From positions 124,001 through 188,000 of the forward strand of contig NZ_MDVX01000012.1 in assembly GCF_001719615.1 (NCBI RefSeq): 64,000 nt of DNA. Direction: 5' to 3'. The notes beneath the pieces are model-generated. The model ran no database searches and was not told the origin of the DNA. It saw nothing but the letters and a program-made list of their open reading frames with translations. The stretch's first letter is position 1; each line of letters starts with the position of its first letter. The stretch comes from Neptunicoccus sediminis (GTDB lineage Bacteria; Pseudomonadota; Alphaproteobacteria; Rhodobacterales; Rhodobacteraceae). This document shows positions 1 to 64,000 of the stretch, piece after piece. A program made the position numbers and the translations under genes.

Positions 1-881
1 ATGGCTATCCGATTTCCTGCATACAAAATCCGGTAAGCGGTCGGGAAATTCGACTGGGTGAGGTTCCGGCGATTTCAGACAAGCGCCGGATTATGGTCAT
101 CGGCGGGGGTCCGGCAGGGATGAAGGCGGCTGCGGTTGCCGCAGAGCGGGGGCATGACGTCACCTTGTTTGAACGCGACTCCCAGCTTGGCGGGCAGACG
201 CGACTTGCCCAGCTGCTTCCGCATCGCGCGGAGTTTGGCGGGATTATCACCAATCTGACACGGGAAATGGAACTTGCAGGCGTCACGATCCGCAAGGGCG
301 TTGCCGTGGATGAGGCAACCATACGTGACCACGGCGCCGATGCGATCATCCTTGCCACAGGTGCCACACCCCGCTGGCCCGATTTTGAAGGACGGGACGA
401 CGCCCATGTGGTTGACGCCTGGCAGGTATTGCGCGGGGAGGTGAAAATTGGCAAATCGGTTGTGGTTGCGGACTGGCGCGCGGATTGGATCGGAATCGGC
501 GTGGCTGAGCTTCTTGCCCGGAATGGCCATTCTGTCAGGCTGTCCGTCAACGGTTACATGCCGGGACAGACCATTCAGATGTATGTGCGCGATGCCAGTA
601 TCGGGCGTTTGCACAGCCTTGGTGTGGAAACCATTCCCTACACGCGCCTGTTCGGGGCCGACGAGGACAGTGTCTATTTGCAGCATATCATGAACGACGA
701 ACCCGTGATCTGCGAAAATGTGGATACACTGGTTCTGTGTCAGGGGCACACACCGGATGATACCATCGAAACAGTTGCACGAGACCTGAACATCCCCTTC
801 CATCTCGCAGGGGATTGCATCGCCCCACGCACAGCCGAGGAAGCCGTACTGGAAGGGCTTCTTGCAGGTCGGGCCGTGTAA
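1..881 (+). CDS. FAD-dependent oxidoreductase, C-terminal part (TMADH/dimethylglycine dehydrogenase-like), 5' truncated
   Basis: The reading frame is open from base 3, so the gene begins upstream of the window. Before the first Met (base 93) the frame reads GYPISCIQNPVSGRE. This resembles the end of the cysteine-rich 4Fe-4S region of Old-yellow-enzyme-type flavoproteins such as trimethylamine dehydrogenase and 2,4-dienoyl-CoA reductase. A Rossmann dinucleotide-binding motif (VIGGGPAGMKAA) follows, and the tail (HLAGDCIAPRTAEEAVLEG) is typical of the family. The N-terminal FMN barrel is missing here. In roseobacters such proteins often demethylate methylated amines, but the substrate cannot be read from this fragment. 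A hairpin follows the stop at 900-920. Confidence 0.8.
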   Translation, partial: GYPISCIQNPVSGREIRLGEVPAISDKRRIMVIGGGPAGMKAAAVAAERGHDVTLFERDSQLGGQTRLAQLLPHRAEFGGIITNLTREMELAGVTIRKGVAVDEATIRDHGADAIILATGATPRWPDFEGRDDAHVVDAWQVLRGEVKIGKSVVVADWRADWIGIGVAELLARNGHSVRLSVNGYMPGQTIQMYVRDASIGRLHSLGVETIPYTRLFGADEDSVYLQHIMNDEPVICENVDTLVLCQGHTPDDTIETVARDLNIPFHLAGDCIAPRTAEEAVLEGLLAGRAV

Positions 882-899
882 AGCGGTGAATTCACAATC

Positions 900-920
900 C
901 GCCGCGATCCATATGCGGCG
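900..920 (+). terminator. Hairpin after the flavin oxidoreductase gene
   Basis: A perfect 6-bp stem (CGCCGC/GCGGCG) encloses a 9-base loop, 19 bases after the stop codon. No T-run follows, so it may be an RNA 3'-end hairpin rather than a classical intrinsic terminator. Confidence 0.35.
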
Positions 921-931
921 CTGACAAAAAC

Positions 932-1110
932 GTGAGGGGCTGCCTGCGGTTGGATCCGGCCTGAAATGGGCCGGAGTTCACGCCAGAGCAGCCTCTCACT
1001 TGGGGATGCAGACCCCGCAAAAAGCTGCTATTCGGTAGCGAGCGCTCTTGGCGATCCCGCGAACACCACCGGAAATCGGGGAGAACCACTACAAACGCAG
1101 TCACGTCACG
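932..1110 (+). ncRNA. Possible structured RNA upstream of dusA
   Basis: The gene-free stretch before dusA is unusually rich in nested inverted repeats. GTGAGGGGCTGC (932-943) pairs with GCAGCCTCTCAC (about 989-1000) and encloses a second stem, TCCGGCC/GGCCGGA. Hairpins GGGG-7-CCCC and GCTAT-TCG-GTAGC follow, then TCCCG...CGGGGA. The long closing stem with an internal bulged region recalls the layout of 6S-type RNAs, but I do not recognise any family sequence. It could instead be the dusA leader. The strand is assumed to be that of the flanking genes. Confidence 0.3.
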
Positions 1111-1129
1111 AAGCTTCGGAATACCAGCT

Positions 1130-2131
1130 ATGCCTCTGAATTCAAAAATAGAACCCTCCGCCCGCCTCTCCGTGGCCCCGATGATGGACTGGACGGACCG
1201 GCACTGTCGCTATTTGCATCGGTTGTTGTCCCGTCATACGTTGCTTTACACGGAAATGGTCACTGCGCCTGCGGTGGTTCATGGGGATGTGGAGCGGTTG
1301 CTCGGGTTTGATGTGGCAGAGCATCCGGTGGCTTTGCAGTTGGGGGGATCGGATCCACAGCAACTGGCAGAGGCCACGCGGGTGGGGTGTGAATTTGGCT
1401 ATGGCGAGGTGAATCTGAACGTAGGGTGCCCTTCGGATCGGGTGCAGTCGGGGCGTTTTGGGGCCTGTCTGATGAAGGAACCTGCGCTGGTTGCGGATTG
1501 TGTACAGGCCATGATCGAAGCCTCCACGGGGGCCAAGATCACGGTGAAATGCCGCATCGGGGTCGATGATCAGAGTCCTGCTGAAATCCTTCCGGCGTTT
1601 CTGGATACAGTGGCGGCGCGGGGGGTCAATTCTTTCACAATTCATGCAAGAATGGCGTGGCTGGACGGGTTAAGCCCGAAAGAAAATAGAGATATTCCAC
1701 CTCTGGACTATGAACTGGTACACCGGATGAAGGCCGATTTTCCGGAGCTGGAGATCATCCTGAATGGTGGGATTGCGGATCTGGATACAGCGCTGGAGCA
1801 CATCAACCGCGGACTTGACGGGGCGATGATTGGGCGGGCGGCCTATCACACGCCCACGGATATTCTGGCAACCGCAGACCGCCGCATTTTCGGGCAGGAC
1901 ACTGACACCAGCGCCGAGGATGCGGTGGCCGGAATGCTGCCCTATATCGAAAATCATCTGTCCAATGGCGGTCGGCTTAACCAGATCACGCGGCATATGC
2001 TGGGGCTGTTTTCGGGGCGTGCCGGTGCGCGGCAATGGCGCCGGACCCTGTCCGAGCAGGCCCATAAGCCGGGGGCAGGGCCAGAGGTGGTCGAACAGGC
2101 CCTGTCGCATCTGACGCAAACGGCTGCGTGA
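1130..2131 (+). CDS. dusA: tRNA-dihydrouridine(20/20a) synthase DusA
   Basis: This flavoenzyme reduces uridine in the tRNA D-loop (positions 20/20a) using FMN and NADPH. The 333-residue protein opens with the TIM-barrel motif LSVAPMMDWTDRH. It carries NVGCPSDRVQSGRFGACLM, whose GACLM cysteine is the conserved proton donor of the DusA subfamily, followed by VKCRIG and IHAR and the phosphate-binding ILNGGI and GAMIGRAAY segments. The length is normal for DusA. The ATG at 1130 places the APMMDWTD motif at the usual distance from the N terminus. It stands alone on the plus strand, about 60 bases before the TauE/SafE gene. Confidence 0.95.
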   Translation: MPLNSKIEPSARLSVAPMMDWTDRHCRYLHRLLSRHTLLYTEMVTAPAVVHGDVERLLGFDVAEHPVALQLGGSDPQQLAEATRVGCEFGYGEVNLNVGCPSDRVQSGRFGACLMKEPALVADCVQAMIEASTGAKITVKCRIGVDDQSPAEILPAFLDTVAARGVNSFTIHARMAWLDGLSPKENRDIPPLDYELVHRMKADFPELEIILNGGIADLDTALEHINRGLDGAMIGRAAYHTPTDILATADRRIFGQDTDTSAEDAVAGMLPYIENHLSNGGRLNQITRHMLGLFSGRAGARQWRRTLSEQAHKPGAGPEVVEQALSHLTQTAA

Positions 2132-2193
2132 AAATGCTTTAACCCGACGGGGAAGGGCGCTATCCAAAACCGACCTGACCGGAAAGCGAGAAT

Positions 2194-3018
2194 ATGCCTG
2201 AACTGTCCACCCTGCTGCCGATGATTGTTTTACTTATGGGAATCGGCGGTTTCGCCGGTGTTCTGGCCGGACTGCTCGGGGTGGGGGGCGGCATCATCCT
2301 TGTGCCCGCGTTCTATTATGCCTTTTCGGGGCTTGGGTATGACAACGCCCAGCTGATGCAGATTTGTCTGGCGACCTCGCTGGCGACAATTGTGTTTACC
2401 TCCATGCGCTCGGTGCAATCCCACCACAAGAAAGGCGCCGTGGACTGGAGCATTCTGCGGGGCTGGGCGCCCGGAATTGCTGTGGGTGCGGTGATTGGCG
2501 TTATGGTGGCCACGGGGCTGCGCTCTGCCCAGTTAATGGTCATCTTCGGCTGCCTTGGCATTGTGATCGGTCTCTATCTGGCCTTTGGCAAGGTCCATTG
2601 GCGGCTGGGCGAACAGATGCCGCGCGGTATTGTGCAAAGCCTGCTGTCGGCCATCATGGGCTTTATGTCAGTGCTGATGGGCATTGGTGGAGGCAGCTTT
2701 GGCGTGCCGACCATGACGTTGTTCGGGGTGCCGATCCACCGCGCCGTGGCCACGGCTGCGGGGTTTGGTCTGGTGATCGCTGTCCCGTCGGTTATCGGCT
2801 TTCTGCTCGGCCATCCCGATCCGGTGAACCTGCCGCCCTATACTGTGGGCTACGTGAATATTCCGGCCTTTCTGCTGATCATTTGCATGACCCTTCTGAC
2901 CGCGCCTCTGGGGGTAAAAGTTGCCCATGCGATGGACCCGAAGCCGCTCAAACGGGTCTTTGCCTTCTTCCTGCTGCTGGTGGCGCTGAACATGCTGCGC
3001 AAGGTCTATTTCGGCTGA
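2194..3018 (+). CDS. Sulfite exporter TauE/SafE family membrane protein
   Basis: The 274-residue protein is almost wholly hydrophobic, with about eight membrane segments. It shows the two glycine-rich repeats of the TauE/SafE family: GFAGVLAGLLGVGGGIILVPA near the N terminus and GFMSVLMGIGGGSFGVPTM in the second half. The family exports sulfite, sulfoacetate and related organosulfur anions. GAAAGCGAGAAT precedes the ATG at 2194. The window also encodes taurine uptake and sulfite oxidation 45-55 kb away, so sulfite export is a plausible role, but the gene is not linked to that block and the substrate is inferred only from the family. Confidence 0.85.
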   Translation: MPELSTLLPMIVLLMGIGGFAGVLAGLLGVGGGIILVPAFYYAFSGLGYDNAQLMQICLATSLATIVFTSMRSVQSHHKKGAVDWSILRGWAPGIAVGAVIGVMVATGLRSAQLMVIFGCLGIVIGLYLAFGKVHWRLGEQMPRGIVQSLLSAIMGFMSVLMGIGGGSFGVPTMTLFGVPIHRAVATAAGFGLVIAVPSVIGFLLGHPDPVNLPPYTVGYVNIPAFLLIICMTLLTAPLGVKVAHAMDPKPLKRVFAFFLLLVALNMLRKVYFG

Positions 3019-3055
3019 ACAGACAGCCACAATATTGCGCCAGCGCGCGAGTGGT

Positions 3056-3748
3056 CTAGCGGCGCGTCTGCGTCAGGATCATCTTATCCTGCCGTACAAC
3101 GGTCTCGTCCAGTTTGGACAGAAAGCTGCTGCCCAGCAGGTTGGAATGACGCAGTCCCTTGGGTGTGACAGCGGCTTTGACCTTGCGCACGGAAATGCCG
3201 TCGCCCAGGCGCACCTGATCCAGCGTCACCAGCGCAATATCGAGCGGGCCGGAAGCCGTTGTGACCCGCGTGTCAAACACCAGCGTGTCCATCTCGACAC
3301 CCGCCGCCTGTGCCGTCGTATAGTTGATCAGTACCAGCGAGGCCCCCGTATCAACCAGCGCCTCGGACTCTGCCTCGTTAAAGGTCACAGTGGTGGAATA
3401 CAGCCCGTTGCGGGCCGTGATATAGTGTTGTGATACCGTCTCAAGCGAGGCCGCAGACAGGATGACAGTCTCGTTGCGTGCCAGCAGGGTGTCCCGTTGC
3501 CATTCCACCGAATATTCCAGCAGCCCGAGGATGATTGTCACAAACAACCCCCATCCCGCATAGCGCAGGGTGTTCCCCCTTGACGGGGTGTTACGCAAAA
3601 TCTGGCCGATCACCAGTCCGACCAGAAAAATAACCGCAACCGCGGACCATTTCAGATTGGCGTCCAGAACCAGATCCACAAGTTGCACATCCGCCCTTAG
3701 GAACACGATGCCCAAAAAGGCTACTATGGCCAGATAAACCCACCGCAT
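3056..3748 (-). CDS. Retropepsin-like (clan AA) aspartic protease, membrane anchored
   Basis: The 230-residue protein begins with hydrophobic segments (MRWVYLAIVAFLGIVFL, a second near residues 34-50 and a third near 65-80). A C-terminal domain follows with the catalytic aspartyl motif ALVDTGASLVLI. This is the layout of the TIGR02281-type retropepsin-like family common in Rhodobacteraceae. The protease domain should face the periplasm and act as a homodimer with one DTG per chain. The substrate is unknown. It is transcribed convergently with the TauE/SafE gene. Confidence 0.85.
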   Translation of the reverse strand: MRWVYLAIVAFLGIVFLRADVQLVDLVLDANLKWSAVAVIFLVGLVIGQILRNTPSRGNTLRYAGWGLFVTIILGLLEYSVEWQRDTLLARNETVILSAASLETVSQHYITARNGLYSTTVTFNEAESEALVDTGASLVLINYTTAQAAGVEMDTLVFDTRVTTASGPLDIALVTLDQVRLGDGISVRKVKAAVTPKGLRHSNLLGSSFLSKLDETVVRQDKMILTQTRR

Positions 3749-3845
3749 GGTGTATGCCCTTAATAAATGTCCTCAATATGTGGGAGGTTAAGGGGATTTT
3801 AACCGTTTGTCACCTTTTGGTTTCCAAACCGGCGCACCGGGGCGT

Positions 3846-4064
3846 TCAGTCCCGTTTTCGTCCGCGCCGTTTGCCGCGCAGTTGCGGGGCGCGTGCGGGC
3901 AGCTCTGCCTTGACGCGGGCGCGGTCTTCATCGCTCATCTTTGACCATTGGGCGATTTCGTCAATTGTCCGGTGGCAGCCGATGCACAGGCGCGCCTCGG
4001 GGTGGACCACGCAGATTTTCACGCAGGGGCTGTCGATTTCGTTGCGTTTCCAGATCTCGTCCAT
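3846..4064 (-). CDS. DUF1289 domain-containing protein
   Basis: This small protein (72 residues from the ATG at 4064) has the DUF1289 cysteine pattern: SPCVKICVVH followed by LCIGCHRTIDEIAQWSKMS, then a basic tail (RGKRRGRKRD). The four cysteines suggest a metal or Fe-S site, but the biochemical role is unknown. The start is set by a TGATG overlap: its ATG shares bases with the TGA stop of ruvX. A TTG immediately upstream is a less likely start. It is the last gene of the ccmI-ruvX operon. Confidence 0.85.
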   Translation of the reverse strand: MDEIWKRNEIDSPCVKICVVHPEARLCIGCHRTIDEIAQWSKMSDEDRARVKAELPARAPQLRGKRRGRKRD

Positions 4065-4546
4065 CAACCGGCCCTCCGGATGTGGGAAAACCTATCGAGC
4101 GCGCCTTGCAGGATGTAACCGGCGGCGACATGGTCGATCAGTCCGGCCCGTTTCGCCCGCGAGGTATCAGCCTCGATCAGCGCGCGTTCGGCGGCGACAG
4201 TGGACAGACGCTCGTCCCAGAGCAGGATCGGCAGGGGACAACGGGCGAGAAAGTTTCGCGCAAACGCCCGTGTGGACTGGCAGCGCGGGCCTTCGGAGCC
4301 GTCCATATTTCGCGGCAGACCCAGCACCAGACCGATGGCATTGGTGCTGTCGATGATCGCCTCTAACGCTGTCGCATCCACGCCGAATTTCTTGCGCCGG
4401 ATGGTGTCACGCGGGGTGGAGATGGACCAGAAAATATCCGACACCGCCACGCCGATAGTCTTATCGCCAAGGTCTAGCCCCAGCAGCGGTGCATTCTGTT
4501 TGACCTGCTCCAGAAACTCTTCGGCGGTTTCATAGGGATTGCTCAT
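4064..4546 (-). CDS. ruvX: Holliday junction resolvase RuvX / pre-16S rRNA nuclease (YqgF)
   Basis: This 160-residue RNase H-fold protein contains LGLDLGDKTIGVAVSD near the N terminus, LGLPRNMDGSEG in the middle, LLWDERLSTVAAER, and DHVAAGYILQGAL at the end. These supply the acidic catalytic residues of the YqgF family, which matures the 5' end of 16S rRNA and has been linked to junction processing. The frame extends far upstream, but the ATG at 4546 is chosen because it overlaps the ccmI stop (ATGA) and gives the normal family length. Confidence 0.93.
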   Translation of the reverse strand: MSNPYETAEEFLEQVKQNAPLLGLDLGDKTIGVAVSDIFWSISTPRDTIRRKKFGVDATALEAIIDSTNAIGLVLGLPRNMDGSEGPRCQSTRAFARNFLARCPLPILLWDERLSTVAAERALIEADTSRAKRAGLIDHVAAGYILQGALDRFSHIRRAG

Positions 4547-5748
4547 TGGGAGACCTCTGCATCCTGTGCCGCCGCACGCAACAGGTCGAGCGCGTTGGGG
4601 CTGTTGGCGAATGTGGTTTGCGCCTCTTTCCAGATTGCACTGGCCCGCGCGGTTTCCCCCAGAACACCGTAAGCGCGGATCAGTCGTGCCCATTCCGCCG
4701 CTGTTCCCCCTTCGGTGGCCAGCCGCTCTGCCAGCCCCGAAACCATGCCCGCAATCATCGCATTGCGGTCTTCTTCGCTCAGGTTTTGTGCATCCTGCAC
4801 CGCTTGCGCATCCGGTGACGGGGCGTCCAGATCGGGCGGCGCGATACCGGCCGCACGGGCGACATTGCCGATTTGGCTTCTGATCAGCGGCACCCAGGGC
4901 GCATCCGGCGGGCTTTCCTGTAACAGTCCCATCCACATGCGATAGGCCACATCGGGGCGGCCGGTCTGGGCCAGCGACAGGCCGGAATAATACCGTGCCC
5001 GTGGGTCGGTCGGATCAATGTTCAGCGCACGCACCAGCGCCTGTTCCGCCTCGGGTGATACATAGCCCCCCGCTGCAAGGATCATGATTTCGCCAAGGTC
5101 GGTATAATCCGACCCTTTCGCCTGATCCCCGAGCACATCCATAAGCTGTTGTTGTGCCGCCCGCGCGGCGCCCAGATTGCCAAGCCGCGCCTCGTTGTCC
5201 ACCAGAAGACGCAAGCCTGTGGCGTCTTCGGGGTTCTGCGCCAGTGCTGCACGCAGTTTCTCTACCAGTTCCGCATGGGCCGGGTCGATTTCAACCGACA
5301 GTGCCGGAGCCGTTGACTCTGCGCTAAGCTGGTCCGGCCTGTTTTCCCGCGCCTCTTGCGCCGCAGTAATCCGCGCCTGTAGCGGCATGTCCGGCATTCC
5401 GGGACGTCCTATTTCAAGGTAAAGCCAGACAGATCCGGCCAGCGCCAGCCCCACAAAACCGAGCGCAAGCGCCGCTGGTCCCCGTTCAAAGCTGTCGTCT
5501 GTTGCACCGGATTGAACGCGCCGGTCTGCAGCCAGCAGGCGCCGGGCGACCTCTGTGCGGGCGGCTTCGGCCTCGGCCGGGGCCAGCACGCCGCGGGCAA
5601 GATCCCGTTCCACCTCTGCCAGTTGGTCCTTGTAGACCCCGACATCCCGCGTTCCGGCAGTGGCCACAGCGCTGCGCCGTGTCAGGATCACACGCGCCAT
5701 TGGCACAGCCACCAACACAATAACCCCAGCAGTCACAAGCCAGAACAT
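4543..5748 (-). CDS. ccmI: c-type cytochrome biogenesis protein CcmI
   Basis: CcmI is a membrane chaperone that hands apocytochrome c to the CcmFH haem ligation complex. The 401-residue protein starts MFWLVTAGVIVLVAVPMARVIL (first membrane segment) and continues with a cytoplasmic coiled segment rich in Glu and Arg (YKDQLAEVERDLARG). A second membrane segment (ALALGFVGLALAGSVWLYLEIG) precedes a periplasmic TPR-like region (DPTDPRARYYSGLSLAQTGR). In-frame codons upstream of 5748 are ignored because MFWLV is the usual start. It heads the leftward operon ccmI-ruvX-DUF1289. Confidence 0.92.
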   Translation of the reverse strand: MFWLVTAGVIVLVAVPMARVILTRRSAVATAGTRDVGVYKDQLAEVERDLARGVLAPAEAEAARTEVARRLLAADRRVQSGATDDSFERGPAALALGFVGLALAGSVWLYLEIGRPGMPDMPLQARITAAQEARENRPDQLSAESTAPALSVEIDPAHAELVEKLRAALAQNPEDATGLRLLVDNEARLGNLGAARAAQQQLMDVLGDQAKGSDYTDLGEIMILAAGGYVSPEAEQALVRALNIDPTDPRARYYSGLSLAQTGRPDVAYRMWMGLLQESPPDAPWVPLIRSQIGNVARAAGIAPPDLDAPSPDAQAVQDAQNLSEEDRNAMIAGMVSGLAERLATEGGTAAEWARLIRAYGVLGETARASAIWKEAQTTFANSPNALDLLRAAAQDAEVSQ

Positions 5749-5817
5749 AAGCGTCAATCCTTTCACATATTGCCTGCTCCGAATACCGCGCCGCTGACCC
5801 AAGTACAAACCCTTAAG

Positions 5818-5836
5818 CTGCGCGATCGTGGCGCAG
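5818..5836. promoter_or_regulatory. Inverted repeat between divergent ccmI and soxB
   Basis: CTGCGC and GCGCAG are separated by 7 bases in the 231-base divergent intergenic region, 70 bases upstream of the ccmI start and 144 bases upstream of soxB. It could be an operator for either gene. No regulator family is recognised. Confidence 0.3.
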
Positions 5837-5979
5837 AGGGGCGAAATCGCCCGATTGTCGGAAAATCGGTGTCAGATGTCGCAGGGAAAATCCTGCACCC
5901 CTGCCAAAACCGCAAAACCGGATAGGAAGGCCCGACACGCAGGGCCCCAAGCCCCCGCCATTAGACCGGAGTTCAACCA

Positions 5980-7227
5980 ATGAGACGCTATTCCGCCTTT
6001 GCCATCGCCCGCGAAGCCGCCCGATACCATACGGGCTGGGAACGGGCCTGGGCCTCGCCAGAACCGAAAAGCGAATACGATGTGATCATAGTCGGCGCAG
6101 GCGGTCACGGTCTGGCTACGGCCTATTACCTCGGCAAGAATTTCGGCATCACCAATGTGGCGATCATCGAAAAAGGCTGGCTCGGCGGCGGCAACACCGG
6201 ACGGAACACGACGATCATCCGGTCCAACTACCTGCAGGACCCTTCGGCGGCGATCTATGAAAAAGCCCGCTCGCTCTATGAAACCATGTCGCAGGATCTG
6301 AACTACAACGTGATGTTCAGCCCCCGTGGTGTGATGATGCTGGCGCAGACCGAACATGAAATCCGCGGCTACCAGCGCACCGCCCATGCCAACGCCCTGC
6401 AAGGCGTGGCGACCGAATTTATCGGCCCCGAAAAGGTCAAGGAACTTTGCCCGATCATTGAACTCAAAGGACCGCGTTTTCCGGTGCTCGGCGCGCTCTG
6501 GCAGCCGCGCGCCGGCACGGCCCGCCACGATGCAGTGGCGTGGGGCTATGCGCGGGCCTGTTCGGATATGGGCATGCACATCATCCAGAAATGCGAAGTC
6601 ACCGGCGTGCATCAGGACAACGGCAAGGTCACGGGTGTTGAAACCACCAAGGGCCGCATCGGTTGTAAGAAACTCGGCATGGTAGTGGCAGGCAACGCCA
6701 GTGCGCTGACGGATATGGCAGGTTTCCGCATTCCGCTGGAATCCGTAGCGCTGCAAGCTCTGGTGTCCGAGCCGATCAAACCCTGTATGGACGTTGTGGT
6801 TATGGCCAACACGGTCCACGGCTACCTTTCCCAGTCCGACAAGGGCGAGATGGTCATCGGCGGCGGCACGGACGGGTTCAACAACTACACCCAGCGCGGC
6901 AGCTTCCATCACATCGAAGAAACCGTCCGCGCATTGGTGGAAACCTTCCCGATGATCTCGCGCCTTAAAATGCTGCGACAGTGGGGCGGGATTGTGGATG
7001 TGACGGGGGACCGCTCTCCGATCATCGGTAAAACCCCCCTTGGCAATACATTCATCAACTGCGGTTGGGGCACCGGCGGGTTCAAGGCTATCCCGGGCTC
7101 CGGCTGGGCCTTTGCGGAAACCATCGCCAAGGGCGAGCCGGGCGAACTGGCCGCGCCATTTGGCATGGACCGTTTCATTGAAGGCCGCTTCATCGACGAG
7201 AGCGTCGCAGCAGGGGTGGCGCACTGA
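5980..7227 (+). CDS. soxB: Sarcosine oxidase subunit beta
   Basis: The beta subunit of heterotetrameric sarcosine oxidase oxidatively demethylates sarcosine to glycine, with the one-carbon unit passed to tetrahydrofolate. The 415-residue protein has an FAD-binding motif VIIVGAGGHGLATAYYL near residues 31-47, GNTGRNTTIIRSNY, and RHDAVAWGYARAC containing the His region that covalently holds FMN in the family. The C-terminal GGWGTGGFK-like segment (NCGWGTGGFKAIPGSG) is typical. CCGGAG stands 10 bases before the ATG. First gene of soxBDAG. Confidence 0.96.
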   Translation: MRRYSAFAIAREAARYHTGWERAWASPEPKSEYDVIIVGAGGHGLATAYYLGKNFGITNVAIIEKGWLGGGNTGRNTTIIRSNYLQDPSAAIYEKARSLYETMSQDLNYNVMFSPRGVMMLAQTEHEIRGYQRTAHANALQGVATEFIGPEKVKELCPIIELKGPRFPVLGALWQPRAGTARHDAVAWGYARACSDMGMHIIQKCEVTGVHQDNGKVTGVETTKGRIGCKKLGMVVAGNASALTDMAGFRIPLESVALQALVSEPIKPCMDVVVMANTVHGYLSQSDKGEMVIGGGTDGFNNYTQRGSFHHIEETVRALVETFPMISRLKMLRQWGGIVDVTGDRSPIIGKTPLGNTFINCGWGTGGFKAIPGSGWAFAETIAKGEPGELAAPFGMDRFIEGRFIDESVAAGVAH

Positions 7228-7294
7228 TGGACGTTCAACACTGCAAAACCGCCGCCTGCCTGCAATTTCCGAGCATTCGTAAAGGAGTGACCCC

Positions 7295-7621
7295 ATGCTG
7301 ATCCTGACCTGTCCGAACTGCGGCGTTGCTGCGGATGAAACCGAACTGGGTTCGGGGGGCGAGGCCCATCTGACCCGCTTTGGCGCCGGTTCCTCTGATG
7401 CGGATTTTGAAAACTACCTTTTCATGCGCAAGAACGCCCGCGGCGTCCATTTTGAACGCTGGCGCCACAGCTATGGCTGCGGCAAGTGGTTCCACGCCGC
7501 CCGCTGCACCACCACGCTGGAAGTTTTCGGAACCTATCCGGCCCAAACCACAGAACCACCGGCAGAGTTGATCGAGAAGATCAAACAGAAACGCCCCGAT
7601 TTTGAAGGATTCTCCAAATGA
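7295..7621 (+). CDS. soxD: Sarcosine oxidase subunit delta
   Basis: A 108-residue zinc-binding subunit. Cys6 and Cys9 (LTCPNCG) and His58 and Cys62 (RHSYGCGKWF) match the four-ligand zinc site known for the delta subunit. The length is normal. AAAGGAG lies about 7 bases before the ATG. It follows soxB by 67 bases and precedes soxA, the usual order in alphaproteobacteria. Confidence 0.95.
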   Translation: MLILTCPNCGVAADETELGSGGEAHLTRFGAGSSDADFENYLFMRKNARGVHFERWRHSYGCGKWFHAARCTTTLEVFGTYPAQTTEPPAELIEKIKQKRPDFEGFSK

Positions 7622-7688
7622 GCCTTCTTCTGGCCCGAAATATCCCCGCCGGAGGCTTCTGCCCCCGCCCAACACGCGAGGTTCGAAC

Positions 7689-10600
7689 ATGAGCACACGT
7701 CTGACAAACCACGGTCGTCTGATAGATCGCAGTGCGCGACTGGAGTTTAACTGGAACGGCAAACGCCTCAAGGGTTTCAAAGGCGATACGCTGGCCTCGG
7801 CGCTTCTCGCCAATGGCGAAGTTCTTGTTGGTCGTTCGTTCAAATACCACCGCCCCCGCGGGATTGTGGCCTCTGGCCCTGAAGAGCCCAATGCGCTCGT
7901 CGGTCTGGGGCAGGGCGGCAAATACGAACCGAACCAGCGGGCGACGACCACTGAATTGTTCAACGGTCTGACAGCGAAATCCCAGAACCACTGGCCGAGC
8001 CTTGAATTTGATGTGGGCGGCGTGAACCGCGTAATGACCCGCTTTTTCCCCGCCGGTTTTTACTATAAAACCTTCATGGCGCCGGCTTTTGCGTGGAAAC
8101 ATGTGTTTGAACCTGTGATCCGCAAGGCCGCCGGTCTCGGCGCAGCCCCCGATCCCGAGGAACGGGATGCGGACCGCTATGAATATTTCTACGCCCATTG
8201 CGATGTGCTGGTGATTGGTGGCGGGATTGCCGGACTGGCCGCCGCCCTCCAAGCGGGCAAATCCGGTGCCAAAGTGCTGCTGCTGGAGCAGGAAAACCAC
8301 TTTGGCGGACGTGCCCCCGTGGACGGTGTGACGGTTGAAGGAAAACCGGCGCAGGACTGGATTGATGCCACGGTTGAAGCACTGGGCAGTATGGAAAACG
8401 TAACCATCCGCACCCGCACAATGGGGGCAGGGGTCTATGATCACGGCTATGCGCTCGGCTACGAACGGCTGAGCGATCACGCACCTGAAATTGCAGGGCC
8501 GCGTCACCGTCTGTGGCGGATCCGTGCCAAGCGCATCCTGACCGCAACCGGCGCGATCGAGCGTCCGCTGTCCTTTGCGGGCAACGATGTGCCCGGCGTA
8601 ATGCTGGCAGGTGCTGTACGCGACTACATGATCAACCACGGCGTTTCTGTCGGGGATCGTGTGGTGGTTGCCACCAACAATGACGATGCCTATCGCACCG
8701 CCATCGCACTGAAAGAGGCGGGACTTGACGTGCCTGCGGTGATTGACGCGCGCAGCACCGCGACCGGCCCGCTGGTCGAAAAAGCCCGCGCAATGGGTAT
8801 CCGCGTTGAAACCGGAACCGCGATTTCCTCGGTCTATGGCAATAAGAAAGTCACCTCGGTCGGGCTGTGTAAACAGTCGGGCGAGGGCACCAAAACGGAT
8901 GAACTCGAATGTGATGCGGTTGCCATGTCCGGCGGCTGGTCTCCGGTGGTGCATCTGTGGTCCCATTGCGGCGGCAAGCTGAACTGGGACAGCGAAATGG
9001 CCATGTTCCGGCCCGATCCTTCCCGCCCGCCAATGGGCGCAGACGGGGAAGGGTTTGTGCTGGTCGCAGGCACCGCCAACGGCCATCTCGACGCCGCTGC
9101 CGCCATTGCCGACGGTCACACCGTTGGGGCGCAGGCCGCGACTGAGGCCGGTTTTGACGCCAAAGACAGTGCCGCACCCGTGGCCGAGTCCGAGGCCGAA
9201 GGCCCGATCCTTGCGGTCTGGTCCATGCCTCAGGGTCAGAACAAGAAACTGCAAATGAAAACCTTCCTCGACTATCAGAACGACGTGAAAGTGTCGGATG
9301 TGCGTCTGGCGGCACAGGAAGGCTATGAAAGCGTCGAACACACCAAGCGTTACACCACGCTTGGCATGGCGACGGATCAGGGGAAACTGTCTAATATTAA
9401 CGGTCTGGCGGTTCTGGCGGACAGTCTGAACGCGGAAATTCCGCAGGTGGGCACCACAACATTCCGTCCGCCCTATCACCCGATTTCCATGGGCGCTATC
9501 GCGGGCGAGGCCCGTGGCGGTCTCTTCAAAGTGTTGCGGCGCACGCCAATGCACGATTGGACCGACAGCAACGGCGGCGTTTGGGAACCTGTGGCGGACT
9601 GGCGGCGGCCCTATTGCTACCAACAAGCGGGCGAGAGCGTAAAAGAAGCGGTAAACCGTGAAATCCTGCAAACCCGCAACAGCGTGTCGATCCTTGATGC
9701 CTCCACCCTTGGGAAGATCATCGTCAAAGGGCCGGACGCGGGCAAATTCCTCGACATGCTTTACACCAACATGATGAGCACGCTGAAAGTTGGACGCTGC
9801 CGTTATGGTCTGATGTGTTCGGAAAACGGGTTCCTGTCTGATGACGGCGTTGTGGCGCGGCTGGATGAGAACACCTTCCTGTGTCACACCACCTCCGGCG
9901 GGTCCGATCGTATCCACGCTTGGATGGAAGAGTGGCTGCAAACCGAATGGTGGGACTGGAAAGTCTACACCGCCAATGTCACCGAGCAATATGCGCAGAT
10001 CGGTATCGTCGGCCCCAACGCCCGCAAGGTGCTGGAGAAGATGGGCACCGATATGGACCTGAGCGCCGAAGCGTTGCCGTTCATGGCGTTTGCCGACGGG
10101 GAAATCGCGGGCATCAAGGCACGGCCCTACCGGATTTCCTTCTCGGGCGAGCTGTCCTACGAGGTTGCGGTTCCCGCTGCACAAGGACAGGCGTTCTGGG
10201 ATGCTGCCCTTGCCGCGGGTGCGGAATTCGGCATCACTCCATATGGCACCGAAGCCCTGCACGTCATGCGGGCGGAAAAGGGCTTTATCATGATCGGGGA
10301 CGAAACCGATGGTACGGTTATCCCGCAGGATCTGGGGCTGAACTGGGCGATTTCCAAGAAGAAAGAGGACTTTCTTGGCAAACGCGCCCAACAGCGTCCC
10401 CATATGGTGGACCCGAAACGCTGGCGTCTGGTAGGGTTGGAAACCGAAGACCCTTCGGTTGTGATCCCGGACGGGGCTTATGCGGTGGATGGCACCACAC
10501 GGGCCAATGGGGTGAAACATATGATCGGGCGGATTACATCGACCTATTATTCGCCAACGTTGAAACGCTCTATCGCGATGGGGCTGGTTGAGGACGGGCC

Positions 10601-10712
10601 GGAGCGGATGGGCGACACCATCATGTTTGCCCGCACCGACGGCACCACCATAAACGCCAAAATCGTCGATCCGGTATTTCTGGACAAAGAAGGAGCACGG
10701 CAAAATGTCTGA
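7689..10712 (+). CDS. soxA: Sarcosine oxidase subunit alpha
   Basis: The 1007-residue alpha subunit binds NAD+ and folate. The N-terminal segment (GDTLASALLANG, GRSFKYHRPRG) is a 2Fe-2S-ferredoxin-like fold. A Rossmann motif, VLVIGGGIAGLAAALQAG, lies near residue 176. The C-terminal third is a GcvT/aminomethyltransferase domain that binds tetrahydrofolate (GRCRYGLMCSENGFLSDDGVVARL, SGELSYEVAV, APEK-like MRAEKGFIMIG). In-frame codons reach back to 7602 inside soxD, but the ATG at 7689 starts the conserved STRLTNHGRLIDR segment. soxG overlaps its end by 8 bases. Confidence 0.96.
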   Translation: MSTRLTNHGRLIDRSARLEFNWNGKRLKGFKGDTLASALLANGEVLVGRSFKYHRPRGIVASGPEEPNALVGLGQGGKYEPNQRATTTELFNGLTAKSQNHWPSLEFDVGGVNRVMTRFFPAGFYYKTFMAPAFAWKHVFEPVIRKAAGLGAAPDPEERDADRYEYFYAHCDVLVIGGGIAGLAAALQAGKSGAKVLLLEQENHFGGRAPVDGVTVEGKPAQDWIDATVEALGSMENVTIRTRTMGAGVYDHGYALGYERLSDHAPEIAGPRHRLWRIRAKRILTATGAIERPLSFAGNDVPGVMLAGAVRDYMINHGVSVGDRVVVATNNDDAYRTAIALKEAGLDVPAVIDARSTATGPLVEKARAMGIRVETGTAISSVYGNKKVTSVGLCKQSGEGTKTDELECDAVAMSGGWSPVVHLWSHCGGKLNWDSEMAMFRPDPSRPPMGADGEGFVLVAGTANGHLDAAAAIADGHTVGAQAATEAGFDAKDSAAPVAESEAEGPILAVWSMPQGQNKKLQMKTFLDYQNDVKVSDVRLAAQEGYESVEHTKRYTTLGMATDQGKLSNINGLAVLADSLNAEIPQVGTTTFRPPYHPISMGAIAGEARGGLFKVLRRTPMHDWTDSNGGVWEPVADWRRPYCYQQAGESVKEAVNREILQTRNSVSILDASTLGKIIVKGPDAGKFLDMLYTNMMSTLKVGRCRYGLMCSENGFLSDDGVVARLDENTFLCHTTSGGSDRIHAWMEEWLQTEWWDWKVYTANVTEQYAQIGIVGPNARKVLEKMGTDMDLSAEALPFMAFADGEIAGIKARPYRISFSGELSYEVAVPAAQGQAFWDAALAAGAEFGITPYGTEALHVMRAEKGFIMIGDETDGTVIPQDLGLNWAISKKKEDFLGKRAQQRPHMVDPKRWRLVGLETEDPSVVIPDGAYAVDGTTRANGVKHMIGRITSTYYSPTLKRSIAMGLVEDGPERMGDTIMFARTDGTTINAKIVDPVFLDKEGARQNV

Positions 10713-11280
10713 TGCAGTCAGTGTTGTAAACGGCGCCTCTTTTGATGGCGCGGTACAGGTCAAGGATGCAGGTCTGGTCGGAATGGTCACGCTGCGCGGG
10801 GATCTGGGGTCGGAAAAACTGGCCAGCGGGGTGAAATCCGCAATCGGACTGACCCTGCCGGAGGCGCGCGGCGTGAAGGCCGGCACCAAGGGCGGTGTCG
10901 CGTGGATGTCCCCGGACGAATTGCTGTTGTTCTGCGACTACGAACAGGCAGACGCGTTGGTTGGGAAACTGGACAAAGCGCTGGCCGGAGAGCATTTTCT
11001 GGCGGTGAACGTCTCGGATGCGCGGGCCAGCTTTACCCTGACAGGATCGGGCGTGCGTGAGGTGATCGCCAAGGGCAGCCCTGCCGATCTGTCGCCGGAG
11101 GCGTTCAAACAGGGCGAAATCCGCCGCTCCCGTCTGGGGCAGGTGGCAGTTGCCTTCTGGCTGTCCGCGCCCGACACGATGGAACTGGTCTGTTTCCGCA
11201 GTGTCGGGGAATTTGTCTATGACTGGCTTTGTGTTGCGGCGGAGAAGGGCAGTTTGCCCGAAATTTTCAACGCCGGTTAA
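10705..11280 (+). CDS. soxG: Sarcosine oxidase subunit gamma
   Basis: The 191-residue gamma subunit overlaps soxA by 8 bases and ends the operon. It contains GVAWMSPDELLLFCDY, FLAVNVSDARASFTLTGSGVREVIAKG and RSRLGQVAVAFWL, the usual conserved segments of this GcvT-related small subunit. It is structural and has no known active site. A strong intrinsic terminator follows 18 bases after the stop. Confidence 0.94.
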   Translation: MSDAVSVVNGASFDGAVQVKDAGLVGMVTLRGDLGSEKLASGVKSAIGLTLPEARGVKAGTKGGVAWMSPDELLLFCDYEQADALVGKLDKALAGEHFLAVNVSDARASFTLTGSGVREVIAKGSPADLSPEAFKQGEIRRSRLGQVAVAFWLSAPDTMELVCFRSVGEFVYDWLCVAAEKGSLPEIFNAG

Positions 11281-11298
11281 GCATAATAGCAGGTTAAA

Positions 11299-11353
11299 GC
11301 GGGGCGGCTGTTGCGGTGACTTTTGATCCGCACGGCCGCCCCGCCTTATTTTT
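11299..11353 (+). terminator. Intrinsic terminator of the sox operon
   Basis: A 10-bp GC stem, GCGGGGCGGC/GCCGCCCCGC, is extended by an inner TGCGG/CCGCA stem and followed by CTTATTTTT. The rest of the gap to 11581 is AT-rich, with no gene seen, and presumably holds the promoter of the next gene. Confidence 0.85.
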
Positions 11354-11581
11354 GGCCTGAAATAAGGCAATCCGCCTTAATTTCCTAAGTTATAATAAAC
11401 AAAAGATAATTCACATATTTTACGCGCGTTAAATTTATGTTGGTTGATCCGTCAACCATATAATTACCTTCAAATTGGTTCAATTGCTCCCTAGTTCAGC
11501 CCGATTCCCGAGCGACAACAGGTTTCAGAAAAACGAAACCAAAGCTCTAGCCGGTCGCAGTCCGGTAACAGGAGAGAAACC
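11354..11581 (+). promoter_or_regulatory. AT-rich leader before the DUF6778-like lipoprotein gene
   Basis: About 230 bases with no reading frame, clearly AT-richer than the flanks (for example AAGTTATAATAAACAAAAG near 11385-11403), and CAGGAGAGAAACC just before the ATG at 11582. It probably contains the promoter. I cannot assign exact -35 and -10 boxes. Confidence 0.4.
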
Positions 11582-12253
11582 ATGTTGAAACTTTGTAAGA
11601 TTGTCGGCCTTTTTGCCCTCGCAGCCACAACCTCGGCCTGTGTGTCCAATCCGTCCTCGCGGAACGCGGTGATCGAAGCGCCCCGTCCGGTATCGGCGGT
11701 GGCTGCCTCACAAACTCAGATGGGTTTCTTCCCCGAGCCTCTGGCCACGACGGTTGCTGCGGCTCCGGCACCGGCCCTGACATCGCTTTACAAGGTTGTG
11801 GACGTTCAGGTTCAGGTTCCCGACTATCTGGTTGTCTCCGAAGCAGATGTTTACCTGCCCAAAGCGGATATTGTCTGGCGTGAAGACCCGCTGGGCAACC
11901 GTTACCAACAGGTAGAGACCATCATCGAGGACGCACTGCGCAAGGGCACGGCACCGCTGAACGGCGAAAAAGAGGTTATTCTGGCGGCACGGGTGGGCAT
12001 GTTCCACGCGCTGACGGAAAAGACCCGCAACTCTATCGGCGGCAAGCATAACGTGCAGTTCGACTATGTGCTGCTGGATGCGAAAACCCGCCAGCCGGTG
12101 ACGGTGGTGCAAAAGGTTGATGCCTCGCTCAAAGCCTATGGTGGCAGCCGCGCCTACCGCGCCATGCGCGAGGGCCAAACCCAGAAAGTGCGGATTACAA
12201 ACCATGTGGCGGGTATCGTGCAAACCGCGCTGACAACCGGCACGGACGCCTGA
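11582..12253 (+). CDS. DUF6778-like lipoprotein
   Basis: A 223-residue protein with a lipoprotein signal (hydrophobic LFALAATTSA followed by Cys20). The central segments VSEADVYLPKADIVWREDPLG and FHALTEKTRNSIGGKH, and the C-terminal GQTQKVRITNHVAGIVQTAL, resemble the Rhodobacteraceae family labelled DUF6778, as far as I can recall it. Function is unknown. A strong Shine-Dalgarno sequence (GGAGAG) precedes the ATG, and a terminator follows within 20 bases, so it is a single-gene unit. Confidence 0.75.
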   Translation: MLKLCKIVGLFALAATTSACVSNPSSRNAVIEAPRPVSAVAASQTQMGFFPEPLATTVAAAPAPALTSLYKVVDVQVQVPDYLVVSEADVYLPKADIVWREDPLGNRYQQVETIIEDALRKGTAPLNGEKEVILAARVGMFHALTEKTRNSIGGKHNVQFDYVLLDAKTRQPVTVVQKVDASLKAYGGSRAYRAMREGQTQKVRITNHVAGIVQTALTTGTDA

Positions 12254-12274
12254 TCGAGACTATATTTCGCGATG

Positions 12275-12303
12275 AACGGTCCCCGAGGGGGCCGTTTTTT
12301 GTT
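12275..12303 (+). terminator. Intrinsic terminator after the lipoprotein gene
   Basis: AACGGTCCCC and GGGGGCCGTT form a stem around a tiny loop, followed directly by T6. Confidence 0.88.
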
Positions 12304-12337
12304 TCCTCTTGGCAGAAAAGGGCGCTAGGAGGCAGGT

Positions 12338-13531
12338 ATGACAGATAACCGACCAGAACTCCGCTTTCGCCCCAATAAATCCCCGCAACGCATTCGCCAC
12401 GGCTTTCCCTGGGCCTATGACAATGAGGTCGTCACCGACCGCCGCACCAAAAAGATTGCGCCCGGCACGATTGTCGATCTGCTGGATAACGAGCGGAACT
12501 TCGTCGCGCAGGCAGCGTTTCACCCCGAGTCCAAGATCGCCGCGCGGGTGCTGGAGCGGGACCGCGCTGTCCAGATTGATGCGAAATGGCTTGAGTCTAA
12601 ATTGCGCTTTGCACGGGATCACCGCGACCGGATGTTTGACACGCCCTTTTATCGCCTGATCCATGCCGAGGCAGACGGGCTGCCCGGTTTGATCATCGAC
12701 CGTTTTGGCGATGTGTTTGCGGTGCAACCGAACGCGGCATGGATCGAAAATCTGCTGCCCGCGCTGCAAGAGGCGCTGAAGGCAGTGTTTGATACGCCGG
12801 TCATCATCAAGAACGCCAGTGGTCGGGCGCGGGGGCTGGAGGGGCTTTCGGAAGAGACTGTCGTGCTGGACGGGACCGTAGACGGTCCGATCCCTGTGCA
12901 GATGAACGGCGCCACCTATATGGCGGATGTTCTGGGCGGGCAGAAAACCGGATTGTTCTATGACCAGCGCCCCAACCATGCCTTTGCCGCAAAGCTGGCA
13001 AAGGGCGGTGATGTGCTGGATGTGTTTTCCCATGTTGGCGGATTTTCCCTTGCGGCACTTGCAGGCGGGGCGACCCGCGCCACGGCGGTGGACGGTTCGG
13101 CGGCGGCGCTAGAGCTGGCAGCGAAAGGGGCTGCGGCCTCGGGGTATGACGCGGCGTTCGACACGCTAAAGGGCGATGCCTTTGAGGTGATGACCAAACT
13201 GGCTGACGAAGGGCGCAGCTTTGATGTGGTGGTGTGTGACCCACCGGCCTTTGCTCCGGCGAAACCGGCCCTTCAGGCAGGGTTGCGGGCCTATGAAAAG
13301 GTCGCGCGTATGGGGGCTTCACTGGTGCGTCCGGGTGGCTATTTGGTGCTGTGCTCCTGTTCCCATGCGGCGGACCTGTCGTCTTTCCGTCAGGCCAGCC
13401 TGCGCGGAGTGGGCAAGGGCGGGCGCACGGGGCAGATCGTTCACACCGGATTTGCCGGAGAGGATCACCCCGTCCATCCGCAACTGGCCGAAACGGCCTA
13501 TCTGAAGTCCATATTCCTGCGTCTGGTATGA
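12338..13531 (+). CDS. Class I SAM-dependent RNA methyltransferase (RSP_2647 / RlmI-like)
   Basis: The 397-residue protein has a PUA-like N terminus (RFRPNKSPQRIRHGFPWAYDNEV), an EEHD-like region (HAEADGLPGLIIDRFGD), a SAM-binding motif (VLDVFSHVGGFSLAALAGGA) and the catalytic motif VVCDPPAFAPAK. This matches the RlmI/YccW class of 5-methylcytosine rRNA methyltransferases. The exact rRNA or tRNA target cannot be read from sequence. AGGAGGCAGGT precedes the ATG. Its stop overlaps the start of the PIN-domain gene (ATGA), so the two are translationally coupled. Confidence 0.88.
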   Translation: MTDNRPELRFRPNKSPQRIRHGFPWAYDNEVVTDRRTKKIAPGTIVDLLDNERNFVAQAAFHPESKIAARVLERDRAVQIDAKWLESKLRFARDHRDRMFDTPFYRLIHAEADGLPGLIIDRFGDVFAVQPNAAWIENLLPALQEALKAVFDTPVIIKNASGRARGLEGLSEETVVLDGTVDGPIPVQMNGATYMADVLGGQKTGLFYDQRPNHAFAAKLAKGGDVLDVFSHVGGFSLAALAGGATRATAVDGSAAALELAAKGAAASGYDAAFDTLKGDAFEVMTKLADEGRSFDVVVCDPPAFAPAKPALQAGLRAYEKVARMGASLVRPGGYLVLCSCSHAADLSSFRQASLRGVGKGGRTGQIVHTGFAGEDHPVHPQLAETAYLKSIFLRLV

Positions 13532-14082
13532 CCCACCGCGTCCTGATCGACGCCTGCGTGCTATATCCATCGGTCCTGCGCGCAGTGGTTCTGGGCTGTG
13601 CTAAACAGGGGGCGTTTGTGCCGCTGTGGTCCGACCGTATTCTCGAAGAATGGCGACGTGCGGCCTATAAGAATGACATCGGGCCGATGGCAGACACGGA
13701 AATCGCGCTGTTGCGGGCGGATTGGCGCGGGGCAGAGGTGGATGTCTCGGGCGTGCCGATGGAAGAGCTGCACCTGCCAGATGAAAACGACCGTCACGTG
13801 CTGGCGGCGGCCATTGCGGGGCGGGCGGATGAGTTGCTGACCGCGAACACGGGTGATTTTCCCACGCGGGTGCTGGCGCGTCATGCTATCTTGCGCCGCC
13901 ATCCCGACGAATTCCTGTTGGAACTGGCGCTTGGGGATGCCGCGTTGATGGCGGACGTGATTGACCGCGTTCACGCCGAAGCCGAAGCCATGAAGGGCGC
14001 ACCGGTCAACCGGCGCAAGATGTTGCAACGCTGCGGCTTGCCCCGCCTTGCCAAATGGGACGGGGCAGGGCCGGCGGGTTAA
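13528..14082 (+). CDS. PIN domain-containing protein (RSP_2648 family)
   Basis: A 184-residue protein. The first acidic residue lies in MTHRVLIDACVLYPS and further ones in LPDENDRHVLAAAI and LLTANTGDFP, the pattern of PIN-fold Mg-dependent RNases. The start at 13528 overlaps the methyltransferase stop (ATGA). No antitoxin-like small gene adjoins it, so it is not an obvious VapC of a toxin-antitoxin pair. It ends in a 4-base overlap with the convergent MORN gene. The RNA target is unknown. Confidence 0.82.
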   Translation: MTHRVLIDACVLYPSVLRAVVLGCAKQGAFVPLWSDRILEEWRRAAYKNDIGPMADTEIALLRADWRGAEVDVSGVPMEELHLPDENDRHVLAAAIAGRADELLTANTGDFPTRVLARHAILRRHPDEFLLELALGDAALMADVIDRVHAEAEAMKGAPVNRRKMLQRCGLPRLAKWDGAGPAG

Positions 14083-15635
14083 TCCGCAGCCGGTGCTGTT
14101 TCCGCTTCTGTATCGGTTTCTGTCGCTGCTTCTGTATCGGTTTCTGTCGCTGCTTCTGATCCGGTTTCCGCGTCTGATGCTTGCGCAGCAGGAGCCGCAG
14201 TACCGCCATCTGCGGCTTCGGCCTCTTCTTGAGTGGCCTGTTTGCCGTTGGCCCAGAAACCGTCATATTCCTCGCCGGTGGCATAGACCATCTTGCCGCT
14301 GCCCTGCCGCTGGCCGTTTTTGAACGTGCCGGTGTAGACATCGCCATTGGCGTAGGTGGCAACACCCGCGCCGTTGATCTCGCCGTTGTCCCAGTTGCCG
14401 ACATAGCTGAACCCGTCAGGCAGGGTGATCTTACCACGGCCCTGACGTTTGCCGTCCACATAGGCACCTTCATAGATGGAGCCGTCCTTGAACACGGCGC
14501 GGCCTTCGCCCTGACGCACGCCCTCGACCCATTCGCCCTCATAGGAATGGCCGTCCGCATAGGTGATCTTGCCGGTGCCGTGGTTCTTGGCGTCCTTCAG
14601 TTCGCCCACATAGATGGTGCCGTTCACATCTCGCACGGTGCCGGTGCCTTCAATGCGTCCCTCAACCCATCCGCCATCATAGGAGGAGCCGTTGGCATAG
14701 ACGATCTTGCCCTGACCGTGGGGCAGTCCCTTGGCAAATTCGCCGGTGTAAACCGCACCGTCGCTATAGTTCAGCGTGCCTTCACCGGACATCTGGCCCG
14801 CTTCCCAGTTGCCGGTGTATTCATAGCCGTCCTGTCCGGTGAACTTGCCGTCCCCCTGACGCTGGTCGTTGACAAAATTGCCAACAAAAATATCGCCGTT
14901 GGCATAGGTGATCTTGCCCGCGCCGTTGCGTTTGCCCTGTTCCATCTGGCCTTCATAGACATCGCCATTGGCCTGTTTGAGAACGCCCGTGCCTTCGATC
15001 TGGCCGTTTTTCCATTCTCCGTCATAGGTCAATCCGTCCGGCATGGTCAAAAGCCCTTTGCCTTCGCGCATGCCTTCCACCACATCGCCCTGATAGGTCG
15101 CACCGTCATGATAGGTAATCAGCGCCTTGCCGGTTTTCTTGCCCTCCTGCCAGTCTCCTTCATAACGATAGCCGTTCGGGCTGGTCATGGTGCCTTTGCC
15201 ATCGTGCTGGGCCTGTGAGAATTCGCCCTCATAGACCACGCCGTTAGCGTATTTTGCCACGCCGCTGCCTTCTATCTTGCCGTTGACCCAATCGCCTTCA
15301 TAGGTGCCGCCATCAGCAAAGGTGATCTTGCCCGCGCCCTCTGGTTTGCCCGCCACAAAACTGCCCTTATAGACCGAGCCGTTGGGGAATTTCGCCGTGC
15401 CCTGACCCTGAATTTCCCCTTCGACCCAGTCGCCGGAATATTCATAGCCGTTGGGCAGGCGGTAGGTGCCGGTGCCGTGTTGCTTGCCGTCTTTGAAGGT
15501 GCCTTCATAGACCCCGCCCGTGTCATATTGTTTGGTCACAACCTGTGCTGTGGCCTGTGCAAAACCCGCGCAGGGGGCTGTGGCCAGCAGGGTTGCGACA
15601 AGAAGGGTGCGGGGAAGCGGCGTTGGTTTGGTCAA
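14079..15635 (-). CDS. Secreted MORN-repeat protein
   Basis: The 518-residue protein has an N-terminal signal peptide (LLVATLLATAPCAGFA) followed by 18 complete 23-residue MORN repeats and one partial repeat, roughly residues 35-465. Typical units are VYEGTFKDGKQHGTGTYRLPNG and YEYSGDWVEGEIQGQGTAKFPNG. Units carrying Trp at the fifth position (GDW, GEW, GNW) largely alternate with units carrying Phe or another residue, suggesting growth by two-unit duplication. The last 50 residues are low-complexity Ala/Glu/Thr. The predicted location is periplasmic or surface; the function of bacterial MORN proteins of this kind is not established. Confidence 0.88.
   Translation of the reverse strand: MTKPTPLPRTLLVATLLATAPCAGFAQATAQVVTKQYDTGGVYEGTFKDGKQHGTGTYRLPNGYEYSGDWVEGEIQGQGTAKFPNGSVYKGSFVAGKPEGAGKITFADGGTYEGDWVNGKIEGSGVAKYANGVVYEGEFSQAQHDGKGTMTSPNGYRYEGDWQEGKKTGKALITYHDGATYQGDVVEGMREGKGLLTMPDGLTYDGEWKNGQIEGTGVLKQANGDVYEGQMEQGKRNGAGKITYANGDIFVGNFVNDQRQGDGKFTGQDGYEYTGNWEAGQMSGEGTLNYSDGAVYTGEFAKGLPHGQGKIVYANGSSYDGGWVEGRIEGTGTVRDVNGTIYVGELKDAKNHGTGKITYADGHSYEGEWVEGVRQGEGRAVFKDGSIYEGAYVDGKRQGRGKITLPDGFSYVGNWDNGEINGAGVATYANGDVYTGTFKNGQRQGSGKMVYATGEEYDGFWANGKQATQEEAEAADGGTAAPAAQASDAETGSEAATETDTEAATETDTEAETAPAAD
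14104..14175. repeat. Three tandem 24-bp repeats in the MORN gene tail
   Basis: Two perfect 24-base copies (14104-14127 and 14128-14151) and one degenerate copy (14152-14175) encode the repeated octad AATETDTE near the C terminus. An in-frame microsatellite-like array of this kind can change copy number without breaking the reading frame. Confidence 0.85.
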
Positions 15636-15797
15636 ATTCTCTTCGCCGGCGCGGGGCCGGGCTCCCTGATGATTGGTCTATCGGTTTGCGCCCAACGTTA
15701 AGGCTTTGGAAAATTCATGACAAGGGTTCTTGCGTCTTGTGCTTTGTGGTTCAAATAGGTCTAACAACACAAAAGATAAACGGAATTGGTAGGCCCC

Positions 15798-17468
15798 ATG
15801 ACAGAGAAACTGCGTCTGACGCTTGCACAGCTTAACCCCACGGTCGGGGATATGGCCGGAAACATGGCCAAAGCGCAAGAGGCCCATGCCGCCGCTGCCA
15901 AAGCAGGCGCGGATATGCTGGTGCTGCCAGAGATGTTCATCACCGGATACCAGACGCAGGATCTGGTGATGCGTCCGGCCTTTGCGGTGGATGCGATGGA
16001 TCATGTGATGATGCTGGCAAAAGTCTGTGACACCGGGCCTGCCATCGGTGTTGGCGCGCCATTGCTGGAAGACGATCTGCTGTTCAATGCCTATTACATC
16101 CTGCGCGGTGGAGAGATCATCGCCACCCTGCGCAAACACGAACTGCCCAACACCCATGTCTTTGACGAGGTGCGCCAGTTCAGTTCCGGCCCCATCGCCG
16201 GCCCTTACAGTCTGGGAAATGTGCGCATTGGCACCCCGATCTGCGAAGATGCATGGCATGTGGATGTGCCCGAGGCGCTGGCGGAATCCGGTGCGGAAAT
16301 TCTGGTGGTGCCCAACGGGTCGCCTTACTACCGCAACAAATACGACCGGCGGTTTTCTGCCATGGTGTCCCGTGTGATCGAGAACGACCTGCCGCTGGTT
16401 TATCTGAATATGGTGGGCGGTCAGGACGATCAGGTGTTTGACGGCGGTTCTTTTGTTTTGAACCGCGGCGGCAAGCTGGCGCTGCAAATGCCCCTGTTCG
16501 ACGAGGCGATCGCCCATGTAGACTTTGAAAAAGGACCGGAGGGCTGGGAGGCGCTTGACGGTGAGAAAATCGTGCCTGTAGATGAATGGGAGCAGGACTA
16601 CCGCGTGATGACGCAAGGGTTGCGGGATTACATGGGCAAAACCGGATTCAAGAAGGTGCTGCTGGGGCTGTCCGGCGGGATTGATTCCGCCATTGTTGCA
16701 ACGATTGCGGTGGATGCGCTCGGCGCGGAAAACGTGCGCTGCGTGATGCTGCCGTCCGAATACACCGCACAGGACAGTCTTGACGATGCCGCCGAGCTTG
16801 CCGCCAATCTGGGGGTGAAGCTGGACACCATCCCGATCAAGGCGGCCCGTGGTGCCGTGACCGAAACACTGGCGCCTTTCTTTGAAGGGTTGGAACCGGA
16901 TGTGACTGAGGAAAACATCCAGTCCCGCCTGCGCGGTCTGCTGTTGATGTCCCTATCCAACAAGTTTGGTGAAATGTTGCTGACCACCGGCAATAAATCC
17001 GAAGTGGCGGTGGGCTATGCCACCATCTACGGCGATATGGCGGGGGGCTATAACCCGATCAAAGACCTTTATAAGATGCGGGTGTTTGAAAGCTGCCGCT
17101 GGCGCAATGCCAACCACCGCGACTGGATGATGGGGCCCAAAGGCGCGGTCATTCCGGTGAATATCATCGACAAACCCCCGACTGCCGAACTGCGCGAAGA
17201 TCAGAAAGATTCAGACAGCCTGCCGGAATATGAGGTGCTGGATGCCATTCTCGAACTGCTGGTGGATCAGGACCTGTCAGTGGCCGAGATTGTCTCGCTC
17301 GGGTTTGACCGCGCTGTGGTCAAGCGGATCGAGCATCTGGTCTATATCTCGGAATACAAACGCTTTCAGTCTGCGCCCGGTCCGCGCCTGACCCACCGCG
17401 CATTCTGGATGGACCGGCGCTATCCGATTGTGAACCGCTGGCGTGATACCAGCGGTGAAGGTCTCTAG
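15798..17468 (+). CDS. nadE: Glutamine-dependent NAD+ synthase
   Basis: This enzyme amidates nicotinic acid adenine dinucleotide to NAD+ using ammonia from glutamine. The 556-residue protein has an N-terminal nitrilase-type amidase domain with the Glu (LVLPEMFITGY), Lys (TLRKHELPN) and Cys (GTPICEDAWH) triad. The C-terminal ATP pyrophosphatase domain has the P-loop LLGLSGGIDSAIVATIA. The start at 15798 (MTEKLRLTLAQLNPTVGD) is chosen over an upstream in-frame GTG at 15786. Length and order of domains are normal. Confidence 0.96.
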   Translation: MTEKLRLTLAQLNPTVGDMAGNMAKAQEAHAAAAKAGADMLVLPEMFITGYQTQDLVMRPAFAVDAMDHVMMLAKVCDTGPAIGVGAPLLEDDLLFNAYYILRGGEIIATLRKHELPNTHVFDEVRQFSSGPIAGPYSLGNVRIGTPICEDAWHVDVPEALAESGAEILVVPNGSPYYRNKYDRRFSAMVSRVIENDLPLVYLNMVGGQDDQVFDGGSFVLNRGGKLALQMPLFDEAIAHVDFEKGPEGWEALDGEKIVPVDEWEQDYRVMTQGLRDYMGKTGFKKVLLGLSGGIDSAIVATIAVDALGAENVRCVMLPSEYTAQDSLDDAAELAANLGVKLDTIPIKAARGAVTETLAPFFEGLEPDVTEENIQSRLRGLLLMSLSNKFGEMLLTTGNKSEVAVGYATIYGDMAGGYNPIKDLYKMRVFESCRWRNANHRDWMMGPKGAVIPVNIIDKPPTAELREDQKDSDSLPEYEVLDAILELLVDQDLSVAEIVSLGFDRAVVKRIEHLVYISEYKRFQSAPGPRLTHRAFWMDRRYPIVNRWRDTSGEGL

Positions 17469-17515
17469 CGCTCCGCGCAGGGATATTTGTCGAAAATGGT
17501 AGGCGGCGCGGCGGG

Positions 17516-18157
17516 TTATTTCCAGTAGGGCGCACGCCAGCCTGCGGCCACGGCTTCGGCTTCGTTGCAAAACCAGCGTTCGCCTTTGGAAGTGGAGATT
17601 TTGGTGCGATTGTACCACGGCGACCAAGGGGCGTGGTAGATTTTGCCCTGGGCCGAGATGTTGCCCTTGATCGCGCAGCCTTCAGGGGCTTTTTGCGCGG
17701 CGACTGTCCAGCGTGCAGCGCGGTAGTCCCACGGTGTTTGCGAGTTGGCCTGCCAGATGCCGCGGCTTTGGGCTTGTGCGGTATCTTGCACGATTTCGTA
17801 TTCGTCCGAGAATTTCAGAAAAGCCCAAGCCATGCCCTGTGCCACCATTTCGCGGGCAATATCTGTTGGTCCGGCAAAGCAACGGGCAATGATGCGGCCA
17901 TAGCCATCGGTGGAAAGTTCCTGACAGGTCACGGTTTTTCCACGTGTAAGCGCGTGAAGCGCCTCTGTTGCGGCAGTTCCGCAGGCCCAGTCCTGTCCGG
18001 TTGCGGTCTTGCAGGTCTGCCCTGCTTCGGGCGCGTCGATGCCGTTGATCCGGTAACGGGTGCCCCCCAGATCCAGCGTGTCTCCGTCTACGATACGCAA
18101 ATTATCCGCAGCCACTGGCGCGCACAGGCAGGCCAGTGCGATCAGCACTCTTATCAT
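17516..18157 (-). CDS. Thermonuclease (SNase-like) family secreted protein
   Basis: The 213-residue protein has a short signal peptide (MIRVLIALACLCAPVAA) and an SNase core: RIVDGDTLDLGGTRYRINGIDAPE and YGRIIARCF, containing the expected Asp, Arg and Glu residues. The C-terminal 60 residues are Trp-rich (WSPWYNRTKISTSKGERWF) and include an excalibur-like HAPWSPWYNRT stretch. The enzyme probably degrades nucleic acids in the periplasm or outside. The frame is open far upstream, but ATG 18157 followed by a signal peptide is the natural start. It is convergent with nadE. Confidence 0.86.
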   Translation of the reverse strand: MIRVLIALACLCAPVAADNLRIVDGDTLDLGGTRYRINGIDAPEAGQTCKTATGQDWACGTAATEALHALTRGKTVTCQELSTDGYGRIIARCFAGPTDIAREMVAQGMAWAFLKFSDEYEIVQDTAQAQSRGIWQANSQTPWDYRAARWTVAAQKAPEGCAIKGNISAQGKIYHAPWSPWYNRTKISTSKGERWFCNEAEAVAAGWRAPYWK

Positions 18158-18307
18158 TGTCCACTCCTCGGTCCTCACCCGTGGTTTAGCTGAACAGAAG
18201 CGGAACTTTAACCTTTTCATTACACATTCGTTAACGGCCTTCGCCCTTGGCCTTTGGCGCGTGGCGCTGTATGAGGGGCGCAGATATATTCCGAAGGTAA
18301 AAACCCG

Positions 18308-19624
18308 ATGACAGTCACCCGTTTCGCACCGTCCCCGACCGGTTTCCTGCACGTTGGAAACTTGCGCACTGCGCTGTTCAACTATCTTATCGCCCGTAAA
18401 GCGGGGGGACAGTTCATCCTGCGTCTTGATGATACGGATCCTGAACGTTCTACGCAGGAATATGCAGACGGTATTCAGCAGGATTTGGAATGGCTGGGCC
18501 TGACGTGGGACCGGATGGAGCGTCAGTCCGAGCGGCTGGAGCGTTACAACGCAGCGGCCGACGAACTCCGCGCCGCGGGGCGGTTTTACGAATGTTTCGA
18601 GACACCGGTTGAACTGGACCTGAAGCGCAAGAAACAGTTGAACATGGGCAAGCCGCCTGTGTATGACCGCGCCGCCCTTGCGCTGAGCGAGGCAGAAAAA
18701 GACGCATTGCGGGCAGAGCGTAGCGGTCACTGGCGGTTCAAGCTGGATCAGGAACGGATCGAATGGAACGACGGTATTCTGGGCGATCTGTCCATCGATG
18801 CGGCCTCGGTTTCCGATCCGGTGCTGATCCGGGGTGACGGACAGTTCCTGTACACGCTGGCCTCTGTTTGTGACGATGTGGATTTCGGCATCACCCATGT
18901 GGTGCGCGGCTCCGATCACGTGACCAACACGGCGACGCAAATCCAGATTATCGAGGCGCTGGGCGGCACGGTTCCCGCCTTTGCCCACCATTCGCTGTTA
19001 ACAGGTCCGCAAGGCGAGGCGCTGTCCAAGCGGCTTGGCACGCTGGCGTTGCGGGATCTGCGCGCACAGGGGATTGAGCCGATGGCGCTGCTGTCGCTGA
19101 TGGCGCGGCTGGGGGCGAATGAACCTGTGGAACTGCGCAGTTCTATGGACGAGCTGATCGAAGGTTTTGACCTGTCGCAATTCGGCTCTGCGCCGACGAA
19201 ATTCGATGTGGCGGATTTGGGACCGATGACTGCCAAGGCGGTGGCTGCGCTACCTTATGAAGAGATGGAGCAGAGCCTTGCCGATCTTGGCGTTCCCGCT
19301 GCTATCGCGCCCGCTTTCTGGGAGGTTGCCCGTGAAAACGTGGCCACCCGTGCCGGTATCGCAGACTGGTGGGCGTTGTGCCGTGACGGTGCCGCGCCGC
19401 TGATTGATGCCGAAGATGCGGATTTTGTAGCCACGGCCAAAGGCTTGCTGCCTGCGCAACCCTGGGACGGCGATAGCTGGAAAAGCTGGACCGCTGCGGT
19501 GAAAGAGGCCACAGGGCGCAAGGGGCGGGGGCTGTTCATGCCGCTGCGCAAGGCGTTGACTGGGATGGAACACGGGCCGGATATGTCCAAACTGATGCCG
19601 CTGCTGCAAAAGCACCGGCTCTGA
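18308..19624 (+). CDS. gltX: Glutamyl-tRNA synthetase
   Basis: Class I aminoacyl-tRNA synthetase of 438 residues with the HIGH-type motif (APSPTGFLHVGNLRTALFNYL) at the N terminus and the KMSKS-type motif (EALSKRLGTLALRDL) near residue 240. Rhodobacteraceae commonly carry two GltX copies. The shorter length and the KMSKS-region sequence would fit the second copy, but this cannot be decided without the other gene. It is followed convergently by the gamma-glutamylcyclotransferase-like gene. Confidence 0.95.
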   Translation: MTVTRFAPSPTGFLHVGNLRTALFNYLIARKAGGQFILRLDDTDPERSTQEYADGIQQDLEWLGLTWDRMERQSERLERYNAAADELRAAGRFYECFETPVELDLKRKKQLNMGKPPVYDRAALALSEAEKDALRAERSGHWRFKLDQERIEWNDGILGDLSIDAASVSDPVLIRGDGQFLYTLASVCDDVDFGITHVVRGSDHVTNTATQIQIIEALGGTVPAFAHHSLLTGPQGEALSKRLGTLALRDLRAQGIEPMALLSLMARLGANEPVELRSSMDELIEGFDLSQFGSAPTKFDVADLGPMTAKAVAALPYEEMEQSLADLGVPAAIAPAFWEVARENVATRAGIADWWALCRDGAAPLIDAEDADFVATAKGLLPAQPWDGDSWKSWTAAVKEATGRKGRGLFMPLRKALTGMEHGPDMSKLMPLLQKHRL

Positions 19625-19633
19625 TCTTTTGCG

Positions 19634-19667
19634 CCGACCGGCCCCGTTCAGGGGTCAGGTCGGGGCG
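19634..19667. terminator. Hairpin between convergent gltX and gamma-glutamylcyclotransferase gene
   Basis: CCGACC-GG-CCCC and GGGG-TCA-GGTCGG form an interrupted stem just after gltX. The stem overlaps the end of the opposing gene and lacks a T-run. Confidence 0.35.
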
Positions 19668-20203
19668 ACAATCCTTGCACCCACCATATTGATATGATCA
19701 TCGACCAGCGCGGTTTCCGTGTCTGACAGAAGTCCTGCGCGGGGGTAAAGCGGCGTTGCGCGGTCGTTCAGGATCGGAGTGTCCCAGCCGCTGGTGGAGC
19801 GGAAGAAATCGCCCACGCCATCTTTGCCAAACACCTGATGAAACCCTTGCACCACGCAATCAAGATAGCTGAGCAGGATCGGATGGTTCAGGTTTTCAGG
19901 CGACACCGCAGCGGCGCTGGCCTTGTACATGGCCACTCCGCGCAACGGTTCTTCGTCAAGCACGAGACGGTCATAGGCGGCTTCGCGCTGGTCCAGCGCA
20001 TCCCAGCCGATGTCCCCCACATCGGCCACCAGTCCGGAAATGGAAGACAGCGGATCGGGTGTCACGCTTAGGAAAGCCACCGCCCTACGCGACGATTGCA
20101 CCCAATGCCGCCGCCAGCCCTGAAGCGTGACGGGGCGCAGGTTCTGATAATTGTGCGTGCCCGCATTCACCAGCGAGCCGTAACCGAAAAAACTGGCGGT
20201 CAT
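19655..20203 (-). CDS. Gamma-glutamylcyclotransferase-like (AIG2/GGCT fold) protein
   Basis: A 182-residue protein starting MTASFFGYGSLVN, the substrate-binding YGSL motif of the GGCT fold. It continues with AVAFLSVTPDPLSSISGLVADV and DQREAAYDRLVL, which contains the Glu expected as catalytic residue. The start at 20203 is chosen so that FGYGSL lies near the N terminus. It begins 4 bases after the M48 peptidase stop, so the two form an operon. The natural substrate is unknown. Confidence 0.82.
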   Translation of the reverse strand: MTASFFGYGSLVNAGTHNYQNLRPVTLQGWRRHWVQSSRRAVAFLSVTPDPLSSISGLVADVGDIGWDALDQREAAYDRLVLDEEPLRGVAMYKASAAAVSPENLNHPILLSYLDCVVQGFHQVFGKDGVGDFFRSTSGWDTPILNDRATPLYPRAGLLSDTETALVDDHINMVGARIVAPT

Positions 20204-20207
20204 CGGA

Positions 20208-20942
20208 TCACCACGCCACGGGCGCACGTCCGCCTTGCGCTTTGGCAGAGTTGATCACCTGAATGGTACGGGCCACCTGATCGAGCCTTTGTGCAGAAGG
20301 CGGGTGTGTGGCCAGCAGTGCCGAAGACCCCCGTGTCCGTTCAAACGTTCTGGCACCAATGGCGGCGTTGTATCCGGCGCGGTCTGCGATATGGGCGGCG
20401 ATGGTATCCGCCTGCAATTCGTATTTCTTGGAATAGCTGCGCCCGCCAATGGCCCCGCCGATGTCCACGCCAACCTGTGCATCACCGCCCCCAACCGCGA
20501 CAAGGATACCGCCCAGCACGGCGCCGGCAAGCTGGTTGTTCTGCGTCTGCTCGATGTGGCGGGCGATCTGGTGGCCGGCCTCATGTCCGAAAACAAAGGC
20601 GATTTCATCGTCGTTGCGGAAGCTGCGCAGCATGTTGACGTTAAAGGTGATAATCGGTCGGCCATCGCGCCCGATGGTCTGATAGGCGTTCGGCGGCTCG
20701 CTCGGGTCGGTGTTCACCTTGACCTGAAAATCACAGAAATTGCGCGGTTTGTTGGAATGGAACGACCGGCAAACCGATTCCGCCACAGGCTCCACACGGG
20801 CCGCCACACGATAATAGGCGTTCACGCTTGACTGGGTGTCGCGCATCGCAACGGGTTGGCTGCCCTGTTGGGGCAGGGGCGTGGTTGTGGACGTACAGGC
20901 GGCCAGCAAGGCGGTTGCGGCGGTGGCGAGTAATTTGCGCAT
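20208..20942 (-). CDS. M48 family metallopeptidase lipoprotein
   Basis: A 244-residue protein with a lipoprotein signal (RKLLATAATALLAAC). The zinc site is FVFGHEAGHQIARHIEQ (HExxH), with the downstream Glu in KKYELQADTIAAHIA. A glycine-rich segment (LGGILVAVGGGDAQVGVDIGGAIGG) separates them, as in Loi/BepA-like peptidases that act on outer-membrane proteins. The ATG at 20942 gives the signal peptide; upstream in-frame codons are not typical. First gene of a two-gene operon. Confidence 0.9.
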   Translation of the reverse strand: MRKLLATAATALLAACTSTTTPLPQQGSQPVAMRDTQSSVNAYYRVAARVEPVAESVCRSFHSNKPRNFCDFQVKVNTDPSEPPNAYQTIGRDGRPIITFNVNMLRSFRNDDEIAFVFGHEAGHQIARHIEQTQNNQLAGAVLGGILVAVGGGDAQVGVDIGGAIGGRSYSKKYELQADTIAAHIADRAGYNAAIGARTFERTRGSSALLATHPPSAQRLDQVARTIQVINSAKAQGGRAPVAW

Positions 20943-21246
20943 ATGGTCCTCTGTCAGTTGCGGCGAGGGCAGCGGAACGAAACCCTGTTTGATCTTGGTT
21001 TTAATACGTATTCCCCCACAACGGGGCAACTGTTGTGTCGGACACTGCGCGTATAACGGCGGAAAACCGACGGCGCCTGTGCCTATAAAATAGTCATCTA
21101 AACCGCAGGTTAACCATTTCAAGCATTTCTGCGGGGGCCTGAGGTTTTTTACTTCCGCTCAATCAATTCTTCATAGGGAATCGCGCCAAATATCGCTAAC
21201 CTGATGCCACAATCCCCATCAAGGGGGAGCAATCTGGGAGGAAACC

Positions 21247-22263
21247 ATGAAAAATGGTCTGAAAACGCTGGCGCTGGGTGCGCTGGCAGCAAGCATCGCA
21301 TCCGAGGGTTTTGCCGAAGAGTGGAATGTCTCTGTCTGGGGCAAACGCCGCGCCTTTACCGAGCATGTTGAAAAACTGGCAGAGCTGGTCGCTGAGAAAA
21401 CCAACGGCGAATTTACGATGAACGTGTCCTATGGGGGGCTGTCCAAGAACCGTGAAAACCTAGACGGTATTTCTATCGGCGCATTTGAGATGGCACAGTT
21501 CTGTGCCGGTTATCACCGCGACAAGAACCGCACCATCACCGTTCTGGAACTGCCGTTCATCGGGGTGAACAACCTTGAGGAGGAAGTGGCGGTCAGCCAT
21601 GCCGTTTACGCCCATCCTGCTGTGCAGGAAGAAATGGCGCAGTGGAATGCCAAGCTGCTGATGACCTCGCCCATGCCGCAGTATAACATCGTGGGCACAG
21701 GCGAGCCGCGCAGCACGTTGGCCGATTTTGAAGGCATGCGCGTGCGTGCAACCGGCGGGCTTGGCAAAGCGTTCGAAGCGGTCGGGGCTGTGCCGACCTC
21801 TGTTACCTCTGCCGAGGCTTATCAGGCGATGGAATCCGGTGTTGTGGACACTGTGGCCTTTGCCCAGCACGCCCATCTGTCCTTCGGGACGATCAATCAG
21901 GCGACGTGGTGGACCGCGAACCTGAACCCCGGCACAGTGAACTGCCCTATTGTGGTCAATATCGACGCCTATGAGGGTCTGTCGGACGAACACCGCGAGG
22001 CGCTCGACAGTTCGGTGGATGAATCCATTGCCTATTATCTTGAAAACTATGGCAAGCTGCTTGCCAAATGGGACGAGGTTCTGGCCGAAAAGAACGTTGA
22101 AAAAGTCACGATCGCTGAAGAGGAACTGGCAGCGTTCCGGGCCAAGGCCGCCGATCCGATCCGCGCCGAGTGGATTGCCGAGATGGAAGCCCAGAACCTG
22201 CCCGGTCAGGAGCTTTACGATCTGGTGGTAGAGACACTGAAAAAAGAGCGTGCGGGCAACTAA
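21247..22263 (+). CDS. TRAP transporter substrate-binding protein (DctP family)
   Basis: The 338-residue periplasmic binding protein has a signal peptide (LKTLALGALAASIASEGFA). DctP-family signatures include LADFEGMRVRATGGLGKAFEAVGAVPTSV, which carries the Arg that contacts the substrate carboxylate, and MESGVVDTVAFAQHAHL. GGAGGAAACC lies just before the ATG. It leads a three-gene TRAP operon. The ligand is a carboxylate or related acid and cannot be named from sequence. Confidence 0.92.
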   Translation: MKNGLKTLALGALAASIASEGFAEEWNVSVWGKRRAFTEHVEKLAELVAEKTNGEFTMNVSYGGLSKNRENLDGISIGAFEMAQFCAGYHRDKNRTITVLELPFIGVNNLEEEVAVSHAVYAHPAVQEEMAQWNAKLLMTSPMPQYNIVGTGEPRSTLADFEGMRVRATGGLGKAFEAVGAVPTSVTSAEAYQAMESGVVDTVAFAQHAHLSFGTINQATWWTANLNPGTVNCPIVVNIDAYEGLSDEHREALDSSVDESIAYYLENYGKLLAKWDEVLAEKNVEKVTIAEEELAAFRAKAADPIRAEWIAEMEAQNLPGQELYDLVVETLKKERAGN

Positions 22264-22284
22264 TTCCGTTTGCCTGTTCACGAT

Positions 22285-22313
22285 ACGGCCGTCCTCTTCT
22301 TTAAGGGGGCGGC
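22285..22313 (+). terminator. Stem-loop between binding protein and small permease genes
   Basis: GGCCGTCCTC and GGGGGCGGCC form a stem around TTCTTTAA, followed by ATTTTC. Such stems after binding-protein genes usually stabilise the upstream mRNA or cause partial termination, giving excess binding protein. Confidence 0.6.
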
Positions 22314-22340
22314 CATTTTCAACTTTGGGGGAGGTCTCTT

Positions 22341-22970
22341 ATGGCGTCTTCGGCATCCGTTCTACAGGACGATAGCCTTTTAAGCCGGTTGGACAGTTTT
22401 CTGCTGCCAATCGAACGGTTTTGCGCATTGATCAGCGGTATCGCGGTGTTTTCACTGATGTTTCTTGCCGCCTATTCCGTGGTCGGGCGCAAGTTTTTCA
22501 ACAGTCCCCTGTCGGGATATGTGGACTATATCGAGGCGGCCATGCCGCTGATTGCGATCATGGGCGTGTCCTATGTGCAGCGGGACGGCACCCATATCCG
22601 CATGGATATTGTGGTGGCCGCACTAAAGGGGCGGGCGCTCTGGCTGGTGGAGTTCGTGACCGTTGTGATCATGCTGGTGCTGATGCTGGCGCTGGTCTGG
22701 GGGGCTTGGGCCCATTTTGATCGCAGTTTCGATCTGACAAAACCGCTGTGGAGCCGTGACAGTTCGATTGATATCGGCCTTCCGATCTGGCCGAGCAAGC
22801 TGATCGTGCCAATCGCATTCGCGGTGCTTTGCGTGCGTCTGGTGTTGCAAGCCATCGGCTATGGTCGCGCCTTTATTTTGGGGTTGGAACACCCTGTGGC
22901 CGTGCCTCTGGTGATGTCGGTCGAAGAACAGGCCCGCGCGGAAGCGGCCCAACTGGAAGGGCATGACTGA
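22341..22970 (+). CDS. TRAP transporter small permease (DctQ family)
   Basis: A 209-residue protein with four predicted membrane segments and the DctQ-type sequence VGRKFFNSPLSGYVDYIEAAMPLIAIMGVSYVQRDGTHIRMDI. The N terminus is somewhat extended (about 30 residues before the first segment). Its stop TGA overlaps the ATG of the large permease (TGATG). Confidence 0.92.
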   Translation: MASSASVLQDDSLLSRLDSFLLPIERFCALISGIAVFSLMFLAAYSVVGRKFFNSPLSGYVDYIEAAMPLIAIMGVSYVQRDGTHIRMDIVVAALKGRALWLVEFVTVVIMLVLMLALVWGAWAHFDRSFDLTKPLWSRDSSIDIGLPIWPSKLIVPIAFAVLCVRLVLQAIGYGRAFILGLEHPVAVPLVMSVEEQARAEAAQLEGHD

Positions 22971-24367
22971 TGGATAATATTACCATTGGCCTCTGGACGA
23001 CGGGGGGTATGCTGGTTCTTGTGGTGCTCGGGATGCGGGTGGCTTTTGCAGCGGCACTTGCGGGTTTTGTCGGCTTGGTCTGGCTGCGCTGGAACGGTTA
23101 TGATTACGATCCCGCCCGTTTTGGCAAAGCATTGCAGATCAGCGTCAAGATTGCAGGGCAGGTGCCCCATTCCAAGGTCAGCTCCCAAGTTCTGAGCCTG
23201 ATTCCCGTCTTCATCCTGATCGGCTATCTGGCCTATTACGCTAAGCTGACAACGGCCCTGTTCGAGGCGGCCAAACGCTGGATCGCATGGGTTCCGGGCG
23301 GTCTGGCGGTGGCCACGGTATTCGCCACCGCAGGGTTTGCAGCCGTGTCCGGTGCATCTGTGGCAACGGCTGCGGTGTTCGCACGGATCGCCATCCCCGA
23401 GATGCTGAAGATCGGCTACAATAAACAATTCGCCGCCGGAGTGGTTGCGGCAGGGGGCACGCTGGCCTCTCTCATTCCGCCATCGGCCATTCTGGTGATC
23501 TACGCGATTATCGTCGAACAGGATGTGGGCAAACTTTTGCTGGCCGGTTTTGTACCGGGTGTGTTTTCAGCCATTGTCTATGCGGTTCTGATTATCAGCA
23601 TTGCGGTCGGGTTCAAATCCGTCGGCCCGCCGGTGCGCGGCTTTACATGGGGGCAGCGCTTTGCATCCCTGCCAGCGGCGATGCCGATTGTGCTGGTGGT
23701 CGTGGTCATCATCTTCTTCGTTTACAACCCTTTTGGAGAGGCTTGGGGTACACCGACCGAGGGCGGGGCTGTTGGTGCCTTCATCGTCTTCCTGATGGCG
23801 CTCTTCCGCGGGATGCGCCTTGGAGAGCTGAAAGACGCGTTGCTGGAAACGGCCAAGCTGACGGTTATGATTTTTACCATCATCTGGGGCGTGCTGATCT
23901 ATGTGCGCTTTCTCGGGTTTGCCAAACTGCCGGATGCGTTTTCGGACTGGATCACCTCGCTGGACCAGTCCCCCATGCTGACGCTAGTGCTGATCCTGCT
24001 GGCCTATGCCGTTCTGGGCATGTTCATGGATGCGATCGGGATGCTGCTGCTGACGCTGCCGATCACCTATCCGGCGGTTATGGCGTTGAACGGGGGAGAG
24101 ATGGTCTCGGCGGCGGATAGTGCCTTTGGCATGTCCGGCACCATGTGTGGCATCTGGTTCGGGATACTGGTGGTGAAAATGGCGGAGTTCTGCCTGATCA
24201 CGCCGCCCATCGGCCTGAACTGTTTCGTTGTCGCCGGTGTGCGGGACGACTTGACAGTGCAGGACGTGTTTAAAGGTGTAACACCCTTCTTCATCGCGGA
24301 TGGCGTCACAATCGCGCTGTTGGTTGCCTTTCCGGCCATTGTGTTGTGGCTGCCGTCACTGGCGTAA
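22970..24367 (+). CDS. TRAP transporter large permease (DctM family)
   Basis: A 465-residue membrane protein with about 12 hydrophobic segments. DctM motifs include FATAGFAAVSGASVATAAVFARIAIPEML and AAGGTLASLIPPSAILVIYAIIVEQDVGKLLLAGFVPG, plus the C-terminal ITPPIGLNCFVVAGV. It drives Na+-coupled uptake with the binding protein and small permease. A GC-rich hairpin follows the stop. Confidence 0.94.
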   Translation: MDNITIGLWTTGGMLVLVVLGMRVAFAAALAGFVGLVWLRWNGYDYDPARFGKALQISVKIAGQVPHSKVSSQVLSLIPVFILIGYLAYYAKLTTALFEAAKRWIAWVPGGLAVATVFATAGFAAVSGASVATAAVFARIAIPEMLKIGYNKQFAAGVVAAGGTLASLIPPSAILVIYAIIVEQDVGKLLLAGFVPGVFSAIVYAVLIISIAVGFKSVGPPVRGFTWGQRFASLPAAMPIVLVVVVIIFFVYNPFGEAWGTPTEGGAVGAFIVFLMALFRGMRLGELKDALLETAKLTVMIFTIIWGVLIYVRFLGFAKLPDAFSDWITSLDQSPMLTLVLILLAYAVLGMFMDAIGMLLLTLPITYPAVMALNGGEMVSAADSAFGMSGTMCGIWFGILVVKMAEFCLITPPIGLNCFVVAGVRDDLTVQDVFKGVTPFFIADGVTIALLVAFPAIVLWLPSLA

Positions 24368-24372
24368 ATTAG

Positions 24373-24396
24373 GGGGCGGGGATTTTTCCCCGCCCC
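24373..24396. terminator. GC hairpin between dctM and the RTX gene
   Basis: A perfect 10-bp stem GGGGCGGGGA/TCCCCGCCCC closes a TTTT loop between the two convergent genes. There is no long T-run on either side. Confidence 0.55.
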
Positions 24397-24410
24397 GCTT
24401 TGATAACAAG

Positions 24411-25787
24411 TCAGATAAATTCAAAATTGTCTTGTGTCAGGTCATCGGGATCAATTTCAAAAAGCAAGATTTCTGTCCCGCTTGATAATGTTACCATCGT
24501 GCCCGTGTCGCCCCTCTCAATCGTCAGGTCGTCAAAATCCGCACCCGAAATTCGCAGTCTGCCCGTTTCTACAGCGAAGCGCGCCACTACATCATACCCT
24601 TCATCTATTGTGCTGTCGTAAAGCAGGGTTGCAGACTCTGCGCCCGCGAAGATCCGGTCATCGCCGGTGCCGCCCGACAGCGTGACTTGGGCAGCAGCAG
24701 ACATGGATAGGTAGTCATCACCTGCACCACCGTAGGCGTTGTAAGAATTGGGAATGTGGTAGTTGTAAATTCGGTCTTCGCCATCGCCGCCATACACAGT
24801 GTTGTGACCGTAGCCCCCGTAAATGTAGTCATTTCCTTTTCCCCCGAAAAGGAGGTCATCACCGTCCCGTCCAAATATCCTATCGCGGCCATTATTTCCG
24901 TAAACTGTATCATTACCCGAACCTGCAAATATTAAGTCATTGTATTTAGATCCGATAATATGATCGTCGCCGTCTTCTGCGTAAACTGTATCCTCGCGGT
25001 AGTTGACGGTCAGTTCATCTGCGCTGTCCGTACCATACAGGTGCAATCCCTTGATATCCTCTAAACCGAAACTGTCGGCCGAAACCTTCAATAGTTTGAT
25101 TTGCGTGCCGTCCGGACGGGTCAGCACCAGATCCTTACCGTCCGTTTCAATCAAAAGTTCTGCGGAGTTGATCCTCTGATAGCGGTCAAATTTCAGCGTA
25201 TCTTTTTCAGGATTGAAGTCGGTGATCGTAACATTTTGCGAACTGTGCCACAGCTTTACCGTATCCGCGCCTTTTCCTGTAGTGATCGTAACTTCTGCGC
25301 CGCCAGTTTTGAAAACGTCGCTGCCACGTCCGCCATACATCGTGCTGCTGCCGCCCCAAACCGTATATTCATCGTTGCCGCCACCGCCGTATAATTCGGT
25401 GTTTAGGTCGTGGGCCCCAAATGTATCGTGCCCCTTGCCAGCCTCGATATAGAATGTGCCTTTTGTGGAATCTAAGGTAAAGAATCTATCGTTACCTAAG
25501 CCGCCATAATAGTAATTTTCGTCTTTTCTATGGGAACGACCGGAGTAAAAGACATCGTCGCCTTTTCCGCCGTAAACTTCGTCACTGCCAAAGTCATCGT
25601 AAATTCTGTCATCTCCACGGCGCCCCCAGATAGTGTCGTCGCCTCTGTAGCCGTATATACCATTATCGTGTCGGTTTCCGAGCAGGGTATCCCCTGCATC
25701 AGTGCCGTGCCGGTCAAGTTTGTGATACGCTGCACTTTCAGAGAAAGTTGTTAATAACGGGTTTTTCAATAAGTCGTTTGAAGCCAT
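24411..25787 (-). CDS. RTX (haemolysin-type calcium-binding repeat) protein
   Basis: The 458-residue protein consists mainly of GGxGxDxUx-type nonapeptide repeats in two blocks, roughly residues 35-175 and 265-370. Examples are GYRGDDTIWGRRGDDRIY and GGKGNDYIYGGYGHNTVYGGDGEDRIY. A central ITDFNPEKDTLKFDR segment and a similar C-terminal region end in TQDNFEFI. There is no classical signal peptide, as expected for type I secretion through a C-terminal signal. No ABC/HlyD secretion genes adjoin it. Its DNA looks AT-richer than its neighbours, which suggests acquisition. An alternative ATG lies at 25799; 25787 is preferred for AGAAG spacing. No catalytic domain is seen. Confidence 0.85.
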   Translation of the reverse strand: MASNDLLKNPLLTTFSESAAYHKLDRHGTDAGDTLLGNRHDNGIYGYRGDDTIWGRRGDDRIYDDFGSDEVYGGKGDDVFYSGRSHRKDENYYYGGLGNDRFFTLDSTKGTFYIEAGKGHDTFGAHDLNTELYGGGGNDEYTVWGGSSTMYGGRGSDVFKTGGAEVTITTGKGADTVKLWHSSQNVTITDFNPEKDTLKFDRYQRINSAELLIETDGKDLVLTRPDGTQIKLLKVSADSFGLEDIKGLHLYGTDSADELTVNYREDTVYAEDGDDHIIGSKYNDLIFAGSGNDTVYGNNGRDRIFGRDGDDLLFGGKGNDYIYGGYGHNTVYGGDGEDRIYNYHIPNSYNAYGGAGDDYLSMSAAAQVTLSGGTGDDRIFAGAESATLLYDSTIDEGYDVVARFAVETGRLRISGADFDDLTIERGDTGTMVTLSSGTEILLFEIDPDDLTQDNFEFI

Positions 25788-25883
25788 TTTTCTTCTCATG
25801 TCTGCTAATGAATTTCCTTAAAATTGCCCCGACCCGACTCTTATAAACGACGGGCGGTTAACGGAAGTTTAACCTGCGCCACG

Positions 25884-26585
25884 CTATCTTACGACACGTT
25901 GTAAAACCAGATGCCCGACTTCCTTGCTGATGGATTGATGGCTTTGCCAGACCGTGCCGGCGCCATCGACCCAATAGCTGTTCTGGAAGGCCCGTTTGTC
26001 GTTGCCGCAAAGTTCGGTGTATTCGCGTGTGCGGTGGTTGCGGCCAAAGATTGTTATGGTTCCGTCGGCATCTTTCGGGGCTATCGCGCAATTGTAAGTG
26101 TAATCTGCCAGAACGCCTTCCCCGGTCAGGCTGCGCTGGGTGCGTGTGTATGTTTTGGGAAAGGAGCCGCGAAACATTGCGCTGGGAGAGATCGAAAGCT
26201 GCTGTGCAATCAGGTCCACCTGCAAGCCGCGCGTGGCGGTGACGATGCCGGATTGAAGGGTGACGGTTGACTGGTCGCTGCCCATATAGGTGCGATAACG
26301 CCCGTTCACGGCCAGTTCGACGGCGGGTTGGGTCACGCCGAAACGGGGCACGGTCATATAGACCACAGGTCGGCCGAGCGCGGCCATTTGCGCGCGGGTT
26401 GCTTGCGGGGCTTTTTGATCCCCTTCGGCGGTTTCTACCGCGCCTTTTTGCAAACGGGCCTTTGCCATCCCGATGGCGATGTCGCCTAGACCGGGCTGGG
26501 TGCTATGCTCGGAACTGCAAGCGGCTAGCAAGACCATCAGCCCTGCTAGGGCGCGGCGGGCGCCCTTTGGGGGGATTTGTGCCAT
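25884..26585 (-). CDS. yjbF: YjbF/GfcB family lipoprotein
   Basis: A 233-residue protein with a lipobox (LAGLMVLLAAC). It carries YjbF-family features such as VPRFGVTQPAVELAVNGRYRTYMGSDQSTVTLQSGIVTATRGLQVDL and the C-terminal WVDGAGTVWQSHQSIS. YjbF (GfcB in group 4 capsule clusters) is an outer-membrane-associated lipoprotein of exopolysaccharide export. Its ATG overlaps the yjbH stop (TGATG), so it is coupled to that gene. Confidence 0.85.
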   Translation of the reverse strand: MAQIPPKGARRALAGLMVLLAACSSEHSTQPGLGDIAIGMAKARLQKGAVETAEGDQKAPQATRAQMAALGRPVVYMTVPRFGVTQPAVELAVNGRYRTYMGSDQSTVTLQSGIVTATRGLQVDLIAQQLSISPSAMFRGSFPKTYTRTQRSLTGEGVLADYTYNCAIAPKDADGTITIFGRNHRTREYTELCGNDKRAFQNSYWVDGAGTVWQSHQSISKEVGHLVLQRVVR

Positions 26586-28654
26586 CACCGCCAGAACCGT
26601 GCCCAACCTGCTTCCAGACCGGGACGCTGGTATTCGCTGACGGTATCAAACAGACGGTTGTTCACATCCAGACGGGCGCCGCCGTCGCGGGCTTGTGTGT
26701 TCATGTCAATCGCATAGGTCTTACGGTTCGGTGTGCCGATCCCCCAGCTAAGCGGAATGCTCATGCGCAGACCTTTGTTAAAGCTGCCTTCACCGTAATC
26801 TGCAGGGGAGGCATCCGTGACCGTGGCGTAGGCCCCGATGGTCCAGCCATTGGCAAAGACGCGGTCAACAGACAGGGTCGCGCCCCAATCACCGGCAAGA
26901 TAACGGCCCATGTCCAACTGTGCATCCAGACCGGGTGTCACGCTCCAATAGGCCGAGAGATGGCCCGTGACCACGTCGTAATCCTGAAAGCCGAAAAGCT
27001 GGTCGTAATCCCGCTGCTTGGCGTAGTTCACTTCGGCGCCCAAACCCCAGTTCTGGTTGGCCGGCTTCCACAGCAACTCGGTCGAGATGCCGCCAAACAT
27101 GGGTTCGAGATAGCCGACAGAGACGCGGCCAAAGAAATCCGGGGCGGGTTTGAACATCATATCTGCTGTAAGGGTTTCAACCGCAGTTTTGCCTTCGGCC
27201 TTATAGAGCGCCCGATCGGTGCGAACACGGGGCAACCCCGACGGCGGTGGCGTTTCATCTTTCTGGTTGCCAAATACCCGCTGGGTCACAGAGCCGGACA
27301 GCGAGAAACCGGGCGTGATGTAATAATCCGCGCTTGCCCGCAGGCCGCCACTGGCCCGCACGGGGCCGGACCCGTCAAACAGGGACACGGACACATAAGG
27401 CGCAATATTCCAGCGTAAATCGGGATAGATGTCCTGCGCAAACACGCCATTCTCCGGCAGGGTGCGGGCGCTGCGTATTTCAGCGCGGTCGAGAATCTTC
27501 TCCGTGCCCATCGGATCGTTCTCCAGACGCTCCAGATCAGAGCGGCGGATCACCACGCTGGAGGCAGGCACACCGTTGACCACAGGCGTAATCACAAATT
27601 CCTCAACCGAGTGGGGCAGAACAAAGGCCATAGCGCGGGCGGCGCGGCCAACGGCTTGTGCGCCGGAATTAAAGGTGTTGTTGCGCAGGCGCAATTCGGC
27701 GGACCGTCCGTTCACCGCGACAGCTTCAACCGCCAGTCCCTGTTCCTTCAGCACCGTTTCAAACTTCTGACGGGCGGTGGTGGAATAATTCGTATCCTGC
27801 GCCCAATCCGTGCTTTGGGAATAGTTCACCGGACGGGCCACCACGGGCAGGGGGGCACGTTCGCGGGTGCCAACGGCGGGGGGGCGTTTGGGATTGATCG
27901 CGGTAGAGAACCGCAGCGCCACCTCGGAGCCGTGCAGGTAATACAGCCCCACGCTCAGATTATCGCGGCGTTTGAATTCCATGCCAAAATTGAACGGGCT
28001 CTTGCGGTTGATCGCGCCGGATGCCTCCTCGCGGGTGTATTCATCCGAGGAATATTCGCCCTTAAGCGTTAACCCTTTCACGGGTGTACTCCACGCCAGT
28101 CCGCCGAACACCCCGACATCACCGTCAAACCACTGCTTGGACGTGGGCACACCGCCTTGCGGATTGGCGCCGACCCGCAGTGTGGAACTGTCGCTCAGAC
28201 GGCCCCAGCCTAGCCCCGCGGTCAGCCGCAATTTGGGGTGAACGGCTTTGGTGGCGACCAGATATTCCGCACCATAAGCCCCCTGACCCATAAAGTCGCG
28301 CAGGCCAATGGCAACGCCGGGCAGGGTCTCGGTCTCTTCAAGCAGTTGAAATTGCAGATCGAAAGAGCGGTCGTTATCCTCTCCGGCGATGGTCCAGTCG
28401 ATGAGATCGGAATACCGGAAAGAGGCCGACAGCCGTTTGGTCAGTTGAAAGGACAGCGTGACCTTGCGATCAGAGGCCGACCCCGAGATCGTGCCCGTGA
28501 CCTGACCGTCGGGCTGTGGCTCGGCGCTTGGCATGTCGATCAGACCGGAATTGCCATAAAGGTTCAACGCGGGCGTTGCCTGTGGTGTCGCCATTCCGGC
28601 TGACAGTGCCAGCACCGAAATACCACCGAATGCCGCCTTAACCAGTTTCGCCAT
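26585..28654 (-). CDS. yjbH: YjbH/GfcD family outer-membrane beta-barrel protein
   Basis: The 689-residue protein has a signal peptide (LVKAAFGGISVLALSAGMATPQA) and the YjbH signature LNLYGNSGLIDMPSAEPQPDGQ. Many alternating beta-strand segments follow, ending in an aromatic strand (GLEAGWARFWR). This fits the large outer-membrane porin-like component of YjbEFGH/Gfc polysaccharide secretion. Start 28654 is preferred over a longer N terminus because it begins the signal peptide. It is cotranscribed with yjbF; yjbE and yjbG homologues are not adjacent. Confidence 0.87.
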   Translation of the reverse strand: MAKLVKAAFGGISVLALSAGMATPQATPALNLYGNSGLIDMPSAEPQPDGQVTGTISGSASDRKVTLSFQLTKRLSASFRYSDLIDWTIAGEDNDRSFDLQFQLLEETETLPGVAIGLRDFMGQGAYGAEYLVATKAVHPKLRLTAGLGWGRLSDSSTLRVGANPQGGVPTSKQWFDGDVGVFGGLAWSTPVKGLTLKGEYSSDEYTREEASGAINRKSPFNFGMEFKRRDNLSVGLYYLHGSEVALRFSTAINPKRPPAVGTRERAPLPVVARPVNYSQSTDWAQDTNYSTTARQKFETVLKEQGLAVEAVAVNGRSAELRLRNNTFNSGAQAVGRAARAMAFVLPHSVEEFVITPVVNGVPASSVVIRRSDLERLENDPMGTEKILDRAEIRSARTLPENGVFAQDIYPDLRWNIAPYVSVSLFDGSGPVRASGGLRASADYYITPGFSLSGSVTQRVFGNQKDETPPPSGLPRVRTDRALYKAEGKTAVETLTADMMFKPAPDFFGRVSVGYLEPMFGGISTELLWKPANQNWGLGAEVNYAKQRDYDQLFGFQDYDVVTGHLSAYWSVTPGLDAQLDMGRYLAGDWGATLSVDRVFANGWTIGAYATVTDASPADYGEGSFNKGLRMSIPLSWGIGTPNRKTYAIDMNTQARDGGARLDVNNRLFDTVSEYQRPGLEAGWARFWR

Positions 28655-28965
28655 CTCCAGCCCCCGACCGTTTCTTTGCAAAGTCTTTTAAGCCTTTTGA
28701 CATATACCCTGCCAAACCGAAAGTGTTTCGCGCCGCTTTCGCAGGGATTGACGCAAGAAAAACACCTGCTTTTGCGCCTTATCGTCCTTTTATGGCCACA
28801 GCCGCGCCAACCCCTGACGCTGCGGTGTCTCGGCGGCGATTTTCCGGTCGTAAAACGGACGGTTGTGAATTGCGCTGATTTTTGTAAGTTGCGCCCCGAT
28901 GCCTGCGGTTTGACGCATTGTCTGTAGCGGGCAAAATTCGCGGTGGGAAACTTCCCAAGCAAGAG
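28655..28965. other. Gene-free stretch between divergent yjbH and groES
   Basis: About 310 bases with no supported gene. It must hold the yjbH promoter on the minus strand. Minus-strand reading frames here have no recognisable protein. The downstream part is the groES control region, described separately. Confidence 0.6.
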
Positions 28966-28994
28966 TTGACTCTTGCAACGCAGCTTCCTAAATA
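28966..28994 (+). promoter_or_regulatory. Promoter of groES-groEL
   Basis: A -35 box TTGACT (28966-28971) and a -10 box TAAATA (28989-28994) are separated by 17 bases, the ideal sigma-70 distance. The expected start site lies near 29001, directly against the CIRCE element. Confidence 0.8.
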
Positions 28995-29002
28995 GTGCGC
29001 TG

Positions 29003-29029
29003 TTAGCACTCACGGGAGGCGAGTGCTAA
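29003..29029. promoter_or_regulatory. CIRCE operator (HrcA binding site)
   Basis: A perfect TTAGCACTC-N9-GAGTGCTAA inverted repeat lies immediately downstream of the -10 box and 51 bases before groES. This is the classical HrcA repressor site that releases groE transcription on heat shock. Confidence 0.97.
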
Positions 29030-29079
29030 TGGCTCGATGGCCTCCCTGAAATGTAACCAAGAGTTAAGGAGCACTCTCC

Positions 29080-29367
29080 ATGGCACTCAAACCTTTGCAC
29101 GACCGTGTACTGGTTCGTCGGCTTGAAGGCGACGAAAAAACCGCAGGCGGTCTGATCATTCCGGATTCTGCAAAAGAGAAACCGGCTGAGGGCGAAATCA
29201 TCGCTCTGGGCGAAGGCGCGCGCAAAGATAGCGGCGAACTGATCCCAATGGCTGTAAGCGTTGGCGATAAAGTGTTGTTCGGTAAATGGTCCGGCACAGA
29301 AGTATCCGTCGACGGTGAAGAGCTGTTGATGATGAAAGAATCCGACATTCTCGGCATTCTTTCCTAA
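29080..29367 (+). CDS. groES: Co-chaperonin GroES
   Basis: The 95-residue lid of the GroEL chamber contains the typical [26 protein letters not shown] with the mobile loop, and [17 protein letters not shown]. The length is normal. AAGGAG lies about 8 bases before the ATG. It is controlled by the CIRCE promoter and followed by groEL after 33 bases. Confidence 0.98.
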
Positions 29368-29388
29368 ACCGAACCGAAATACGAATAG

Positions 29389-31050
<1,662 letters not shown>

Positions 31051-31083
31051 GAACCGGCTTTGGCCTTCGGGCCAAAACGGTTC
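31051..31083 (+). terminator. First hairpin after groEL
   Basis: Nested stems GAACCG/CGGTTC and TTTGGCC/GGCCAAA close on a TTCG tetraloop right after the stop. No T-run follows, so it probably protects the mRNA end. Confidence 0.6.
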
Positions 31084-31154
31084 CGCCTGACAGGGTTTTG
31101 GCGGCAACGCCAAGACACGAACAGGCCACCCAAACCGACGTTAAAGTCAAAAGA

Positions 31155-31191
31155 ACGGCCCCGCAGAACACCGCGGGGCCGTTTTTCTTTT
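31155..31191 (+). terminator. Intrinsic terminator of groESL
   Basis: A 10-bp stem ACGGCCCCGC/GCGGGGCCGT is followed by TTTTCTTTT, 105 bases after groEL. Confidence 0.88.
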
Positions 31192-31315
31192 ATGCGACCG
31201 GGTTTGATACAAAAATCGCTTTGAAGCTGGCACCTTGACCGTTTTTATTTTGACAAACGTGTGAGCGGGGGCGAATAGCATTGTGGGATATGTAAAATCT
31301 CTGTTCACACGTTTC

Positions 31316-32155
31316 ATGCAATTAATCGTCCTTACCATCCTCACCATGATTGCTTTTGCGGCCAATTCGGTTCTGAACCGGATGGGGCTGGCGGGCGGGC
31401 TGATTGATCCGGCCGGATTTGCCCTTGTACGCGTGGCAAGCGGGGCGGCGATGCTGGTCGTGTTGGTGGCTATGCGTCAGGGGCTCCTTGAGGGTTTTCT
31501 CGCACCTGCCCGTGGCTGGGCTGTGGTCGGGCTGGCGGCCTATATGCTCGGGTTTTCCTTTGCTTATGTGGCGCTTGATGCGGGGACGGGGGCGTTGATC
31601 CTGTTTGGCGGCGTGCAGATTACCATGTTTGCAGGTGCTGTGCTGTCGGGCCGGACACCTGTGCCTTTACAATGGTTCGGCGCGGCGATTGCCTTTGGCG
31701 GGTTGATCTATCTGCTGGCGCCTTCGGCCAGTGCGCCTGATCCTGTCAGCGCTTTGCTGATGGGGATTGCGGCAATCGGGTGGGGGATCTATTCGCTGAT
31801 CGGCCAAAAAACAGCCGATCCACTCGGCGCCACGGCTGCGCATTTTCTATTGGCTCTGCCGTTTGTGGCACTGGGGCTATTCCTGACCTTCTCGCTGCAT
31901 GTCACGCCTTGGGGCCTGATGCTTGCGGTCCTGTCAGGGGCTGTGACCTCGGGGCTTGGCTATGCGCTGTGGTATCGGGTGCTGCCCCAACTGGCGACCG
32001 CCAGTGCAGCCGTGGCACAACTGAGCGTACCTGTCATTACCGCATTGGGCGGCGCTGTGTTTCTGGCAGAGCCTCTGAGCCTTGAATTCGCAATTGCCTC
32101 GGCGCTGGTGCTCGGGGGGATTGGCGTTTCGGTTTACGCCGCAAACCGCCGGTAA
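31316..32155 (+). CDS. DMT-family (EamA) membrane transporter
   Basis: A protein of about 279 residues with ten predicted membrane segments in two EamA halves. The N terminus [25 protein letters not shown] and the later FGGVQITMF and [31 protein letters not shown] resemble drug/metabolite exporters. The start is uncertain: a GTG at 31283 would add 11 residues, and neither candidate has a strong ribosome site. The substrate cannot be deduced. Confidence 0.85.
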
Positions 32156-32204
32156 CTCTGCCGGTTTCTTGACAAAACCGGTGCCGCTGCCTTTATGCTG
32201 GATT

Positions 32205-32921
32205 ATGAAAGCAGCCTTGTTCGTAGTTTGGATTTTCGGAATGGTCACATTCATTGCCCCCGCCGCCCGAGCCGGTGAATGTGTGATCCTGCTGCACGGT
32301 CTCGCGCGCTCTGCAAACTCGATGCTCCTGATGGAGTGGCGGTTAAAGCGCGCCGGCTATCACGTTGTAAACCTTGACTATCCCAGCAAGGACGCCACGA
32401 TTGAGGAACTGGCCAACAGCGCTATTCCAGCCGCGCTGTATCAGTGCCGGTCTGCGCGTAAGGTGCATTTTGTGACCCATTCCATGGGCGGTATTCTTCT
32501 GCGGTATTACATGGCCCATGTCTCGCAGGTGCCGGCCCGTCTGGGCCGGACGGTCATGCTTGCGCCGCCCAACAAGGGCACCGAGGTCGTGGACCAGATG
32601 AACGATGTGCCGGGGTTTGAGTTCTGGAACGGGGTCGCGGGGATGCAGCTTGGCACGGGGCCGGACAGTCTGCCTTCAAAACTGGGTCCGGTGCGGTTTC
32701 CGGTGGGGATCATCGCAGGCGACCAGACGATGAACCCGCTGTTATCATCGCTGATCGACGGGCCGAATGACGGCAAGGTCAGTGTGGAAAGCACCAAAGT
32801 GGAGGGAATGGCGGATCACATCGTTTTGCACGTGACCCACACCTTTATGATGAACAACCCGAAGGTCTATGAGCAGGTAGAGTACTTCCTGAAATACGGC
32901 GCGTTCAAGCGGGGCCCGTGA
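32205..32921 (+). CDS. Secreted lipase-like alpha/beta hydrolase
   Basis: A 238-residue protein with a signal peptide ([20 protein letters not shown]). The oxyanion motif is [14 protein letters not shown] and the nucleophile elbow THSMGG (GxSxG). A C-terminal His occurs in HVTHTFMM. It resembles small acetyltransferase/lipase proteins of the periplasm. The last 17 bases overlap the convergent purK. No clear ribosome site precedes the ATG at 32205, but the signal peptide supports it. Confidence 0.83.
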
Positions 32922-33978
32922 TCTTGTTCACATGGCCCATCTTGCGACCCGGCTTGGCATCCGCCTTGCCATAAAGGTGCAGCCCGACGCTGGAATCTTG
33001 TGACAGGGTTGCGACGTCATTGACCTCATCCCCGATCAGGTTCGTCATGACCACGTTGGAATGTCGTTTCCCGTCCCCCAGGGGCCAGCCTGCCACCGCG
33101 CGGATGTGCTGCTCGAACTGGTCGATTACACAGCCGTTCTGGGTCCAGTGGCCGGAGTTGTGAACCCTCGGTGCGATTTCATTCACGATCAACCCCTGAG
33201 GTGTAACGAACAGTTCCACACCCATGACGCCCACGTAATCCAGCGCGTTCAGGATCTGTCCGGTCAGGATAATCGCATCCGTGTGCTGGCTTCGGTTCAG
33301 TCTGGCGGGCAGGGTGGTGGTGTGCAGGATACCATCGCGATGGACGTTTTCGCCGGGGTCAAAGCAGGTCACAGCCCCGTCCTGCGCCCGTGCGCCAATG
33401 ACCGAGACTTCATGGCTGAAATCAACGAAACCTTCAAGAACTGACGGCGTTTCGCCCAGTTCCTGCCATGCAGATGTTGGATTTGTGCTATCTGTCAGAC
33501 GAACCTGACCCTTGCCATCATAGCCGAAACGACGGGTTTTCAGGATCGAAGGCACGCCGATCTGCTTGACCGCTTTCTGCAGGTCCTCGGGGGTTTCTAC
33601 ATTGGCATAGGGCGCGCATTTCAGGCCCAGCGAGGTCAGGAAATCCTTTTCAACAATCCGGTCCTGTGAGGTGGCCAGCGCACGACGGTTTGGCAGAACA
33701 GGGCGGAGGGTTTCAAGTAGATCCAGCGCCTCTGCGGGGATGTTTTCAAATTCGTAAGTGATCACATCAACGGATTGCGCAAAACTTCGCAGGGCGTCAG
33801 CGTCCTCGTAAGGGGCGGTGGTCACGTGGTCCGCCACCTGTCCGGCAGGGGGATTGGCACCGGGTTCAAAAATGTGGGACTTGAAGCCCAGACGGGAGGC
33901 CGCAACAGAGAGCATCCGCCCCAGTTGGCCGCCGCCCAGAATGCCGATGGTTGCGCCGGTTTGCAGGGGGTTAGTCAT
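32905..33978 (-). CDS. purK: N5-carboxyaminoimidazole ribonucleotide synthase
   Basis: This ATP-grasp enzyme makes N5-CAIR from AIR, ATP and bicarbonate in purine synthesis. The 357-residue protein starts [30 protein letters not shown] and includes [25 protein letters not shown] and [23 protein letters not shown]. It overlaps the purE end by 8 bases in the usual purEK arrangement. Confidence 0.96.
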
Positions 33979-34459
33979 CTACTGGTTCTTCCGGAATAGA
34001 GGCGCTGAGCGCTGTGCGCCAGTCGTCAAGTTTTCGGGCAAGGTCGGGATCGGAATTGGCCAGAATAGCCGCTGCCATCAGTCCGGCATTGGCAGCACCC
34101 GCAGGACCGATTGCCATTGTGCCCACAGGAAAGCCTTTAGGCATCTGCACGATGGAATAAAGACTGTCCACACCGGACAGAGCTTTGGTTTGCACCGGCA
34201 CCCCCAGCACAGGCACGCGGGTTTTGGAGGAGACCATACCGGGCAGATGGGCGGCACCGCCTGCACCGGCGATAATCACCTGTAAACCCCGCTCCGCCGC
34301 GGTCTTTCCGTAAGTCCAGAGCCGGTCGGGGGTGCGATGGGCCGAAACGATCTTGCTTTCGTAAGCCACGCCAAGTTCATCCAGTATATCGGCTGCGTGT
34401 TTCATAGTGGGCCAGTCCGATTGGCTGCCCATGATGATCCCGACTTTAACCTGTGTCAT
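33971..34459 (-). CDS. purE: N5-carboxyaminoimidazole ribonucleotide mutase
   Basis: The 162-residue class I PurE moves the carboxyl group of N5-CAIR to give CAIR. It carries [25 protein letters not shown] (with the catalytic His) and [26 protein letters not shown]. The start at 34459 (MTQVKVG) is preferred over an upstream in-frame codon. First gene of purEK. Confidence 0.96.
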
Positions 34460-34513
34460 CCGGTAAATCCGCCTGTTTGGTAAAGAAGGCCGCACTATAG
34501 GTAAAATGTGGAT

Positions 34514-34732
34514 TTAGGCAATAATGTCAGGGGTAATTTCGTCTTCCAGACGGCGGATTTCATCTTTGATCGCCAGTTTCTGCCGTTTGAGCCGTTGCAG
34601 CGTCAGCGCATCGGCGTGACCTTTGTCGTGCAACGCGTGAATAGCCTCGTCCAGATCCCTGTGTTCTTGTCGTCGGGTCCCGAGTTTGACGCGGAGCACC
34701 TCTGTGCGATCCATCTGCGGTGAAGATGTCAT
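34514..34732 (-). CDS. YdcH family (DUF465) small protein
   Basis: A 72-residue, highly charged alpha-helical protein ending LKRQKLAIKDEIRRLEDEI, the DUF465 signature. It probably forms a coiled-coil hairpin. Function is unknown. AGGA stands 7 bases before the ATG at 34732, which decides the start over an upstream in-frame codon. It lies 54 bases upstream of purE on the same strand. Confidence 0.82.
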   Translation of the reverse strand: MTSSPQMDRTEVLRVKLGTRRQEHRDLDEAIHALHDKGHADALTLQRLKRQKLAIKDEIRRLEDEITPDIIA

Positions 34733-34812
34733 GAAAGTCCTGCAAAGTAAGTCACGGGCGTTCATCTTAACGTGATCTGAAACCGCTTAACAACCAATCG
34801 TTTCAATAAGTT

Positions 34813-34841
34813 CTTGAGAATCCGGCAAGGCCGCCCCATAT
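34813..34841 (+). promoter_or_regulatory. RpoH (sigma-32)-type promoter of hsp20
   Basis: CTTGAGA (34813-34819) and CCCATAT (34835-34841) are separated by 15 bases. This is close to the sigma-32 consensus CTTGAAA-N(13-17)-CCCATNT. It lies 64 bases before the hsp20 ATG. Confidence 0.8.
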
Positions 34842-34904
34842 TCTTTACAGGGTCGCCGCTTTCGGGGCTCTGATAAAGTCGCTTAACCGTAAAGGGCTTA
34901 CTGT

Positions 34905-35318
34905 ATGACAAAGATATCTTTTGCCTCGCATCCGTTTTTGCTCGGGTTTGAACAGCTTGATAGGCTGGTTGAACGCACAGCAAAGTCGGGGAACGAAGGC
35001 TACCCCCCGTATAATATTGAACAAAGTGCCGATGATTCCTATCGCATTACTTTGGCGGTTGCCGGTTTTCGCGATGAAGATCTGGCGATCACGCTGGAAA
35101 ATGCACAATTGGTCATTCGCGGGCGGCAGGTGGACGACAGCGATGGTCGCGTGTTCCTGCATCGGGGCATTGCCGCACGCCAGTTCCAGCGCTCTTTCGT
35201 GCTGGCCGAAGGCGTAGAGGTGGCTGGCGCATCAATGGAAAACGGGTTGCTGCACGTGGATTTGCGCCGCTCGGTTCCTGAAACGGTGGTTCAGACCATC
35301 GAAATCAATAACAAGTAG
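34905..35318 (+). CDS. Hsp20/alpha-crystallin small heat-shock protein
   Basis: A 137-residue ATP-independent holdase. The alpha-crystallin domain runs from about residue 36 (YNIEQSADDSYRITLAVAGFRDEDLAITLE) through FQRSFVLAEGVEVAGASMENGLLHVDLRR. The N-terminal segment HPFLLGFEQLDRLVERTAK is typical of alphaproteobacterial IbpA-like proteins. It has an RpoH-like promoter and is followed after 11 bases by a DUF1150 gene. Confidence 0.94.
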   Translation: MTKISFASHPFLLGFEQLDRLVERTAKSGNEGYPPYNIEQSADDSYRITLAVAGFRDEDLAITLENAQLVIRGRQVDDSDGRVFLHRGIAARQFQRSFVLAEGVEVAGASMENGLLHVDLRRSVPETVVQTIEINNK

Positions 35319-35329
35319 GAGGCACGATT

Positions 35330-35557
35330 ATGGACGTTAAGTTTAATTTTCCCTTCAAATTCGATGACCGTACAGTTTATGTGCGGCCGGTTGAGTTTTC
35401 GGATCTGCCCGAGGATCTGCGCGAGCAGTTGAACGGGGACGAGCATATTTATGCCATCCATTCCGAAAGCGGAGAGCGACTGGCGCTGGCCAAAGACCGC
35501 GAAATCGCTTTTGCACTGGCCCGAACCAACGAGTTCGAACCCGTAAGTGTTCATTAA
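35330..35557 (+). CDS. DUF1150 family protein
   Basis: The 75-residue protein (VYVRPVEFSDLPEDLREQLNG, IYAIHSESGERLALAKDREIAFALAR) matches DUF1150, which in alphaproteobacteria regularly follows the small heat-shock gene. AGGAGGCACGATT precedes the ATG. Its role is unknown, but its place in the operon suggests it works in heat stress. Confidence 0.88.
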   Translation: MDVKFNFPFKFDDRTVYVRPVEFSDLPEDLREQLNGDEHIYAIHSESGERLALAKDREIAFALARTNEFEPVSVH

Positions 35558-35616
35558 AGGGAAACGCTTGAAAAAGTGTTAATGTGACGGTCAAAGCGGG
35601 AAGGCTCCCGCTTTGG

Positions 35617-35934
35617 TCACTCTGATCTGACGCGCAGGGCGCGGGCCTGCACGGATCTTGTGCGGAAAGGCCGGGTCGGGGCGCCAAAATACTGGCTTTC
35701 TGAGCGTCCTTCAATGCTTCGGGCACTGTCAGGTTGCAGCGGTGCCGGTTTCGGGATGCCTGTCAGGAAACGCTTAGCCTGTGCCGCGAAGCGGGCCAGC
35801 CGCTCAGTCCATGTCTGATCTGTCTCAGGCTCTTGTTCCGGTGACGGAAATTCCTTGCGCACAGGGGGAAATGCAGGGCGGGGCTTTGCCTGATCGCGTG
35901 CAGACGCGTCGGTTTGGCCGGATGGAACTGGCAT
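35617..35934 (-). CDS. Hypothetical protein, Pro/Arg-rich
   Basis: A reading frame of 105 residues, rich in Pro, Arg, Glu and Gln, with a possible amphipathic segment (WTERLARFAAQAKRFLTG). No family is recognised. Support comes from a GGAG motif about 10 bases before the ATG at 35934 and from fitting cleanly between neighbours. It is convergent with the DUF1150 gene. It may be disordered. Confidence 0.5.
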   Translation of the reverse strand: MPVPSGQTDASARDQAKPRPAFPPVRKEFPSPEQEPETDQTWTERLARFAAQAKRFLTGIPKPAPLQPDSARSIEGRSESQYFGAPTRPFRTRSVQARALRVRSE

Positions 35935-36068
35935 ACTCTTTACTCCGATATTCACAACAAGGGGCGCTGCAAGCCCCTGAACTGTCCCAAGGTTACGGGC
36001 CGATTGTGTCGAAATTTTGGATAACTCGGTCTGGATTTAAGGAATTGCAGGTCACATGCCCGAAATGA

Positions 36069-36095
36069 AAAACCCGGCGCGATGGCCGGGTTTTT
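36069..36095. terminator. Bidirectional terminator after the sat/APS kinase gene
   Basis: AACCCGGC/GCCGGGTT stem around CGCGAT, with T-rich tails on both strands. It lies 23 bases beyond the stop of the minus-strand sulfate-activation gene. Confidence 0.8.
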
Positions 36096-36117
36096 GCAGG
36101 TGTCTAAGGATCGCAGA

Positions 36118-38187
36118 TCAGGCGGCGATCAGCCCCATGCTTTCGAGCTTCAGCAGAACCTGATGGGCGCAGTTGTCCACATCTGTGTTCTCTGTTTCGA
36201 TCCGCAGCTCGGGGTTTTCCGGAACGTCATAGGGGTCTGAAATCCCTGTAAATTCCTTGATCTTTCCTTCGCGGGCCAGCTTGTACAGACCTTTGCGGTC
36301 ACGGCGCTCGCATTCCTCGATAGAGGTGGCAACATGCACTTCGAGGAAGGCACCGAACTGTTCGATTTCCTCGCGAACCGCACGGCGGGTTGAGGCATAG
36401 GGCGCGATCGGCGCACAGATAGCGATACCACCGTTCTTAGTGATTTCGGAGGCCACGTAACCGATGCGGCGGATGTTGAGATCGCGGTGCTCTTTAGAGA
36501 AGCCCAGTTCCGAAGACAGGTTCTTGCGCACCAGATCGCCATCCAGCAGGGTTGTCGGACGACCACCCATTTCCATCAGTTTCACCATCAAAGCGTTGGC
36601 GATAGTGGATTTGCCGGAACCGGAGAAGCCGGTGAAGAACACGGTAAAGCCTTGCTGTGCCCGTGGTGGGCGTGTCCGGCGCAGCTCTTCCACCACAGCA
36701 GGGAAAGAGAACCACTCGGGGATTTCCAGACCTTCGGACAGACGGCGACGCAATTCTGTGCCGGAGATGTTCAGGATTGTCACGTCATCCTTATCCGCGA
36801 TTTCATCCGCAGGTTCGTATTGTGCGCGGTCCTGCACGTAAACCATGTGTTTGAAATCGACCATTTTGATGCCCATTTCTTCTTCATGGGTGCGGAAAAG
36901 GTCTTGTGCATCATAAGGACCGTAGAAATCCTCGCCCTGACTGTTGTTGCCGGGGCCTGCGTGGTCGCGGCCAACGATAAAGTGGGTGCAGCCGTGGTTT
37001 TTGCGGATAAGGCCATGCCAGACAGCCTCACGCGGGCCAGCCATGCGCATGGCAAGGTTCAGCAGCGACATGGAGGTTGTGGAGGCAGGGTATTGGTCCA
37101 GTACAGCTTCGTAGCAGCGCACGCGGGTGAAGTGGTCAATATCGCCCGGTTTTGTCAGGCCGACAACCGGATGGATCAGCAGGTTGGCCTGTGCTTCTTT
37201 TGCGGCGCGGAAGGTCAGTTCCTGATGGGCGCGGTGCAGCGGGTTACGTGTTTGGAACGCAACCACTTTGCGCCAGCCCATTTTGCGGAAATAGGCCCGC
37301 AATTCGTTCGGGGTGTTGCGACGGGCGCGGAAGTCATAGTGCATCGGTTGCTGGATGCCGATGATCGGGCCGCCAAGGTAGAATTCACCGGCAGTGTTGT
37401 GCAGGTAGTTCACGGCAGGGTGGGCCAGATCGTCCGCACCAAAGACTTTTTCAGCTTCGCGGGCTTTGTCCGGTGCCCAGTTGTCTGTCACAGACATCAC
37501 CGCCAGAATCACGCCTTCGGGGTCGCGCAGCGCGATGTCCTGACCGATTTCAACGGATTCAGCGAAGGACTTTGGCACGTCCAGTGTGATCGGCATTGGC
37601 CAGAGAGAACCGTCCGCCAGACGCATGTTTTCAACAACGCCCTCGTAATCTTCTTGCGACAGGAAACCCTTCAGCGGGTTGAAGCCGCCGTTCATCAGCA
37701 GTTCCAGATCGCAAACCTGACGGGCTGTCAGATCCCAAGACGGCAGTTGCGCCGCTTCGAATTTCATCTTTTCGGCACTGTCGTGAGAGACGTAAAGCTC
37801 CGAAATAGGGGCGAGATTGTTTTCCATCATTATAGTCCTGTGTTTAAGTGGAACCAGATTGGAGGTGGTTCCGGTCAATTCAGCATGCAGCGCGTCATAT
37901 TCCGCGAATTTACGTGCCAGAAATCTGTCGGTGAGCCGGATTTTCTCCGCCTCGCCCCGTGAGGTAAGCGTATAGGTGAACCGCTGGCGTTTATCCGGAC
38001 CGTTGCGGTCGCTGATCCTGACCAGCCGTGCATCGGTCGCAGATTTCAAAAGTGCGTTAAGGCGACCCAAGGACACCCCGATCCCAGCGGCAAGCGCGCG
38101 CTGCGAGACGTCGGAAGCACGATCAACCTGCCGGAGAAGCCGGAAGAGCTGATCTTCTTCATCACTATTGGGTTTTGCGCTTTGCAA
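36118..38187 (-). CDS. MarR-like regulator fused in frame to bifunctional sulfate adenylyltransferase/adenylylsulfate kinase
   Basis: One open frame of 689 codons. Residues 1-105 are a winged-helix domain like the MarR-type EPS-associated regulators (VSQRALAAGIGVSLGRLNALL, TYTLTSRGEAEKIRLTDRFLARKFAEYDALHAEL). From residue 120 comes a complete Sat (MENNLAPISELYVS, QTRNPLHRAHQELTFRAA, the substrate motif GRDHAGPG) joined to APS kinase (FTGFSGSGKSTIANAL, GISDPYD). Sat plus APS kinase makes APS and then PAPS. The only start for the long form is TTG at 38187, after an in-frame TGA. An internal ATG at 37830 (or 37827) has an AGGA motif 8 bases upstream and would give the usual protein of about 570 residues. 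Two proteins from one frame, or a true fusion, are both possible. Confidence 0.8.
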   Translation of the reverse strand: MQSAKPNSDEEDQLFRLLRQVDRASDVSQRALAAGIGVSLGRLNALLKSATDARLVRISDRNGPDKRQRFTYTLTSRGEAEKIRLTDRFLARKFAEYDALHAELTGTTSNLVPLKHRTIMMENNLAPISELYVSHDSAEKMKFEAAQLPSWDLTARQVCDLELLMNGGFNPLKGFLSQEDYEGVVENMRLADGSLWPMPITLDVPKSFAESVEIGQDIALRDPEGVILAVMSVTDNWAPDKAREAEKVFGADDLAHPAVNYLHNTAGEFYLGGPIIGIQQPMHYDFRARRNTPNELRAYFRKMGWRKVVAFQTRNPLHRAHQELTFRAAKEAQANLLIHPVVGLTKPGDIDHFTRVRCYEAVLDQYPASTTSMSLLNLAMRMAGPREAVWHGLIRKNHGCTHFIVGRDHAGPGNNSQGEDFYGPYDAQDLFRTHEEEMGIKMVDFKHMVYVQDRAQYEPADEIADKDDVTILNISGTELRRRLSEGLEIPEWFSFPAVVEELRRTRPPRAQQGFTVFFTGFSGSGKSTIANALMVKLMEMGGRPTTLLDGDLVRKNLSSELGFSKEHRDLNIRRIGYVASEITKNGGIAICAPIAPYASTRRAVREEIEQFGAFLEVHVATSIEECERRDRKGLYKLAREGKIKEFTGISDPYDVPENPELRIETENTDVDNCAHQVLLKLESMGLIAA

Positions 38188-38212
38188 TTTCCGTACCTGC
38201 GAATCAAAGTAT

Positions 38213-38226
38213 GTTCACGCGTGAAC
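38213..38226. promoter_or_regulatory. Perfect palindrome GTTCACGCGTGAAC upstream of the MarR-Sat frame
   Basis: A 14-bp perfect dyad centred 33 bases upstream of the TTG start. Its size and place fit an operator for a winged-helix dimer, possibly the MarR-like domain encoded just downstream. That link is an inference. Confidence 0.6.
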
Positions 38227-38323
38227 GCATCGCATAAATGGCGTTGCAGACAAAGTGTTTTTTGCAAGTGCGGGTGGATTAAGCGAAATGTGTCTCAGGT
38301 GTCACAGGGGAAACGGATGAGTT

Positions 38324-38355
38324 AAAAAAGCCCCGACGGTGCGCGTCAGGGCTTA
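38324..38355 (-). terminator. Intrinsic terminator of trxB
   Basis: On the minus strand AAGCCCTGACG and GTCGGGGCTT form a stem followed by T6, 24 bases beyond the trxB stop. Confidence 0.85.
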
Positions 38356-38378
38356 TCATTCACGAGTTTTAGGCGGCT

Positions 38379-39320
38379 TTATTCGCTCTCTGCCAGAAAG
38401 CGTTCCGCCTCAAGTGCTGCCATACAGCCCATTCCCGCGCTGGTCACAGCCTGACGGTACTGGTGGTCGGTCAGATCGCCTGCCGCGAAAACGCCCGGAA
38501 TAGATGTTGCAGTGCTGTCCGGCTTGGTTTTCACATAACCGCCCATATGGGTTTCCAACTGATCCACCACCAACTCGCTGGCGGGGGCGTGGCCGATGGC
38601 GACAAAGACACCTTTACAGGGGATCTCGGTGATCTCTCCGGTTTTGGTGTGTTTGACCTTCACCGCTTCAACGCCAAGAGGGTCTTCAGTACCGATGACT
38701 TCTTCCAACTCGTGGAACCAGAGGGGTTCGATCTTGGGGTTCTTTTCCAGACGGTCGATCAGGATTTTCTCTGCCCGCAATTCATCGCGGCGGTGGATCA
38801 GGGTGACTTTGCTGGCAAAATTGGTCAGGAACAGGGCTTCTTCCACAGCGGTGTTGCCGCCACCGATGACGACGATTTCCTGTCCGCGGTAGAAGAAACC
38901 GTCACAGGTGGCGCAGGCCGAAACGCCAAAGCCCTTGAATTTGTCTTCGGTCGGCAGGCCAAGCCATTTGGCCCGCGCACCCGTGGCAAGAATAACTGCA
39001 TCCGCTGTATAGGTCGTGCCGCTGTCGCCTTTCGCTGTGAAAGGGCGTTTGGACAGGTCCAGATCGGTGATGATGTCGCCCACGATTTCACAGCCCATTG
39101 CCTTGGCGTGGGCTTCCATGCGGATCATTAGATCGGGGCCCTGCACTTCGGTGTCACCGGGCCAGTTTTCCACTTCTGTGGTGGTGGTCAATTGTCCGCC
39201 CGGCTCTATGCCTTGCACCAGCAGCGGTTCAACCATAGCGCGGGCACCGTAGACACCGGCGGTATATCCGGCAGGGCCGGAGCCGATGATCAACAGGCGG
39301 GTGTGGCGGGTCTCTGACAT
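38379..39320 (-). CDS. trxB: Thioredoxin-disulfide reductase
   Basis: The 313-residue NADPH-dependent flavoenzyme reduces thioredoxin. It has the FAD motif [18 protein letters not shown], the redox-active CATC motif ([10 protein letters not shown]) near residue 137, the NADPH motif [15 protein letters not shown], and the C-terminal FAD segment [34 protein letters not shown]. It is divergent from the Lrp/AsnC gene across 200 bases that contain a large palindrome. Confidence 0.97.
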
Positions 39321-39442
39321 GGGGAATCTCCGGTCGGTCTTTTGGGTTTTGCCTTATATAAGGACGCAAGGGACGAAGGGAAAGCAGAGGATTGTCACGC
39401 TGTTGCGATTGTCAAAAGACTGGGGTAGGTGGCAGCGGTGGA

Positions 39443-39472
39443 AATAATATTACGCAGCTGCGAAATATTATT
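39443..39472. promoter_or_regulatory. 30-bp palindrome between divergent trxB and Lrp/AsnC gene
   Basis: The arms AATAATATT and AATATTATT flank a perfect core CGCAGCTGCG; only the two bases beside the core break the symmetry. A second imperfect dyad, TTGCGCAG (39471-39478) and CTGCGTAA (39489-39496), reuses the CGCAG half-site. Its position 50-80 bases before the regulator suggests an autoregulatory Lrp-type operator. Confidence 0.75.
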
Positions 39473-39522
39473 GCGCAGCAGATGCGTTCTGCGTAATTTG
39501 CCGCGACGGCTGTGGAGATAAA

Positions 39523-40020
39523 ATGCCTACGATTAAACTAGATCCCATTGATCGCAAAATTCTGGCAGAGTTGCAAAATGACGGACGCATGACAAATGTG
39601 GAGCTGGCCAAGCGGGTTGGCATTTCCGCGCCTCCCTGTCTGCGCCGTGTGCGCACGCTAGAAGAAAGCGGCTTTATCCGCGGGTATCACGCCGAAGTGG
39701 ACGAGCGGGTTTTAGGGTTTGAGGTGAAGGTTTTCGCTATGGTCGGTCTGCATTCCCAGGCAGAGGTCGATCTAAGCGCCTTTGAAGCCCAGTGCCGCGA
39801 ATGGCCGCTGGTGCGGGAGTGTCACATGCTGAATGGGGAAACCGATTTCATTTTGAAATGCGTGGCACCGGACCTGACGACATTCCAGACTTTTCTGACA
39901 AACCACCTGACCGCTGCTGAAAACGTGGCGAGTGTCAAAACCTCGTTAGTGATCCGTGGGGCAAAGGACGAACCGGGGGTGCCGTTCAGCATATTGGAAG
40001 CCCGCTCGGTTGACGACTAA
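39523..40020 (+). CDS. Lrp/AsnC family transcriptional regulator
   Basis: A 165-residue regulator. The N-terminal helix-turn-helix is LDPIDRKILAELQNDGRMTNVELAKRVGISAPPCLRRVRTLEESGFIRGY, and a C-terminal RAM ligand domain follows (FEVKVFAMVGLHSQ, CHMLNGETDFILKCVAPDL). It usually forms octamers and binds amino acids. The C terminus is about 10 residues longer than the E. coli AsnC type. A large palindrome lies directly upstream. No target other than trxB or itself is evident. Confidence 0.93.
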   Translation: MPTIKLDPIDRKILAELQNDGRMTNVELAKRVGISAPPCLRRVRTLEESGFIRGYHAEVDERVLGFEVKVFAMVGLHSQAEVDLSAFEAQCREWPLVRECHMLNGETDFILKCVAPDLTTFQTFLTNHLTAAENVASVKTSLVIRGAKDEPGVPFSILEARSVDD

Positions 40021-40070
40021 CACAGCATGACGACTAACGCAGCATCGCGCGTAATCTGATTAACTCCGGC

Positions 40071-40101
40071 TAAAAAAAAGCCCCTGCCATAAGGGCAGGG
40101 G
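40071..40101 (-). terminator. Intrinsic terminator of the minus-strand microprotein transcript
   Basis: On the minus strand CCCCTGCCC-TTAT-GGCAGGGG is followed by CTTTTTTTT. The T-run is on the minus strand only, so it serves the leftward transcript carrying the 28-codon gene rather than the Lrp gene. Confidence 0.85.
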
Positions 40102-40161
40102 GAGCTTTCAGGGGGACGTGCACCGTCGTCCTGAGGGAATACCGCCGCGGGTAAACCGCGT

Positions 40162-40248
40162 TTAGCTGGCTGCTTTCAGCTTTTCTTTCTGAGACATCTC
40201 TGCCGATTCTTTGAGAACCCATTTCATCCAGCGATTGTTCTTCTTCAT
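40162..40248 (-). CDS. 28-residue microprotein (unrecognised)
   Basis: A short frame starting MKKNNRWMKWVLKESAEM and ending EKLKAAS. It is very basic, with a Trp/Met-containing amphipathic first half. Support for a real gene: GGAG with 8-base spacing before the ATG, a dedicated intrinsic terminator 60 bases after the stop on the same strand, and a gene-free surround of almost 500 bases. The 60 bases between stop and terminator contain further short inverted repeats. No function is known to me; it could be a membrane- or nucleic-acid-binding small protein, or a leader within a small RNA. Confidence 0.6.
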   Translation of the reverse strand: MKKNNRWMKWVLKESAEMSQKEKLKAAS

Positions 40249-40489
40249 CTGTCTTACTCCTAAAGAGTTATCGTTTCGTTAAGACAGTTCTACCCAAGGA
40301 TTGCGCCGTAAACTGTTCCGGAAAAAGGTGGTTTTGTGAAGATTGCCAGCTTTGAAGTTAAGATTATGGCAAACTTTCGGTATCGTCTAAACCTCTGAGA
40401 ACGTTTAATAATCACCCATGCCGCCGCGATTGTTCCGGATGAAATGTGACGAAATACGACCCCGTGCCGACACATTTTCCGTCCCGAAT
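40249..40489 (-). promoter_or_regulatory. Gene-free upstream region of the microprotein gene
   Basis: About 240 bases between pgeF and the microprotein gene without a credible frame. It is the likely site of the microprotein promoter. I cannot define boxes with confidence. Confidence 0.4.
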
Positions 40490-41248
40490 CTACAGGATGA
40501 TTGCTGAAATCAACCGTCCGTAATCTGCTTCCTTGCGGTGGGTTGCGCGTCGGTAGGAAAAGAAGCGATTTTCGTCCAGATAGGTGCAATGCCCGATCCA
40601 GTGGGCCTCGGCCAATCCGGTTTCGCGCAACTGGTGCAGACAAAAGCCGGGCAGGTCAAAGAGATAGCGATCCCCGCTACCGTTGGTGAAAAAACGGGAG
40701 AAATCAGGATCTTCATCCATGAACTGTTCAAGAAACTCCTGACCGACCTCATAGCTGCGCTGGCTGATGCAGGGGCCGATGCTGGCCTTGATGTCATCCC
40801 GATTGGCGCCCAGTTGCACCATCGCCTCCACCGTGCCGGAGATCACCCCGCCAATGGCCCCTTTCCAGCCAGAGTGGGCCGCCCCGATTACCCCAGCCTT
40901 CGCGTCGGCAAAGAGGATTGGTGCGCAATCAGCCGCCAGAACGGACAGGCCAATGCCTTTGCAATTTGTCACCAACGCATCCGCCTCGGGACGCTCTGCT
41001 ACGGTGTCGGGCGTAACCACATGGACTTTTTCAGAGTGGATCTGGTGAACCCCTGCCAGCATTTCATTCTCGGTGCCCATCGCCTTGGCGACCATCTTGC
41101 GGTTCAGGGTCACAACCTCGCGCTGGTCGCTAGAGCCGAGACCGCAGTTCAGCCCGCTGAAGATACCCGAAGAGGCACCGCCGCGACGGGTGAAAAAACC
41201 GTGGCGGACCGGAGCCAGCGTGTCAGACGTCAGAATTTCCAGTGTCAT
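40490..41248 (-). CDS. pgeF: Laccase-domain purine nucleoside phosphorylase PgeF (YfiH family)
   Basis: A 252-residue protein with GFFTRRGGASSGIFSGLNCG, ADCAPILFADAKAGVIGAAHSGWKGAIGGV and IGPCISQRSYEV. These supply the Cys and His zinc ligands of the YfiH/LACC1 family, now known as purine nucleoside phosphorylase/adenosine deaminase-type enzymes. It starts 2 bases after the midA stop, third in lgt-midA-pgeF. Confidence 0.92.
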   Translation of the reverse strand: MTLEILTSDTLAPVRHGFFTRRGGASSGIFSGLNCGLGSSDQREVVTLNRKMVAKAMGTENEMLAGVHQIHSEKVHVVTPDTVAERPEADALVTNCKGIGLSVLAADCAPILFADAKAGVIGAAHSGWKGAIGGVISGTVEAMVQLGANRDDIKASIGPCISQRSYEVGQEFLEQFMDEDPDFSRFFTNGSGDRYLFDLPGFCLHQLRETGLAEAHWIGHCTYLDENRFFSYRRATHRKEADYGRLISAIIL

Positions 41249-41250
41249 GC

Positions 41251-42300
41251 TTAAAACCCCGCCGGTGTTGTCCCGCCGTCGGGCAGGATTGCCATTACCT
41301 TGAATAACTCGCCCATTTCATCGGGATGCGTCAAGCGGTGATGGGCGGCGATATGCGTCTCCAGTTTTTCCCCTGCCAGCCGTCCGGCCAGCGCCTGCGC
41401 CCGCGCGGTGATACCCAACCGTTCCAGAAAAACCCCCTGCGGAATGGGGCCACAGACGTGCCTGTTGCGAAGAGCGTCTTTCAGTGCGGCAAAGTTAACA
41501 TGGGCGGTCAGGTCCGCCTGACCGGGCGTGCTGAGGGGATCGACCTTTTGATGGGATCGCAGCGCCTGCAATGTATCCCCGCCGCCCGAACCGCCGTAAT
41601 CACAGATCAGGGCGCAGCCGGACTGTTGCGCGATCACAGCCGCAATATCTTGCACGACGGCGTTCGCAGCGGGGCAAAGCTCCACAATAGTGCCGGCGGC
41701 TGCGTCTTTTGGCAGTTCGGTTTCTACCGCACCGGCAGGGCGACGACCAAAGACAAGCTGCCCGTTCTGCGCGGCAACAACCTGTTCGTCCCAGCCGCCT
41801 TCCGTGGCGATAAACTGGTTAATCGGTAGACAGTCGAGAAATTCGTTTGCGATCAGGAACAGGGGCAGGGCGGGCAAGTCCGTGGTTGATGCGATCCACT
41901 TGGGATCAAATTCACCCAGACGCGCCTTTTGTTGTGCTTTCAGATGCGGGTTCACCTCGCACAGGTGCAATCTTGCGGACTGATGAAACCCCGGAACGGA
42001 TTTTGTCGCCCGCAGAATATCTTCCATCAACTGGCCCGATCCGGGGCCCAGTTCCGCCAGACAGAACGGATCGGGCGCCCCCTGATCCAGCCAGTTCTGC
42101 GCAAGGCACAGGCCGATCATCTCGCCGAACATCTGGCTGATTTCCGGTGCTGTGATGAAATCCCCGCCCCGTCCCAGCGGTTTGGCCTGCGTGTAATAGC
42201 CGTGATCGGGGTGGTAGAGACACTGGGTCATAAACTCCGAAACGCTCAGCGTGCCGAGCCGACCGATCTGGCGCAGCAGTATTTCCGTCAGGGCCGTCAT
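41251..42300 (-). CDS. Class I SAM-dependent methyltransferase (MidA/NDUFAF7-like)
   Basis: The 349-residue protein has YYTQAKPLGRGGDFITAPEISQMFGEMIG, the SAM motif LAELGPGSGQLMEDILRA and IANEFLDCLPINQF, typical of the MidA family. The mitochondrial relative NDUFAF7 dimethylates an arginine in complex I. A similar role in bacteria is only an inference. Its ATG overlaps the lgt stop (ATGA). Confidence 0.9.
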   Translation of the reverse strand: MTALTEILLRQIGRLGTLSVSEFMTQCLYHPDHGYYTQAKPLGRGGDFITAPEISQMFGEMIGLCLAQNWLDQGAPDPFCLAELGPGSGQLMEDILRATKSVPGFHQSARLHLCEVNPHLKAQQKARLGEFDPKWIASTTDLPALPLFLIANEFLDCLPINQFIATEGGWDEQVVAAQNGQLVFGRRPAGAVETELPKDAAAGTIVELCPAANAVVQDIAAVIAQQSGCALICDYGGSGGGDTLQALRSHQKVDPLSTPGQADLTAHVNFAALKDALRNRHVCGPIPQGVFLERLGITARAQALAGRLAGEKLETHIAAHHRLTHPDEMGELFKVMAILPDGGTTPAGF

Positions 42301-43190
42301 TTGCGGCGCACGTAGATCAGCATGGCAATCCCGAAGGCGATCATCGGCAGCGAGAGAAGCTGTCCCATGGTCAGACCGAAACTGTCAGGGTTTTGCCCGA
42401 AGCGCAGCACATGGCCCCAAGGATTTGAGAAATCGGTAAACTGGGAATCGCCCTGACGGAAAAACTCCACCACAAAGCGCGACAGGCCATAGCCTGCAAA
42501 GAACAGCGCGGTCAGGGCGCCGGGCGTTTTCAGCCAGCCGCGCCGGTATGCGAGATACCCGAGCAGGGCAAATAGAATCACGCCTTCCAACAGGGCTTCA
42601 TACAGTTGTGAGGGATGGCGGGCGCAGACGCTTTCGGTCCAGCCGACCGGACAGGCCGGTGTGTTTGGAAAAACCACGCCCCAAGGTGCCGTTGTCGGTC
42701 GGCCCCAAAGCTCGCCGTTGATAAAGTTGGCAACCCGCCCAAGCCCCAGACCGATTGGCACCCCGATGGCCAGAATATCCCCGAGCGAAAACACGGGAAT
42801 AAAGTGTTTGCGGGCATAAAGCAGGGCTGCGACGACGACACCGGCAAAACCGCCGTGAAAGGACATGCCGCCCTCCCAGACCCGCAGGATCATGGCTGGA
42901 TCGTCCAGATAGGCACCTTTGGAATAGAACAGCACATAGCCCAGACGCCCGCCCAAAATCACACCGATGATAGCCCACGTCAGGAAATCTTCGGTATGTT
43001 TGGGGGTCATGGGCGGGGTGTTCCCCATCCAGAGGTAATCGCGCCGCAGCGCACGGTTGGCCCAGCCCCACGCCAGCAGGAATCCGGCAATATAGGCCAG
43101 CGCATACCAGCGGATCGCCAGCGTAAAGCCCATGATGTCAAAAGAAATCAGAACCGGATCAATGTCGGGAAAGGGGAGAGCTGCTATCAT
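42297..43190 (-). CDS. lgt: Prolipoprotein diacylglyceryl transferase
   Basis: The 297-residue inner-membrane enzyme adds diacylglycerol to lipobox cysteines. It has seven membrane segments, RWYALAYIAGFLLAWGW, GGRLGYVLFY, GGMSFHGGFAGVV and the family signature GRVANFINGELWGRPT. The window encodes several lipoproteins that would be its substrates. First gene of lgt-midA-pgeF, divergent from ubiK. Confidence 0.96.
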   Translation of the reverse strand: MIAALPFPDIDPVLISFDIMGFTLAIRWYALAYIAGFLLAWGWANRALRRDYLWMGNTPPMTPKHTEDFLTWAIIGVILGGRLGYVLFYSKGAYLDDPAMILRVWEGGMSFHGGFAGVVVAALLYARKHFIPVFSLGDILAIGVPIGLGLGRVANFINGELWGRPTTAPWGVVFPNTPACPVGWTESVCARHPSQLYEALLEGVILFALLGYLAYRRGWLKTPGALTALFFAGYGLSRFVVEFFRQGDSQFTDFSNPWGHVLRFGQNPDSFGLTMGQLLSLPMIAFGIAMLIYVRRK

Positions 43191-43311
43191 CGGAATGCCT
43201 TTTTTCCGGCCGCATCACGGGGCGAAGGGTCGCGTTCCGCTTTTGGGGCTTTGCTTTTGCCTGTTTCGACCCCATATAACGATGAAACACAGCAATGATA
43301 AGGGGGCCGCG

Positions 43312-43578
43312 ATGCAGACCCGTAACAAACTGTTTGAAGATCTCAGTCAGGTGATGACTAACGCGATGGGCGTGGCACAGGGTGCGCGCAACGAAGCGGA
43401 AACAGCGATGAAAAGCTGGATGGACCGCTGGCTGGCCGATCGCGATTTTGTGAGCCGTGAGGAATTCGACGCCGTGCGTCTGATGGCCCAGAAAGCCCGC
43501 GAAGAAAACGCGGCTCTGTCGGCCCGTCTTGATGCGCTGGAAGGCAAATCGGACAAAAAGCCTGCCGCCAAGAAATAA
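43312..43578 (+). CDS. ubiK: UbiK accessory factor (BMFP/YqiC family)
   Basis: The 88-residue protein MQTRNKLFEDLSQVMTNAMGVAQG... has a C-terminal coiled coil (SREEFDAVRLMAQKAREENAALSARLDALE) and a Lys-rich tail, as in UbiK/BMFP, a partner of the ubiquinone biosynthesis complex. GGGGGCCGCG precedes the ATG at 43312; the in-frame codons upstream do not look coding. Confidence 0.88.
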   Translation: MQTRNKLFEDLSQVMTNAMGVAQGARNEAETAMKSWMDRWLADRDFVSREEFDAVRLMAQKAREENAALSARLDALEGKSDKKPAAKK

Positions 43579-43694
43579 GGCGGCTGGGGGCGGATCGCAC
43601 TGTCGCGTGCCTGTTCGGGCATGCGTTGGCGTCGATTGGCCCTCGACCTCTGGATAGGGGCGTGGTTTGAAGGATCAAGCGAAAGGCCTGATCT

Positions 43695-44600
43695 ATGGAC
43701 CTCTGGATACCCGTTACCATCGGCGCAGCGTTCAGCCAGAACCTGCGCTTTATGCTGCAAAAACATCTGAAAGCCACTGGGTTAAGCACAACTGGCGCGA
43801 CCTTCGCGCGGTTTCTGTTTGCTGCGCCGCTCGCTGCGGCGCTGTTGTGGGCGCTGGTACAGGCCAACGGCTGGCATATCCCCGACATGCCGCCCCGTTT
43901 CTTCCTGTTCGCAGGGATTGGCGGTGTGGCGCAGATCATTGCGACCATGTGTGTGGTCGCCCTGTTTTCGCGCCGCAACTTTGCCGTGGGCATTACGTTC
44001 AAGAAAACCGAGACCATTCAAACTGCGCTGATCGGTGTAATCATACTGGGTGAGGGGATTTCCGGTTCTGGCCTGCTGGCCATTGTTATCGGTCTGGTCG
44101 GGGTGATCCTGCTGTCCGACCCGCCGCAGAATGCGGGCAGCGGTGGCTGGAGGCGCTATTTCAACGGGGCGGCGGGGCTCGGGCTGGCCTCCGGTGCGCT
44201 GTTTGGCGTGTCCGCAATCGGGTATCGCGGGGCATCCCTGTCCTTGGGGGAGGCACACTTTCTATTACGCTCGGTCTTTACCTTGATGTGTGTGACAACC
44301 TTTCAGACTGTTATCATGGCTTTGTGGCTGGCCATGCGCGATCGCGGCGAAATCGCCAAAGTCCTGCGCCACTGGCGGATTACGGCTTTGGTGGGACTGT
44401 CCGGAATGATCGGTTCGCTCGGCTGGTTTACGGCCTTTACCTTGCAGAATGCGGCCTATGTAAAGGCGCTGGGGCAGGTGGAGCTGCTCTTTTCCTTCAT
44501 GGCCTCAGCACTGTTTTTCAAAGAGAAAACCACTGCAAGGGAACTGGCAGGGATCGGCTTTGTGGTACTGTCAATTCTGGTGCTTGTGCTGTTTTTATGA
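43695..44600 (+). CDS. DMT-family (EamA) membrane transporter
   Basis: A 301-residue protein with ten predicted membrane segments in two halves (LWIPVTIGAAFSQNLRFMLQKHLK, IIATMCVVALFSRRNFAVGITFKKTETIQTALIGVIILGE, FTAFTLQNAAYVKALGQVELLFSFMASALFF). This type belongs to the EamA-like family with unknown substrate. It is followed convergently by the LytTR gene, 12 bases away. Confidence 0.87.
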   Translation: MDLWIPVTIGAAFSQNLRFMLQKHLKATGLSTTGATFARFLFAAPLAAALLWALVQANGWHIPDMPPRFFLFAGIGGVAQIIATMCVVALFSRRNFAVGITFKKTETIQTALIGVIILGEGISGSGLLAIVIGLVGVILLSDPPQNAGSGGWRRYFNGAAGLGLASGALFGVSAIGYRGASLSLGEAHFLLRSVFTLMCVTTFQTVIMALWLAMRDRGEIAKVLRHWRITALVGLSGMIGSLGWFTAFTLQNAAYVKALGQVELLFSFMASALFFKEKTTARELAGIGFVVLSILVLVLFL

Positions 44601-44612
44601 AGCTTTAGCGGG

Positions 44613-45404
44613 TCAGATCATTCCTGCGGCGCGCAATTCGGGGCGGTAGCTGCGCGAAACCGGCACGTCAGCACCATCGGACATCCGCAACCAGACCTTG
44701 CGATCCCGTTTGATCACGCCCGTCACTTCAGCGAAATTCACCCAGTGGGAGCGATGTACTTGCGACCCGTCAAAGCTCTCAAGCATCTGGGTCGCATCTG
44801 ACAGGCGCATCAACAACAGTTTCGGCCCTTTTTCGGTGTGCACCTCGACATAGTGGTCGGCACTTTGCATCCGCACCAGTTTGCTGCCCGCATCCGGCCC
44901 GAGCTTGCGCAGGATCATCCGTGCCGCCTGTGTGCTGCCGCCGTGGGTAAACTGCTCGCGCACGATATTACTGCCGCGAATAATGAAGAAAAACACGGGC
45001 ATCAAAAAGATTCCCACCATCATATTCAGCAGATACCAGCGCAAGTCTGCACGGGAGAGGGCGCTGCCCGACACATCCACCGCAATCAGCGCGAGCCCGA
45101 GGCTCAGCGCGCCGGCCACCACACAGATCAGCGAAAGCGCTGCGATGCGCTTTACCACCGGGCTGTCAGGGTAAATCCGCGTCAGCGTAAGAAATCCCAA
45201 GCGATACAGAGGGTAGACAATCAGGATACACATCAGGATTACGGCTATATTCTTCAACGACACCGGCGATTGCGAAGACAGCATCGGCGGCAGGGCGTTC
45301 AAAACGATGAGAACCGTGTAAAGGCAACTCGCCAGCCACATTACAGCCGGCAGCGCGTGCAGCACATTTCTGTCCCGACCGGAGAAAATGATGTGAATAT
45401 TCAT
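44613..45404 (-). CDS. Membrane-anchored LytTR DNA-binding regulator
   Basis: The 263-residue protein has four hydrophobic segments in the first 150 residues and a C-terminal LytTR domain from about residue 168 (LVRMQSADHYVEVHTEKGPKLLLMRLSDATQMLESFDGSQVHRSHWVNFAEVTGV). There is no receiver domain, so activity is probably controlled through the membrane part rather than by phosphorylation. Phased direct repeats about 150-225 bases upstream may be its own sites. Confidence 0.9.
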   Translation of the reverse strand: MNIHIIFSGRDRNVLHALPAVMWLASCLYTVLIVLNALPPMLSSQSPVSLKNIAVILMCILIVYPLYRLGFLTLTRIYPDSPVVKRIAALSLICVVAGALSLGLALIAVDVSGSALSRADLRWYLLNMMVGIFLMPVFFFIIRGSNIVREQFTHGGSTQAARMILRKLGPDAGSKLVRMQSADHYVEVHTEKGPKLLLMRLSDATQMLESFDGSQVHRSHWVNFAEVTGVIKRDRKVWLRMSDGADVPVSRSYRPELRAAGMI

Positions 45405-45824
45405 GGGTTGGCCCGTTTTGCAGGGATTTTCGTGGTTTACCCCATGATGAAAGAGGAATCAGGCGGAAATGTGTCAGCTGCGGGGCGGTGCTGTGGCCAG
45501 TCTATGGCTGACGTTAGACGCTGCGTGAATGGTACAGGTCGAAACAAGGGGGTGCATTTCACGAAGCGCCAATTTGAATTTTCAAAACCACTGTGCATTT
45601 GGCGAAGAATATGTGTCGTTTCGCGAATACAGGCTGGAAAACAAGGGTTTTTGAAGCGATAAACATTCTCGACTTCAGGGCGCAAGCTGCCCACCTCCAG
45701 GTCAGTCAGGTGCACCGCACCGGTTGTGATGATCAGGCCCCGTTTCACTGACAGCGGCCACATGACCACAACGCGCATCGCTAAGGCAGCACGCTCGTCC
45801 CGTGCTTCTTCTGCGATACTGACG
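45405..45824. other. Gene-free stretch upstream of the LytTR gene
   Basis: About 420 bases with no gene I can support. Frames on both strands are open but have no ribosome site or recognisable sequence. It contains three or four phased direct repeats (separate entry) and runs into a strong two-way terminator. It may hold the LytTR promoter and possibly a small RNA on the plus strand ending at 45868. Confidence 0.5.
45554..45629. repeat. Phased direct repeats upstream of the LytTR gene
   Basis: GCATTTCACGAAGC (45554), GCATTTGGCGAAGA (45595) and TCGTTTCGCGAATA (45616) share RTTTnnCGAA. A weak match lies at 45575. Start-to-start distances are 21, 20 and 21 bases, two helical turns, the spacing used by LytTR proteins on direct-repeat sites. 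Confidence 0.55.
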
Positions 45825-45868
45825 AAAAAAAACGCTCCCGGACATTGCCTCCCGGGAGCGTTTTTTTT
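45825..45868. terminator. Strong bidirectional intrinsic terminator
   Basis: A8-CGCTCCCGG and CCGGGAGCG-T8 enclose a short loop, so either strand ends in a U-run. The soe operon already has its own terminator 80 bases upstream, so this one may end a different transcript, possibly from the plus strand. Confidence 0.9.
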
Positions 45869-45941
45869 ATGTCCGGTGATCGCCGGTTGAGATGCGCCGT
45901 CCAGCCTCCCCCCCAAGCGAGTGTTCGGACCGCCTGCAGGC

Positions 45942-45980
45942 CAAAGAAAAGGCCCGCGCGGCGGATACCGTGCGGGCCTG
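45942..45980 (-). terminator. Intrinsic terminator of the soe operon
   Basis: On the minus strand GGCCCGCAC and GCGCGGGCC form a stem followed by TTTTCTTT, 25 bases after the soeC stop. Confidence 0.82.
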
Positions 45981-46002
45981 CAGGATTGGTTGTGGGGGCG
46001 GT

Positions 46003-46887
46003 TCAGGCGGCTCTGTGACGGTCGTAGTAAAGCGCCTGAACATGCTCTGCCTCTGCAAAGAACAACCAGCGGGCGGCAAAGACCCCGACCAGATGCAACA
46101 GCACGGCGACAAGGGCGCTGAGATGCCCCGGGGCGGTCAGTAGCAGCAAAAGGCAGGGCAGGACGCCAAGGCACAGCAGGGCAATCACACGAAGCTTGAA
46201 GGCGTGCTTGCGACCGACTTCATGGGCCATTTCCCGCAGCAGATAGTTTGTGCCGCTGTGGGGGCTTTCCAGCAGGCGAACCTTCCCCAGATGCCCGAGA
46301 CCCGTGGCCGCCTCGATCGTGCCTCCGGCCGCCGCCAGACGCCCGTCACCGATGGTCCAGTGGGCGTATTGCAGGATCATAAGCAGCACCATGAGACCAG
46401 CCGCCAGATAGACCTGACCGGACAACAGCGCACCGCCGGTCAGCGCATAGGCCAGAAACAGGACCGGCGTCAGCGGCTGGTTCCAGCGGGGTACAGTCTT
46501 TAACTGTCCGTAAATCATTGAGGTGCAATATACAGAGATCAGGCTGAGAATCGAACCGATGATCCCCACAACTGGCAGACGGAGGTCCAGAAAAATCAGA
46601 CAGGCGGCATAGATGCCCATGACGCATAACGACAGGACGGCGAACACGCCCTCACGGGACAACCAGCTGCTGCGCCACTGGGTGAATGCCTTTAGTGCGC
46701 GTTGCGGATTGCCAAGGTGGAAGGTGGATGCGACCAGCCCCCCAACGGCCAGCGCATAAGCGATGAAGAAGAAAATGAAGGCTGTCATGCCGGTGACATC
46801 GGGGACGTTTACCCCCAAAAAGGCCAGCAGACCAAAGCCGAGCCCCGACAGGGCGGTAAAAACGATGACAGAGGGTGCGGGATGCAT
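46003..46887 (-). CDS. soeC: Membrane anchor subunit of sulfite dehydrogenase (SoeC/DmsC family)
   Basis: A 294-residue membrane protein with eight hydrophobic segments and the DmsC-type STFHLGNPQRALKAFTQWRSSWLSREG. It should anchor the SoeAB catalytic unit to the cytoplasmic face and pass electrons to quinone. Its ATG overlaps the soeB stop (TGATG). The name Soe rests on the linked taurine genes and on the large subunit; a DMSO-reductase-like role is the alternative. Confidence 0.82.
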   Translation of the reverse strand: MHPAPSVIVFTALSGLGFGLLAFLGVNVPDVTGMTAFIFFFIAYALAVGGLVASTFHLGNPQRALKAFTQWRSSWLSREGVFAVLSLCVMGIYAACLIFLDLRLPVVGIIGSILSLISVYCTSMIYGQLKTVPRWNQPLTPVLFLAYALTGGALLSGQVYLAAGLMVLLMILQYAHWTIGDGRLAAAGGTIEAATGLGHLGKVRLLESPHSGTNYLLREMAHEVGRKHAFKLRVIALLCLGVLPCLLLLLTAPGHLSALVAVLLHLVGVFAARWLFFAEAEHVQALYYDRHRAA

Positions 46888-47672
46888 CAGATGGCCTCCA
46901 GTGCTTTGTCGAGCCAGCCCAGAAGACCCTTGGCTGATGTAGATGATGTGCCGGACGCGGTTTTGCCGTTGCCCGAGGTGTCCAGAAACGGGGCGAGGAT
47001 GTCTATATCACCGTCCGTTTGGATGTCCGCCTTCGGACGGGGTGGCAGATAACGGTTTACCGGCTTGGTGCCCTGTTCGGGGAACAAGGGAACTGCGCCC
47101 CGTTCCGCAGACATGCGGGACACATTGCTGTCGGGGTCCGCAAAATCCCCGAAGTGACGGGCGTTTGCAGGACAAGTGCGCACGCAGGCGGGTTCCCGGT
47201 CAATTTCGGGCAGGTTTTCGTTGTAGATACGGTCCACACAAAGGGTGCATTTCTTCATCACACCTTCGGCCGCATCCAGTTCCCGTGCGCCGTAAGGACA
47301 GGCCCAGGCGCAGAGGCCGCAGCCGATACAATCGGATTCGTTTACCAGAACGATCCCATCGTCCACGCGCTTGTAGCTCGCCCCTGTTGGACACACGGTA
47401 ACACAGGGCGCATCATCGCAGTGCAGGCAGGATTTGGGGAAGTGGACGGTCTGGGCCGGTTTGTCAGCGGCTTTCACCTCAAACGTATGAATGCGGTTCA
47501 GGAAAGTGCCAACAGGTTCCGCGCCATATGCGTCCTGATCCGACAGAGGTGCGCCATAGTTGGAGGTGTTCCATTCCTTGCAATTGATCACACAGGCATG
47601 GCACCCGACGCAAATGTCCAGATCAATGGCAAGGCCCAGTTTCTTATGGGTGGATTGGGGGAGGATGGTCAT
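46887..47672 (-). CDS. soeB: Four-cluster 4Fe-4S electron-transfer subunit (SoeB/DmsB family)
   Basis: A 261-residue ferredoxin-like protein with four cysteine groups: CVGCHACVINCKEWN, CLHCDDAPCVTVCPTGA, CIGCGLCAWACPYGAR and CTLC...CVRTCPANA. This gives four 4Fe-4S clusters that carry electrons between the molybdenum subunit and the membrane anchor. There is no signal peptide, consistent with a cytoplasmic enzyme. Its start overlaps the hydrolase stop (ATGA) and its stop overlaps soeC (TGATG). Confidence 0.88.
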   Translation of the reverse strand: MTILPQSTHKKLGLAIDLDICVGCHACVINCKEWNTSNYGAPLSDQDAYGAEPVGTFLNRIHTFEVKAADKPAQTVHFPKSCLHCDDAPCVTVCPTGASYKRVDDGIVLVNESDCIGCGLCAWACPYGARELDAAEGVMKKCTLCVDRIYNENLPEIDREPACVRTCPANARHFGDFADPDSNVSRMSAERGAVPLFPEQGTKPVNRYLPPRPKADIQTDGDIDILAPFLDTSGNGKTASGTSSTSAKGLLGWLDKALEAI

Positions 47673-48502
47673 TGTGAAACTCCAAGGGCGTTTGCTGCAA
47701 AGGCGGCAATCTCGTCGTTGAAACGGGCCGGATGTTCGGCAAAGGGTGCATGTCCGGTTTCGGGATATAGCGACAGGGTGCTATCGGGCAGGGCTTCCGC
47801 CGCGGCTTTGCCCACGGAAGGCAAAACAATGTCGTCCGCCTCGCCGTGGATCACCAATGCGGGTTTGGTAAACGCCTGCCAGCTTGGTCGGCAATCCCAA
47901 TCACCTGCAAACAGGGCGCGGCGCACCAGCGCGGGCACCAGCATATTGGCCGCAACGAGTGTCGCGTAGCTGGCCCTGTCGAGCGGTTTATAGGTACATT
48001 GTTCGACAAATTTTACAGTCGCGGGGATCAGACGGTTCTGATCGGACGTGTAAAGATCTCGGTTCAACGCAGGGCTGCCTTCCCCCATCATCCACGGCTC
48101 ACGGTGTTTGCCGATGGCAATGATACCGCCCACAAGGACAATCCCGCCGATGGCATCCTGACCGTGCGTGGCAAGATAGGAAGAAATCACCCGTGCGCCG
48201 TAGGACCAGCCGATCAGGACCGGATTTTTCAGGCCAAGCTCGGTGATCACGGCATAGATGTCGTTGGCCCAGAGCGTTTCATCGGTGTAATCTTCCACCT
48301 CCGAAGGCGTAACCGAACCGCCATGCCCGCGCAGATCAAACGCGACGACGCGGAATTTTTCGGCCAGCGGCGCTTGGGCCTTCCAGCAGATGTTATGCTG
48401 CGCCCAACCATGGATAAACAACAGGGTCGGTGCGTCTTCGGGGCCCTGATCCGTGACGTGGATCTTGCAGCCGCCCCCGCCGGAAACGTGGTGGGTGCGC
48501 AT
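47669..48502 (-). CDS. Alpha/beta hydrolase inside the soe operon
   Basis: The 277-residue protein has LLFIHGWAQHNICW (oxyanion region), FDLRGHGGS, the nucleophile elbow GWSYGA (GxSxG), the acid in IHGEADDIV and the His in ETGHAPF, a complete Ser-Asp-His set. The start at 48502 overlaps the soeA stop (TGATG) and its stop overlaps soeB (ATGA), so it is coupled to both. No role for a hydrolase in sulfite oxidation is known to me. It may act on an organosulfur ester or in enzyme maturation; both are guesses. Confidence 0.85.
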   Translation of the reverse strand: MRTHHVSGGGGCKIHVTDQGPEDAPTLLFIHGWAQHNICWKAQAPLAEKFRVVAFDLRGHGGSVTPSEVEDYTDETLWANDIYAVITELGLKNPVLIGWSYGARVISSYLATHGQDAIGGIVLVGGIIAIGKHREPWMMGEGSPALNRDLYTSDQNRLIPATVKFVEQCTYKPLDRASYATLVAANMLVPALVRRALFAGDWDCRPSWQAFTKPALVIHGEADDIVLPSVGKAAAEALPDSTLSLYPETGHAPFAEHPARFNDEIAAFAANALGVSQ

Positions 48503-51336
48503 CAGAAGTCTTCCCCGTAACGGATGTTCTTTGGTCCTTGTCCCACGGGGGATTTTTGCGGCGCAATGGCCGGTTCGGATTGCAGGTTGTCCGGTGTTGG
48601 CGCCTTGCGGATGTTCACCCGCAAGTCGTACCACGCGGCCTGACCCGTGACCGGATCAGAGTTGGACCAGCGCAATCCGTCCCCTTTTTGGGGTAGAAGT
48701 TCGTGGATCAAGTGGTTCAGAAGAAAGCCTTTTTTCGTTTCCGGCGCATCCTCGTCCAACGCCCAGGCACCCTTGCGCTTGCCAATGGCGTTCCACGTCC
48801 AGACGGTTTTCGGGTTCAGCGCGTCCATGCGGACCACTGGCACCTGAATTTCCCCGTGATGAGATTTCAAATAGGCCCAGTCACCTTCTTCAAACCCGTG
48901 CTGTTCCCAGATTTCGCCGGAGATATACAGTGGATTATGGCCGTGGATCTGACGCAGCCAGGCGTTTTGCGATCCCCAGGAATGGTACATGGCCGCCGGA
49001 CGCTGGGTCAGCGCGTGGATGGGGTATTCCTCTCCGTCCACAAGGGCTTCTTCAAAGGGTTGCCACCATGTAGGCAGCGGGTCCATCGCCATTTTCAGCT
49101 GGTCGCGCAGGTGATCGGGCGGCTGCAATTCGCCTTTGCCCTCGGCTGCCAGCCGGAATTTCTGCATCTGCTCGACATAGATGTTGAATGTATAAGGGGA
49201 GGGCGCATCAAAGATGCCGCGCTCCACTGCCCAGTCCTGATAGGCCTTGTTCCACGGCTTGTAGAACAACGCCTCTTCGGGGATGTGGTCCATGTAAAAG
49301 CCGCCGTTCTCAATGTAGCGGTCGATCTGATTGGGGTTTGGCGCACCCCGACCGGAGCCAGTTTCATCCTCGTCCCGCCACCCGGCCAGAGGTCCGACAC
49401 CGGGGCGGCGTTCGTGGTTCACGATGTAATCGGCGTAATCCTGATATTTGGCGCTGCCGTCCTCATTGGTGAAACCGGGCAGTTTCATCTTGGCACCAAG
49501 CTGGATCAGGGCGGATTGAAAGCCGCGCACATCGCGGTCCGGTTCCACCACCGGCCAGCGGATGCTGTCACACATGGCCTCGGCCTCGGAAATCGGGCGG
49601 TCCAGCAGAGAAATACAATCGTGCCGTTCTAGATAGGTGGTATCGGGCAGGATCAGGTCTGAAAAGGCAACCATTTCAGAGGAGTAGCTGTCGGAATAGA
49701 TAATGCGCGGGATGACATATTCGCCGTCCTCGGTCTTGTCCGTCAACATATCCATCACGCCGCGAGAATTCATCGAGGAATTCCACGACATATTCGCCAT
49801 ATACATGAACAACGTGTCGATCTTGTAGGGATCACCGGCATGGGCGTTGGAAATCACCATATGCATCATGCCGTGGGCGGACATGGGGTTTTCCCACGTA
49901 AACGCCTTGTCAATCCGCGCAGGTGTGCCATTTGCCTTAATCGCAAGGTCTTCGGGGCCTTGCGGAAAGCCCAGATGCGGCCCGTTCAGCGGGCTGTTGG
50001 CAACGGGTTTCGCGTGGGGGCGCGGATGGCCTGTGACGGGTTTGGGGTAGGGCGGCTTAAAGCGGAAACCGCCCGGAACCTCGACGCTGCCCAGCAGGAT
50101 TTGCAGCAGGTGCAGTGCACGACAGGTCTGGAACCCGTTGGAATGGGCCGAAATCCCGCGCATGGCGTGGAAGGCGACAGGGCGGCCGATCATCTTGTCA
50201 TGTTTTTCGCCGCGGAAATCGGTCCACGGCTGGTTGATGACGATTTCTTCCTCAAAGGCGGTGCGGGCCAGTTCAGCGGCCAGACGCCGAATGGTTTCGG
50301 GTTTGACGCCTGTACGCTCTGCCACGTTTTCCGGCGCGTAATCATCCACCAGATATTTCTCTGCCATCAGCTGGAAGGCGGGGCGGTAAAGCGTACCTTT
50401 GTGGGTGTAATCCGTGGCCAGTTCAGGTTTGACGCCTTGCTGGTCAAAGGGCAACGGTTCGCCGGTTGCACGGTCCAGCACCTGCGGTTTGCCGTCGTTA
50501 TCATAAAGAAACAGCCCGTGGTCGTCGGAAGCGGGGTCGCAATTCACCAGATAGGGCGCGTTGGTGTAGCGGACCAGATAGTCCAGATCCACCTTGCCCG
50601 CGGCAAGCAACTCGCGGATCAGGGACAGGATGAACAACCCGTCCGTGCCCGGTGTGATGCCAACCCATTCATCCGCAATCGCGTTATAGCCGGAGCGCAC
50701 GGGGTTCACGCCAACAATTTTGGCGCCCCGTTCCTTTAGGCGGGAGAGGCCCAGTTTGATCGGGTTGGAATCGTGATCCTCGGCCACGCCAAAGATCATG
50801 AACATCTTGGCCCGTTCCCAATCGGGCTGGCCAAATTCCCAAAAGGCGCCGCCCATCGTGTAGATTCCGGCAGCCGCCATATTAACCGAGCAGAACCCGC
50901 CGTGGGCGGCGTAATTCGGGGTGCCGAACTGTTGCGCCCAAAAAGACGTAAGAGACTGGGACTGGTCCCGTCCCGTGAAGAACGCCAGCTTCTCGGGATG
51001 TTTTTCCCGCAGCGGAGTCATCCAGTCCGATGCAATTTGAAAGGCTTCGTCCCAGCTGATTTCCTCAAATTCGCCCGACCCGCGCGGGCCGACCCGTTTC
51101 ATCGGCGCTTTAAGGCGCGCGGGGGAGTAATGCTGCATGATCCCCGCAGAGCCTTTGGCGCAAAGCACCCCACGGTTGATCGGGTGGTCGCGGTTGCCCT
51201 CTATGTATTTCACCTTGCCGTCCTGCATATGCACATTGATGCCGCAACGGCAGGCGCACATGTAGCAGGTGGTTTTGCGGATTTCGTCAGAAACCTTGGG
51301 GGAGGTATCCAGATCGGGTTGGATGTGTTTGTTCAT
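48502..51336 (-). CDS. soeA: Molybdopterin oxidoreductase, sulfite dehydrogenase large subunit (SoeA-like)
   Basis: A 944-residue member of the DMSO-reductase superfamily. It lacks a Tat signal, so it is cytoplasmic. The N terminus binds a 4Fe-4S cluster (Cys24, Cys27, Cys31, Cys59: TTCYMCACRCG...GVLCAKG). Pterin-binding segments include GRDQSQSLTSFWAQQFGTPNYA, FGVAEDHDSNPIKLG and, in the C-terminal domain, YISGEIWEQHGFEEGDW. The family and the adjoining taurine genes point to cytoplasmic SoeABC sulfite oxidation. GGAG precedes the ATG. The linked anchor and ferredoxin subunits follow after one hydrolase gene. Confidence 0.85.
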   Translation of the reverse strand: MNKHIQPDLDTSPKVSDEIRKTTCYMCACRCGINVHMQDGKVKYIEGNRDHPINRGVLCAKGSAGIMQHYSPARLKAPMKRVGPRGSGEFEEISWDEAFQIASDWMTPLREKHPEKLAFFTGRDQSQSLTSFWAQQFGTPNYAAHGGFCSVNMAAAGIYTMGGAFWEFGQPDWERAKMFMIFGVAEDHDSNPIKLGLSRLKERGAKIVGVNPVRSGYNAIADEWVGITPGTDGLFILSLIRELLAAGKVDLDYLVRYTNAPYLVNCDPASDDHGLFLYDNDGKPQVLDRATGEPLPFDQQGVKPELATDYTHKGTLYRPAFQLMAEKYLVDDYAPENVAERTGVKPETIRRLAAELARTAFEEEIVINQPWTDFRGEKHDKMIGRPVAFHAMRGISAHSNGFQTCRALHLLQILLGSVEVPGGFRFKPPYPKPVTGHPRPHAKPVANSPLNGPHLGFPQGPEDLAIKANGTPARIDKAFTWENPMSAHGMMHMVISNAHAGDPYKIDTLFMYMANMSWNSSMNSRGVMDMLTDKTEDGEYVIPRIIYSDSYSSEMVAFSDLILPDTTYLERHDCISLLDRPISEAEAMCDSIRWPVVEPDRDVRGFQSALIQLGAKMKLPGFTNEDGSAKYQDYADYIVNHERRPGVGPLAGWRDEDETGSGRGAPNPNQIDRYIENGGFYMDHIPEEALFYKPWNKAYQDWAVERGIFDAPSPYTFNIYVEQMQKFRLAAEGKGELQPPDHLRDQLKMAMDPLPTWWQPFEEALVDGEEYPIHALTQRPAAMYHSWGSQNAWLRQIHGHNPLYISGEIWEQHGFEEGDWAYLKSHHGEIQVPVVRMDALNPKTVWTWNAIGKRKGAWALDEDAPETKKGFLLNHLIHELLPQKGDGLRWSNSDPVTGQAAWYDLRVNIRKAPTPDNLQSEPAIAPQKSPVGQGPKNIRYGEDF

Positions 51337-51408
51337 GTTGTTCTCCGTTCCAAGTGTTATCCGGACTATTGTCCCGAAATTCCACCGGTTATTTGGAATA
51401 ATGTTTCG

Positions 51409-52347
51409 TCACGCACGGGTCAGGATCGCAGCCAGCGCAGCAGAGGCCAGTCGTGCGGCAGGGGGATCGGCGCGGGAGGTGAGCAGAACAGGGACTTTCG
51501 CCCCCATAACCACACCCGCAGCGCAACCGCCTGACAGGTAGACCAGTGATTTGAAAATGGCATTGCCCGAGACAATATCCGGCACCACAAGGCAATCCGC
51601 CTGACCCGCCACAGGGTCATCCTGCAACCCTTTGATTTTAGCGGCTTCCAGCGACAGCACGAGATCGAGCGCCAGTGGACCGGAAAAATCCGCATCCGCG
51701 ATTTCGCCCTTGGCCCAGTCGCAAAGCTCTGCCGCTTCCATTGAAGACGGCACAGAGGGAATGGCGCTTTCGGTGGCGGAGAGGAAGGCCACTTTGGGTC
51801 GCGCAATACCCCGCGCCCGTGCCAGTTTGACCACCGCCTGCACCGCGGACTGGCGGGTTTTAAGGTCCGGTGTCACATTCACAGCGGCATCCGAGATCAG
51901 CAGCGGCGTGTCATGGCCGGGCGGGGTGATGTGAAACACATGCACGAGACGCTCTGTGGTGCGCAAACCGCTATCCCGCGCCAGAACGCCCTTCATGAAC
52001 TGGTCGGTGTGCAGGTGCCCCTTCATCAGTACATCCGCCTGATCCGCACCGCAGAGCGCGGCGGCAACTGACGCGGCCTCGGCCTCTCCGGTGGTGTTGT
52101 GCAGGTCAAAGCCATAGATGTCCCAGCCCAGCGTTTCAGCCTCGGCGTGAATGGCGTCAGCCTCCCCGACGAAAACCGGCGTCATGATCCCGGCTTGGGA
52201 CGCCTCTTTCGCGGCCTGCATGGGCAGGGACGCACCGGCGCGCGCAATGGCCACACGGGGCGGCGTGCCTTTGGCGGCTTGTGCGATCAGGGTCGGGGGG
52301 CAATCGGGCGCTGTGCTGGACAGAAATGCAGAAGGTTTGCGGGTCAT
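51409..52347 (-). CDS. pta: Phosphate acetyltransferase
   Basis: A 312-residue protein of the phosphate acetyl/butyryltransferase family (RVAIARAGASLPMQAAKEASQAGIMTPVFVGEAD, VLMKGHLHTDQFMKGVL, LISDAAVNVTPDLKTR, GLQDDPVAGQADCLVVPDIVSGNAIFKSLVYLSGG). In sulfonate degradation Pta converts acetyl phosphate released by Xsc to acetyl-CoA. Xsc normally sits just before pta but is absent here. A strong two-way hairpin separates it from tauC. Confidence 0.9.
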   Translation of the reverse strand: MTRKPSAFLSSTAPDCPPTLIAQAAKGTPPRVAIARAGASLPMQAAKEASQAGIMTPVFVGEADAIHAEAETLGWDIYGFDLHNTTGEAEAASVAAALCGADQADVLMKGHLHTDQFMKGVLARDSGLRTTERLVHVFHITPPGHDTPLLISDAAVNVTPDLKTRQSAVQAVVKLARARGIARPKVAFLSATESAIPSVPSSMEAAELCDWAKGEIADADFSGPLALDLVLSLEAAKIKGLQDDPVAGQADCLVVPDIVSGNAIFKSLVYLSGGCAAGVVMGAKVPVLLTSRADPPAARLASAALAAILTRA

Positions 52348-52436
52348 CGGAATCCTCGGGGCTTGGGGTAACTATATCAGTTATAAACGGAAAATTGCTT
52401 AGGGCCAGATGTTCGCGCGGATAGGGCCAAAATGCG

Positions 52437-52461
52437 AAAGGCCCCGATTTTCGGGGCCTTT
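52437..52461. terminator. Hairpin between tauC and pta
   Basis: A perfect 11-bp stem AAAGGCCCCGA/TCGGGGCCTTT, 28 bases after the tauC stop. T-rich ends on both strands suggest it stops tauABC transcription before pta. Confidence 0.8.
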
Positions 52462-52488
52462 GCGAAAGTTTCGTAGCGGGAAGGCGGG

Positions 52489-53817
52489 TTAACCGCGCCC
52501 TTTCCACGGCACCAGTTTGTTTTCCGCCATGCGCATCAGAACGTCGATGCCATAGCCGATCACGCCGATGATGATAATCCCGATGATCACAATATCCGTC
52601 AGTGAGAATTTTGACGCGGCGATGATCATTTTGCCGGCGCCTTTTTCGGCGGCAACCAGTTCGGCGGCCACAACCGTGCCCCAACAAACCCCCATCGCAA
52701 CCCGTGCGCCGGTAAAGATTTCCGGCAGGGAGTTCGGCAGGATAACCTTGGTCAGCAACTGTCTGCGGGTCGCCCCGAGCGAGTAAGCCGCATGGACCTT
52801 GGAGATATTCACACCGGACACACCGGCACGGGCGGCAATGGTCATAATCCACAGCGCGGCGAGGAACAGCAGCGAGATTTTACCCTGCTCACCGATACCG
52901 AACCAAATAATAACCAGCGGGATCAGCGCAAGCGGTGGCACCGGACGCATGAACTCCACGATAGGATCGAACCAGCCCCGCAGCCATGAATTCAGCCCCA
53001 TAGCAAAGCCGAGCGGGATACCGAACAGACAGCCAAGCGAGAAGCCGATCACGACCCGGATCAGGGACCAGAACACGTTCTCCCACAGGCCCACGCCCTG
53101 ATACCCTTCCTTGTTCAGCGTGATGAAAGAGGACCAGACCTTTTCCGGTGGCGGCAGGTAAAGCGCCTCCATCGTCATGCCGGTTGCGGGACGCACAGAC
53201 AGCGATCCTTGTTTGGTCATGTAGATTTCGCCCTTGCCAAAGGGAACAACGGCTTCCCGTGTGACAGGTGTGCCATTGATCTCAATGACTTCGTAACCGT
53301 CTTCCTTGCCGCCCTCATCATTGTTCTGCGCCTTAAGAACCTTGGTGCGGCGCTCTACGATCTGAACATAGTCGTTCTTGGCAAAACCATCCCCGAGCGG
53401 CATGGAATCCGGTTGCGCGGGGCGTTCTGCATCCGATCCGTAGACCTGCACAAAGACAGTCGCCGTATCTGTGGCCCCTTCCGCGTTGCGTGCGGTGTAT
53501 TCAAACTGCGTCTCGCCCACAAAGGGGGGCGGCAGCACCGTCGGTATCAGCGAGGATCCGGTGGCAATGCACCACAGCAGAAAGATCGTCACGATCGCTG
53601 CGACAGAGGCGAATCTGTTTGCGGTGACGGCGCTTTCATCCCCGAAAGTCACGGTTTTCAGGCTGGTATAGCCCTTTGCCGCGCCACGTCCCCGCGAAAA
53701 CAGCGCGTAAAGATAGGACAGACCCATACTGACCAGCAGAAACACTGCCATGATCACGGTAATCCCCACCACCATGCGCAGGGTTGTTACAATAACGTCC
53801 ATTACTTCCTGTAGCAT
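52489..53817 (-). CDS. tauC: Taurine ABC transporter permease TauC with enlarged N-terminal domain
   Basis: A 442-residue permease. The C-terminal 220 residues are a normal BPD_transp_1 domain (LGCLFGIPLGFAMG, the EAA-type loop AAYSLGATRRQLLTKVILPNSLPEIFTGARVAMG). The first 215 residues are unusual: two membrane segments (residues 8-35 and 73-95) followed by about 120 hydrophilic residues including FEYTARNAEGATDTATVFVQVYG, which looks like a small beta-sandwich, probably periplasmic. TauC of enterobacteria is about 275 residues. Start 53817 overlaps the tauB stop (TGATG). Confidence 0.88.
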   Translation of the reverse strand: MLQEVMDVIVTTLRMVVGITVIMAVFLLVSMGLSYLYALFSRGRGAAKGYTSLKTVTFGDESAVTANRFASVAAIVTIFLLWCIATGSSLIPTVLPPPFVGETQFEYTARNAEGATDTATVFVQVYGSDAERPAQPDSMPLGDGFAKNDYVQIVERRTKVLKAQNNDEGGKEDGYEVIEINGTPVTREAVVPFGKGEIYMTKQGSLSVRPATGMTMEALYLPPPEKVWSSFITLNKEGYQGVGLWENVFWSLIRVVIGFSLGCLFGIPLGFAMGLNSWLRGWFDPIVEFMRPVPPLALIPLVIIWFGIGEQGKISLLFLAALWIMTIAARAGVSGVNISKVHAAYSLGATRRQLLTKVILPNSLPEIFTGARVAMGVCWGTVVAAELVAAEKGAGKMIIAASKFSLTDIVIIGIIIIGVIGYGIDVLMRMAENKLVPWKGRG

Positions 53818-54620
53818 CAAGCTGACTCCGTCCGACCCATGATTTCTTCTTCCATGTCCCAGATCATGGACAGGATCTCATCCCGTTTCGGCCCGAAATC
53901 AGGATGGCGTTTGACCTCTCGCAGATCGGCGCCGACGCCCATTTCAGCAAAGGGCAGGTTGTATTCCTTGTGAACCCGACCCGGACGCGGCGCCATAACC
54001 AGCAGGCGTTCGCCCAGCAGCAGGGCTTCTTCGACGGAGTGTGTGATCAGGATGATGGTCTTGCCGGTCTTTTTCCAGATGTCCAGAACGAGGCTTTGCA
54101 TTTTTTCCCGTGTCAGCGCGTCAAGCGCACCAAGGGGTTCATCCATAAGGATAATATCAGGGTCATTTGCAAGGCAACGGGCAAGGGCTACGCGCTGTTG
54201 CATGCCGCCGGACATTTCGTAGATCATCTTTTCGGCAAAATCCTGCAAGCCGACAATCCCGAGCAATTCGGTCACTTTGGCGTCGATCTCTGCTTGGGGG
54301 GTGCCTTTCATCTTTGGCCCGAAGCCGATGTTTTTGGCCACATTCATCCACTCGAACAAAGCGCCTTGCTGAAACACCATACCCCGCTCGCTATGGGGGC
54401 CGGTGATGGCGTGGCCATTCATGGCCATCGTGCCGGATGTCGGCGCCAGAAAGCCTGCAAGGATATTGAGGAGGGTGGTTTTGCCACAGCCCGAAGGCCC
54501 CAGCACAGAAAGAAGTTCGCCTTCGTTAATCTGTAAATTGATGTTCTTGAGCGCTTCGACATTGCCGCCGTTGGGCAATTCAAAGGTCATGGAGACATCG
54601 TCGATGACAAGACCTGTCAT
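53817..54620 (-). CDS. tauB: Taurine ABC transporter ATP-binding protein
   Basis: A 267-residue ATPase with Walker A GPSGCGKTT (about residues 42-50), signature MSGGMQQRVALARCLA, Walker B IILMDEPLGALD and a switch His (LITHSVEEAL), closest to the nitrate/sulfonate/taurine importer class. It overlaps tauC (TGATG). A stem-loop separates it from tauA. Confidence 0.92.
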   Translation of the reverse strand: MTGLVIDDVSMTFELPNGGNVEALKNINLQINEGELLSVLGPSGCGKTTLLNILAGFLAPTSGTMAMNGHAITGPHSERGMVFQQGALFEWMNVAKNIGFGPKMKGTPQAEIDAKVTELLGIVGLQDFAEKMIYEMSGGMQQRVALARCLANDPDIILMDEPLGALDALTREKMQSLVLDIWKKTGKTIILITHSVEEALLLGERLLVMAPRPGRVHKEYNLPFAEMGVGADLREVKRHPDFGPKRDEILSMIWDMEEEIMGRTESA

Positions 54621-54660
54621 ATAAATTCCATTCGTGAACAGAGGTGTGGGTAGCTGAACA

Positions 54661-54691
54661 GAACCGCGGCCGGATACACAGGCCGCAGTTC
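54661..54691 (-). terminator. Stem-loop between tauA and tauB
   Basis: GAACCGCGGCC and GGCCGCAGTTC form an 11-position stem with one mismatch, starting about 30 bases after the tauA stop. This is a usual way to keep the binding-protein message in excess of the permease message. Confidence 0.65.
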
Positions 54692-54721
54692 ATTTTACCA
54701 TCTATTTGATGAAACCGGAAA

Positions 54722-55729
54722 TTATTCCATCATCATCTTTTTGGCAGCTTCAAGATAGCTGGTGTTCACAACAGCGGAGTAATCGCTCAGCGCGCTGATT
54801 TTGCCGCCTTCTTCCAGCTTGGCCGCAGAGTCTGTCAGGTATTCGGTTACAAAACCGCCCATCCACTCTTCGGAGAGTTGCTCTTCGATGGTCGGGAAGG
54901 CGAAGACGTCAATAACGGCTGTCGTGCCTTCCATGTCCATGCCGGCTTCTTTCTGGATCGCATCCATCATCGGCGCACGGTCAGCTGCGTACATTGCGTT
55001 CATTTCGGCTGTGATCGCAAGGAACTGGGCCAGAACATCGGGGTTTTCCTCGCCAAAGGCGGTGGGGATTGTGGTCAGGTCAAAGACTTTGCCCACAACT
55101 TTTTCCTTTTCCGCACCGGACAGGATGGTGTTGCCGTATTCCTTCATGGTGCGCAAGGAACCACCCCAACCACAGGCCATTGCCAAGTCCGTGTTCGGCT
55201 GGCTGAAGGCAGCGGCGGAATCAGACGGGGCCATGTCAACGATGGTCAGGTCGGATTCTGGGATGTTCAGATAGGCCATCTGCGCCAGAAAGCCGGAATG
55301 GGCCGCAGTGCCGAGCGGTACAGCAACTTTTTTGCCCTTCAGCTCTTCTGCGGCATTGTCTTTGGTGATCTCCAGCTCGGAGCGCACAACGCAGTTGTCA
55401 TTTTCAGAGTAGGACACCGCAATATCAACTGCTTGCAGGTCCTGACCGGCGGCTGTTGCCACCAGAAACGGGGTTACGCCCTGTGAGAAAGAGATATGCA
55501 CATCGCCCGACGCCATTGCTGCGGACATGGCTGTACCGGCATCAAATGCGACCCATTTGACCGGTATACCCATTTTTTCAGAGTAAATCTTGTTGTGCTG
55601 GGCGTATTGATTGGGTGTGGGCCATTCCAGAAAATAGGCAACAACCAGTTCGTCCAGTGCATAGGCGGCAGAACCCGTGGTCGCAGCCAGTGCCACAGCC
55701 ATTGCAGTCAGTGTATTCGTAAATTTCAT
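54722..55729 (-). CDS. tauA: Taurine ABC transporter substrate-binding protein
   Basis: The 335-residue periplasmic protein has a signal peptide (LTAMAVALAATTGSAAYA). The TauA/SsuA-like fold contains LVVAYFLEWPTPNQYAQ, MASGDVHISFSQGVTPFLVA, LKGKKVAVPLGTAAHSGFLAQM and LAMACGWGGSLRTM. It presents taurine to TauBC. It is the first gene of tauABC; a palindrome and a 183-base gap lie between it and tauR. Confidence 0.92.
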   Translation of the reverse strand: MKFTNTLTAMAVALAATTGSAAYALDELVVAYFLEWPTPNQYAQHNKIYSEKMGIPVKWVAFDAGTAMSAAMASGDVHISFSQGVTPFLVATAAGQDLQAVDIAVSYSENDNCVVRSELEITKDNAAEELKGKKVAVPLGTAAHSGFLAQMAYLNIPESDLTIVDMAPSDSAAAFSQPNTDLAMACGWGGSLRTMKEYGNTILSGAEKEKVVGKVFDLTTIPTAFGEENPDVLAQFLAITAEMNAMYAADRAPMMDAIQKEAGMDMEGTTAVIDVFAFPTIEEQLSEEWMGGFVTEYLTDSAAKLEEGGKISALSDYSAVVNTSYLEAAKKMMME

Positions 55730-55863
55730 AGATAGTCTCCCTGAGTGGCAGAGCCTTCGTTGAGACCCCGCTCGGTTCGTTTAAGGCTCGGTCGCGTATC
55801 AGTGCAGACGGAACTGCTGACAGGTGGTCTAAAATTACCGAAATAGGATAGCGCCAGTTAGCC

Positions 55864-55881
55864 TATTGGATGATTCCAATA
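55864..55881. promoter_or_regulatory. Palindrome TATTGGATGATTCCAATA upstream of tauA
   Basis: An 18-bp dyad, two 7-base arms around TGAT, 135 bases before the tauA start and 32 bases beyond the tauR stop. It may be an operator for tauABC. Confidence 0.55.
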
Positions 55882-55912
55882 CGGGAATTGTCTCAAAACT
55901 CGGCGGGCCTGC

Positions 55913-57373
55913 CTAGAAGTTTCTTATTGTTTTTGAAATGATGGAAATCCCTTTTGGGATCATGCGGCTGTCGATAGACGAATAGGCCAGCCGGAAGTGG
56001 TTTTTCGGGGCGTTCGGGCCTTCAAAAAAGGGTGCGCCGGGTTCGATCAACACCTCCTCTGCCTTAAGCAATCGTGCCAGATCAACCGTATCCACATGAT
56101 CGGGCGCACGCATCCAGAACGACGATCCGCCAAATGACGCACTGCCGGCAACGGTTAATTCGTGGTCTGCCAGCGCCTTTGCCATGACCTGACGCCGTTC
56201 AAAATAGGCGTCTTTCATGCGCCGGATCAGCGCGTCGTAATGCCCGAGCGCAAGGAAATTGGCAGTGGTGCGCTGCATGTGGCCGGGGGGATGCCGCAAC
56301 ACGGTCGTGCGCAAGGCACGGGCCTGTCGGATCAACGGCTCCGAACCGACCAGATACCCCAGACGCAGGCCCGGAAACAGCGATTTCGAGAAGCTGCCCA
56401 CATAGATTACCCGCCCTTCGGTATCGAGCGATTTTAGCGCGGGAGAGGGGGCGTTCAGAAAGGACATCTCAAATTCGTAATCGTCCTCTACCACGATCAT
56501 ATCCTGCGCACTTGCCATTTCCAGCAGGGCATGGCGGCGGGCCATTGGCATGGTGGCGGCGGTCGGTGCGTGATGGCTCGGGGTGGTGAAAATGACGTCC
56601 GTATCGGGTGGCACCAGATCGGGGATCATGCCGTTTTCGTCAATATCAACAGGGGCCAGCGCGCATTCCGTGTGGCGCAGGATGTCGCGCACACCGGGAT
56701 AGCCCGGATTTTCAAAGGCGGCCTTGCGCCCTTTGCCAAGCAAAAGCTGTCCGACCATCCACAGCGCATTCTGCGCCCCGACCGTCAGCAAAATCTGGTC
56801 GCGGTTGGCCTGAATGCCCCGCCGTGTCAGCGTGTGTCTGGCAATGAAATCAATCAGTTGCGCATCGTCTTCTTCGGCATAATCCGACGTCAGACTGTCG
56901 AACTCTTTCTTGCCGAGCGCTTGGTGCGCACAAAGCCGCCAGTTGGAATGGCTGAACAGTTGCGGGTCGGCCTGACCGTAGATGAAGGGATAGGGGTAGG
57001 ACTGCCAGTTAAAACATTTGGCCACCATCGGCGCACCCGTATAGCGGCGTTGCAGGGCGGCGGACCAGTCAACTTTATCAGTGCGATCCGCTGTGGTGCC
57101 ATCAAAGGCCGACGTGGGCGCATCATCCGCCACAAAATACCCCGAGCGGGAGCGTGTCGCAAGGTATCCGTCCGCCACCAGTTCCTGATAGGACAGGGTG
57201 ACGGTGATCCGGGAAATCCCCAGATGTTTGGCCAGTTTGCGTGAGGAGGGCAGCCGTTCACCGGGCAGAAAACGGCGCGATAGAATGGCCGAGGCCACGA
57301 TCTGCCGGATCTGGCTTTGCAGGCTGCCTTCAAAGGCTGGATCGAGAAAGAAGAGGTCTTCGGATAGGGCCAT
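55913..57373 (-). CDS. tauR: MocR-type PLP-dependent regulator TauR
   Basis: The 486-residue protein has an N-terminal GntR winged helix (residues about 12-80, GERLPSSRKLAKHLGISRITVTLSYQELVADGYLATRSRSGYF) joined to a fold-type I aminotransferase domain. The PLP lysine is in YVGSFSKSLFPGLRLGYLVG, and VVEDDYEFEM precedes it. TauR of Rhodobacter capsulatus activates taurine genes. The place directly upstream of tauABC and the TauR-type direct repeats before its start support the name. Confidence 0.88.
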   Translation of the reverse strand: MALSEDLFFLDPAFEGSLQSQIRQIVASAILSRRFLPGERLPSSRKLAKHLGISRITVTLSYQELVADGYLATRSRSGYFVADDAPTSAFDGTTADRTDKVDWSAALQRRYTGAPMVAKCFNWQSYPYPFIYGQADPQLFSHSNWRLCAHQALGKKEFDSLTSDYAEEDDAQLIDFIARHTLTRRGIQANRDQILLTVGAQNALWMVGQLLLGKGRKAAFENPGYPGVRDILRHTECALAPVDIDENGMIPDLVPPDTDVIFTTPSHHAPTAATMPMARRHALLEMASAQDMIVVEDDYEFEMSFLNAPSPALKSLDTEGRVIYVGSFSKSLFPGLRLGYLVGSEPLIRQARALRTTVLRHPPGHMQRTTANFLALGHYDALIRRMKDAYFERRQVMAKALADHELTVAGSASFGGSSFWMRAPDHVDTVDLARLLKAEEVLIEPGAPFFEGPNAPKNHFRLAYSSIDSRMIPKGISIISKTIRNF

Positions 57374-57385
57374 GCCGCAACTTAG

Positions 57386-57417
57386 CTGGACCTAGGCGCG
57401 TGGTAAAGTGGACTTAT
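57386..57417. promoter_or_regulatory. TauR-type direct repeats upstream of tauR
   Basis: CTGGACCTAG (57386-57395) and GTGGACTTAT (57408-57417) are 22 bases apart, two helical turns. They closely match the CTGGACYTAA direct repeats reported, as I recall, for the R. capsulatus TauR site. They lie 13-44 bases before the tauR ATG, which suggests autoregulation. Confidence 0.7.
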
Positions 57418-57426
57418 CGCTTGGCG

Positions 57427-58107
57427 CTAAAGTTTCAGAAACTGGGAGCGTTCCCCGTCATGGCTGAAAAAAGGAACCGGATGATCTCCGTCCGGTTCGT
57501 TCAAACGGTTCTGCACCTCGGCCAGCACCACTTCGGTGATGAAGGGAAGGTCGAATTCACGGGATTTGGCCAGTGGAATCCATTGCAGATGGGATAATTC
57601 ATCCTGCGCCCGCCCGAAATCATCCGGATCATCCTGAATAAGCTCGGCGCGGCCCAGAAAAAACCGCGCATCAAATCGGCGCGGGCGACCCGGAGGCGTA
57701 ATAGCGCGGAAAATAAACTCCAGTCCTGTCGGGTCGGGCAGACACCCCGAAAGGAAAAAGCTCTGCCAGTTGTCAGGCTGGGTATGGGCCATTTCGGGTG
57801 CCCTGTCGGAACACTGGCCGATGCGCTGTCCGGTTTCTTCCCACATCTCGCGAATCGCGGCGGCCAGCAGGGACGGGCCGAGTGACGGATCGGATTGCGC
57901 CTTCAGTCTTTCCATACAGGCATTCTGTGCGGTGTTGGACAGGGTGACTTCGGCATCTGTGGGATCGACAGCGCCACCGGGAAAGACGAATTTATTGGGC
58001 ATGAAGACAGCAGATTTGCCCCGCTGCCCCATCAGAACCTGTGGTCCGTCGTCACCGTCGCGCACCAGAATTACGGTTGCTGCGTTTTTGATGGGGATGT
58101 CATTCAT
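57427..58107 (-). CDS. NUDIX hydrolase
   Basis: A 226-residue protein with the opening VILVRDGDDGPQVLMGQRGKSAVFMPNKFVFPGGAV and the NUDIX-box core AAIREMWEETGQRI (REx2EE). A roughly 50-residue insertion separates the first glycine from the box, as in the NUDT19-like, CoA-ester-type subfamily. The substrate is unknown. It is upstream of tauR on the same strand and separated by the TauR repeats. Confidence 0.87.
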   Translation of the reverse strand: MNDIPIKNAATVILVRDGDDGPQVLMGQRGKSAVFMPNKFVFPGGAVDPTDAEVTLSNTAQNACMERLKAQSDPSLGPSLLAAAIREMWEETGQRIGQCSDRAPEMAHTQPDNWQSFFLSGCLPDPTGLEFIFRAITPPGRPRRFDARFFLGRAELIQDDPDDFGRAQDELSHLQWIPLAKSREFDLPFITEVVLAEVQNRLNEPDGDHPVPFFSHDGERSQFLKL

Positions 58108-58168
58108 GTTCTGCGCCTGCCTTTATTGCTTGGGCATATATAAATCCCCCGCCCGCAGGCTTGTCCAG

Positions 58169-58588
58169 CTATTCCGCCGCGACTGGCGTAACGTCGCGGC
58201 CAAAGCCGTGCATCCGTTTGGCCCACTGCAAGCCGACGAAAACCCCTTTAATCCGCGGCAGCATATAAAGTGCGAGCGCGACAAAGGCGACCATGAAGCC
58301 CACACTCAGAACCAGCGCATTGGGGCGGAAGACCTCAAACATCAGCATCATCAGCGGGGCCAGAAGGTGCCCGCAGATCAGAATGGTCACATAGGCGGGT
58401 CCATCATCCGCGCGGTGGTGGTGTAGCTCCTCCGAGCAGACCTCGCAGGTGTCGCGCACGGTGAGATAGCCTTTAAGCAGCGGTCCGGTGCCACAGTTGG
58501 GGCACTTGCGCCGCCACCCGCGCAACATCGCAGGCTTAGCCTCACGCTCTGCCACGTTGGGGGCAATGATATGGTCGTTGTTTTCCAT
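58169..58588 (-). CDS. DUF983 family membrane protein
   Basis: A 139-residue protein with a zinc-ribbon-like start (AMLRGWRRKCPNCGTGPLLKGYLTVRDTCEVCSEEL) and two membrane segments (YVTILICGHLLAPLMMLMF and LVLSVGFMVAFVALALYML). This is the DUF983 layout, of unknown function. AAGGTG precedes the ATG at 58588; upstream in-frame codons do not look coding. Confidence 0.87.
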   Translation of the reverse strand: MENNDHIIAPNVAEREAKPAMLRGWRRKCPNCGTGPLLKGYLTVRDTCEVCSEELHHHRADDGPAYVTILICGHLLAPLMMLMFEVFRPNALVLSVGFMVAFVALALYMLPRIKGVFVGLQWAKRMHGFGRDVTPVAAE

Positions 58589-58808
58589 TGGACACCTTTG
58601 GATCAATAGTCTGATCATAATTTTCCATATGGTCAATTTAGATCCATCGGCGCTGAAAAGAACTGGGACAAGCTGTCTTGCGGCGGGATGTCGCAAACTT
58701 GCCGTGCGAAAAACTTTTTTAAGAAAGTTGCGACGGAACCTTTGGCGGCCCTGCGTATCAGACCCGACACAACACGGTCACACTGAAAACCAAACCAAAG
58801 GAAATACA

Positions 58809-59405
58809 ATGAAAAATCCTGTAAAATACGGACTCATGGGTGCAACGGCTCTGATGATCGCGCTTTCAGCGACTACTCCGACTATGGCCAAACCCCGCGG
58901 CGGGTTGCAGTTTGAAACGTTGGACACCAACAGCGACGGTTTCGTTGATAAGGCGGAATTGCTTGCCGCCCGCGATGCCCGCTTTGATGCGATGGATGCG
59001 GATAAAGACGGCGCTGTCACCAAGGAAGAGGCCAAAGCCCACCGCAAGGCAATGCGCGCAGAGATGAAGGCCAAACACGCCGAATCCGGTAAGGAACGAA
59101 AAGAGCGCGGCAATAAAGACGCGGCGCGGGGAGACATGTTCGACAAGCTGGACGCCGATAGCAACGGGTCTTTGTCCAAGGAAGAATTTGAAGCCGCCCG
59201 AAAGCATCACGGCCGCAAGGCCCATCGCGGTGATCGTATGATGGCCAAGATGGATGCCAATAAAGACGGCAAGATCACCCGTGACGAGCTGGGCACAGAC
59301 ATGGCGGACCGGATGATCAAACATCTCGACACAGATGGGGACGGCAAGATTTCCAAGGCCGAAGCAGACTCCGCACGGGGTAAAAAGCACGGTCGCGGCG
59401 AATAA
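58809..59405 (+). CDS. Periplasmic EF-hand calcium-binding protein
   Basis: A 198-residue protein with a signal peptide (MGATALMIALSATTPTMA) and five EF-hand loops: DTNSDGFVDKAE, DADKDGAVTKEE, DADSNGSLSKEE, DANKDGKITRDE and DTDGDGKISKAE. The linkers are Lys/Arg/His-rich. It stands before an ECF sigma gene and a Spy-like gene, suggesting envelope metal or calcium sensing. AAAGGAAATACA precedes the ATG. Confidence 0.9.
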   Translation: MKNPVKYGLMGATALMIALSATTPTMAKPRGGLQFETLDTNSDGFVDKAELLAARDARFDAMDADKDGAVTKEEAKAHRKAMRAEMKAKHAESGKERKERGNKDAARGDMFDKLDADSNGSLSKEEFEAARKHHGRKAHRGDRMMAKMDANKDGKITRDELGTDMADRMIKHLDTDGDGKISKAEADSARGKKHGRGE

Positions 59406-59417
59406 ACCCTGACACAG

Positions 59418-59445
59418 CAATGTCCGGCCCTTGGTCCGGGCATTG
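59418..59445 (+). terminator. Stem-loop after the EF-hand gene
   Basis: CAATG-T-CCGG and CCGG-G-CATTG form a nearly perfect stem around CCCTTGGT. No T-run follows; it may be an intergenic processing or partial termination site before the sigma gene. Confidence 0.5.
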
Positions 59446-59480
59446 CGCCACCCCATTGATAAAAGGTATGCCGGTGCAGG

Positions 59481-60071
59481 ATGATGCCACTTGATACCAA
59501 CGACGATATTAGCGACGACGCGCTTATGGTTCTGTTTGCAAATGGCGACGGGCAGGCGGCCTCTGTACTGGCGTACCGCCACACGGGACGGGTGCTGGCG
59601 CTTGCGCTGCGCATGCTCGGGGATAAGGCCGAAGCCGAAGATGTGGCCCAAGACGCGCTGATGCGTTTGTGGAAGATTGCACCGGACTGGCGGCAGGGAG
59701 AGGCCAAAGTGTCCACATGGCTCTACCGCGTGGCGAGCAATCTGTGTACGGACCGGCTGCGCAAACAGGGTGGCAAACGGGCAAGCGAAGACATCGACAA
59801 TGTGCCTGAACCCAAAGACGACGCCCCCTCGATAGAGTCCGATCTGATCGCGCGGGACAGGGCAAACGCATTGCAGGCCGCGCTGGAAACCCTGCCAGTG
59901 CGCCAGCGCAAGGCGGTAAGCCTGCGTTTTTTGCAGGAACTGGCAAACCCCGAAGTGGCAGAGATCATGGAAATTTCAGTGGAAGCGGTTGAAAGTCTGC
60001 TGGCGCGGGGAAAACGCGGGCTGGCAGAGGCGCTGGAGGCGCAAAAAATGGAACTGGGATTGGATACATAG
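59481..60071 (+). CDS. ECF-type RNA polymerase sigma factor
   Basis: A 196-residue sigma-70 family protein. Region 2 is ALALRMLGDKAEAEDVAQDALMRLWKIAP...STWLYRVASNLCTDRLRKQ, and region 4 is LETLPVRQRKAVSLRFLQELANPEVAEIMEISVEAVESLLARGKRGL. An alternative ATG lies one codon later; neither has ideal ribosome-site spacing. It directly abuts a small membrane-protein gene that could be its anti-sigma factor. Confidence 0.92.
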   Translation: MMPLDTNDDISDDALMVLFANGDGQAASVLAYRHTGRVLALALRMLGDKAEAEDVAQDALMRLWKIAPDWRQGEAKVSTWLYRVASNLCTDRLRKQGGKRASEDIDNVPEPKDDAPSIESDLIARDRANALQAALETLPVRQRKAVSLRFLQELANPEVAEIMEISVEAVESLLARGKRGLAEALEAQKMELGLDT

Positions 60072-60467
60072 ATGACAGATTCAGAAAAAGGCGAAAACCA
60101 AGAGATGCTGGATGTGTTTTTTGAGGCGTCAAGGGCGCAAGATCCTGTGCCCGGTTCGGATTTAATGGCACGCATTCTGGCGGATGCATCGCAGGTTCAG
60201 GCTGGTTTCAACCCAGCACCTGCCGTGGTGTCACACCCGTCAGCGGGGCAACCCGGCCAGACCTTGCTGTCACGGATTTTCGCAGTGATGGGCGGTTGGG
60301 CCGGTGCTTCGGCTCTGACTGCCTCGGTTTGCATCGGCGTGCTCTACGGGGCCACGGCACCGGACACGGTCCGCAGTTATCTGCCCGCACTCGATGAACA
60401 AACGGCAGAGCTGGACTACAGCTATCTGGGACTTCTGGACGAAACCGTCGCAGATCTTGAAGGGTAA
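60072..60467 (+). CDS. Single-pass membrane protein, candidate anti-sigma factor
   Basis: A 131-residue protein with a roughly 85-residue soluble N terminus, one membrane segment (AVMGGWAGASALTASVCIGVLYGA) and a short acidic C terminus. No family is recognised. It starts on the base after the sigma-factor stop and precedes a Spy-like gene by 5 bases. The topology and position suggest a membrane partner of the sigma factor; that is an inference. Confidence 0.65.
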   Translation: MTDSEKGENQEMLDVFFEASRAQDPVPGSDLMARILADASQVQAGFNPAPAVVSHPSAGQPGQTLLSRIFAVMGGWAGASALTASVCIGVLYGATAPDTVRSYLPALDEQTAELDYSYLGLLDETVADLEG

Positions 60468-60472
60468 AGAGA

Positions 60473-60955
60473 ATGACACAAACGACAGAGATCAGAAAAA
60501 CCCGTAACTGGGGAAAGGTCGCTTTGATCGGATCGCTTGCCCTGAACCTGCTGGTGGTCGGGCTGGTAGTCGGTGCCTTTGGCCGCTTTGACGGACATGC
60601 GGGCGGACGGGCGGGGATGGGACTTGGAAGTTTCATCAAAGCCTTGCCGGAAGCGGAACAGGATATGGTGCGCGCCGCTTCGGGGCTGCGCCGCGAGGAT
60701 CGTAAAAAGACGATGCAGGCGCTTCGCGCGTCAAAAAACGCGCTGGAACAGGCGCTGTTGGCACAGCCTTTCAATGAGGAGGCAGCCCGCGCGGCGATCA
60801 AGGCCCATCACCTGATCGCGTTGCAACACGGAGAGCGTCTGCAAAATGCTTTGGTCAAAGCAGTGGCCGATATGTCGCCGCAAGACCATGCAACCTATGT
60901 AGAACGGGTGCACCAAGAGCAGGAAAAGCGCCTTGAGCGTGAAAAGAACCGCTGA
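60473..60955 (+). CDS. Periplasmic Spy/CnrR-like sensor (heavy-metal resistance fold)
   Basis: A 160-residue protein with an N-terminal anchor (VALIGSLALNLLVVGLVVGAFG) and a long helical hairpin region (AASGLRREDRKKTMQALRASKNALEQALLAQPFNEEAARAAIKAHH...). A charged C terminus follows. This is the pattern of periplasmic heavy-metal sensor/Spy proteins. Last gene of the sigma operon. Confidence 0.8.
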   Translation: MTQTTEIRKTRNWGKVALIGSLALNLLVVGLVVGAFGRFDGHAGGRAGMGLGSFIKALPEAEQDMVRAASGLRREDRKKTMQALRASKNALEQALLAQPFNEEAARAAIKAHHLIALQHGERLQNALVKAVADMSPQDHATYVERVHQEQEKRLEREKNR

Positions 60956-60979
60956 TTTATGCTGACAACTGGGGGCAGG

Positions 60980-62356
60980 TCAGGCGGCCTTATCCCCGAA
61001 AATCACGCGGTTGCGCCCTGAATCCTTGGCCCGGTAGAGCGCACGATCCGCAAAACCGAGCACCTCCATTGCCTGATCGCTGCCCAAACCCGCACTTGTA
61101 CTGACCCCAATGCTTGCAGAAACGGCAATCCGGTTGCCGCTTTCATCGAGAAACGGGGTGTGACAGATCGCACGGCGCAACCTGTCGGCAATCTCTTGCA
61201 GGGTGGCGAGCGGCGTGTCTTTCAGGATTATAAGAAACTCCTCGCCCCCGTAGCGGCACAATAAATCGGCGCTGCGAATGTTGCGCAACAGCCGTTTGGC
61301 GGCCTCTTTCAACACGTGATCGCCGGTAAGATGACCATAAGAGTCGTTAACGTTTTTGAAACGGTCAAGGTCTAGAATCATCGCTGTGACCGAGGCTTGC
61401 GGGCGGGCAAGTTGCTGGTCCAGATATTGCAGTCCGTAACGCCGGTTATAAAGCCCTGTCAGCGGATCGGTCAGGGCAGATTTCAAATGGTTCGCTACCG
61501 CCCTTTCCGTGCGGTAGGACATCTGTTTTTGCCAGATCATCCGGCGCAGGGCGGTGGCAAAACGGGCGGGGCCGCTGGTGGCGGAAATAAATTCCTGCGC
61601 CCCCAGTTCCAGCGAACGGGCCGCGTTCGGGCAACCTGTGTCACAGGCATAAAGGATCGGCGTTTCCCTGTCCGGATTGCGCTTGCGCAGGTCGCAAATG
61701 GTCTGAAAGGCCGCCGTCCGCCCAAGGCTGGTCTCATCCACCAGCGAAATATCGGCGGGTGGGTGATCCATGCGCTCCTGTTCCGTGCGGATCAGGCTAA
61801 GAAGTGGAAAGTCACGGTTGAGAAGGGCAGCAACCTGCGCTTGGAAAGAGGTGGTGAAAATCGAGAGGGCGCATGACAGGTCGAGAACAACTTTGCGGGC
61901 AAAAGGCGGGGGATAAAAAATGGACGGTTCGGCAAAGCCCATCTGTGTGATGGTCGACTGACGGGCGATTAGCGCGTCGAGCTTTTCCTTACCGCGAATC
62001 AACATGTTAATCCGCGCCGCCATCAGCCAGCGCTGCGTGGTGTAGGCCATGACATCATCCGCCAGACAGTCATGGGCCGCATCCCAAACCGCCGTATCCG
62101 CGCTGTCATGCAGCAGGATCACAGGAATATGCGCCGTAGCCTGAGACTGGGTAAGACGGGAAATATTTTCAAAATCCGCTCTCTGTTCCGCCGCATAAGA
62201 CAGCATCACCAGATCCGGCGGCGCAAAACGCAGGCTTTGGGCCAGTTCGATCCCGTCCGAGGCCAACGCCACGTCAAAAAAATCCCGCGTAAGCTGGGAT
62301 TTAAGCATCAACCGGTTGGTGACTTGCGGATCAAGAAGAAGGATACGTCCAGGCAT
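60980..62356 (-). CDS. PleD-like diguanylate cyclase with degenerate first receiver
   Basis: The 458 residues are arranged receiver-receiver-GGDEF, as in PleD. The cyclase site is GGEEF (370-374), with the product-inhibition I-site RSAD five residues upstream, so it should make cyclic di-GMP. In the first receiver the phosphorylation position 53 is Ser (PDLVMLSYAA) and the conserved Lys is not visible, while Asp9 is kept. The second receiver retains an Asp in DISLVDET. Control by phosphorylation at the first domain is therefore unlikely. Confidence 0.9.
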   Translation of the reverse strand: MPGRILLLDPQVTNRLMLKSQLTRDFFDVALASDGIELAQSLRFAPPDLVMLSYAAEQRADFENISRLTQSQATAHIPVILLHDSADTAVWDAAHDCLADDVMAYTTQRWLMAARINMLIRGKEKLDALIARQSTITQMGFAEPSIFYPPPFARKVVLDLSCALSIFTTSFQAQVAALLNRDFPLLSLIRTEQERMDHPPADISLVDETSLGRTAAFQTICDLRKRNPDRETPILYACDTGCPNAARSLELGAQEFISATSGPARFATALRRMIWQKQMSYRTERAVANHLKSALTDPLTGLYNRRYGLQYLDQQLARPQASVTAMILDLDRFKNVNDSYGHLTGDHVLKEAAKRLLRNIRSADLLCRYGGEEFLIILKDTPLATLQEIADRLRRAICHTPFLDESGNRIAVSASIGVSTSAGLGSDQAMEVLGFADRALYRAKDSGRNRVIFGDKAA

Positions 62357-62567
62357 AAGTGCAGTCCTGCAGGTGTGAATTCGTGAAAGGCGTTACAAAC
62401 TGGGCTAACAGACACGGTGCCAAACAGAATGCTAAGCACAGCGCCGAACAGGATGCCGGACGCGGTGCTAATCTGCGACGCGTGCGGCGGGATTGCTGAC
62501 AGTTAACCTTAATAGTGTTAACGAAACCTTTCTGAACTGGAAAAAATTTGAATCGGATTGAAGCGGG

Positions 62568-62846
62568 ATGAAGCAAGAACAAGCGGAAATCATTGCGTTA
62601 CAAGCACTTGCTTGGATAGTAGCAGAGGATGATCTGCGGGATGTGTTCCTAGGGGCCAGCGGTGCGAGCGTTGATGATTTGCGCACCCGCGCCGCTGATC
62701 CGGATTTTCAGGGGGCTGTTTTGGGGTTTTTGTTAATGGATGACACCTGGGTGACGGGGTTTTGCGACGCCCACGGCCTGTCCTATGAAACCCCCTACGC
62801 CGCGCAACAATCCCTGCCGGGGCAGGGGGAGGTTCACTGGACCTGA
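62568..62846 (+). CDS. DUF3572 domain-containing protein
   Basis: The 92-residue protein AEIIALQALAWIVAEDDLRDVFLGASGASVDDLRTRAADPDFQGAVLGFLLMDD matches DUF3572, a small alphaproteobacterial family of unknown function usually found beside pleD-like genes. It is divergent from the diguanylate cyclase and convergent with the reductase. Confidence 0.87.
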   Translation: MKQEQAEIIALQALAWIVAEDDLRDVFLGASGASVDDLRTRAADPDFQGAVLGFLLMDDTWVTGFCDAHGLSYETPYAAQQSLPGQGEVHWT

Positions 62847-62854
62847 GAGCGGGT

Positions 62855-64000
62855 TCAAAGGTCGATTTCCAGCACGCCCCCCGGTTTCGCGGCGCGGGAC
62901 TGGCACAGGATGAGTGCGGTTTCGCGCTGGGCGTTGGACAGGACGAAATCGCGGTGCTCAACCGCGCCTGAAACGATGCCGCATTTGCACACGCCGCAAA
63001 TCCCGTCAGAGCATTTCACGTCAATGTTTACGCCTGCTTCCAGCAAGACGTCTGTCGGGCTGCGGTCCGCCGGAATTTCAAAACTGCGCCCCGATTTCGC
63101 GAGCTTCAGGGTGAAAGGGTGGTTTTCGTATTCGGGCATTTCGGGGACCGAGAAATACTCCAGATGGCGGTTGTCTTCGGGGAAGCCATTGGCCTCGGCG
63201 GTGTCCATGACAGATTGCATGTAGATGTCCGGCCCGCAGGTATAAACATGGGCATCGGGTGCATAGGTCAGGATTGCGGAAAGATCGGCGCGACTGCCTT
63301 TGTTGGAAAAGTGACAGGAAACCCTGTCAGACCAGGGTTGTTCAGCCAGAATTTGTGCGAATGCTGCATCTTCCTTGCGAGAGCAGGAATAGTGTAGCTC
63401 AAAATTCCGCCCCAGCGCATGCAGCCTGTGGGCCATGGCGACCATCGGGGTGATGCCAATTCCGCCGCCCATCAGATAGGTCATGCTGGCGTCTTCGACC
63501 AAGGGGAAATGGTTGATGGGTTTGGAGATAAACACCATGCGGCCTTCTTCAAATATCCGCGACATCAGCTTGGAACCGCCACGGCCCGCATCCTCGCGCA
63601 GGACCGCTATCTGGTATTTGGAGCGGTCTGCCGGATCTTGGGACATGGAATACTGCCGGAAGAACTCCGGCGCGACGACCACGTCGATATGGGCTCCGGC
63701 AGTGGATTCTGGCATCGGGCTGCCGTCGGGATTGGAAAACTCGTAAAGCGTGACACTGTCGGTCAGATGTTCGACTTTGGACAGTTTAACCCGCATGACA
63801 GGGGCATCATCAGGATTCCGGTTCACATAGGTGTGCTCGGTCGGGATGCCGGCGGCGCGGCGGCGTTTATGCTCCGCTGCCGGTATCATGTCCTGATAGG
63901 CCCTGATCGCGGCTTCGCGGTCCATCGGGAAAGGCCATGGATAGGGCGGGGGCAACAGGTTGGCGGGGTATACCGCGAGGGTTTGATCCTGATATTTCAG
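62855..64000 (-). CDS. FAD/2Fe-2S reductase (phthalate dioxygenase reductase family), N terminus beyond the window
   Basis: The frame is open to the window edge and stops at 62855. It contains an FAD domain (RQYSMSQDP), an NAD domain (YLMGGGIGITPMVAMAHRL, VYTCGPDIYMQSVMD) and a C-terminal ferredoxin with CSDGICGVCKCGIVSG plus the fourth Cys in LILCQS. Such subunits supply electrons to oxygenases, for example methylamine monooxygenases in roseobacters; the partner is not visible. The Pro-rich lead (PANLLPPPYPWPFPMDRE) precedes a region without a known domain. A TTG at 63955 is a possible but unconvincing start. Confidence 0.85.
   Translation of the reverse strand: MKYQDQTLAVYPANLLPPPYPWPFPMDREAAIRAYQDMIPAAEHKRRRAAGIPTEHTYVNRNPDDAPVMRVKLSKVEHLTDSVTLYEFSNPDGSPMPESTAGAHIDVVVAPEFFRQYSMSQDPADRSKYQIAVLREDAGRGGSKLMSRIFEEGRMVFISKPINHFPLVEDASMTYLMGGGIGITPMVAMAHRLHALGRNFELHYSCSRKEDAAFAQILAEQPWSDRVSCHFSNKGSRADLSAILTYAPDAHVYTCGPDIYMQSVMDTAEANGFPEDNRHLEYFSVPEMPEYENHPFTLKLAKSGRSFEIPADRSPTDVLLEAGVNIDVKCSDGICGVCKCGIVSGAVEHRDFVLSNAQRETALILCQSRAAKPGGVLEIDL

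Follow-up and report, generated by a model that had tools for sequence, protein, structure and literature searches.

The DNA analyzed here, referred to as the window, is a stretch of 64,000 nucleotides from Neptunicoccus sediminis. On its minus strand it contains a gene in which a MarR-like DNA-binding domain, ATP sulfurylase (Sat) and APS kinase (CysC) are joined in one reading frame. The features considered are as follows (window coordinates):

36118 to 38187, minus strand: long form, MarR-like winged helix followed by ATP sulfurylase and APS kinase, 689 amino acids, TTG start, stop codon included
37873 to 38160, minus strand: MarR_EPS-like winged-helix domain, residues 10-105, match to TIGR04176
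36118 to 37827, minus strand: short form, the head-less ATP sulfurylase/APS kinase, 569 amino acids; the NF004040 match covers residues 118-688 of the long form
37836 to 37839, minus strand: internal Shine-Dalgarno-like AGGA, made up of the arginine codon AGG and the next base; AGGA is found in 92 of 94 fused loci
37825 to 37830, minus strand: two internal start codons, ATG ATG, of which the second (37827-37825, residue 121) is conserved in an alignment of 94 fused loci
38210 to 38229, no strand assigned: predicted operator, a conserved palindrome with the core GTTCACGCGTGAAC at 38213-38226
38226 to 38255, minus strand: presumed promoter with -35-like CTTTGTC (38255-38249), TG at 38234-38233 and a -10 region running into the operator, assigned by eye from column conservation in 93 fused loci
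36073 to 36090, minus strand: probable terminator after the stop codon, an inverted repeat and then a stretch of T residues, identified by eye and unscored

The fused frame is open from stop to stop between 36118 and 38214 (698 codons), and TTG 38187 is the earliest ATG, GTG or TTG within it. A sequence-only reading of this DNA had described the first 105 or so residues as resembling MarR-type EPS-associated regulators. This is borne out by the match of residues 10-105 to the MarR_EPS model TIGR04176, which reaches 75.2 bits with the whole protein and 79.4 bits with the domain alone. The cut-off of the model is 88 bits, and we therefore count the head as a relative of MarR_EPS and not as a member, although it has the winged-helix DNA-binding fold of that family. 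The remainder of the protein (residues 118-688) matches the bifunctional Sat/CysC model NF004040 (PRK05537) over both domains with 1038.9 bits, far above the cut-off of 669 bits, and over this part it is related by sequence to the structurally characterized proteins 1i2d, 2gks and 3cr8. The motifs RNPLHRAH, GRDHAGPG and the P-loop GFSGSGKST, which we take to be the active-site motifs of ATP sulfurylase and APS kinase, are intact by eye, and their columns are invariant in 36 sequences with the exception of F521. Of the 36 PDB sequences to which the fused protein could be matched, none has a best stretch that extends into residues 1-117, and a profile of the MarR part found no sequence match among solved structures at an E value of 0.01. 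By eye, the flanking open reading frames resemble purine, small heat-shock, trxB and Lrp-type genes. The fused protein has a single match in the 3.86 Mb assembly of its own genome, and this assembly contains no MarR_EPS match above the cut-off, the sole other match being weak (23 bits).

The fusion is widespread in the family. Among 394 family genomes from 393 genera, 375 contain some match to the fused protein and at least 90 encode the MarR-Sat fusion in frame; in G032 the locus is truncated by the end of a contig. Five of 33 members of the genus carry it, and the protein is 98% identical in two relatives (L032, L033) and 88% identical in two others (L034, L035). The codon at the position of the long-form start is, by eye, TTG in L032, L033 and L035 and GTG in L034. 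The closest of the named relatives listed are a Rhodobacteraceae metagenome-assembled genome and an uncultured Amylibacter, and the listed relatives with the fusion include Leisingera and Phaeobacter. Outside the family, MarR matches in a sample of the class (86 of 385 genomes with such a match) lie only in frames no longer than 343 codons. With regard to plasmids, none of the best 30 of 525 matching records covers the whole fusion; a copy on a Roseobacter litoralis plasmid is annotated as the short form, and by eye neither a clear MarR part nor a clear palindrome is present. The comparisons below use 94 fused loci from 94 genomes, including L156, whose MarR part and linker are divergent, and L142, which lacks the AGG codon, and 41 unfused Sat-CysC loci, 21 of them from the genus and 20 being better-scoring ones from the family.

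Upstream of the gene lies GTTCACGCGTGAAC, a perfect palindrome and the sole exact copy within the window. An exact GTTCA-N4-TGAAC overlapping the presumed promoter is present at 92 of the 94 fused loci; of the two exceptions, L069 has one mismatch and L110 is situated at a contig edge. None of the 41 unfused loci contains the exact palindrome within 300 bp upstream, where the best candidate has one mismatch at two loci, two mismatches at another two, three mismatches at 20 loci and four at 17. The sequence-only reading had proposed a tie between PAPS synthesis and transcription control, and a palindrome found at the gene's own presumed promoter only where the head is fused lends support to this idea. 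Elsewhere the site is scarce. Outside the start region, the 616,601 bases of the fused loci contain no exact copy, and the extended 20-base site TGNGTTCANNNNTGAACNNA is present in 46 of the 60 fused genomes searched (out of 94), in 44 of them at the fused gene, with off-locus copies only at G257:C1:616269-616288, G370:C91:69303-69322 and G370:C188:1128-1147. The shorter core occurs eight times in the genome under study, once at the fused gene. When long-form starts are assigned to the nearest in-frame ATG downstream of the palindrome and, failing that, to GTG or TTG, they follow it at a median distance of 19 bases (range 4-43) and comprise 80 ATG, 8 GTG and 5 TTG codons.

The alignment of 93 upstream regions shows a -35-like CTTTGCC, a TG and an ATG(C/T) that merges into the palindrome, and 19 of the 93 loci contain an additional exact GTTC-N6-GAAC 25-49 bp further upstream. 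This arrangement bears on the question of whether the long form, instead of repressing, acts as an activator that sits on the palindrome and recruits RNA polymerase. While site conservation as such does not give the sign of control, the palindrome overlaps the presumed -10 region and transcription start, and at 8 loci the second copy lies exactly 32 bp upstream and covers the -35 region, which suits blocking, such that we regard activation as unlikely.

Further information came from 28 loci with stand-alone MarR_EPS genes, among which G116 and G252, with a stop inside the match, were retained. The exact GTTCA-N4-TGAAC is found upstream of 5 of them and a looser form upstream of 16, i.e., a palindrome of the same type accompanies the winged helix there. 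The serine, glycine and asparagine of the recognition helix (residues 39-44) are invariant in 29 sequences. These observations, together with the way the palindrome tracks the head across fused and unfused loci, speak against a different protein as the binder of the palindrome, with the head serving elsewhere, for example in oligomerization or enzyme control. The head does, to be sure, score below the curated cut-offs of the MarR models; all in all, we consider a different binder very unlikely. In other respects the stand-alone genes differ from the fused one. They are separate genes, and at six of seven loci checked polysaccharide genes are among the genes that come next, a setting that is not found at the fused locus, where the domain is part of the enzyme and the flanking genes, judged by eye, are of other kinds. 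In addition, GCGGTAG, often as GTGCGGTAGCCGTG, occurs within 200 bases before the gene in 23 of the 28 stand-alone cases (L059, L178-L180, L182, L187, L203, L316-L318, L320, L322-L326 and L328-L334) as opposed to 1 of 94 fused ones. This leader resembles the ops/JUMPStart element of RfaH-controlled operons.

Within the fused frame, the sequence-only reading had pointed to an internal AGGA-ATG at 37830 from which the normal enzyme could still be made. The internal signal stands and both ATG codons are present in the window, but the conserved one is the second, at 37827. At residue 121, 92 of the 94 fused loci have ATG (87), GTG (4) or TTG (1); in L106 and L149 an indel places the ATG one codon further upstream, and when they are counted a start codon is kept in all 94. 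AGGA precedes it by 8 bases in nearly all cases and is located nearby in 92 of 94, L153 having AGGT and L142 CGGA. The best 80 of 207 named loci, in which species are partly repeated, gave the same picture (AGGA in 80 of 80; ATG in 71 and GTG in 9). The codon column directly before the start, on the other hand, contains 22 different codons. Fusion, palindrome and internal start are thus conserved sequence features.

Could the long form be the only product, with AGGA and ATG as relics from before the fusion or as a consequence of protein constraint? Unfused homologues begin at about the same residue (most of the matches listed start near residues 110-126 of the fused protein), as such a reading would have it. 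Against it, AGG has been kept over five other arginine codons even though dS amounts to 0.67-2.66 in 9 of 10 pairs of loci, and elsewhere in the fused genes only 36 of 4906 arginine codons (0.7%) are AGG. Moreover, at the 92 loci that have no indel at this point the start column is confined to ATG, GTG and TTG, and L156 retains AGGA in a different frame. A long form made alone is accordingly very improbable. The internal AGGA and start appear to be conserved beyond the needs of the protein, and the short enzyme, too, appears to be under selection, since the rare AGG codon is kept and one locus with a broken head, L176, still has both elements.

The converse, that the short enzyme alone is made and the MarR frame is a leftover, would agree with the internal start kept at every fused locus, with the TTG start of the long form in the window and with the presence of the head in at most about one-fourth of the sampled family genomes. 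However, the frame is open at 94 of 94 loci, and the MarR part has dN/dS values of 0.07 to 0.38 in a choice of 10 pairs; in no pair is the value lower than for the enzyme part, and none reaches 1, which indicates that selection acts on the long frame. In L176, furthermore, the palindrome is missing along with an intact head, and we judge a short enzyme alone to be extremely unlikely. A stop codon between the two parts, sought in relatives as the sequence-only reading had suggested, is absent from all 94 fused loci, and since the MarR match lies in the Sat frame at every one of these loci, each from a different genome, and at 80 of 80 named loci, a sequencing or assembly error that deleted a stop between two genes can be dismissed. 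The uninterrupted frame it had described is therefore real. The readings weighed here overlap, and their odds need not sum to one.

Two loci deserve separate mention. L176, an unfused locus in a draft genome, carries, some 160 bases upstream of where Sat starts, a MarR remnant with a change of frame and a missing N-terminus; the palindrome is absent and the internal AGGA and ATG are retained before Sat-CysC. At the remaining unfused loci, the strand that encodes Sat shows no MarR match. L156 is fused, its MarR part and linker are divergent and two palindromes lie upstream. In a gene tree, fused and unfused sequences are interleaved with 23 changes, of which well-supported branches of this poorly resolved tree force only three. 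Its unfused members are the 21 from the genus and the 20 better-scoring ones from the family, with L157 omitted as too short, and the number of changes is not a census. The interleaving points to frequent gain or loss or to gene transfer, and the tree is too weak to choose between them. The palindrome tracks the fusion on the tree, but the well-supported independent comparisons number only three (p = 0.25).

The reading that we favor, with a probability of roughly 0.8, is that a self-repressing sulfate-activating enzyme (the long form) and a free enzyme (the short form) are made from one mRNA. Of the options originally envisaged for the locus (an enzyme that binds DNA, a free one, or the two side by side), the distribution of the palindrome (92 of 94 versus 0 of 41) and the conserved internal ribosome-binding site and start favor the last. 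We infer operator binding, repression, the existence of both proteins, mixed oligomers and a sensed ligand. The long form would be translated from TTG 38187, and its MarR-like head, dimerized through its own long helix and the enzyme oligomer, would occupy the palindromic site at 38210-38229, on top of the -10 region, thereby blocking transcription of its own gene. From the second ribosome-binding site and start in the same mRNA (37839-37825), an enzyme without the head would be produced that would make up the bulk of the enzyme. Mixed oligomers are likely because both forms share the enzyme body, and the ratio of long to short form would then set the strength of self-repression. Sensing is probably the task of the enzyme domains, which would respond to APS, PAPS, ATP or the sulfate state. 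Tentatively, and at somewhat less than even odds, the whole may be a feedback circuit consisting of one gene, in which the enzyme is its own repressor and, with APS or PAPS in the catalytic domains, its own sensor, with essentially one operator per genome, head-less subunits setting the gain, and an autoregulator captured together with its operator from an exopolysaccharide operon.

BirA and NadR are enzymes fused to a DNA-binding domain, and we know of no conserved internal start yielding a head-less enzyme in these two or in PutA. PutA is likewise an enzyme fused to a DNA-binding domain (PMC9132996). All three resemble the fused Sat-CysC in that enzyme and regulator are combined in one polypeptide, and they belong to other pathways. 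Judging by its single reading frame, the fused gene joins a DNA-binding domain and an enzyme in the same way, and a conserved palindrome lies at its presumed promoter, where an enzyme-repressor fusion would have its operator; it differs in that its target appears to be more or less a single site in each genome, located at the promoter of the gene itself. Genes that give two N-terminal forms through internal starts have also been described (PMC11005335). They, too, have one mRNA with two starts, and in the fused gene the internal AGGA and the start codon behind it are both conserved within the frame; here the split would be between a regulator-enzyme and a plain enzyme. In the open-access literature searched, neither a report of a MarR-Sat/CysC fusion nor a description of the control of sulfate activation in Roseobacter-group bacteria was found, and a search of PMC3305630 for six terms yielded no passage on the fused gene. 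Enzyme-regulator fusions such as PutA are already known, and the fusion of Sat/CysC with a MarR-like head appears, within these sources, to be unreported.

As to the role of PAPS, the genome under study contains a single PAPS_reduct match, a CysH-type reductase (L336:1378-2115) with CC and CxxC cysteines, a pattern that we take to be that of APS reductases. By eye, it adjoins a sulfite reductase-like gene. The genome also has nine Sulfotransfer_3 matches above the cut-off and eight of Sulfotransfer_1, the latter partly in the same places. Three adjoining Sulfotransfer_3 matches, one of them below the cut-off, lie at G000:C70:85791-88567. Given the APS-type cysteines of the reductase and the nine Sulfotransfer_3 matches, PAPS may be used for sulfation and not for reduction. 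A feedback switch at this branch point would then be plausible.

Judging from conserved sequence, many marine Roseobacter-group bacteria have a sulfate-activating enzyme with a DNA-binding head that is predicted to bind a single site in the promoter of its own gene. The idea is directly testable, as mutations are easily made in the palindrome, in the recognition helix and at the internal start. The locus predicts self-regulation by the first enzyme of the sulfate-activation pathway.
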